From positions 1 to 32,670 of the forward strand of contig JAFGVN010000085.1 of NCBI GenBank assembly GCA_016937975.1: a stretch of 32,670 bases of DNA, written 5' to 3'. The notes under the pieces are model-generated. The model saw only the letters and a program-made list of their open reading frames with translations, searched no databases and was not told the origin of the DNA. Positions 1 to 32,670 of the stretch are shown here, in pieces. The DNA is from Clostridia bacterium. GTDB taxonomy: Bacteria > Bacillota > Clostridia > Peptostreptococcales > Acidaminobacteraceae. Numbering within the stretch: the first letter of the stretch is position 1; every line of letters begins with the position of its first letter. The position numbers and the translations under genes are program-made.

Positions 1-80
1 AAGCCTAGATACTAGCGATTGGCTAAATCTTACTAGACAGGATTCCCACCTGCTATACACACGACACCGAACTGTCGCAC
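1..80 (-). mobile_element. 5' end of a probable group II intron (runs off the left edge)
   Basis: Read on the minus strand, the sequence switches at position 80 from AT-rich intergenic DNA to a more GC-balanced, structured stretch beginning GTGCGAC. That fits the GUGYG 5' boundary of bacterial group II introns. The next bases form a small hairpin (GCGACA/TGTCGT arms), followed by GGTGGGAATCC, which resembles domain I of clostridial introns as I remember it. The rest of the element, including any reverse transcriptase, is outside the window. The insertion lies about 36 nt beyond the stem of the GH94 operon terminator. It could be another repeat type; the call rests on the boundary motif and recalled similarity only. 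Confidence 0.45.
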
Positions 81-108
81 CTCCAAGTTTATTTTACCAA
101 ATTTTCGT

Positions 109-135
109 AAAAAAAAGTAGTGGATAATCCACTAC
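109..135 (-). terminator. Intrinsic terminator of the GH94 operon
   Basis: Arms GTAGTGGA (117-124) and TCCACTAC (128-135) form a perfect 8-bp stem with a 3-nt loop. On the minus strand a run of eight T follows (116-109). The stem overlaps the stop codon of the cellobiose phosphorylase gene, so the operon ends here. Confidence 0.88.
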
Positions 136-2555
136 CCCATAAGGACCTCTACTTGGTAATATGCTTTATCCATTGGCAAGTGACTACCCATATGGACAAT
201 TCCGTCTACTTTTATTTCAACTATACCTTTTTCCACATGTTTGTTATTGTTAATGGTAATCTCATAGGTTGTACCTCTATAGATTCTTTTTACTTTCACT
301 TCATCTAAATGACTTGGTAAACAAGGATCTATTTTTAGCCCATCAAAATCTGGTTTGATTCCAAGAATCCACTGTGTTATGGTGATATAATTCCATGAAG
401 CAGTACCCGTTAACCAGGAATTCTTCGCTTGTCCATGATGCTTTGCATCTTTACCAGCAATCATTTGAGCATATACATAGGGTTCTGTTTTATGAATTTC
501 ACTGATATCTTCCAAATAAGCTGGTGCGATTTTAGAGTAAATTTCAAAAGCACGATTACCTCGACCTACAACTGTTTCAGCACAAGCTATCCATGGGTTG
601 TTATGACAAAAGATCCCTGCATTTTCCTTATATCCTGGAGGATAAGAACTGATTTCACCTAATTTAGAATCATACCCACTATAAGGTGGTTGATTTAAAA
701 CAATGCCATATGGCGTATCTAAATGCTCCCTCACAGCATCTAATGCCTGTATCGCCTTACCATCTTCTAAACCAAGACCAGCCATAATGCAAAAGCCTTG
801 AGGTTCTATGAAGATCTTTCCTTCTTCATTTTCTTGGCTGCCTATTTTCCCACCAAATGCATCATAAGCTCTTAAAAACCATTTGCCATCATAGCCATGC
901 TTCATAACGGCTTCTTCCATCTCCCTTAGAGCTTGATGAGCCTTTTTAACTTCTTCATCTTCCTTAAGAATTTTGGAAATTTCAATAAATTCCTTGCCCG
1001 TTGTCAAGAATAAACCTGCAATGAATACAGATTCTGCTACACGACCATCTGCTGTACCAAAGGTTTGAAATGATTCTCCCGGCTCAGTCGAATGACAATT
1101 TAAATTTAAACAGTCATTCCAATCCGCTCGACCAATCAATGGCAAACCATGGGGACCTTTGTTTTCAACCACATGATTAAACGAAGCTTTTAGATGTGCA
1201 TATAAGGTATCCGCCTTAGACCAATCATTTTCAAATGGTACTAACTCTTTTAAGATTTCAAAATCACCTGTTTCCTTGAGATATGCGGATACTGCCATAA
1301 TCAGCCACAAAGGGTCATCATTAAAACCAGAACCAATTGCATCATTTCCTTGTTTTGTTAAAGGTTGATATTGATGATAAGCACTGCCGTCTTGGAATTG
1401 AGTGGCAGCAATGTCTAATATTCTCTCTCTTGCACGATCTGGAATCTGGTGAACAAAACCCAGTAAATCCTGATTAGAATCTCTAAAGCCCATACCTCTA
1501 CCAATGCCTGACTCAAAGTATGAAGCACTTCTAGACATGTTGAAAGTGACCATACATTGATAAGGATTCCAAATATTCACCATTCGATTTAATTTTTCAT
1601 CAGAGGTTTCTATTTGATATGGTGCCAGAAGATTCTTCCATTTTTCTTTCAAAGCTTCAAAGGCAAGGTCGAATTGCTCATTTGTTTTGAAGGCATCAAT
1701 CATCTCTAAAGCAGGTTTTTTATTAATCACATCTTTATCCGTGAACTTCTCTTCTGTTTCCACATAACCTAAAACAAAAATCAATGATTTTTCTTCTTGA
1801 GGTGATAATTCAACTTTAAGATGATGCGAGCCTATGGGATGCCATCCACTTGCCATGGAATTTGAAGCTTTTTTATTCATAACAACATCTGGGTTAGAGA
1901 AACCATTGTACATCCCTAGAAAAGCATCTCTATCCGTATCAAAGCCATCAATCTCATCATTGACACTATAAAAGGCATAATGATTCCTTCTTTCTCTAAA
2001 CTCTGTTTTATGATAGATAACGCTGTTTTCAACTTCAACTTCGCCTGTATTAAAGTTTCTCTGGAAGTTTGTCATATCATCATTTGCATCCCATAAGGCA
2101 AATTCAAGAAAGGAAAACAAGTCAACAGATTTAGTGCATGCACTCATGTTCTTGAGGTTTAAACGATGCACTTCACCATTAAAACCATTAGGCACCATGA
2201 CTGTCATTTCTACAAATAAATCCTGCTTTTGACTGATGAATCTACTATAACCCAATCCATGTCTACATTCATATTTATCAAGGTTTGTTTGAGTTGGCTG
2301 CCAACCTGGATTCCAAACAGAATTTCCATCATGTATATAATAATAACGGCCACCCAAATCCACAGGAACATTGTTGTATCGATACCTAGTCAACCGTCTT
2401 AACCTTGCGTCTTTATAAAAGGCATAGCCACCAGCTGTATTGGAAATCAAACCAAAAAAGTCTTCACTTCCTAAATAATTGATCCAAGGATATGGAGTTT
2501 TTGGTGTTTGTATCACGTATTCCCTTTGATGATCATCAAAATATCCGAACTTCAT
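132..2555 (-). CDS. cbpA: Cellobiose phosphorylase (GH94)
   Basis: This is a cytoplasmic enzyme that splits cellobiose with inorganic phosphate into alpha-glucose 1-phosphate and glucose, saving one ATP per disaccharide. The 807-aa length matches the family (about 810). The N-terminus [14 protein letters not shown] and long blocks throughout closely resemble the Clostridium thermocellum enzyme as I recall it. The [10 protein letters not shown] block carries the general-acid Asp (D481 in DWND). [14 protein letters not shown] is the sugar-binding loop. CHNNPW and WLTGTASW hold the His and Thr-Gly that bind phosphate in the family. It is the last gene of the operon, 24 nt after a second GH94 gene, and its stop lies inside the terminator stem. 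The ribosome binding site AAAGGGAG precedes the ATG. Close similarity makes cellobiose the best substrate call. Confidence 0.93.
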
Positions 2556-2579
2556 TTTTTCTCCCTTTCTTTTTTAGAC

Positions 2580-4979
2580 TTAGCCTAAAATAATTTCTAC
2601 ATCATGTGTACCATTTAAATATGGTATAGCCTTTCCTTCATGAACTTTTCCATTTAACAAGATACAACTAACACCTTTAGATTTCCCTAAAGGATTTTTA
2701 ATATGAATCTTGAAGCTAGCATCTCTGATACGTCTTTCAACATATAAGGCTTCCCACTTTTCAGGTATACAAGGGTCGATCACCAGACCATAATGCTCTG
2801 GTTGAAGCCCTAAAATGTATTTTGTAGCAGCTTGATATGCCCATGAAGATGTCCCAGATAACCAACAATTTCTACCCAGACCAAACTGTGGATGCTCATC
2901 TCCTAGAATATTTTGAGGGTAAACATACGGCGCTAACTCATATGCCTCTATTTTATTATTTTTATTAATTGGATTAATCTGATTGTAATACTCAAAGGCC
3001 CTGTTACCATTACCATACATGGTTTCGGCAATCATTACCCATGGATTGGCATGTAAAAAGATACCGCCATTTTCTTTTGCACCAGGTGGATAACTTGTAA
3101 CGCCACCCTTTTCTTTATCATAACCATTATATCCTGGCGTACTTAACTTTATACCATTAGAGGTATTCAGTTTTTCATACACAGCGTTTAATGCCATCTT
3201 GCCTTTATCTTCAGATGCAAATCCAGAAAGCACACTCCATGACTGCCCATTGGTGAATATTTTTCCCTCTTCATTATTTGATGAACCTAAAAATTCTCCT
3301 TCTGCAGTAATATATCTTCTAAACCATTTGCCATCCCATCCCACATCGTTAAATTTTTCTTTCATCTGTTCATAATCAGCTTTAAGTACTTGAGCATTTT
3401 CATCGTGAAGGAATTCAAGCAGATTAACCATTTCATTTAAAACAACCCCATAAAGATTTGCTATAAAAAAGGATTCTGCCCCCTTTTTAAGATTAACTGT
3501 ATCATTCCAATCAGCAAATCCTAATAAAGGCAATTGATTTTTCCCTAAATCATGCTTTGTAAAATTTAAAGCATCCATTAGATGAGATAAAACACATGCC
3601 ACTTTTACAGGTATGCCCGTCTTGTCTTTTTCATAAAAAGGAAGTTTTTCTTCTAAAAATTTATAATCACCTGTCTCCTTTAAGTATTCACATACTGCTA
3701 AAATTGGCCAAAGATGATCATCACCATAATAATCTGGCAACGCTTCATCCTCATGTGCATCACCTACAGAGGCCTCCAATGATTTGGGATTATACTGATG
3801 ATAAGAGGAACCATTGATACGCTGCATGGACAAAATTGTCCTCAAAAGAACTTTTGCCTCTTCAGGCTTCTGACTGATAATACCCATAACATCCTGAGAA
3901 GCATCTCGAATACCGATACCTCTTGCACCTAATCCAAGTTGGTATAGAGACAAATATCGTGACCAATGTTTTGTCACGTAACACTGTCTTGGATTGAAGA
4001 TATTGACCATTCGATTAAAGTTTTCATCCGGTGATTTCACATGATAAACAGAAAGATGATCCTCCCAAAACAATTTCAATTGCTGTAAGGCTTTTTCCAC
4101 ATGCTCTGCATCTCTATAATATCTGATTTGATTCAGTTCCTTTTCATAATGGTTATATTGTCCTAGTTGTGTGATTAATCTTATTTGTTCATTTGGCTTC
4201 ACATCTTTATAAGCATGTAATAATGCACCGATATTGTCACCTCGTCTTGCTTCATAATTGGATAATGTCTTTTCCATCAAGGATAATGGTCTTTGCCATG
4301 TTCCACCTTCATGATCTTTTAGAAATTTTCTTCTATCTGTTTCAAATGAATCTACCCTTTCATTTGAAGTGAAATAATTAACAGAAATATCTTTGTGCAT
4401 GAAGGCATATTGATTCAAAATAGTAAAAGGGCCGTCTTTTCTTAAATCAGACATCATGGTTTGTGGCACCCAATCTGCATTGGTAAATTGTTTTAAGGCA
4501 TCAAAGTGAGTATATTCAACTACAGGAATGACATCTAAGGCAATTGGGTATTCACTGATATTTTTTACAACTATGTCTCTTAGAACCACTTGATGATCTC
4601 TAGGCACAAAAACAGTCACTTTAATTTCGAGATCCTCAGTTTTCATTTCAAAGATGGAGTAACCCAATCCAACACGGCATTGATAACTTTTATAAGCATT
4701 TAAAGTAGGCACATAAAAAGGTGAAATGAGTTCATAATCAGAGCTTCTATGAATTCTAATATATAGACCTTCACCATTGAAACTTGAATCTGGCAACTGA
4801 GGCATGTATTTGACGATTCGATTGAGTGCTGGATCACCTTTACAAATTACACCACCACCTAAATGGTCTACAAAACCACCAAAATCAAGTCCACCAATAT
4901 AATTAATCCATTTCGTTGGCGTGTGAGGTGTCGTAATGACATACTCTTTTTTTTCATCATCGAAATATCCGTAATTCAT
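2580..4979 (-). CDS. GH94 disaccharide phosphorylase, acceptor specificity unresolved
   Basis: This is a second inverting GH94 phosphorylase of 799 aa, predicted cytoplasmic. It keeps the family frame: N-terminal NYGYFDDEKKEYVIT, sugar-binding loop GLGARGIGIRDASQD, catalytic block GFADWNDTVN (D493 in DWND), IFLHANPW for the phosphate-binding His, and CWLSGTSSWAY for phosphate contact. It should therefore release alpha-glucose 1-phosphate from a beta-linked sugar. It differs strongly from its neighbour around the acceptor side, including an extra segment with HEDEALPDYYGDDHLW, and it lacks the conserved NCLNLNC-like cellobiose phosphorylase context. Laminaribiose, cellobionate or another beta-glucobiose are possible acceptor products; the sequence does not decide. 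Its ATG overlaps the stop of the upstream yesL-like gene by 4 nt (ATGA), so translation is probably coupled. Confidence 0.85.
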   Translation of the reverse strand: MNYGYFDDEKKEYVITTPHTPTKWINYIGGLDFGGFVDHLGGGVICKGDPALNRIVKYMPQLPDSSFNGEGLYIRIHRSSDYELISPFYVPTLNAYKSYQCRVGLGYSIFEMKTEDLEIKVTVFVPRDHQVVLRDIVVKNISEYPIALDVIPVVEYTHFDALKQFTNADWVPQTMMSDLRKDGPFTILNQYAFMHKDISVNYFTSNERVDSFETDRRKFLKDHEGGTWQRPLSLMEKTLSNYEARRGDNIGALLHAYKDVKPNEQIRLITQLGQYNHYEKELNQIRYYRDAEHVEKALQQLKLFWEDHLSVYHVKSPDENFNRMVNIFNPRQCYVTKHWSRYLSLYQLGLGARGIGIRDASQDVMGIISQKPEEAKVLLRTILSMQRINGSSYHQYNPKSLEASVGDAHEDEALPDYYGDDHLWPILAVCEYLKETGDYKFLEEKLPFYEKDKTGIPVKVACVLSHLMDALNFTKHDLGKNQLPLLGFADWNDTVNLKKGAESFFIANLYGVVLNEMVNLLEFLHDENAQVLKADYEQMKEKFNDVGWDGKWFRRYITAEGEFLGSSNNEEGKIFTNGQSWSVLSGFASEDKGKMALNAVYEKLNTSNGIKLSTPGYNGYDKEKGGVTSYPPGAKENGGIFLHANPWVMIAETMYGNGNRAFEYYNQINPINKNNKIEAYELAPYVYPQNILGDEHPQFGLGRNCWLSGTSSWAYQAATKYILGLQPEHYGLVIDPCIPEKWEALYVERRIRDASFKIHIKNPLGKSKGVSCILLNGKVHEGKAIPYLNGTHDVEIILG

Positions 4980-5581
4980 GAGTCCTCCTTCAAGGCTTTA
5001 ATAGCTGGATAAATAAGCACATTATGTAAATATGCCATTAAACTGAAATATAAAAAAATTAAAATAAAAGGCATATGAAGACCCATTTTAATAAGAAGAT
5101 AGCCTGTTACAAAGAAAACCACTGATTTCATCATATGTCTGTTGCCCATAATCCAAGCAACTTTTATAGCTTTTAAAATTGAAAGATCAAAGTGAATAAG
5201 AACAATCATTAGGAAATTAGAGGTCAAAATAATCTGTACCAATAGAGGCATTTGAATCAGGTAAATAAACCACCCTCTCTTCAAGAGCAATGTACCATTG
5301 ATCAAATTGAAACAGACAAGTGATAGTATCCCTGCCATAAGAAGAAAACTTAGATTGACTTTAATAAAATCATCTTTAAAAGCTCTAAAAAAGCTTTGAA
5401 CTTCTTGATTCAACTGATTGTCCTTCATGAGCTGAATACACTGAAGAAGAGCTTTTAGTGCTGATCCCATGGTGAGCACTGGTAATGAGAATAAAATAAA
5501 CAACGCATTTAACAATAGCAACTGATAAAGACTTGTCATCAGATTGATTACAGGATTCCTAAGATTATATTTGCCTTCCAT
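4976..5581 (-). CDS. YesL/DUF624 family membrane protein
   Basis: This 201-aa hydrophobic protein has about five membrane segments (roughly residues 14-40, 75-95, 100-125, 145-165, 168-190). The N-terminal pattern (an N-P motif, then a long helix ending SLPVLTMGSALKAL) is typical of the YesL/DUF624 family. Members of this family sit in Bacillota operons for plant-polysaccharide or oligosaccharide uptake, next to LplB/LplC permeases and YesM/YesN regulators, exactly as here. Its biochemical role is not established; an accessory role in transport is a guess. The ribosome binding site AAAGGA precedes the ATG, and its stop overlaps the start of the downstream GH94 gene. Confidence 0.85.
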   Translation of the reverse strand: MEGKYNLRNPVINLMTSLYQLLLLNALFILFSLPVLTMGSALKALLQCIQLMKDNQLNQEVQSFFRAFKDDFIKVNLSFLLMAGILSLVCFNLINGTLLLKRGWFIYLIQMPLLVQIILTSNFLMIVLIHFDLSILKAIKVAWIMGNRHMMKSVVFFVTGYLLIKMGLHMPFILIFLYFSLMAYLHNVLIYPAIKALKEDS

Positions 5582-5599
5582 ATTATTTTCCTTTCTGCA

Positions 5600-5624
5600 A
5601 TAAAGCGCTCAGAGAGCGCTTTAT
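5600..5624 (-). other. Intergenic hairpin between solute-binding protein and yesL
   Basis: The arms ATAAAGCGCTC and GAGCGCTTTAT form a perfect 11-bp stem with a 3-nt loop. No T-run follows on the minus strand, so it is not a complete intrinsic terminator. The position directly after the lipoprotein gene suggests an mRNA 3'-end stabiliser or partial terminator that keeps the binding protein more abundant than the genes downstream. Confidence 0.7.
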
Positions 5625-5640
5625 CACAATTGCTTCTTTT

Positions 5641-7155
5641 CTATTTACTTTCTAACCATGCATCAAGTTGTTTTTGTTTTTCCTTAATAATGTCATCTGC
5701 ACCAGCATCTTTAAATGCTTGAATTAGGATTGGCATATATTCTTCAGGATCAACGGTTCCCGTTTCCAATGCAGGTACATATTGATCCCAAACATTGTTA
5801 CAAGCGGCGATTTGACTCTTAACTGGTGTTGGATCAAAGATGAAACCTAAAGTTTGAGTACCAATTGCAGCATCATTGAAGTTTTTAAAGTTAGCCCATT
5901 TATTAGGATCTTCATTGGTCCATAAGTAGTTGATAAATTGATTACCAAACATCCAACCAGTGCCTGGGTTATACTTCGCATTATTTGCTGCTGGTTCAAT
6001 AATGTTTTCTGAAACTTTATTGTAATGCTCACCTTCAATACCAAAGTTAATCAAGTTGTTGAAGTATTCATCTGTTGAGAATAATTCAATAACCATTAAA
6101 GCTCTCTCAGGATTTTTTGATGTACTTGAAATTGCTTGCATTGAACCTGATGTGTCACGATTTGAAATAATCGGTTGAGTGATCTCTACTTGAACCCACT
6201 CATAACCAGTCGCTGAAGACATTTCAGCATCTTTACCAGGTTTTAAAGATTTTGTTGATACAAAGATTTTACCTGCAGATAAATCTGCATTGAAATCTGT
6301 TACCGTCGCAGCATCTTGTCTAATATAACCTTTTTCATAATAATCTCTCATAGTTTTGAAGAGTGCCATTGTTTCTGGTGCTTCAAATTCATTGAACACT
6401 TTCATATCTGATGAATCATTCCAAACAACACCTGGATACTTGTCATCACCAACACGATCAAAGTCTAATAACTTAAAAGGTGATTCTCCATTAAGTGCTT
6501 CCAAAGCGTAGACATTGCCATTTTCACCTGCATAAACAGCTGCTAATAGAGGTTCTAAATCTTCCAAAGATGTAATGCCATCTACTGATAAATTGTATTT
6601 ATCCAGTAAGTCTTTTCTTACTAAGAAACCCCATTGATGCGCCTTTTCTTTATTGGCAGGAATCGCATAGTTAATCCCTTCAATTTGAGTTCCAGTAATA
6701 AACGCATCACCTAACATCGCTTTTGTTTCAGGTGCATAAGTATCTAACAAATCATTTAATGGAATGAATGCTCCTTTAACAGCTTGTTGTTGATAATTGT
6801 TTGTCCATGAAGACGTAAAGCAGATATCAAACTCTTCTCTCGCAGCAATCATGGTTCTTAATTTTTGATCATACGAACCCCAATCAAAGCATTGTAAATC
6901 GAGATTAACGTTAATGCCTTTTTCATGAAGATATTTTGTAGCTTCTGCTTCAATTTTCTCCACGTCTTCCTGTTGACCGTTGCCAATAAAATACCAGCTG
7001 ATATCAACAGTTTCCAACTTCCCTGATTCTAAATCCTCTTTCACTTGTTCTGCATTGCCAGCGCCTCCCTCATTATTGCTTTCATTGTTACAAGCAACAA
7101 AGATACTTAACACCATCATCAGTGCTAGAAGCATGACTAATGTTCTTTTTAACAT
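5641..7155 (-). CDS. ABC sugar transporter solute-binding lipoprotein
   Basis: This 504-aa extracellular binding protein of the LplA/YtcQ type should deliver oligosaccharides to the two permeases encoded just upstream. The N-terminus is a lipoprotein signal: MLKRT, a hydrophobic stretch, and C22 as probable lipidation site (SIFVAC), followed by a Ser/Asn/Glu/Gly-rich linker. The C-terminal part (KSQIAACNNVWDQYVPALE, then ETGTVDPEEY and a final KEKQKQLDAW helix) resembles the DUF3502 domain of this subfamily. The ribosome binding site AAGGGGG lies 6-7 nt before the ATG. A short hairpin precedes the gene and a long one follows it, fitting a separately tuned transcript segment. The substrate is probably a beta-gluco-oligosaccharide, inferred only from the GH94 genes in the same operon. 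Confidence 0.9.
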   Translation of the reverse strand: MLKRTLVMLLALMMVLSIFVACNNESNNEGGAGNAEQVKEDLESGKLETVDISWYFIGNGQQEDVEKIEAEATKYLHEKGINVNLDLQCFDWGSYDQKLRTMIAAREEFDICFTSSWTNNYQQQAVKGAFIPLNDLLDTYAPETKAMLGDAFITGTQIEGINYAIPANKEKAHQWGFLVRKDLLDKYNLSVDGITSLEDLEPLLAAVYAGENGNVYALEALNGESPFKLLDFDRVGDDKYPGVVWNDSSDMKVFNEFEAPETMALFKTMRDYYEKGYIRQDAATVTDFNADLSAGKIFVSTKSLKPGKDAEMSSATGYEWVQVEITQPIISNRDTSGSMQAISSTSKNPERALMVIELFSTDEYFNNLINFGIEGEHYNKVSENIIEPAANNAKYNPGTGWMFGNQFINYLWTNEDPNKWANFKNFNDAAIGTQTLGFIFDPTPVKSQIAACNNVWDQYVPALETGTVDPEEYMPILIQAFKDAGADDIIKEKQKQLDAWLESK

Positions 7156-7183
7156 ATTGTTCCCCCTTAAAAATTTTTATTTG

Positions 7184-7196
7184 ACGGCAAAGCCGT
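7184..7196 (-). other. Small hairpin ahead of the solute-binding protein gene
   Basis: ACGGC and GCCGT arms with a 3-nt loop lie in the 47-nt gap between the second permease gene and the binding-protein gene, upstream of the ribosome binding site. It could be an mRNA processing or stability element. No T-run follows it directly. Confidence 0.35.
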
Positions 7197-7202
7197 TTCC
7201 CA

Positions 7203-8117
7203 CTATTTAATTGATCCTACTGTTAAACCTTCAACAAAATACTTTTGGAAGAATGGATAAGCCAAAACGATTGGTCCAATTGCAATAATAGCCATTGCCA
7301 TTCTTGCTGTTTGGGAAGGTATATTAGCTAATATCTCAGACACATTGCCTAAAGAGTTGGACTGTGAAGTGATATAGGTAATGCTTTGATTAATTCTATA
7401 AAGCAAGTATTGTAAATTGTACAGCTTCTCATCTGTGATGAATAGCAACGGTGAATACCAGTCATTCCAATAGAAGAGTACGTTGAACAAGCCTATGGTT
7501 GCTAAAGATGGTTTCGAAAGCGGCAGAACGATTTGAGTAAAAATCCTAAACTCACTTGCACCATCTACCTTCGCTGCTTCTATGATGCTTTCCGGTATGG
7601 TCGTAACATAAAAGGTTCTCATGATCAAAACATATAATGGTGTCATCAACCCAGGAAGTATCATGGCAAATAAGGTATTTTTTATATGTAGTATGTTGGT
7701 ATAAACCATGTACCAAGGCACCAAACCCGCATTGAATAACATGGTGAAAAATACAATGAAAGTAAAGAATGTCTTGTATTTAAAATCTTTTCTCGATAAG
7801 GGATATGCATAAAGTGAAATAACAATCAAACTCATTATGCTTCCCAGTAGGGTTACCAGTATGGTAACGCCATAAGCTCTAAAAATATCTACTGCATCTG
7901 TAAACACATAATCATAAGCTTTAAAACTAATGACCTTTGGTATTAAACGATAACCTTCCAATGTGACGGTCTTCTCATCTGTAATGGAAATGCCAAAGAC
8001 AAGGAGTAAGGGATATATGCAGGCAAGAGCCAAAAGAATCATGATAATATTCAAAAGTAAATTGGATGTTTTTCCGATTTTTCCTACATCTTGATAAGTT
8101 ATTTTATTCTTTTTCAA
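7203..8117 (-). CDS. ABC sugar permease, LplC/YtcP (MalG) type
   Basis: This 304-aa inner-membrane permease with six predicted helices is one half of the sugar channel. The cytoplasmic EAA loop that docks the ATPase is clear: EAAKVDGASEFRIFTQIVLP, about residues 180-200, followed by LSKPSLATIGLFN. The C-terminus YPFFQKYFVEGLTVGSIK is characteristic of MalG-like permeases (consensus ending QRYFVKGLTAGAVKG). The gene starts 10 nt after the other permease gene. Together with the upstream permease and downstream lipoprotein it makes an incomplete ABC importer, with no ATP-binding subunit encoded nearby. Confidence 0.93.
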   Translation of the reverse strand: MKKNKITYQDVGKIGKTSNLLLNIIMILLALACIYPLLLVFGISITDEKTVTLEGYRLIPKVISFKAYDYVFTDAVDIFRAYGVTILVTLLGSIMSLIVISLYAYPLSRKDFKYKTFFTFIVFFTMLFNAGLVPWYMVYTNILHIKNTLFAMILPGLMTPLYVLIMRTFYVTTIPESIIEAAKVDGASEFRIFTQIVLPLSKPSLATIGLFNVLFYWNDWYSPLLFITDEKLYNLQYLLYRINQSITYITSQSNSLGNVSEILANIPSQTARMAMAIIAIGPIVLAYPFFQKYFVEGLTVGSIK

Positions 8118-8127
8118 TTTTTTCTCC

Positions 8128-9060
8128 TTACATCAGTGCATTTTCTTTGTTGAATCTTCTTACGACAAAGTTTGCCGCTAGGACCAAGATAAAACCTACT
8201 GTCGCTTGATATAAACCACTAGCAGTGGCCATACCAATATCACCAGCTTGTACTAAAGCACGGTATACATAGGTGTCAATTACATTGGTGACGTTATAAA
8301 GCACACCCATGTTCTTTGGAATATTCCAGAAGAGTCCAAAGTCACCATAAAAAATTCTACCAATCTTTAATAAAGTTAAAATCGTAATTACTGGCATAAT
8401 TGAAGGAATTGTGATATACATTATTTGCTTAACTCGACTTGCACCATCTATAGCAGCTGCTTCATATAATGATTTGTCTATGCCTACAATGGCTGCAAGA
8501 TAGATAATGCTGTCATAACCTGTCCATTTCCATGTATTGACAAAGACCAAAATTGCTGGCCAAAACTTGGCCTCTATGTACCAATTAATGGGCTTCATAT
8601 TGAAATGAACAAGTAGATTATTGAATACACCTTGATCTGAACTGAGCAATGAGTACACCAAATAACTTACAACAACCCAAGACAGGAAATAAGGTAAGAA
8701 AAATACCGATTGATAAATCTTTGCTAATCTCTTATTTCTCAATTCATTTAAAATAATGGCAAGTCCAAGTGCTAAGGTTAAAGAAATAATGATAAATGCC
8801 AAATTGTACAGTATGGTATTTCTTGTGATGATATAAGCTTGCGAAGAGTTAAAAAGGTATTTGAAATTATCAAATCCTACCCAATCACTTTTGAAAAATC
8901 CCTTTGTATAGTTATAATCCTTAAAGGCTAATAGTACGCCAGGCATTGGTAAATAGTTATTAGACAATAGCACCAATATACCAGGTATTAACATTATGAA
9001 TAGAGATTTATTTCTCTTTAGTTCTTCCACAAAAGTTGCTTTTTTTTTTGATTTTTTCAT
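8128..9060 (-). CDS. ABC sugar permease, LplB (MalF) type
   Basis: This 310-aa membrane permease with six predicted helices partners the LplC-type permease. The N-terminus is Lys-rich, and the first helix reads LFIMLIPGILVLLSNNYLPM. The EAA loop is EAAAIDGASRVKQIMYITIP, about residues 200-220. The C-terminus (ATASGLYQATVGFILVLAANFVVRRFNKENALM) matches the LplB subfamily. It is the first gene of the uptake/phosphorylase operon, with the ribosome binding site AAAGGAG (9068-9074). A palindrome and a second inverted repeat lie just upstream, so this start defines the regulated promoter region. Confidence 0.93.
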   Translation of the reverse strand: MKKSKKKATFVEELKRNKSLFIMLIPGILVLLSNNYLPMPGVLLAFKDYNYTKGFFKSDWVGFDNFKYLFNSSQAYIITRNTILYNLAFIIISLTLALGLAIILNELRNKRLAKIYQSVFFLPYFLSWVVVSYLVYSLLSSDQGVFNNLLVHFNMKPINWYIEAKFWPAILVFVNTWKWTGYDSIIYLAAIVGIDKSLYEAAAIDGASRVKQIMYITIPSIMPVITILTLLKIGRIFYGDFGLFWNIPKNMGVLYNVTNVIDTYVYRALVQAGDIGMATASGLYQATVGFILVLAANFVVRRFNKENALM

Positions 9061-9074
9061 TTAATACTCCTTTA

Positions 9075-9088
9075 AGAAAACGTTTTCT
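9075..9088. promoter_or_regulatory. 14-bp palindrome, LacI-family/cre-like operator candidate
   Basis: AGAAAACGTTTTCT is a perfect palindrome centred on CG, 15 nt before the first permease ATG and directly upstream of its ribosome binding site. The AAAACGTTTT core is the kind bound by LacI-family repressors. It differs from the CcpA cre consensus at the outer bases. A local LacI repressor or CcpA could bind; no such gene is in the window. Confidence 0.5.
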
Positions 9089-9117
9089 ATCTATAAACAG
9101 TTTATAAAAAACAGAAA

Positions 9118-9148
9118 ATGAAATGAATAAACACAATTGTCATTTCAT
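9118..9148. promoter_or_regulatory. 9-bp inverted repeat, candidate response-regulator site
   Basis: ATGAAATGA (9118-9126) and TCATTTCAT (9140-9148) are perfect inverted copies. Their centres are 22 bp apart, two helical turns. They lie between the terminator of the response-regulator gene and the first permease gene, over a weak promoter candidate. The neighbouring YesN-type regulator is the obvious candidate binder, but this is inference from position. Confidence 0.45.
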
Positions 9149-9163
9149 GTGCTTTCTTGTCAA
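9136..9163 (-). promoter_or_regulatory. Weak sigma-A promoter candidate for the transport/GH94 operon
   Basis: On the minus strand TTGACA (9163-9158), a 16-nt spacer and GACAAT (9141-9136) resemble a -35/-10 pair. The -35 is perfect but the -10 matches only four of six bases, as expected for an activator-dependent promoter. The 9-bp inverted repeat overlaps it. Confidence 0.35.
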
Positions 9164-9187
9164 AGTTTCATCGCAAGATTTGACAAC

Positions 9188-9220
9188 AAAAAAAAACAAA
9201 TAGATTTTTCTATTTGTTTT
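9188..9220 (-). terminator. Intrinsic terminator after the response-regulator gene
   Basis: The arms at 9193-9203 and 9210-9220 (AAAACAAATAG and CTATTTGTTTT) form an 11-bp stem with a 6-nt loop, followed on the minus strand by an unbroken T-run. It separates the sensor/regulator operon from the transport operon. Confidence 0.85.
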
Positions 9221-9228
9221 CGAGTCTA

Positions 9229-10758
9229 CTAGTTATTGTTTTTCCTATATTCTGTCGGCGAAACACCTGTATACTTCTTGAAAAGTTTTGAGAAATAATG
9301 AGGATCCGGAACACCAACCATTTCAGCGACTTCATAAGCTTTAAAATTGGATTCATTTAAATATTGCTTTGCCTTATTCATTCGAAACTCATTAATGTAA
9401 TCCGTGAAATTCTTACCGATTTCCTTCTTGAACATTCGACTTAAGTAATAGATGGAAACATAGGTTTCGTCTGCTAGATCTTGTAATGTAATGGTTTCAT
9501 GATAATGCTGTTGAATGTATTCTAGTGACAATTTCAAAACCTGACTGAGGCTTTTTATATTCTTTTGATTATTTAAAAAAACAACTTCATTAAGTATATT
9601 GGAAAACTCTAAAAAAGCTAGCTTTAAATCCATTTGAGTAATTTTTTCTTTTATGTTCAACTGAATGAAAATCTCCTCAAAAAATCTAATAGGTTCTTGA
9701 ATTTGATTTTTCTCAATCTGGAAACGTAGTTCTTCATTAATTTTATTAAAAAGACTTTGATTCCCTAAATGAATGGCCGTGATTAAATCTGCTTTGATAG
9801 TTGTTAAATTGTGGTTTTCTTCCAAGATGTTCAGTTGCTTAATATCTTGATACAATATAATAGCATCCTCACCAAAATAAAATTGATAATCTAAAGCTTT
9901 AAAGCATTCTGTCATTTTCTCATGGAGTTGTTCCCATCCACGACCTAAGGTACTTACACCTAAAATAACATTAATGTTAAAACACGATTTGATAAGCAAC
10001 TGAAAGTTCTCTCCACGTTTTAAGACATCTTCCATAAAGCCAGTGGTGTTATCCGATAAAATTATGACAACTAAACGACTTTGGGTCACATGAATGGTAT
10101 AACTCTTGTATTTATCTGAGAAGATATCTTCAACAGTATTGATAATACCAAACTTGTAAAGTTGTTTTTCATAGATGTCCAAGTTTTCGTCATGATGAAT
10201 ATCAATGGTCATGATTAAATAGTCATCAATATACATGTCATATAATTTAAGATTCTCAGTCACTTCCTCTTTTGAACCTGCAGATCTAAACAAAATATCA
10301 AGAAGCAACTTATCTCTCAACAAAGGAAGAGATTTTTCATAATGCTTCTCAAGTTTATCCATTTGAGTTTTTCTTTGCAGTTTAAAATCCAACTCCAAGA
10401 CACATTTTTTCACTGAGGATGTGATGGATTCAATTTTCGAAGGTTTTAAAAGAAAATCTGATGCTCCCAATTTCAAAGCTTCCTGTAAGTAATCAAAGTC
10501 CCTGAAGCCTGTTAAGATAATAATTTTACTCTCAGGTATAAAATGCTTACACCTTTTAATCATCTCTAAACCATCGATTTCAGGCATATGAATATCCGTA
10601 ATAATGATATCCGGTTTGAATGTTTCCACCAATGCCATACCTTCAACGCCATTACCTGACTCGCCAATAACTTCACAGTTTAGTGCATTCCAATTGATAA
10701 TGTTGACAATCCCTCTTCTTACAATAGGTTCATCATCAACGACGAGTACTTTATACAT
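9229..10758 (-). CDS. YesN-type response regulator (REC plus AraC HTH)
   Basis: This 509-aa cytoplasmic regulator should be phosphorylated by the YesM-type kinase encoded just upstream and then bind DNA. The N-terminal receiver domain (about 1-120) shows D8-D9-E10, phosphoacceptor D55 in ITDIHMPEIDG, and the conserved Lys in FLLKPSK. A long linker domain follows. The C-terminal 100 residues form an AraC-type double helix-turn-helix, with TLQDLADETYVSIYYLSRMF and the second motif ending GVSPTEYRK. I chose the ATG at 10758 because AGAGGG lies about 5 nt before it. The upstream in-frame ATG at 10773 (five residues longer) has no ribosome binding site. The start overlaps the kinase stop by 8 nt. 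Its likely targets are the transport/GH94 operon and perhaps its own operon. Confidence 0.92.
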   Translation of the reverse strand: MYKVLVVDDEPIVRRGIVNIINWNALNCEVIGESGNGVEGMALVETFKPDIIITDIHMPEIDGLEMIKRCKHFIPESKIIILTGFRDFDYLQEALKLGASDFLLKPSKIESITSSVKKCVLELDFKLQRKTQMDKLEKHYEKSLPLLRDKLLLDILFRSAGSKEEVTENLKLYDMYIDDYLIMTIDIHHDENLDIYEKQLYKFGIINTVEDIFSDKYKSYTIHVTQSRLVVIILSDNTTGFMEDVLKRGENFQLLIKSCFNINVILGVSTLGRGWEQLHEKMTECFKALDYQFYFGEDAIILYQDIKQLNILEENHNLTTIKADLITAIHLGNQSLFNKINEELRFQIEKNQIQEPIRFFEEIFIQLNIKEKITQMDLKLAFLEFSNILNEVVFLNNQKNIKSLSQVLKLSLEYIQQHYHETITLQDLADETYVSIYYLSRMFKKEIGKNFTDYINEFRMNKAKQYLNESNFKAYEVAEMVGVPDPHYFSKLFKKYTGVSPTEYRKNNN

Positions 10759-12496
10759 AAAAACCCTCTTCATTCATATATTTCAAAGGCAGCGTCACTA
10801 CTACCTTTGTATAGATGTCCTCTTTACTCTCAATTCGTATACCATAGGGTTCACCATAGAAAAGCTTAATTCTTTTATGAACATTGGTAAGACCAATACT
10901 GCCCTCAAGATTGTTCCTATGATCAATTCTCTGATTCAAATCATGTAAAATCGCTTCATCCATGCCTTTACCATTATCACAGATCTCAATTCTCACTTCC
11001 TCTTGATCTATGATGCCGGTAATATCAATTTTGCCTTCATAGGTAGTTTTTCCAATCCCATGATTTATAGCATTCTCAACTATAGGCTGTAAGATCAAAC
11101 GTGGAATTTTAAGTCCCATGATTTTAGGATCAATATCCTTTTTAAATGTAATTCTGCCATCAAATCGATATTTCATAATGGAGATGTAATGTTCAATGTA
11201 TTCAATTTCCTCACGCATGGTAATCAACTTGTTGTCTCTTCCAATATTAGCTTCCATAATGGATGAAAGAGCTGTTACCATATCACTGATTTCCGGTGCA
11301 CCTTTTAGTTGAGCATGCCAATTTATGGTTTCTAGAGTATTATAGAGAAAATGAGGATTGATTTGTGCCTGTAAAGCTTTAATTTCAGTTTCTTTTCTCA
11401 TGATTTGCTCTGAATAAACATCCTGTACAAGATGCTCAATTTCTGCAGCCATATCATTATAGGCTTGTGCTAAGAAACCTAACTCATCTTCTCGATCTAC
11501 AGTAACTTTTTCATATCGTTGATCTTTTCTTACAAGATACATCCCTGCTACTATTTTTTTGATACTATCTACAATATGCATGCCTTCAAAGATTGTAAAC
11601 AGAGACAACAACAAAGCTAGTGGTACAAAGATAATCAAGGACCACTTCATAAACTGAGTCACATTTTGAAGCAAATTCTCTTTTGAAATCACTGTAATTA
11701 GGGTCCATTCCATGCTTTGCATTTTTCTGTAGGTAATCATTTCTTTCTTATGGCTGTCATCATAAAAGACATCATCTTCAAAGGACGGCAAGGAGATTGT
11801 CTCATCCCCTTCATCTGTCTTATTAGAAAAGATAACATATCCACCATCGGTAACGAGATAAGTATTTTCAATCAATTGAGAATTTAATGTCTCATAATCA
11901 CTCTTCATCGAGGATAAATCCACTAAAATTACCATTAACCCTATTTCATTAAAGGTCTCAATATCATTTACTATTCTTGTGACATAAACGGCACCATCTT
12001 TCTCATCATCTACATACCAAACCGGTCTTCCTTTGGCTTCTCTAGCCAATAATAACAGCTCTTTATAAGGTAAAGTATTACTGATATTGGTTCTACCGCT
12101 ATTTAGATCATAGGCGTAATGGGTTCCGAGAAGATCCACAATGGATATGGCTTGAATGCCATCTTTCGATAAGGTTGTTTTTCTTAAAGTGTTTTTCAAG
12201 GCATTCACATGATTGTAATAAATAAATTTGTCCGACTGATCATCATTTAATACATCATAGATTTCATCATCGTATAATAAATCCTGAGAAACATTTTTGA
12301 TGCCCTCAGTAAAATCCTCTATTCTCATTTCCAATACCTTCAGCATATCATAGGACAAGGTAAGAGCTTGATTTTTCATGTTGCTCTCAACGTTTCTTAA
12401 AAGAAAAACGCCTAAAATAATGATCGGTAAGAACATTTGCATCATAAAAATGAATAGTAATTTATTTTTTAAATTGAGTTTTTTATAAAAAGACAT
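10751..12496 (-). CDS. YesM/LytS-type sensor histidine kinase
   Basis: This 581-aa membrane kinase has a transmembrane helix at about 13-33, an extracellular sensor region to about 280, a second helix (WSLIIFVPLALLLSLFTIF) near 285-305, and then a HAMP linker. The His-kinase domain carries H382 in AQINPHFLYNTLETINWHA, the hallmark of the LytS/YesM family. The C-terminal ATPase domain has ILQPIVENAINHGI (N box) and ICDNGKGMD (G1). It should autophosphorylate and pass phosphate to the YesN-type regulator, whose start overlaps this stop. It begins 2 nt after the stop of the solute-binding protein gene, with GAGGAA as ribosome binding site. That protein is therefore a good candidate for its extracellular sugar-sensing partner. 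Confidence 0.93.
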   Translation of the reverse strand: MSFYKKLNLKNKLLFIFMMQMFLPIIILGVFLLRNVESNMKNQALTLSYDMLKVLEMRIEDFTEGIKNVSQDLLYDDEIYDVLNDDQSDKFIYYNHVNALKNTLRKTTLSKDGIQAISIVDLLGTHYAYDLNSGRTNISNTLPYKELLLLAREAKGRPVWYVDDEKDGAVYVTRIVNDIETFNEIGLMVILVDLSSMKSDYETLNSQLIENTYLVTDGGYVIFSNKTDEGDETISLPSFEDDVFYDDSHKKEMITYRKMQSMEWTLITVISKENLLQNVTQFMKWSLIIFVPLALLLSLFTIFEGMHIVDSIKKIVAGMYLVRKDQRYEKVTVDREDELGFLAQAYNDMAAEIEHLVQDVYSEQIMRKETEIKALQAQINPHFLYNTLETINWHAQLKGAPEISDMVTALSSIMEANIGRDNKLITMREEIEYIEHYISIMKYRFDGRITFKKDIDPKIMGLKIPRLILQPIVENAINHGIGKTTYEGKIDITGIIDQEEVRIEICDNGKGMDEAILHDLNQRIDHRNNLEGSIGLTNVHKRIKLFYGEPYGIRIESKEDIYTKVVVTLPLKYMNEEGFYV

Positions 12497-12498
12497 AT

Positions 12499-13758
12499 TT
12501 ATTCCTCAATACTTTCAAAGATGGATTCAGGGGTAATTTTTCCTTCTAACAAGTTTGGAAAATCATGGATTAAAACACTTTCCCACCAGTTTCTATTAAT
12601 ATAATGATCTGGTGGTCCTACAAGAAAATCTGCTGCATTGATTAAATTATATCCCAGTTGTTTTAAATAGGATTCTGAGTTTGAATGATCAGAAGTAATG
12701 AAACCTGGCAACTCTGAAAATTTCTGTCGACTACTTTCTGATGTTAGGTATTTCAGAAAAAGTATGGCAGCTTCTTTTTTATCTTGGTCTTCAAAGGTTT
12801 GCTGATTCACATGAAAATTACCATTTCCAATACCATAAACAACATTTTTTATGTGATTGTCTATAGGAAATGGAATTAACCCTACCTGTTCTCCTAGTGC
12901 ATCTGAGACAAACCAAGATCCTTGTACAATCATAGCAGCTTTCTTCTCAATAAACATTTGATTACGTGAATAATCATCTAGTGTAAAAGCATTAACTGGA
13001 AAGGCTCCTACATCGTATAGCTCTTTCATGTAATTCATGCCTTCCAAATAACTGCTTTGAATTTCATGGTGAACAATAGGGTTTTCTGTCATTTCTTTAG
13101 TACCAAGTGAAGCAACGATATTCTGATAAATAAAACTTCCTTCAGGCGTTGAGTTATAGGCAATTGGCGTAATATTAACAGCCTTAAACATTTTTATCGC
13201 TGTCAAAAGCTCCTCAAAAGTCGTTGGTATTTTTACATGGTTTTCTTCAAATAGATCCAGATTTAAGAATAATCCTTCATAGATGATTTCAAATGGAATG
13301 CTATAAATACCATTCTCTTGATCAATGGCAGCAAAGGCTCTCTCATCAAAACTCTTATACCAGCTTTCATTTTCTTCTATAACTTCTGTTAAATCTGCAA
13401 TGAACCCTTCTTCGATAAGCATGTTCAAGTCTGAACCAGGCCATAAGCCAAAAATATCAGGTCCATTGCCTGATGCAAAGTCAGCTTTCAAAATAAAAAG
13501 ATAATCTTCACCAGACATGGATTCGTTGATAATTTTTATATTGGGATATGCTCTTTCAAAGGATTGAATAATCTCTTCAAGAATATCAGATTTCGTGTCA
13601 ATTCCTGCCCAAGAGCTACTAAATCTTAGTTCAATAATGGCGCTTTCTTTTGTAGTTTCGTAAGGTAATTCCATGGACTTGTTACTAAAAAACAAGACAA
13701 ACATTACAATTACAAAAATACCAAAGAAAACGAATTTTAAAATAACTTGTCTATTCAT
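12499..13758 (-). CDS. Membrane-anchored family 1 solute-binding protein, probable sensor partner
   Basis: This 419-aa extracellular binding protein has a single N-terminal hydrophobic segment (FVFFGIFVIVMFVLFF) and no lipobox Cys, so it is probably held by an uncleaved helix. The family 1 solute-binding fold is suggested by IIQSFERAYPNIKI, ADFASGNGPDIFGLWPGSDL and a late AAILFLKYLTSESSRQKFS helix. I chose the ATG at 13758 because GGAGGC lies 5 nt upstream; the longer frame starting at 13779 has no such site. It lies in one operon with the YesM/YesN pair (2-nt gap) and not with the permeases, which have their own binding protein. That suggests a ligand-sensing role for the kinase. A transport role in a second importer remains possible. 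Confidence 0.85.
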   Translation of the reverse strand: MNRQVILKFVFFGIFVIVMFVLFFSNKSMELPYETTKESAIIELRFSSSWAGIDTKSDILEEIIQSFERAYPNIKIINESMSGEDYLFILKADFASGNGPDIFGLWPGSDLNMLIEEGFIADLTEVIEENESWYKSFDERAFAAIDQENGIYSIPFEIIYEGLFLNLDLFEENHVKIPTTFEELLTAIKMFKAVNITPIAYNSTPEGSFIYQNIVASLGTKEMTENPIVHHEIQSSYLEGMNYMKELYDVGAFPVNAFTLDDYSRNQMFIEKKAAMIVQGSWFVSDALGEQVGLIPFPIDNHIKNVVYGIGNGNFHVNQQTFEDQDKKEAAILFLKYLTSESSRQKFSELPGFITSDHSNSESYLKQLGYNLINAADFLVGPPDHYINRNWWESVLIHDFPNLLEGKITPESIFESIEE

Positions 13759-13774
13759 ATAAGCCTCCATCTCA

Positions 13775-13815
13775 AGCATACCGTAAGATGAAAAAACTCG
13801 TCAATCTTTAGATTG
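13775..13815 (-). promoter_or_regulatory. Promoter candidate of the sensor operon with overlapping palindrome
   Basis: On the minus strand TTGACG (13804-13799), an 18-nt spacer and TATGCT (13780-13775) form a plausible sigma-A promoter 17 nt before the start codon. The perfect inverted repeat CAATCT-TT-AGATTG (13802-13815) overlaps the -35 box and could be an operator. The leader would be very short. Confidence 0.4.
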
Positions 13816-13879
13816 CTTTTTTCTACAATTCACGAAATTAAATATAACTTGTTCCAAATATATCTTCGACTGCCATACT

Positions 13880-13912
13880 AAAAGAAAGAAGTGCTACAAA
13901 TATAGCACTTCT
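13880..13912 (-). terminator. Intrinsic terminator of the VWA lipoprotein gene
   Basis: AGAAGTGCTA (13887-13896) and TAGCACTTCT (13903-13912) form a perfect 10-bp stem with a 6-nt loop. TTCTTTT follows on the minus strand. Confidence 0.85.
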
Positions 13913-13917
13913 CCTCA

Positions 13918-15429
13918 TTAATTATCTTGAATATTCATATAATCTTTTACGACTTCGATAAAACCTTCTTTATATTCATCATAGCTCAATTGCAAAACAT
14001 TTCTCGCTTGAGATAAAACACGATTTATATCTGATTGATTTTTATAATCTGAATCTCTAAGAATTAATCCAAACTCTGCAACACTTAGTGCCCATTTAAG
14101 ATTCAGATCCTCATCAATAGAAATAAAACTCTGTTCATTTGATAGCACAATTTCCTTTGATTGCTCTTGATTAGGTTCTTTATATCTAAAACGGATATCA
14201 TATAATTTATCTTTATTTTTATCAGTACCATCTCTTAATTCAATTTCATACAGTGCAGTGACTTCATGTCCATAACCAAGTTCGCCTGCATCTTTCGTAT
14301 CATCAGTAAAATCCTGATTCTCCAACACACGGTTTTCATAACCAATCAGACGATATGAACGAACAAAATCTGTATTAAATTCCACTTGTATTTTCACATC
14401 TTTTGCTATGGTAAATAAAGTACCTGTAAACTCTGACCCGAAAACTTTTCTTGCTTCAGAAATATTATCAATGTAGCTATAATTGCCATTGCCAGTATCC
14501 GCTAAACCTTCCATAATATCATCACGCGTATTTCCTCTACCAAATCCAAGTACACTGAGAAATACACCAATCTCTCTCTTTTCAGAAATAAAATCTTTTA
14601 ATGCTTCAACATCTGACATACCTACATTGAAATCACCATCACTGGCTAGAATGACACGATTGTTCCCATTTTCAATAAAGTATTTTTTTGCAATACTATA
14701 TGCCAATTCGATACCAGCACCACCAGCAGTTGATCCACCCGCTTCAAGATTGTTAAGAGCTTCAGTAATACTTTCTTTATCGTTACCTTCTGCACCTTCT
14801 AAGACTACACCAGCTGCTCCAGCATAAACCACAAGGGAAATCCTGTCTTTTTCAGTCAAATTATTCGTCAGCTCAATCATGGCTTTTTTTAGTAATGGCA
14901 ACTTATTGGAATCTTGCATGGAACCTGAAACATCAATGAGCATCACTATATTGCTTGGTGGCACTTGCTCTTTCGGCAAATCTTTCCCCTGTATCCCTAT
15001 TAAAGCGACAACAGTATTTTCATTCCAGGGTGTGTCGCATGTTACGGTTGTTAAAGAAAATGGTTCACTACCTTCTGGTTGTTTGTAAGTGTAGTCAAAG
15101 TAATTGATCATTTCTTCAATTCTTACAGCATCTTTATTAGGCAAAATGCCCTCACTGAGTAAATCTCTAATATTGGCATAGGATGCCGTATCCACATCAA
15201 TACTAAAAGTTGAAGTATTATTGATATCTGTATCGATATACTTATTTTCAACAATCTCTGCATAAGATTCACCTGTATCATAAGCTGGCTCTTCATCATA
15301 ATAATACCCGTTAGCATTATTTGAGGTGTTGCTAACTGCATCATTAATAGTATCATTTTCATTTCTATTACTGCCACAAGAAATCAACAACATACACAAT
15401 AGCATTGTTGCTACTAATTTTTTTTTCAT
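13918..15429 (-). CDS. VWA-domain lipoprotein (YfbK-like)
   Basis: This 503-aa surface lipoprotein has a signal peptide with lipobox LLISC (C18), then an acidic, Asn-rich linker (residues 20-60). The N-terminal von Willebrand-associated domain (about 60-150: TFSIDVDTASYANIR, RIEEMINYFDY) precedes a VWA domain (about 155-330). The metal site has DVSGSMQDSNK near residue 163, a Thr in GGSTAGGAG, and ASDGDFNVG. The C-terminal region (KWALSVAEFGLILRDS) matches the extra domain usual in YfbK-type proteins of about 500 aa. The molecular role is unknown; VWA domains bind protein partners through Mg2+. I chose the ATG at 15429 because GGAGGA precedes it by about 5 nt. The frame extends upstream to a TTG that lies within this site. 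It is apparently monocistronic, with its own terminator. Confidence 0.9.
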   Translation of the reverse strand: MKKKLVATMLLCMLLISCGSNRNENDTINDAVSNTSNNANGYYYDEEPAYDTGESYAEIVENKYIDTDINNTSTFSIDVDTASYANIRDLLSEGILPNKDAVRIEEMINYFDYTYKQPEGSEPFSLTTVTCDTPWNENTVVALIGIQGKDLPKEQVPPSNIVMLIDVSGSMQDSNKLPLLKKAMIELTNNLTEKDRISLVVYAGAAGVVLEGAEGNDKESITEALNNLEAGGSTAGGAGIELAYSIAKKYFIENGNNRVILASDGDFNVGMSDVEALKDFISEKREIGVFLSVLGFGRGNTRDDIMEGLADTGNGNYSYIDNISEARKVFGSEFTGTLFTIAKDVKIQVEFNTDFVRSYRLIGYENRVLENQDFTDDTKDAGELGYGHEVTALYEIELRDGTDKNKDKLYDIRFRYKEPNQEQSKEIVLSNEQSFISIDEDLNLKWALSVAEFGLILRDSDYKNQSDINRVLSQARNVLQLSYDEYKEGFIEVVKDYMNIQDN

Positions 15430-15430
15430 T

Positions 15431-15508
15431 TTATCCTCCAATCATTATGCAAAAACATAACTCCCCCCAGAGTATGTATAGGCATTTTAATCTAACACTT
15501 ATTTTCAT
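15431..15508 (-). CDS. Possible 25-codon leader ORF ahead of the VWA gene
   Basis: An ATG at 15508 follows AAAGGAGG directly and opens a 25-codon frame. Its TAA lies inside the ribosome binding site of the VWA gene, an arrangement seen in translational coupling. The predicted peptide (MKISVRLKCLYILWGE...) is basic and hydrophobic. Against it, the spacing between ribosome binding site and ATG is zero, which is poor for initiation. I do not recognise it. Confidence 0.22.
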   Translation of the reverse strand: MKISVRLKCLYILWGELCFCIMIGG

Positions 15509-15635
15509 CCTCCTTTCTCTTGCTATAAATGCTAAATTGTTCCTATAAAAAACTATACCCTGTTCATAATTGAAGCATCACATGTTAAAATAGATTAAGA
15601 AATCTGTTACATTTTGAACATAAAGGAGCCATTAT

Positions 15636-15995
15636 ATGAACAGAAGTGAAGTGATAGCATACCTCTTAAGTAAACCCTTCGCAAGAGAGACTTATCCCTT
15701 TGACGAAGTAACACCGGTTTACAAAGTTGGTGGTAAAATGTTTGCTTTAATCTCAAACCATACCCCTAATAGATTATGTATTAATCTCAAGAATACACCA
15801 GATCAGAATGTGCTCATGAGAGAAATCTATAAGGATGTCATACCTGGTTATCATATGAACAAAACCCATTGGAATTCAGTATTTATTGATGGTGCTTTAA
15901 ACCATACGGCCATCGAAAGAATGATTGATGATTCCTATGATCTTGTTTTTAATTCCCTCACAAAAAAAATAAGAAAAGAAATTGAGGATATTTAA
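15636..15995 (+). CDS. YjbR/MmcQ family protein
   Basis: This 119-aa small soluble protein has the YjbR/MmcQ (CyaY-like fold) pattern. It starts with an N-terminal helix. FARETYPFDEVTPVYKVGGKMFALI follows, and then RLCINLKNTP. The diagnostic segment is PGYHMNKTHWNSVFIDG, with DDSYDLVFNSLTKK at the end. The family is described as DNA-binding in some members, but its physiological function is unknown. Full length for the family. AAAGGAG precedes the ATG by about 8 nt. It stands alone between convergent and divergent minus-strand genes, so it is probably a single-gene transcript. Confidence 0.9.
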   Translation: MNRSEVIAYLLSKPFARETYPFDEVTPVYKVGGKMFALISNHTPNRLCINLKNTPDQNVLMREIYKDVIPGYHMNKTHWNSVFIDGALNHTAIERMIDDSYDLVFNSLTKKIRKEIEDI

Positions 15996-16053
15996 ATTTT
16001 CATAAATGCTTTATGATAATTATATTTTTCTATCAAGAGCATCAGATTATTTT

Positions 16054-16086
16054 TTAAAAAAGCGGCATGGAAATTCCATGCCGCTT
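16054..16086 (-). terminator. Intrinsic terminator between convergent genes
   Basis: AAGCGGCATGG (16060-16070) and CCATGCCGCTT (16076-16086) form an 11-bp GC-rich stem. On the minus strand it is followed by six T, so it mainly serves the membrane-protein gene ending at 16150. It may also stop transcripts of the YjbR gene from the other side. Confidence 0.85.
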
Positions 16087-16149
16087 ATCATGAGCGATTC
16101 ATCATAACTTAAAAATATCTTTCATATCTTTATCTTCAATTTAGCTTCG

Positions 16150-16914
16150 CTATAGTATTTCCTCCGATTCAGCCCTTTGCGAGAACTTTACGGGCACCAG
16201 TTGATGGTACATAGATGTGATTAATGTCACTTGAATTATTGTCATAAAAGATTTTGGTATAAAGGTCAACAGATAAATCAGAGAAGAACTCTGTTTCAAA
16301 TGAACTAAATAATCCATTGTTATATCGTTTAGCATCCATAAACCTGCAACAGTGAATACTAATTTGATAAAGTTGCCATTTGTGATCGATATACTGTCCT
16401 TAACGCTTTCCATTGAATCAATGTTATTAATAATAACACCGTGAAAAGAAAATATAATTTTAATAAGTACTACACCTACTGAAATTTTCGTGAATATTGC
16501 TGGGAATGTGCTGCTTTGTGTAACACCCATTAGAATAAATAAAAGAATTAAAGCTCCTGGCACCAATAAAGCACCGACAATCAACCCTTGAAACAATATT
16601 AGTCCAATCTTTGAAAAGGTTGTTCTTATAATTTTTTGAGGGGAGTTTAATTCACCTTTCATAAGATCTGAGGTTACTTTAATGATGACCATTATGTATA
16701 ATAATTTAACAACTCCTAGAATCATTTGGCTCAAAAAAAATCCGCCAAAAAAAGACATTAAACCACTTTTGGCCAATAAAAATTCTGTGGCAAAATTCAT
16801 TAAAATGCTAATTGATGCAAATAATAGTAAAAGTTTCCATGAACGCACAATATTTTTGAAAGATTGCCCAACTGCTTTATATATAATGACCTTACGTGAT
16901 TTTCTTAATCTCAT
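16150..16914 (-). CDS. Multi-pass membrane protein of unknown function
   Basis: I do not recognise a named family with certainty. The 254-aa protein has a basic N-terminus (MRLRKSRK) and about six hydrophobic segments (near residues 26-45, 55-82, 103-130, 136-160, 180-200, 208-240). The general shape (paired helices, long loops with SMESVKDSISITNGNFIKL between helices) resembles the DUF975-like or glycerophosphodiesterase-membrane-domain group of clostridial integral membrane proteins. That is only an impression. GAGGGAG lies about 9 nt before the ATG. It is monocistronic, flanked by its own terminator and a 550-bp upstream gap. No neighbour suggests a function. Confidence 0.75.
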   Translation of the reverse strand: MRLRKSRKVIIYKAVGQSFKNIVRSWKLLLLFASISILMNFATEFLLAKSGLMSFFGGFFLSQMILGVVKLLYIMVIIKVTSDLMKGELNSPQKIIRTTFSKIGLILFQGLIVGALLVPGALILLFILMGVTQSSTFPAIFTKISVGVVLIKIIFSFHGVIINNIDSMESVKDSISITNGNFIKLVFTVAGLWMLNDITMDYLVHLKQSSSLIYLLTFIPKSFMTIIQVTLITSMYHQLVPVKFSQRAESEEIL

Positions 16915-16985
16915 TCGAATTCTCCCTCATAGTACTTCAATCCATTTAACCAAGACATTGCTTTCATTTCACCTTAGAACTCTAT

Positions 16986-16991
16986 ATTATA
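16986..16991 (-). promoter_or_regulatory. TATAAT -10 box candidate for the membrane-protein gene
   Basis: A perfect TATAAT on the minus strand lies 72 nt before the ATG. No good -35 box stands at the expected distance, so the call is weak. Confidence 0.3.
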
Positions 16992-17429
16992 AGATAACCT
17001 TTATGCTTCATATATAACCAAATAGGCAAAATAAAGTTTATTTGAGTTCCTAAAATGTTAAACATTAACTTTTTATCCATATCTAAAACAACTAAAGATT
17101 AGTTTACAAATGAAATGTAACAACATGTTTTTATGAGGACTTCAATAAGAACATTTTAGTATTCACCTGGCAATCATAATTAAATCTCAATCACCACAAT
17201 TTGATCTTGTTTTAGTTTTTGTAAGTTTGATTATAAATAATGTAATTTAAAACGAAGCAATATGGGCTTCGTTAAATTAACTTTTCTTAATTACTTGATA
17301 ATCTCTCATATATAGATTCAACAACTTCAGTATAGCATGAAGAGAATATTTAGAACATTAAATGACTCTTAACTTTTTAATCAATCCAATGAAGAAAGTC
17401 TATTTTCACTGATGGTCTACTCAACTGGA
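16992..17429. other. Long AT-rich intergenic region with an isolated hairpin
   Basis: No supported gene is seen in this stretch. The only clear structure is an inverted repeat at 17243-17279. AACGAAGC and GCTTCGTT pair around a 7-nt loop, and outer TAATTT/AAATTA arms pair across a 2-nt bulge. On the minus strand TTTT follows the inner stem. It could be the terminator of a small RNA or of a lost gene. Confidence 0.4.
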
Positions 17430-17461
17430 AAAAATAAAACGGTGGAAAAATCCACCGTTTT
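17430..17461 (-). terminator. Intrinsic terminator of the nucleotidase gene
   Basis: AAAACGGTGGA (17436-17446) and TCCACCGTTTT (17451-17461) form an 11-bp stem with a 4-nt loop. ATTTTTT follows on the minus strand. Confidence 0.9.
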
Positions 17462-17471
17462 AAGTGCTTAA

Positions 17472-20400
17472 TTATGCTACTCTATCTAAAGAATAGAAAG
17501 AAGTTTCATTAGAAATATCTTTAATTCTGTCAGTAACTGTAGCTTTATCAAAACCTTTTGCATTCATGTAGTCAGTTAAAACTTCATCCATTGCACCATA
17601 TTCAGCGATAACTTTTTTACCTTTGAACATTGTGTAACCATCTCCACCTGCTACTAAGAAGTCATTTGTAGCCATTGTGTAAGTTTTAGTTAAATCTAAA
17701 GCAGCGTCACCGATCATGATTTTAGTAACTCTTTCACCAGCTGGTAAAGAAGCATCAAATTCTACAGTCATACCTGCGATATGAGGGAAAGCACCTTTAG
17801 CTTCTGGATAAGAATCTACGCCATTTTCAATAGCAGCTTGAATGTCAGCACCAGTTAATTCGATTACTCTTACTGTGTTACCATATGGTAATACTGCAAG
17901 GATATCGCCTTTTGTAACTTCACCAGCGCCAATTGATGCTCTGATACCACCACCATTAGTTAAGGCTACATCTGCACCAGAAATGTCTAGTAATGCTTCA
18001 GTAATCATGTTACCAAGGTTTGTTTCACCAGTTCTTACATTAGCTTTTACACCATCTAATTCAACTGGAGAAGTTGCAACGACTTCATCTAAAATTACTG
18101 CGTTTGCAGTAGCGATTTCATCGATAATTGCAGTTACATCAGCATCAGGTGTATAACTTGCAGCATCTGCTTTTGTGAACATGTAAGCTGTAGAATAAAC
18201 AACTTCACCGTCTTTAATAGCCAATCTAGCCATACCTAAGTTCATAGTTTTTTCAGCTGCTTGAACAATTAAAGTATCACCAACTTTTAAACCGTTTTCA
18301 TATAATGAGTGAGAGTGACCATCAATGATAACATCGATGCCTTCAACTGCTGTTGCAATTGAAGATGCAGTGTATTCACCTTCATCACCAATATGCGTAA
18401 TTGCAATGATAATATCAACTTTATCTTTTAACTCATCTACCATAGCCTGAGCTGTTTCTGTTGGATCTTCGAAAGTTAAACCAACAGTATTGTCTGGATG
18501 AGATTTATAAAGTGTTTCAGGTGTAGAAATACCGAAGATACCTACAGTATAACCATCCATCTCTTTAATAATATATGGCGTAGCAAAATCAGTGTTGTCT
18601 GCTTTTTTAATATTAGCTGATAACATTGGTACATCATTCATAGCCATTAATGCTTCTAATTGAGCTGAACCATAATCAAATTCATGGTTACCAATACCCA
18701 TTGCATCATAACCTAATGCTTCTAAAACTTGAACACCAGTTTCACCTTCAGATAAAGTTACCAATGGATTACCTTGTAACGCATCACCACCATCAAGTAA
18801 TAATGTGTTGTCAATTGTTCCTCTTACTTCATCAATTTTAGCTTTTAACAATGCAGCACCCATACCATCATATGCACCATATACGAAGAAACCGTGCATG
18901 TCATTTGTATGCATAATTGTTAATTCATCATATTCATCAATAATGCCTTCTTGCATTAAATCAAATACATTAACTGATTTTACGTTTGGTGTTCTACCAT
19001 CTGCAGAAGTTGGAATTAAAATCTCGCCAGCGATGATTTTATCAATTACCATATCTTTTAATGGATGATTTAAATCAGCACCAATAATTTTCCAGTTGTT
19101 ATCCACTGAAGGAGTAGCCATACCAGCTTTTTCTTCTGTGATATACTTCACGATCATGTCACGAATTCTGCCTGCGTCTTGCAATTCAGTGTAAGAATCG
19201 TAATATACATCAGCTTCTGTAGCCCAACCATAAGACATTAAAGTACCAAATCTATAGTTGTTCACTGCTAATTTATAAACGCCATCATCAGCAATTGCAT
19301 CACCGTTTAGTTTCAAGTTTTTAATTCTTGAACCCACTGGTTGAGAAAGGTCGATGTCATAAGTAACACCTGAGAACATGTCATAGTTGTAGCTTCTAAC
19401 ATTTTCATCAAAGCTGATAGTTACATCACCATATGTGAAAGTGTTATAGTACGAAGCAGACCATTCCATATATGCTTTTAAGTTAGCACCAGTAATGTTA
19501 ACACCCATTAAAGTATTTGTATACTTGTAAATGTTTGCAACGTCTTTCTTCTTGAAATCGCCAGCTAACAAATTCATATCGCTCTTGAATGCTGCTGCAG
19601 AAGAAATCTCAGAACCTGTGTAGAACATTTGAACATCGTTGATTAAGTCAATTAAAGCTGTATCTACGATTTGAGCAGTAGGCATTGTAGTAACTTTCGC
19701 ATCACCAGTAATATAATCTACTCTAGTGATATAGTCTTCAGTCACTACACCAACAACTGTATTGGCATCAGCCAAAGATGTTTCATGAACTGTAGCAAAT
19801 TCATCAAGGATACCTTGATCAGGATCTACTGAATATGTTTCTAAGTTTTCAGCGTTAACCATTGAAACTGTATAGTTGCCAGCAGTACCAGTTACATAGA
19901 TGTCTGCTTTAGCTAAAGCCCAACCATAAGCACCTGGTTCAATCATTGTTACGCCATTAAGTTCTTTAACATATTTAGAGTGAGCATGTCCACCAAAAAT
20001 AACATCAAATTGTGGGAAATGTTCAGCTACATAATCTAAACCTTCATAGCCGTGCTCACCAGTTTCACCTAAGTGATATGCGCCAACTAATACATCATAC
20101 TTGCCTTCTAATTCAGCAAGAACTTTTGCAGTTTCATCTTCAATACTTCTAAATTCTAAGCCAGCGAAATGACTTGGAGCAGAAGCTTCCCAAAGTGGAA
20201 CATTTGGAGGAATCATACCAACAATTGCAACTCTGATGCCATCAACATCCATGATTGTATATCCATCGATAAATCTTGTTTCAGTACCTTCATTGTAAAT
20301 GTTTGCAGAAAGAACTTTACCTTCAAATGCAGCAATATTTCTTTCTAAGAATGACTTTTCAAAGTTAAATTCATGGTTACCTAAAGTCCAAATGTCATAG

Positions 20401-20867
20401 CCCATAGAGTTCAAAGCTTGAACCATTGGATGAACAGGTAAATCATTGAATAACTCTGCAGAGTTATCTTGAACAGTGTCACCAACATCCATTAAGATAA
20501 CATTTTCACTTTTAGCTTTTTCTTGTTTAACTAAAGTTTGAATTTTTGCTAAACCTGCATCTGCATCAGTTGAATCAATCGCATATTCATATGGATAAAT
20601 TCTACCGTGTAAGTCAGCAGTTGCTAAAATTGTAATTTTTTGACCATCTGGAATTTTTAATTCGTCTCCAGCATAGATCAAGTTAGGATTTTCTAAATCG
20701 TTGTAGTCGGCAATAGTTTGATAATCAAGACCATATTCTTGTGCGATTTTCCATAGAACTTCGCCCTCTTCAATCACGTGGATTGTTTCTGCAAATGCAG
20801 TCAATGGTAACGTTGATAAAACCATTACAAGAACTAGAAACAAGCTAAGTTTCTTGAACTTTTTCAT
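17472..20867 (-). CDS. Secreted LysM protein with two fused nucleotidase modules (CpdB-like and UshA-like)
   Basis: This 1131-aa exported enzyme probably strips phosphate from extracellular nucleotides for scavenging. A signal peptide (cleavage near A26, LTAFA) precedes one LysM domain (about 28-73, HVIEEGEVLWKIAQEYGL to AGDELKIP). Module 1 (about 77-610) has metal motifs ATADLHGR, LGNHEFNFE and GGHAHSKY. Its C-terminal YDMFSGVTYDIDLSQPVG block resembles 2',3'-cyclic phosphodiesterase/3'-nucleotidase. Module 2 (about 640-1110) has MHTNDMHGFF, GIGNHEFDYG, DGHSHSLY and the 5'-nucleotidase C-domain blocks ETNLGNMITEALL, TNGGGIRA and ATNDFLVAGGDGYTMF. The tandem layout recalls Bacillus YfkN, but there is no C-terminal sorting signal here; LysM binding to peptidoglycan may replace it. 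The ribosome binding site is AAGGAGG. It is monocistronic. Confidence 0.93.
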   Translation of the reverse strand: MKKFKKLSLFLVLVMVLSTLPLTAFAETIHVIEEGEVLWKIAQEYGLDYQTIADYNDLENPNLIYAGDELKIPDGQKITILATADLHGRIYPYEYAIDSTDADAGLAKIQTLVKQEKAKSENVILMDVGDTVQDNSAELFNDLPVHPMVQALNSMGYDIWTLGNHEFNFEKSFLERNIAAFEGKVLSANIYNEGTETRFIDGYTIMDVDGIRVAIVGMIPPNVPLWEASAPSHFAGLEFRSIEDETAKVLAELEGKYDVLVGAYHLGETGEHGYEGLDYVAEHFPQFDVIFGGHAHSKYVKELNGVTMIEPGAYGWALAKADIYVTGTAGNYTVSMVNAENLETYSVDPDQGILDEFATVHETSLADANTVVGVVTEDYITRVDYITGDAKVTTMPTAQIVDTALIDLINDVQMFYTGSEISSAAAFKSDMNLLAGDFKKKDVANIYKYTNTLMGVNITGANLKAYMEWSASYYNTFTYGDVTISFDENVRSYNYDMFSGVTYDIDLSQPVGSRIKNLKLNGDAIADDGVYKLAVNNYRFGTLMSYGWATEADVYYDSYTELQDAGRIRDMIVKYITEEKAGMATPSVDNNWKIIGADLNHPLKDMVIDKIIAGEILIPTSADGRTPNVKSVNVFDLMQEGIIDEYDELTIMHTNDMHGFFVYGAYDGMGAALLKAKIDEVRGTIDNTLLLDGGDALQGNPLVTLSEGETGVQVLEALGYDAMGIGNHEFDYGSAQLEALMAMNDVPMLSANIKKADNTDFATPYIIKEMDGYTVGIFGISTPETLYKSHPDNTVGLTFEDPTETAQAMVDELKDKVDIIIAITHIGDEGEYTASSIATAVEGIDVIIDGHSHSLYENGLKVGDTLIVQAAEKTMNLGMARLAIKDGEVVYSTAYMFTKADAASYTPDADVTAIIDEIATANAVILDEVVATSPVELDGVKANVRTGETNLGNMITEALLDISGADVALTNGGGIRASIGAGEVTKGDILAVLPYGNTVRVIELTGADIQAAIENGVDSYPEAKGAFPHIAGMTVEFDASLPAGERVTKIMIGDAALDLTKTYTMATNDFLVAGGDGYTMFKGKKVIAEYGAMDEVLTDYMNAKGFDKATVTDRIKDISNETSFYSLDRVA

Positions 20868-21391
20868 TTTTTCCTCCTTATTAGATATGTAAGTTACCTA
20901 TAGTACCACTGTTCATTACGAACACAAGGTTTTATACCCATCAGCACTATGTTAAAGCACAATTTATGAAATTTTACCAAATTCCATAAATTTTTACCCT
21001 AGTAACTACATTTTATCATTCGTTAATGTAACCATACAATCTTCGGAAAAGGTTTTCATTAATTTTGTCATTTAATAACAAACAAATTGAAACCAAATCT
21101 ACTCACAGTTTCCAATTCAATTTTAATAGGCAATAATTTAACATAACAATAACCCAAACCCCTTTGAAATACTCATATTTTTAATACAATCAATTCTTTT
21201 TACCCAATAATTCGAAATCGATAAATAAAGTGATTTTAAATTGCACATTTCTAAGTTATCAATACTTAACAACCACGATTGTGTGTTAATTTTTTGACGT
21301 AAAAAACAAGTAAAATAAATTTTATTTCATTTCAAGTTTTTTTCTGAAAGCGTTCCTATTGCATGATTTGAGAAAAAAATTACTCGAAATC
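20868..21391. other. Long AT-rich intergenic region upstream of the nucleotidase gene
   Basis: No gene is supported here. The part near 20868-21000 must hold the nucleotidase promoter. TATAAA- and TACTAT-like -10 boxes occur on the minus strand, but none has a convincing -35 at the right spacing. The rest, to 21391, shows no structure I can name. Confidence 0.4.
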
Positions 21392-21431
21392 AAAAAAACC
21401 TTTCAGATGTCAATTCATCTGAAAGGTTTTT
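21392..21431 (-). terminator. Intrinsic terminator of the Mrp-family gene
   Basis: A 16-bp perfect stem (21394-21409 with 21416-21431) with a 6-nt loop is followed by T residues on the minus strand, 3 nt after the gene's stop codon. Confidence 0.92.
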
Positions 21432-21434
21432 CAA

Positions 21435-22232
21435 TTATTTTAAAATTCTTCTATTGACCTCATCTAAAAGGTTTTTCTCAAAAGTATCTTTAAAATCAAG
21501 ATTCATTTTAGGATACAATTCGATTTTACCTTCATCTGATAATGCAGTTAGATTTTTATCAATAGGCATTTCTGCAATTAGTTTTATACCATGTAAATCC
21601 AGTACTTCACGCGTTCTGCTTTCTCCAAACAAATAATGTTTTTCATCGCATTTGTCACAAGTAAAATAACTCATATTTTCTACCAAACCTAGAATTGGCG
21701 TATTCATACGATTCGCCATATGAATCGATTTATTTACAATGATTCTAACAAGGTCCTGAGGCGTTGATACAACCACTATGCCATCTACATTGAATTGTTC
21801 CATAACCGTTAAAGTAACATCAGAAGTTCCTGGAGGTAAATCCACAATCAAAAAATCCAATTCACCCCAAACAACATCCTCATAAAATTGCTTAACTGTA
21901 CTGCCTAAAATTGGACCTCTCCAGATCACGGGATCATCTTCATTTTCCAATAATAAATTCAAAGACATTACTTTAATACCTGTAGCAGTTTCAACAGTTG
22001 TTAAGCCTTGATCCGTCTGAAATACTTTTTCTTTATTTACACCAAACAACTTTGGAATTGATGGACCTGTTATATCTGCATCTAATATACCAACTTTATG
22101 TCCAGCGTTTCTTAATGTAGTGGCAACCAATGAAGTTACTGTTGATTTGCCAACGCCGCCTTTCCCACTCATGACAGCAATTACTTTTCCAATTTTATTT
22201 TTTTTGATCTTTAAGTTTACAATTTGACTCAT
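21435..22232 (-). CDS. Mrp/NBP35 family P-loop ATPase (iron-sulfur carrier type)
   Basis: This 265-aa cytoplasmic ATPase belongs to the Mrp/ApbC/NBP35 family, thought to carry or assemble Fe-S clusters. The deviant Walker A is SGKGGVGKST (residues 22-31). Further family blocks are GILDADITGPSIPKLFG, WRGPILGSTVKQFYEDV, DFLIVDLPPGTSDV and STPQDLVRIIVNKS. The C-terminal half has YFTCDKCDEKHYLFG with the CxxC pair that bridges a cluster between subunits. The N-terminal MIP18/DUF59 domain of longer homologues is absent, which is common in clostridia. I chose the ATG at 22232 because AAAGGAGGT stands just before it. An in-frame start 8 codons upstream lies beyond that site. Single gene with its own terminator; divergent from thyX. 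Confidence 0.92.
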   Translation of the reverse strand: MSQIVNLKIKKNKIGKVIAVMSGKGGVGKSTVTSLVATTLRNAGHKVGILDADITGPSIPKLFGVNKEKVFQTDQGLTTVETATGIKVMSLNLLLENEDDPVIWRGPILGSTVKQFYEDVVWGELDFLIVDLPPGTSDVTLTVMEQFNVDGIVVVSTPQDLVRIIVNKSIHMANRMNTPILGLVENMSYFTCDKCDEKHYLFGESRTREVLDLHGIKLIAEMPIDKNLTALSDEGKIELYPKMNLDFKDTFEKNLLDEVNRRILK

Positions 22233-22336
22233 CTTACCTCCTTTGGCATATGCCATTAAACTCAGTATACTCTTTTTGAAAAAGATGTCAACCTAAAGAC
22301 AAGTTTCATAATTTTAACCTGCTCTTTTTCATTATA

Positions 22337-22345
22337 TGATATAAT
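22337..22345 (+). promoter_or_regulatory. Extended -10 promoter of thyX
   Basis: TGATATAAT gives a perfect TATAAT (22340-22345) with the TGn extension, 42 nt before the thyX ATG. No strong -35 is needed or seen. Confidence 0.5.
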
Positions 22346-22387
22346 ATAACAAAATTATACTAAAACAGTACACAAAAGGAGTTTATT

Positions 22388-23089
22388 ATGATTAATGTTT
22401 TAAATAAAGGATATGTACACTTGGTTGATGTCATGGGAAGTGATTTAACGCCTGTTAACGCAGCGCGAGTTTCCTATAATAAAGCTTCTAATGCTTTAAC
22501 GGAAAAAGATGAAAAACTTATTCAGTTTCTTGCTACCCATGACCATACATCACCTTTCCGTCATGCCATGGTACAGCTTGAAGTTTATGCACCATTAATG
22601 GTAGCAAGACAATGGTGGAAATATATAGTGGGTTCTAGTCATCAAGAAGGTGCACAAGATCCTTTTACTGCATGGAATGAAAGTTCAAGGAGATATGTTA
22701 CAGAATCCATAGAATTTTACATCCCAGAAGAAGACGAGTGGCGTTCATCTCCTGAAAACTCAAAACAAGGCTCAGGTCCAATCTTGGGTACTCCAATTGG
22801 AAAAGAAGCAACAAAGCGCTTACTAGAACAAATCGAGTATGGTATGAGAAACTACGAATGGGCTGTTGAAAACAATATTGCTACTGAAATGGCACGTTTA
22901 TTCAACCCTTCTGCATATGGATTATATGTAAGATGGTATTGGACTGCAAGTTTGCAATCTGTTTCACACTTCTTAAAACAAAGATTGGATGCTCATGCAC
23001 AAGTGGAAATACAAGCGTTTGCTAAAGCCGTTAAAACACTTGTTGAGAAGGAATTCCCAGTTTCATTAAAGGCATTAATGTCCATATAA
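22388..23089 (+). CDS. thyX: Flavin-dependent thymidylate synthase ThyX, atypical motif
   Basis: This 233-aa enzyme converts dUMP to dTMP using methylene-tetrahydrofolate, FAD and NADPH, and functions as a homotetramer. Family features are NAARVSYNK near the N-terminus, FLATHDHTSPFRHAMVQLEV, ARQWWKY (R74-Y79), AWNESSRRYV (N97-Y103), and a C-terminal block LYVRWYWTASLQSVSHFLKQR with DAHAQVEIQAFA. In canonical ThyX the signature is RHRxxSxNxxSxRY. Here the RHR part reads WKY, and about 17 residues separate it from the NESSRRY part, which is longer than usual. Related variant ThyX proteins exist as far as I recall. AAAGGAG precedes the ATG. An M29 aminopeptidase gene follows after 78 nt on the same strand and is probably co-transcribed. 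Confidence 0.9.
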   Translation: MINVLNKGYVHLVDVMGSDLTPVNAARVSYNKASNALTEKDEKLIQFLATHDHTSPFRHAMVQLEVYAPLMVARQWWKYIVGSSHQEGAQDPFTAWNESSRRYVTESIEFYIPEEDEWRSSPENSKQGSGPILGTPIGKEATKRLLEQIEYGMRNYEWAVENNIATEMARLFNPSAYGLYVRWYWTASLQSVSHFLKQRLDAHAQVEIQAFAKAVKTLVEKEFPVSLKALMSI

Positions 23090-23167
23090 GTTGGAAGTGA
23101 ATATATCTTTGTTTCTGCTAGTAATCCTGAACTAAATGGCATATGATATATATGGAGGTGTTTATAG

Positions 23168-25132
23168 ATGATTACTAAAATTAAAACTATTATTAACGGT
23201 AGCATTCAAGACGAAAATACACATAAATATGTAGCAAAACTTGGTGAGAATTTATTAGAATATTTTGCCTTAGAAGAAATCTTAACTGAAGCCTATTTTA
23301 AAAGTAAATCCTTTGAGGAATTAAAAGCATTAAATTACAAGATGTATGCTGAGTTAATTTCAGATGCTTATCAAACGTCCTATGCTAATCCTGATTACTG
23401 TGTCAACATTTTTGGTAAGGACCTTGGCCAGTTGCTCAGTGCAATCTATACCGATTTCAGAAAAATAATAAGATTTGCATTCAAACACGACAAAGAGGCA
23501 TTGGAGAGTTATGCAGAAGGATTCCTAAGATTTGCCGCTATAATAAAGAATGAAGCATCACCTTTTGCAGATTTAAAGGTAGCTTACTATCAATTTAAAC
23601 TTTCTGTTATTGATCATTATGGCAAAGGCTTATTAGAATCTCGATCACCAAAACATGCATTTGCAAACAAAGCTATTTCTCATCAAAATTTTGAGGACTT
23701 GAGATACTTATTTACATATGGTGACTACATTACAGACAATGAAATTAAAACAGCAGAGTTTTTAAAGGCATACGATGAACAAGAATTACTTGAACTTATG
23801 GAAATGACTGCTAGCGCTTATGTTCGTGGTTTTGAAACAGATGGTAAGGATATTACTTTAAGACATAATGTAACCATCTATTATAATATTGGTCAAGAGA
23901 AAATGATTGAAGTTTTAATTCAGTCTTTTAAGAAGAGAAATCTCAATGGTTTTTATGGTCAAGCAATAGGAACATCAGCAAATAGACAATATGGTTATGA
24001 TCATCGTTTTGATAACGCCTTATATTTAGACGAGGCTTTTAAAGAAGCAATGATTATCGCTACTAATAAAGTTTCTGAAGAACATAAAGAAGTATTATTA
24101 GACTACTCCGGAATTATGTATTTCGAAAAATTTGGAGAAACACCATTTGAACCCAAAGCAAAGGAAAATGCCCTGAAGCTTTCTGAAACACAATCGACAC
24201 TTGCAATGGAACTACAAAATACAATTCGTACAACGACTGAGAAGTATCTTAAAGGTACAGAAACAAGTTTCTGTATTATAGCTTTCCCGGTACCTGAAAT
24301 TGGCGAAGAATTTGAAGCCATATATGCAGATACATGTCAAATTAACAAATTGTCTAGTGATACTTATTTACCAATTCAACAAATTATCATTGATGCTTTG
24401 GACCAATCTGATTTTGTCCATGTGAGAGGTAAAGGCTTAAATAGAACAGACATTATGGTGAAGCAATATGAAATGAGAAATCCCGAAAAGGAAACGAATT
24501 ATTTCAATTGCGGTGCTGATGTGAATATTCCTATAGGAGAAGTTTTTACATCACCAAAACTTGAAGGCACTAACGGACTTCTACATTTAGATGTTGTTTA
24601 TTTGAATGATTTAAAATTCATTGACTTAGAGTTAACCTTTAAAGATGGCTATATATCTGAATACACTTGTAAAAACTTTGAGAATGAAGAAGACAACAAG
24701 AAGTTTGTTCAAGAAAATCTACTTTTTCCTCATAAAACTTTACCTCTTGGAGAATTTGCAATTGGAACCAATACCTTAGCCTATGTGATTGCAGAGAAAT
24801 ACAATATTGTCGATATACTACCTATTCTTATAGTAGAGAAAATGGGACCTCATTTTGCAATTGGTGACACCTGCTATACTTATACTGAAGATTTAAATGT
24901 ATATAATCCTAATGGAAAATGTATTGTTGCCAAGGATAATGAACATTCCTTAACAAGAAAAACAGATGTGACAAAGGCTTATACCAATGTTCATACAGAT
25001 ATTACATTACCTTACGATTCCATATTATCCATCAATGGAATCAAAAAAGATCAAAGTATTATTCCTATTATTAAAGATGGGCGTTTTGTACTTCCCGGTA
25101 CAGAATTACTTAATGAACCTTTCATGAAATAA
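23168..25132 (+). CDS. M29 family metallo-aminopeptidase with N-terminal extension
   Basis: This 654-aa predicted cytoplasmic peptidase removes N-terminal residues using two metal ions. The catalytic C-terminal half matches the AmpS/PepS/AmpT family: FVHVRGKGLNRTDIMV (H418), NIPIGEVFTSP (metal ligand E458), LPLGEFAIGTNT, MGPHFAIGD (H562) and the final HTD pair (H609, D611). Family members are usually about 370-415 aa; here roughly 200-250 extra, mostly helical residues precede the catalytic part. Similar long versions occur in clostridia, to my recollection. There is no signal peptide. The ribosome binding site GGAGGTG lies 8 nt before the ATG. It follows thyX on the same strand and ends in a terminator shared with the convergent GGDEF-EAL gene. 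Confidence 0.88.
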   Translation: MITKIKTIINGSIQDENTHKYVAKLGENLLEYFALEEILTEAYFKSKSFEELKALNYKMYAELISDAYQTSYANPDYCVNIFGKDLGQLLSAIYTDFRKIIRFAFKHDKEALESYAEGFLRFAAIIKNEASPFADLKVAYYQFKLSVIDHYGKGLLESRSPKHAFANKAISHQNFEDLRYLFTYGDYITDNEIKTAEFLKAYDEQELLELMEMTASAYVRGFETDGKDITLRHNVTIYYNIGQEKMIEVLIQSFKKRNLNGFYGQAIGTSANRQYGYDHRFDNALYLDEAFKEAMIIATNKVSEEHKEVLLDYSGIMYFEKFGETPFEPKAKENALKLSETQSTLAMELQNTIRTTTEKYLKGTETSFCIIAFPVPEIGEEFEAIYADTCQINKLSSDTYLPIQQIIIDALDQSDFVHVRGKGLNRTDIMVKQYEMRNPEKETNYFNCGADVNIPIGEVFTSPKLEGTNGLLHLDVVYLNDLKFIDLELTFKDGYISEYTCKNFENEEDNKKFVQENLLFPHKTLPLGEFAIGTNTLAYVIAEKYNIVDILPILIVEKMGPHFAIGDTCYTYTEDLNVYNPNGKCIVAKDNEHSLTRKTDVTKAYTNVHTDITLPYDSILSINGIKKDQSIIPIIKDGRFVLPGTELLNEPFMK

Positions 25133-25135
25133 TAC

Positions 25136-25172
25136 AAGCCAGCTATTAATCTAGCTGGCTTAAATATTTTTT
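25136..25172 (+). terminator. Terminator between convergent aminopeptidase and GGDEF-EAL genes
   Basis: AAGCCAGCTA (25136-25145) and TAGCTGGCTT (25152-25161) form a 10-bp stem with a 6-nt loop, followed on the plus strand by AAATATTTTTT. The stop codon of the minus-strand GGDEF-EAL gene lies in the loop, so one arm of the hairpin is coding for that gene. Confidence 0.8.
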
Positions 25173-26798
25173 GTTAAAGTCGTCTATACTCAAGGGTTTA
25201 TCATAAAGGTAACCCTGACCATAATCACAACCATTAATAAGCAAATACTCTCCTTGCTCATTATACTCGATACCTTCGGCAACGGTATCCAAGTTTAAAG
25301 CATGTGCTAAGTTAATAACTGCATTAATAATCGAATTTTCTTTATCATCCCCTCTAATATTGATATGTTTTATGAATTCCTTATCAATTTTTAAAACATC
25401 AATCGGAAACATTTGAAGATATGTTAATGAAGAATACCCTGTACCAAAATCATCTAATGCAATATTAAAACCCAAAGCTCTAATTTCGTTAAGGATCTTC
25501 ATGGCATCTTTTAAGTTCTTCATAACTGCTGTTTCAGTAATTTCAATTTGAATAATGGAAGGATTAATGTCATATTTCTTAACAACCCCTTTAATATCCT
25601 CTATCAGATCCTCATCAAACAATCTTCTTCCAGAAATGTTAATAGACATTTTAATATTTAAACCTTGTTCGGCCCAAGTTTTTTGTTGATGACAAGCTGT
25701 TTCAAAGACCCACCTGCCAATCTCATTAATTTGTCCAGATTCTTCTGCAATTTCAATAAAGTAAAATGGTGACAAAAGTCCTCTATTTGGATGTTTCCAT
25801 CTGATAAGCGCTTCCACGCCTATGAGTTTTTGAGTACCTAATTCGACAATAGGCTGGTAGAACAATACAAACTCTTTGTTTTGTAAGCCATATCTTAATT
25901 CTGCTACAACTTCAACGTAATTTTTAGTTTTTAAACTGATTGATGGATCATATAGGAAATGACCATTCTTACCATTATCTTTAGCAATGAACATTGCTAA
26001 ATCTGCATGTTTAAGTAGATTTTCAAGATTGTTGCCATGTTCTGGATACAATGCAACACCAATACTTGCAGTAACAACAAACTCGTACTTGTCAAATTTC
26101 CAGGTTGTTTTAAGTAATTGATTAATTTGTGTCGCTCTTTTATGTATTTGGCTAATTTCTTCAGGACAATTTAATATTACGACAAACTCATCACCGCTCA
26201 CTCTTGAGACAATGCCTTGATGTTCTGTTAAGCGATTTAACTTTTCACCAATACTCTTTAATAACAAATTGCCATTTTCATGCCCTAAAGTGTCATTCAC
26301 ATGTTTTATATTATCTATATCAATATAAAACAAGGCTAACTTATCTACATTATCTTGAGCTATATATTGTTCAAATTCATTACTTAACCCTAACCAATTC
26401 AACAAACCTGAGGTTCGATCAAAGTGAGATAGATGAAAAATCTCATCTTCCTTTGCAATAAGTTCCTCTGATAAGGCTTGAATATTATTGTAATTTTCTC
26501 TTGTTTCATCATCTGCTTCTTTTAGAAGCCTCATTCTAATGTAAATTAAGCTATAAATATATATCCCAGTAATGAGAACATACAGCCACCCTTTCAACAG
26601 TTGTATCGTTCTGATTACATCAGGATCTTTGAAAATTGTGTTCACGATAGAATCTGAAAATAAAATCCAAAGACTCCCTAAAATAACGTACCATACCGTT
26701 ATATAGATTGCCTCCTTAACTGGATTTAGTTTGCCTCGATTCTTGGAAACCGCTTCCAAATGATAATCAAGCTGGTTTCTTATACTCTCATTTCTCAT
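25146..26798 (-). CDS. Membrane GGDEF-EAL protein, probable c-di-GMP phosphodiesterase
   Basis: This 550-aa protein has two N-terminal membrane helices (YITVWYVILGSLWILF and WLYVLITGIYIYSLIYI). A GGDEF domain (about 130-285) follows, with a degenerate site S201-GDEF in place of GGDEF. The EAL domain (about 300-545) looks complete: E329-A-L, NISGRRL, IEITETAV, LDDFGTGYSSL, IDKEF, and VAEGIE before the closing GCDYGQGYL. It should therefore hydrolyse c-di-GMP to pGpG; the GGDEF part may be an inactive regulatory module or weakly active. Its ATG lies 11 nt inside the end of the upstream diguanylate cyclase gene, with the ribosome binding site GGAGAT inside that gene, so the two are translationally coupled. 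The pair would set one local c-di-GMP pool. Confidence 0.92.
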   Translation of the reverse strand: MRNESIRNQLDYHLEAVSKNRGKLNPVKEAIYITVWYVILGSLWILFSDSIVNTIFKDPDVIRTIQLLKGWLYVLITGIYIYSLIYIRMRLLKEADDETRENYNNIQALSEELIAKEDEIFHLSHFDRTSGLLNWLGLSNEFEQYIAQDNVDKLALFYIDIDNIKHVNDTLGHENGNLLLKSIGEKLNRLTEHQGIVSRVSGDEFVVILNCPEEISQIHKRATQINQLLKTTWKFDKYEFVVTASIGVALYPEHGNNLENLLKHADLAMFIAKDNGKNGHFLYDPSISLKTKNYVEVVAELRYGLQNKEFVLFYQPIVELGTQKLIGVEALIRWKHPNRGLLSPFYFIEIAEESGQINEIGRWVFETACHQQKTWAEQGLNIKMSINISGRRLFDEDLIEDIKGVVKKYDINPSIIQIEITETAVMKNLKDAMKILNEIRALGFNIALDDFGTGYSSLTYLQMFPIDVLKIDKEFIKHINIRGDDKENSIINAVINLAHALNLDTVAEGIEYNEQGEYLLINGCDYGQGYLYDKPLSIDDFNKKYLSQLD

Positions 26799-28698
26799 AA
26801 TGATCTCCTAGTTCATCAAAAGTTATTACACAATTCCGACCTTTTCTTTTAGCATCATAAAGGGCTTGATCTGCTTTCTGCAGTAATGCTCGAGCATCAT
26901 CTAGTCCAATATCCACTTTAGCAATACCCATACTGATGGTGATTTGCAAGCTATCCTGGTAATAACTTTCAATGGCTTTTCTTATCTTTTCAGCAATTTT
27001 TTTGCTGTTTTCTAAATCCGATTCCACAATCATGATTACAAATTCATCTCCGCCCCAACGAGCCACTACATCTGAAGCTCTTACATGAGATTTTAACAAT
27101 TCTGCAACACCTTTTAAAACATCATCACCTTTGTTGTGACCATACCGATCATTAATGTTTTTAAAATCATCCACATCTAAAATAATCAAACAAAAATCAG
27201 AGAAATAGCGTTTCGATCGTTTAAGCTCATTGTCTAATAGATCCTCGAACTTTCTACGATTGCTTACACCTGTTAGAGAATCTGTTGTCGCCTCTAACAA
27301 ATGTTTTTTTGCTCTTTCATCTGCTTGTCTTTTTTCTATTTGAGATTCAACCAATTGATTGGTTCTTTTCTTGATTTTATTGGCCATCACTACAAACTCG
27401 TGACTTAATGAATCTATTTCCTCGATGCCTGACTGCTTTAAAGGGTTTACATTTAAATCAACAACAGACATATTTCTCACAATATCAGCCAAATTCATTA
27501 ATGGTTTTGAAATTCTTTCAGAAACACCACGTATTCTTATGACATAAAGCATAGCCACCATACAACTGATACCTACTAAAACAAACATCACAGTAACTGT
27601 AATTTGATTCACCAATTCTCCCTTTTGAAACAAAGTATATGTAACTGTTTCGTAATCTGAGAACACCAACAAACTCCAATTCAAATTAGAAATATTACTG
27701 GCTGTAACCATATAATCACCTTTTCTAATTGGGTTAATATAAGAAATGGTATTCACATCAAAGTCGAAATTCTCTTCTATTTTCATAGAAGATGGCAAGT
27801 AAGTAATATTCTCTTCCTCGTCAATTTCTGCGTTAACACTTTTAATGCCTAAAATATCTGCAGCAACATCGTTATATGAAACAATGTATCCAGCTTCATT
27901 GATGACTATTAAAGGTTTGTTGACTATTTTACTTCTTTCTAAAATCTTGCTTTGAATGGATCTTAGAGGAATATCTAAACCAATAACCCCTTCCAAACGA
28001 ATCTTTGAGTAAACTGGTGCGATTAGTGACACCACCCAACCTTGCCCTGCAGGATCATAATAGGGATCTACCCATACTGTTTTTTTATCTGGATTATGTA
28101 TTTCATCTGCTAAATAATAAAAATTATATGTTGAAATATCAACTGAACCACCAAAAACAGAAGCAACATCTGGTATATATGGCATCAAACGATTCATACT
28201 ATCCCAAGTGTTAAAATAAACTTGTGTAATCAAATCAGTTTGCATGAGAACATCACTATAATACTCATCAAGAGCCTCTGTTTTTTTCATTTTATTGATA
28301 GTATACTCATTTTCAGGTGAAATGTTACTATAATACACACTACTACCGGTATGCTCTTTTTTATAAAGTGCACCATTCTCCGCTTTTTCAATAGTAATAT
28401 CATACAATGGTGCATCTTCATAATTTAAAAACAAGGCTTCATGTTTTCTCAGTAATAAATCCATTTTTTTATAAACTTGACCGACGGCGTCTTCAATAAT
28501 TCTTGCTTCATAAGCAGTCTCATTTTGCAGTTGCTTTAATAATCGCCCTTCAAATTCATCTGAGAACAAGGCTTTTGCATTGTAGTTTGTAAAAATAAAC
28601 GCAACAAAAATTACCATTGATAAAACAGTAAAGGACAAAAGAATATATCTGTACATTGTTTTTCTTAAAATATGCAATAAACTCTTGGTCTTTTTCAT
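26788..28698 (-). CDS. Membrane sensor diguanylate cyclase (Cache-HAMP-GGDEF)
   Basis: This 636-aa protein makes c-di-GMP from two GTP. A first membrane helix (ILLSFTVLSMVIFVAFIF) is followed by a large extracellular double-Cache-like sensor region (about 40-350, with WVDPYYDPAGQGWVVSLIAPVY and VIGLDIPL). A second helix (VTVMFVLVGISCMVAMLYVI) and a HAMP segment come next. A short coiled linker leads to the GGDEF domain, with a canonical G549-GDEF and inhibitory RxxD site R540-D543 (RASD). I chose the ATG at 28698: GAGG lies about 6 nt upstream and the hydrophobic helix then sits close to the N-terminus. The frame extends to 28785 without a good start. The sensor ligand is unknown; Cache domains often bind small metabolites or amino acids. 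Confidence 0.92.
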   Translation of the reverse strand: MKKTKSLLHILRKTMYRYILLSFTVLSMVIFVAFIFTNYNAKALFSDEFEGRLLKQLQNETAYEARIIEDAVGQVYKKMDLLLRKHEALFLNYEDAPLYDITIEKAENGALYKKEHTGSSVYYSNISPENEYTINKMKKTEALDEYYSDVLMQTDLITQVYFNTWDSMNRLMPYIPDVASVFGGSVDISTYNFYYLADEIHNPDKKTVWVDPYYDPAGQGWVVSLIAPVYSKIRLEGVIGLDIPLRSIQSKILERSKIVNKPLIVINEAGYIVSYNDVAADILGIKSVNAEIDEEENITYLPSSMKIEENFDFDVNTISYINPIRKGDYMVTASNISNLNWSLLVFSDYETVTYTLFQKGELVNQITVTVMFVLVGISCMVAMLYVIRIRGVSERISKPLMNLADIVRNMSVVDLNVNPLKQSGIEEIDSLSHEFVVMANKIKKRTNQLVESQIEKRQADERAKKHLLEATTDSLTGVSNRRKFEDLLDNELKRSKRYFSDFCLIILDVDDFKNINDRYGHNKGDDVLKGVAELLKSHVRASDVVARWGGDEFVIMIVESDLENSKKIAEKIRKAIESYYQDSLQITISMGIAKVDIGLDDARALLQKADQALYDAKRKGRNCVITFDELGDHYEK

Positions 28699-28796
28699 AA
28701 GAACCTCACTTAAAGATTCTATACCCCAAAAATATTTTAAAATGCAAAATTTCGACACTTCAAATTTATTCTCATTTTTTTCCAATACACTAAATC

Positions 28797-28802
28797 ATTA
28801 TA
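28797..28802 (-). promoter_or_regulatory. TATAAT -10 box candidate for the c-di-GMP gene pair
   Basis: A perfect TATAAT on the minus strand lies about 100 nt before the cyclase start. The -35 region at normal spacing is poor, so the evidence is limited to the -10 box and its position. Confidence 0.35.
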
Positions 28803-28886
28803 ATGAAATCAGATCAAAAAAACCACATTATTTTACGATTTAAAATTCTCTTAATATGATTTTTATCAGATTACCATAATTTAAAC

Positions 28887-28920
28887 AAAAAAAAGGCACA
28901 GAATCTTAAGATTCCATGTC
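28887..28920 (-). terminator. Intrinsic terminator of the queuosine salvage operon
   Basis: Arms at 28895-28905 and 28910-28920 pair around a TTAA loop (about 11 bp with two G-U pairs and one mismatch). Eight T follow on the minus strand. It lies 7 nt after the transporter stop codon. Confidence 0.8.
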
Positions 28921-28926
28921 TCTATT

Positions 28927-29610
28927 TTATGCTTCTTCTATAGGATTGATACTTCTCATCCAATAAACGAATGGTGTATCCAATAAACTCGTAATGACTT
29001 TGATGACATAAGCTGTCCAGAAAATATTCCAAACAATTGAAACTTCAAAGACACCTAAAAATGCAATGAAAGTAAAGATTGCTGTGTCAATGGCTTGTGA
29101 CACTAATGTACTGCCATTGTTTCTAATCCACAGTTGAGATCTTGATGAAAATTTACCTTTGATCTTATCAAAGATTAAAACATCAAGGGATTGACTCACA
29201 ATATACGCGGTTAATGAGCCTAATGTTAATCTTGGTAGAATTGAAAATACGACTGACAAAGCATCTTGGGCAAAATCCTCAGGATGCGGTGTAAATGCTA
29301 AGGCTACTTGTGTTATAACTGTAAAAGCAATCATTACAACAAATCCAATATATACTGCCTTCTGTGCTTTCTTACGACCATATTTTTCGTTAATTAAATC
29401 CGTCGCAAGGAATATACTACCATACATCACATTTCCTAGTGTTGCTGTTAGACCAAATAAGGTTACCATTTTAACAACCTGAATGTTTGCAGCAACAATA
29501 GCAAAACCAATCCATACATATAAACCAGTTAAACCAAATAATTTATACGTTCCAACCAATAATCCAAATTGTAACAATACAAATAAAAACCATAATAATT
29601 CGTTACTCAT
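28927..29610 (-). CDS. yhhQ: Queuosine precursor transporter, YhhQ/QPTR family
   Basis: This 227-aa inner-membrane protein has about six helices and imports a queuosine precursor (preQ0, preQ1 or queuine, depending on subgroup). Family blocks are LGNVMYGSIFLATDLINEKYG (about 58-78), LTAYIVSQSLDVLIFDKIK, and SQLWIRNNGSTLVSQAIDT with the conserved RNNGST. The full length is typical for the DUF165/YhhQ family. The gene overlaps the upstream radical SAM gene by 8 nt, with GGAGGA inside that gene as ribosome binding site, so both proteins are coupled. Pairing with a QueL-like enzyme and a preQ1 riboswitch candidate suggests that queuine or preQ1 is the imported species. Confidence 0.93.
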   Translation of the reverse strand: MSNELLWFLFVLLQFGLLVGTYKLFGLTGLYVWIGFAIVAANIQVVKMVTLFGLTATLGNVMYGSIFLATDLINEKYGRKKAQKAVYIGFVVMIAFTVITQVALAFTPHPEDFAQDALSVVFSILPRLTLGSLTAYIVSQSLDVLIFDKIKGKFSSRSQLWIRNNGSTLVSQAIDTAIFTFIAFLGVFEVSIVWNIFWTAYVIKVITSLLDTPFVYWMRSINPIEEA

Positions 29611-30307
29611 TCTTTCCTCCTACACCGTAATCTGTATTATGCCATAAAACATCTACATGAGGCATATCTTCTAAAAACCTGTATTCCTTTTCAAACCACT
29701 TTATTAATTGATCATCTGCTTTGATCTCAGTACTGTTATTCACAAAAACATTCACACAGACTCTCTCAAAATAATCGAGAGCTATTTGGATATCCTTTGA
29801 GATTATTTCTTTGGTTTGTCCCTGAATACCTACCATTAGGCATATTGAAGAAAATTGCTTTGAAACTTCCTGTGGATTCTTAAATACAACACCTTTTTTT
29901 AAAATTTCATTTCGAAAGGTCTGATCAAAGGTTTCAATGCCAGTTTTAAAAATAATTTTAACATTAAAAAAGTCTCGAATTTCATCCAACCGGTTACGAT
30001 ACATGTAATGACTCTCAAAATAAAGGGTTTCAATGCCTTTTTCTTCAACAACAGCCTTTATGTCTTTAAGAGTCTCGGTTGGTAATTCGAAACAACTACC
30101 TGAATTGATAATTTCTAATTGTTTTTGTGAACCTGTGATTTGTTCTAATACGGTTCTGTTTGTTTCAATAATTTCCTCTACTGCTGTAGAGTTATCATGA
30201 ATGTAATCACAAAAAGTGCATCTTCCCCATTTACAGGGTGTAGATTTTAATAAGACAATTTCTCTTGGGTTCTTTTCTGTGATTACATGATATCTGTCTA
30301 TAGACAT
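29603..30307 (-). CDS. Radical SAM enzyme, probable queuine lyase (QueL-like)
   Basis: This 234-aa protein has the radical SAM cluster motif CKWGRCTFC (C25, C30, C33; spacing Cx4Cx2C). Family-like blocks follow (EIINSGSCFELP, TLYFESHYMYRN, KTGIETFDQTFRNEIL, ICLMVGIQGQT). In Clostridioides difficile, QueL is a radical SAM enzyme reported to release preQ1 from queuine; its size and context agree. Here the gene is coupled to a YhhQ-type transporter and sits behind a preQ1-I riboswitch candidate, so salvage of queuine to preQ1 is the best reading. I did not verify similarity to QueL directly. I chose the ATG at 30307 (AAGGAG 9 nt upstream). ATG 30313 is only 3 nt from that site, and the longer frame to 30352 would start inside the riboswitch. 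Confidence 0.7.
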   Translation of the reverse strand: MSIDRYHVITEKNPREIVLLKSTPCKWGRCTFCDYIHDNSTAVEEIIETNRTVLEQITGSQKQLEIINSGSCFELPTETLKDIKAVVEEKGIETLYFESHYMYRNRLDEIRDFFNVKIIFKTGIETFDQTFRNEILKKGVVFKNPQEVSKQFSSICLMVGIQGQTKEIISKDIQIALDYFERVCVNVFVNNSTEIKADDQLIKWFEKEYRFLEDMPHVDVLWHNTDYGVGGKNE

Positions 30308-30316
30308 ATGCATCAA

Positions 30317-30356
30317 CTCCTTGTTTTTTATTAGTGGGTTCCAAGTAAACACTCTT
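30317..30356 (-). promoter_or_regulatory. preQ1-I riboswitch candidate controlling queL-yhhQ
   Basis: On the minus strand, P1 can form from AGTG and CACT. The loop carries TTTACTTGGAACC with a C just before the P1 3' arm. An A-rich stretch (AATAAAAAA) then leads to CAAGGAG. Loop CTTG pairs with CAAG to form the pseudoknot, which includes the start of the ribosome binding site, so ligand binding would block translation. The order and the end (CACTAATAAAAAACAAGGAG) closely parallel the B. subtilis queC preQ1-I aptamer (CCTCTATAAAAAACTAAGGA) as recalled. P1 is only 4 bp, shorter than usual. Confidence 0.68.
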
Positions 30357-30369
30357 AAAGACGAATTTT

Positions 30370-30397
30370 ATTATACCATAGAGAAAAAATAAGTAAA
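30370..30397 (-). promoter_or_regulatory. Promoter of the queL-yhhQ operon
   Basis: TTTACT (30397-30392), a 16-nt spacer and TATAAT (30375-30370) lie on the minus strand, with an upstream TGG giving an extended -10. Transcription would start just before the riboswitch candidate. Confidence 0.6.
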
Positions 30398-30404
30398 GTT
30401 TTTC

Positions 30405-30438
30405 ATTTAAAAACCTTAGTGAAGGTCTCACTAAGGTT
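30405..30438 (-). terminator. Intrinsic terminator of the LspA-like gene
   Basis: AACCTTAGTGA (30412-30422) and TCACTAAGGTT (30428-30438) form an 11-bp stem with a 5-nt loop, followed by TTT and more A/T on the minus strand. It separates this gene from the queuosine operon. Confidence 0.78.
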
Positions 30439-30442
30439 GACT

Positions 30443-30970
30443 TTACTTTGATTTTTTTAAAAAGTTCATAAAGTTTTTCAAGATATGATTACTTTCTTTA
30501 GTTCTGAAGCCTTGATGATCAATCAAATAAATAATAATCATTAGACCTATGAATACATTGATAAATACATCCTTTAAGTCAAAAGTAAAATGATTTTGAA
30601 CGTAGATGTAATCTAAACTTCCATCCCAGAATACTTTATCAACAAAGGAACATAATCCGCCAGCCAATAAAAAAGCAAAAGCAATTGAAACTATTTTGGA
30701 ATTTAATTTCAAACTTACTAAGTACTGATATACTAGGAAAACCAAAACTACAATAAACCCAACCAAAACAATATGAATCGCCTTTGAAACGCCAAGGTTA
30801 AATAAAGAATTAATCCAAGAATAATCTCTATTAAACATTGGACGGAAATATAAAAAGTTATTTATAATCACTTGATTTGAAGTTAAATGTTTTGTATTAA
30901 TAATAACTTTAATACCTTGTTCAATAAAAAATAAAAAAGCAACTAGACTGTAAAAATATCTTTTCTTCAT
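30443..30970 (-). CDS. Divergent signal peptidase II (LspA) family protein
   Basis: This 175-aa membrane protein has four hydrophobic segments. The LspA pattern is recognisable. EQGIKVII in helix 1 stands for the usual D-Q..K. NLGVSKA resembles the N-x-G-A motif. GGLCSFVDKVFWDGSLDYI stands for GN..DR...G.V.D, and FDLKDVFINVFIG for FN.AD..I..G. Both catalytic Asp positions (in VDK and LKD) are kept. Signal peptidase II cleaves lipoprotein signal peptides after lipidation. The changes at Asn and Arg positions and the Asp-to-Glu in helix 1 suggest a paralogue with altered substrate or activity, and a housekeeping lspA elsewhere. It lies 18 nt after the VanY-type lipoprotein gene and may be co-transcribed with it. 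Confidence 0.75.
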   Translation of the reverse strand: MKKRYFYSLVAFLFFIEQGIKVIINTKHLTSNQVIINNFLYFRPMFNRDYSWINSLFNLGVSKAIHIVLVGFIVVLVFLVYQYLVSLKLNSKIVSIAFAFLLAGGLCSFVDKVFWDGSLDYIYVQNHFTFDLKDVFINVFIGLMIIIYLIDHQGFRTKESNHILKNFMNFLKKSK

Positions 30971-30988
30971 GTTTACGATTACCCTTTC

Positions 30989-32002
30989 TTACTTAGATAA
31001 ATATTCATCTAAGGTTTCACCTGAATCCATTAAATCCTTAGCCAGATTGGAATCACCAATATATCTATAATGCCATGGTTCATAAATATATCCTGTAATT
31101 TCAGTTTTGTCCTCTGCATATCTTAAGATAAAGCCATATTCATAGGCATGTTTATTTAACCACGCATAAGCTTCTGTTGTATCAAAACTTTGACTTAAAC
31201 CATAATCCATTGCAGCACAGGTAATATCAATTGCTAAACCTGTTTGATGCTCACTTTCTCCAGGGATGGCTACCACTTTTTCAGCTTCATTAAAACCATA
31301 ATTAGAGACACGCGTATTGAATAAACCTTCCTGATAATCATAGCTTCTGTATCCAGATGCCAAGATTAACTCAATACCGTCAGCAAGTGCATCAGCAAAC
31401 ATTTTTTCAGTTATGGTTGCCACATGATCCGGTAATTCAATGGATTTATTTTTAGCAACTTCAACTTCACGTAAAGTAGAAGGCACAAAATCACTTGGTA
31501 AATAAAAGTTCTTGTTAATGAGTACTAAATTCCCACCCAGACCAGGCGCTTCATTTTGAATTCGTAAATCAACTAAAAGCTCCTTGGTCATTTCATCATA
31601 AATACCTACTGAAAGCTGGTTGTCTTTTTGAAAGGATTCAAGTTTATTTTGTGTATCCTGACCATAAGCACCATCTCGTTTAGTATAATAACCTGCAATC
31701 TTCAAACTTTCTTGAAGCCACATAATATCTTCTTTAGATAAATTATCTTTATTTTTTTCCATAGGATCAATAATGACTTCCTCAACTTCCACTAGTGGAG
31801 CTTCTATTTCAGTAGTATTTTCAAAATCAACCTGTTCAGATTTTTCTTCATTCATTTGATTTTCATCTTCTATCACTTGATTTTCATCTGGTAAAGTAAC
31901 TTCCATAAAATCATCATTTGTAAAATTTATCTTTGTATTTTCATTTTGATCTTTACAGCTGATTAGGAGTAAAGCCAAAGCTACAACTGCTATTTTTTTC
32001 AT
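30989..32002 (-). CDS. D-alanyl-D-alanine carboxypeptidase lipoprotein (VanY/M15B) with peptidoglycan-binding domain
   Basis: This 337-aa exported lipoprotein trims the terminal D-Ala of peptidoglycan stem peptides. The signal peptide ends in lipobox LLISC (C16). An acidic linker (Glu/Asp/Asn-rich, to about residue 85) leads to a peptidoglycan-binding type 1 domain (about 90-145: IMWLQESLKIAGYY, DGAYGQDTQNKLESFQKDN). The M15 domain follows, with ASGYRSYDYQ, GESEHQTGLAIDIT (Zn ligands His and Asp) and EPWHYRYIG (catalytic Glu and Zn His). The domain order is typical of clostridial VanY-like enzymes. AGAGGTG precedes the ATG. The nearby LspA-like protein could in principle mature it. Nothing else of a vancomycin-resistance cluster is present, so it is probably a wall-remodelling enzyme. 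Confidence 0.92.
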   Translation of the reverse strand: MKKIAVVALALLLISCKDQNENTKINFTNDDFMEVTLPDENQVIEDENQMNEEKSEQVDFENTTEIEAPLVEVEEVIIDPMEKNKDNLSKEDIMWLQESLKIAGYYTKRDGAYGQDTQNKLESFQKDNQLSVGIYDEMTKELLVDLRIQNEAPGLGGNLVLINKNFYLPSDFVPSTLREVEVAKNKSIELPDHVATITEKMFADALADGIELILASGYRSYDYQEGLFNTRVSNYGFNEAEKVVAIPGESEHQTGLAIDITCAAMDYGLSQSFDTTEAYAWLNKHAYEYGFILRYAEDKTEITGYIYEPWHYRYIGDSNLAKDLMDSGETLDEYLSK

Positions 32003-32024
32003 AATTCACCTCTTCAACTACATC

Positions 32025-32033
32025 ATTATAACA
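32025..32033 (-). promoter_or_regulatory. Extended -10 promoter of the VanY-type gene
   Basis: TGTTATAAT on the minus strand (TATAAT at 32030-32025 with TGn) lies 23 nt before the start codon. No clear -35 is visible. Confidence 0.45.
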
Positions 32034-32157
32034 TATTTGCAGGTCAATATAATGGATAATATAAAATTCTAATTTATCCGAAATTAAGTTAAATTATTTT
32101 TGGACTTTATGCTAGTGAAAACAATTGTTTACACTAAAACTGAAAAAAGGTGATTGA

Positions 32158-32214
32158 ATGTTTACTAAAGATTTAATTTTTAATGTAATTCACCATGCAA
32201 AGTTAGCACTTTAA
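32158..32214 (+). CDS. 18-codon leader peptide ORF upstream of the TrmH-type gene
   Basis: An ATG preceded at good spacing by AAAGGTGA opens an 18-codon frame encoding MFTKDLIFNVIHHAKLAL. Its last codons and stop lie inside the first arm and loop of a stem-loop that precedes the methyltransferase gene. The position, length, ribosome binding site and overlap with alternative stems are typical of leader peptides in translational attenuators. It is not rich in one amino acid, so classic amino-acid attenuation is unlikely. Confidence 0.55.
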   Translation: MFTKDLIFNVIHHAKLAL

Positions 32215-32299
32215 AGACGGCATTGCATGGTGTTATAAGCCGCATACTTGAAGTGTAACTTTGCTCTTTAATTAAGACTACAGATAATTTAAGGAGTGA
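32191..32299 (+). promoter_or_regulatory. Candidate translational attenuator with mutually exclusive stems
   Basis: Stem A pairs CACCATGCAA (32191-32200) with TTGCATGGTG (32223-32232). Stem B pairs GCAAAGTTAGCACTT (32197-32211) with AAGTGTAACTTTGC (32251-32264), with one bulged base. A and B share 32197-32200 and cannot form fully together. Stem C pairs TTGCTCTTTAA (32261-32271) with TTAAGGAGTGA (32289-32299), with three G-U pairs, and covers the ribosome binding site AAGGAG of the next gene; B and C share bases 32261-32264. A ribosome held on the leader ORF would mask the first arm and change which stems form. Folded by eye only. Confidence 0.5.
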
Positions 32300-32304
32300 T
32301 GAAC

Positions 32305-32506
32305 ATGAAAAGTATTGAAATTGGGTATCGCCACCCAGCGATTCAACAATATTTAGAAACAAAAAAAGGGAATAAAAAAGACCATTTTGCCATTGAAAGT
32401 ATTTGGTCATATGAAAAAATAATCTCGACAAACTTAAAAATTGAAGATCTTTTTTATGCACCAGAATGCATTAAAGATGATTTTCAAAAAGAGGTTTTAT
32501 CTGTTA
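32305..32506 (+). pseudogene. TrmH/SpoU-family RNA 2'-O-methyltransferase, 5' part, cut by an IS element
   Basis: The first roughly 67 residues (MKSIEIGYRHPAIQQYLE, HFAIESIWSYEKII, LKIEDLFYAPE) match the N-terminal substrate-binding part of clostridial TrmH-family methyltransferases, which modify rRNA or tRNA ribose. Full proteins are about 250 aa. The frame then runs into the IS end and stops at 32607 after unrelated residues beginning near VRNLPHLAYQ, so the gene is interrupted. The SPOUT catalytic knot would lie beyond the element, outside the window. I chose the ATG at 32305, 8 nt after AAGGAG. The leader ORF and stems upstream suggest it was regulated by attenuation. The exact junction is uncertain by about 10 nt. 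Confidence 0.65.
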
Positions 32507-32670
32507 GGAACCTCCCTCACTTAGCCTATCAATTCGACTTGAAGTGGGGGTTTCTTATTTCAACTGAAACATACCTCAAACGAAGTGAATGTTTTCAGAA
32601 TTTATAAGCAACACACTCGGTGTGGGCTGGTCCTAGCCATTTACTACTTCTTGCTTACGCAATACGTAGA
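32507..32670 (-). mobile_element. Right end of a probable IS200/IS605-family (TnpB-type) element with omega-RNA-like structure
   Basis: Read on the minus strand, the last 164 nt show a chain of small hairpins (GGCT/AGCC, CACAC/GTGTG). A terminal imperfect hairpin then has arms near GAAACCCCCACTT and AAGTGAGGGAGGTTC. That pattern is typical of the 3' ends of tnpB elements, where the TnpB guide RNA scaffold ends at the element boundary and the guide is read from flanking DNA. A frame ending at 32629 on the minus strand (YVLRKQEVVNG, then stop) could be the end of tnpB. The transposase body is outside the window. The boundary is placed where the TrmH reading frame loses family similarity. Confidence 0.5.

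Follow-up and report, generated by a model that had tools for sequence, protein, structure and literature searches.

A SpoU/TrmH-family RNA methyltransferase gene at the end of the window is very probably interrupted by a tnpB-type element of the IS200/IS605 family, which would have inserted beside a TTTAA and would take its guide from the host gene. The window, the whole stretch of DNA that was analysed, is 32,670 bases long and makes up an entire contig (C11) of a genome of 4.03 Mb in 153 contigs. The contig ends inside a repeated element, and no contig of the assembly spans the insertion. We observe a repeat, both of its ends, the 3' end of a tnpB gene, a TTTAA at all the full left ends that were found, a split gene, and synteny across the two halves of that gene (Table 1).

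Table 1. Positions of the features discussed in the text (window coordinates unless a locus is named).
Feature	Position	Strand	Basis
Leader ORF of 18 codons, outside the element	32158..32214	+	conserved HA(K/R), four orthologous loci
Competing hairpins, 32191-32200/32223-32232 versus 32197-32205/32256-32264	32191..32298	+	stem tests
Stem over the ribosome site, 32262-32271/32289-32298	within 32191..32298	+	stem tests
Leader regions	window 32158-32298; L032:1345-1506; L033:1680-1830 (minus); L034:1290-1497		
5' fragment of the SpoU/TrmH-family RNA methyltransferase gene, 67 codons, broken by the insertion	32305..32505	+	same-genus orthologue, 49% identical
Presumptive guide, 16 nt from the host gene, AACAGATAAAACCTCT	32490..32505	-	adjoins the right tip; joined flanks read TTTAA, then this sequence
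Right end of the tnpB-type element (tnpB 3' end and guide-RNA scaffold), cut by the contig end	32506..32670	-	repeat at 20 places; aligns with right ends of TnpB relatives
Right tip, GGTTCCT in the window and GGTTCAT in the 19 other copies of the genome	32506..32512	-	copy comparison
Terminal hairpin, arms 32514-32520 and 32544-32550, one mismatch in the window copy	32514..32550	-	sequence by eye; homologous stems in relatives
Last four tnpB codons (L R I A) and stop	32655..32669	-	translation; the TnpBs of L075 and L074 close with the same residues

The reading frame that opens at 32305 aligns with a 254-aa SpoU-family protein of the same genus (residues 1-65 of the 68 searched, E 3e-13). The gene is split after codon 67, and the frame passes into the repeat at 32506. 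The 68-aa fragment alone matched no Pfam or NCBIfam model. The orthologue L032, from the same-genus genome G001, matches the Pfam model SpoU_methylase (PF00588) with 120 bits, and all 13 NCBIfam models that it matched scored below their own cut-offs. With the G001 orthologue as a query on the window's own genome, residues 62-251 were found at the end of another contig, C35, directly adjoining a left end of the element. This half aligns with L032, which together with the match of L032 itself places the SpoU_methylase domain in the interrupted gene. When the flanks are joined at 32505, the frame is open to residue 82 and can be aligned with the orthologue over the junction. None of the 13 cuts tested for joining the two halves gives a frame that is open to the end, so that the frame test alone does not fix the boundary. 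The half on C35 has two stops within the matched stretch; the 3' half of the gene has been damaged further, or contains a sequence error. The G001 query found no uninterrupted copy of the gene in the window's genome, where the other SpoU-like matches are open frames of 253 aa (C76) and 280 aa (C129). The methyltransferase had no match among viral contigs, and the 120 plasmid records that it matched were all below 60% identity. In the second same-genus genome, G002, the orthologue (L033:943-1700, minus) contains an in-frame stop within the N-terminal region.

Gene order brings the two halves together. Beyond the gene half on C35 lies a peptidase gene with 69% identity to its counterpart next to the G002 orthologue, and a single contig stretch of G002 carries this counterpart, the orthologue and a VanY-like gene, hence both flanks at once. 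In G002 the VanY-like gene is separated from the orthologue by one further gene (aminotransferase-like, by eye), and it is the direct neighbour of the methyltransferase gene in G001 and in the window. The VanY-like protein of G001 is 57% identical to that of G002 and 51% to that of the window. The right end of the element had no match in G001 or G002. An assembly error could in theory have set the end of a repeat against a gene that is intact in the organism, since the contig stops within a repeat and the assembly consists of 153 contigs. We consider this most improbable: the second gene half, on a separate contig, independently stops at a left end of the element, and TTTAA, orientation and synteny are all as expected there. 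It is also very unlikely that the gene is otherwise intact and was misread in sequencing, given that the C-terminal part of the gene lies on C35 beside the left end.

The right-end repeat occurs at 20 places in the genome, assembled from 22 match pieces (the search gave 36 rows, of which the 14 with E >= 0.18 were dropped). All 20 right ends lie at most 300 bases from a contig end, as expected if the assembly breaks at a multi-copy element. The flanks beyond the copies differ, so that the comparison of copies sets the boundary at 32505/32506; the sequence GAACC is preceded by AT in 19 of the 20 copies and by AG in the window copy only. An earlier note on this DNA had proposed a TrmH-type gene interrupted by a TnpB-type element, with a frame that leaves its family sequence near 32506, where a terminal hairpin of the guide-RNA scaffold kind begins on the minus strand. 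The orthologue match, the second gene half on C35 and the copy comparison agree with it on each of these points, as does the comparison with an uninterrupted orthologue that it had called for, since the joined flanks align across the junction. The left end that it had placed beyond the window adjoins the gene half on C35.

Several lines of evidence suggest that the right end encodes a guide-RNA scaffold. Its fold has an energy of -44.6 kcal/mol, compared with -35.1 +/- 3.8 kcal/mol for shuffled sequences, and 2 of the 200 shuffles were equally good. We aligned 16 right ends, three from this genome and 13 from relatives (the stretches of L112, L114 and L136 were not trimmed exactly at the tip). 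After the tnpB stop, the relatives show a AGTAGTAGA-like block, then the terminal hairpin, then a tip ending in TTCA(C/T). The terminal stem shows compensating changes among the TnpB relatives: CCGCC/GGCGG in L112, CCACC/GGTGG in L136 and CCTCT/AGAGG in L113. The automatic stem finder chose a different stem in the window, L117, L127, L135, L138 and L140. The scaffold is thus conserved with the tnpB relatives, by alignment and by compensated stems, and ends at the tip of the element. A regular expression for the right end matched 24 of 30 loci, a count that is no independent test of TTCA, which the expression includes; the six misses (L114, L117, L127, L136, L138, L140) have TTCAT or TTCAC by eye. 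A search of Rfam with four loci (E <= 1) gave no family at the right end and two sub-threshold matches elsewhere. In the window, Rfam gave no match and a tRNA search found none.

The window copy shows signs of wear. It is the only one of the 20 with TTCCT instead of TTCAT at the tip, and in its terminal stem a C stands opposite an A (by eye). The transposase, too, would cut at the right tip. The structure of ISDra2 has a pseudoknot at bases -5 to -3 before the guide and a non-canonical pair made by the A at -2, as described in PMC10097598; judging by position, the base changed in the window copy would be that A. This copy is probably old and weakened, its age being suggested by the tip, the stem mismatch and the lesion in the gene.

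The end of C35, used as a query, gave 31 rows: 19 full left ends, three partial pieces on C110 and C116, and nine weak rows that were dropped. C110 (L041:1-280) and C116 (L042:1-200) carry short forms with both end sequences, resembling non-autonomous derivatives. In the orientation of the element, TTTAA precedes all 19 full left ends and the sequence beyond it differs; TTTAA is absent at the right ends. This pattern fits an element that inserts on the 3' side of a short fixed target and does not duplicate it. In the IS200/IS605 family, hairpins stand near both ends of the element and are not inverted copies of each other. The left- and right-end sequences differ here too, and the hairpins are not inverted to each other, the left-end palindrome having been read by eye and the right-end hairpin identified by folding and stem comparison. 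TTTAA is probably host sequence, to judge from its constancy beside variable flanks and from the case published for Sulfolobus (PMC11043419). A search for the site of the C93 copy in other genomes gave matches in four, at 39-48% identity, and failed as a check that TTTAA belongs to the host. At the end of C17 (L054), a second left-end tip directly follows the first, which looks like the insertion of one element at another's end.

In elements of this type, the tnpB gene encodes RuvC and zinc-ribbon domains; the window itself shows the 3' end of tnpB only. A longer piece is found in the copy on C51, with 45 codons of a TnpB tail that is 76% identical to the tail of L074, from a genome of the same family; L112, which is the same sequence as L074, matches Cas12f1-like_TNB. 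A full-length relative, L075, from a genome of the same order, matches OrfB_IS605 and Cas12f1-like_TNB. With the TnpB of L075 as the query, no intact tnpB of the element's group was found in the assembly, which has the C51 fragment and a decayed piece on C3. The latter lies at the end of L099, and its last 48 bases are the start of the C51 stretch (L028:1-290) by eye, as in an old copy of the element. The same query also matched a TnpB of another group on C76. We rejected the TnpBs of C131 and C76 as belonging to this element: the stretches around them had no blastn match (E <= 1e-5) to the other stretches compared. The earlier note expected a tnpB beyond the window; its 3' end is in the window and fragments lie on C51 and C3, and the assembly has no intact gene of this group. 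In C116 a left end is followed by a presumed tnpB start, and C132 runs from a left end to the same presumed start (by eye); in both there is no room for tnpA between the two (by eye). Elements of this type carry the Y1 transposase gene tnpA themselves or depend on one elsewhere. Three matches to Y1 transposases were found in the genome, two on C76 and a partial one on C119, contigs without counted copies of the element. Taken together, the features of the right end, of tnpB and of the left end are best read as those of a tnpB-type element of the IS200/IS605 family.

The insertion may itself be a short non-autonomous derivative, one without a working tnpB, that was mobilised or guided in trans or is now dead. 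We give this somewhat less than even weight. On C110 and C116, left- and right-end sequences lie within about 280 and 200 bases, which leaves no space for tnpB (C116 retains only some 14 codons of the presumed start); the lack of an intact tnpB of this group and the tip and stem changes particular to the window copy point the same way. However, the window copy still has the region of the tnpB stop, where it is 98% identical to C152, a copy with at least 18 in-frame tnpB codons, and it is thus not among the shortest forms.

In the reading that we favour, that of a tnpB-type element with a guide from the host gene, an insertion sequence of about 20 copies would have landed next to TTTAA inside the methyltransferase gene, reading against it. 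Its right end would encode the scaffold of the TnpB guide RNA (reRNA or omega-RNA) and, if this RNA is produced, the host bases that adjoin the tip would be its guide, as the earlier note had supposed. In ISDra2, the last ~16 nt of the reRNA come from the flanking DNA, and the donor joint has been proposed as the site at which its TnpB cuts (PMC8612924). For the Sulfolobus IS605 TnpB, TTTAA is both the predicted insertion site and the TAM, and UUCAC directly precedes the guide (PMC11043419). If a copy works, its excision would re-form the empty site (TTTAA and guide), TnpB would cut there, and repair after that cut would restore the element. Allowing up to two mismatches, the 16-nt guide has 19 matches in the genome: its own site, the only exact match, and 18 others with two mismatches each, compared with eight for the reversed control. 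TTTAA followed by 13 guide bases (18 bases, up to three mismatches) has 55 matches, of which the best four have two mismatches each, compared with 21 for the control. No second exact copy of the guide was found in the genome. The earlier note had also suggested that the element could target an uninterrupted copy of the locus. This stands in principle, as family design, and the search with the G001 orthologue found no such copy to be targeted here; the targeting of the empty allele would be general to TnpB elements, following the account in PMC8612924, and not special to the window copy.

Upstream of the methyltransferase gene lies a short leader that is more unusual, with its hairpins, than the insertion itself. 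The leader peptide reads MFTKDLIFNVIHHAKLAL in the window, MHYVLNDKRHAKLGL and MNVYELNDTCHARLRL in the same-genus relatives G001 and G002, and (M)NIHQAVNDLRHAR in G011, from another genus, where a TTG start is assumed. The HA(K/R) near its end is conserved in all four. The leader is present in four of the five genomes with a match to the frame from 32305; in the fifth, G019, the gene begins about 10 bp after another ORF, which leaves no room for it. Two segments, a middle and a later one, compete for pairing with the last leader codons, giving mutually exclusive hairpins. When the 3' side was shuffled 200 times, no shuffle reached the best stem of the window, of G001 or of G002. In G011 it was reached by 20 of 200, the search start being too narrow there; with a wider start and perfect stems, a different test, the best stem has 15 bp and was reached by 1 of 500 shuffles. 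The stem that wholly or partially covers the ribosome site has 10 bp in the window and 8 bp in both G001 and G002; G011 has only 6 bp there. The overall fold of the window leader is modestly better than that of shuffles (z -1.75; 7 of 200 equally good), and the leader had no Rfam match in the window. The arrangement resembles translational attenuation of the erm type, a model of control by a leader peptide. We tentatively suggest, while rating it below an even chance, that the leader may be an erm-like translational attenuator that would sense stalled ribosomes and switch on the SpoU-family methyltransferase, the gene that the element would have knocked out. Among the paper titles listed in a literature search, none dealt with such control of a SpoU-family gene. 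A SpoU-family methyltransferase inducible by ribosome stress would, if real, matter more than the insertion.

The insertion itself is ordinary and follows the textbook design of TnpB elements. It provides a readable case of a TnpB element whose guide would be taken from the gene it interrupts, in a genome that carries about 20 copies, and it shows how copies decay; the picture of the family is unchanged. A close parallel is ISDra2 of Deinococcus radiodurans, which, as presented in PMC8612924, likewise combines tnpB with a right-end guide-RNA scaffold and a flank-derived guide, has a 5-base target next to its left end, and has the empty site as its target. The target is TTGAT in ISDra2 and TTTAA here and, unlike in ISDra2, tnpA is absent between the left end and the presumed tnpB start in C116 and C132 (by eye). 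The IS605-type elements of Sulfolobus islandicus (SisTnpB) share the TTTAA insertion and a guide immediately after the right end, according to PMC11043419. They are archaeal, and their right end is TTCAC, whereas it is TTCAT in the copies of this genome and TTCCT in the window copy. The TnpBs of Clostridium sp. OS1-26, Desulfosporosinus, Trichococcus, a Thermincola MAG and others (L113-L139) come from other genomes and hosts, and many have a long open tnpB, in contrast to the element described here; their right ends can be aligned with those of this genome, and their C-terminal sequences are 57-69% identical (best segment) to that of the family neighbour L074/L112.
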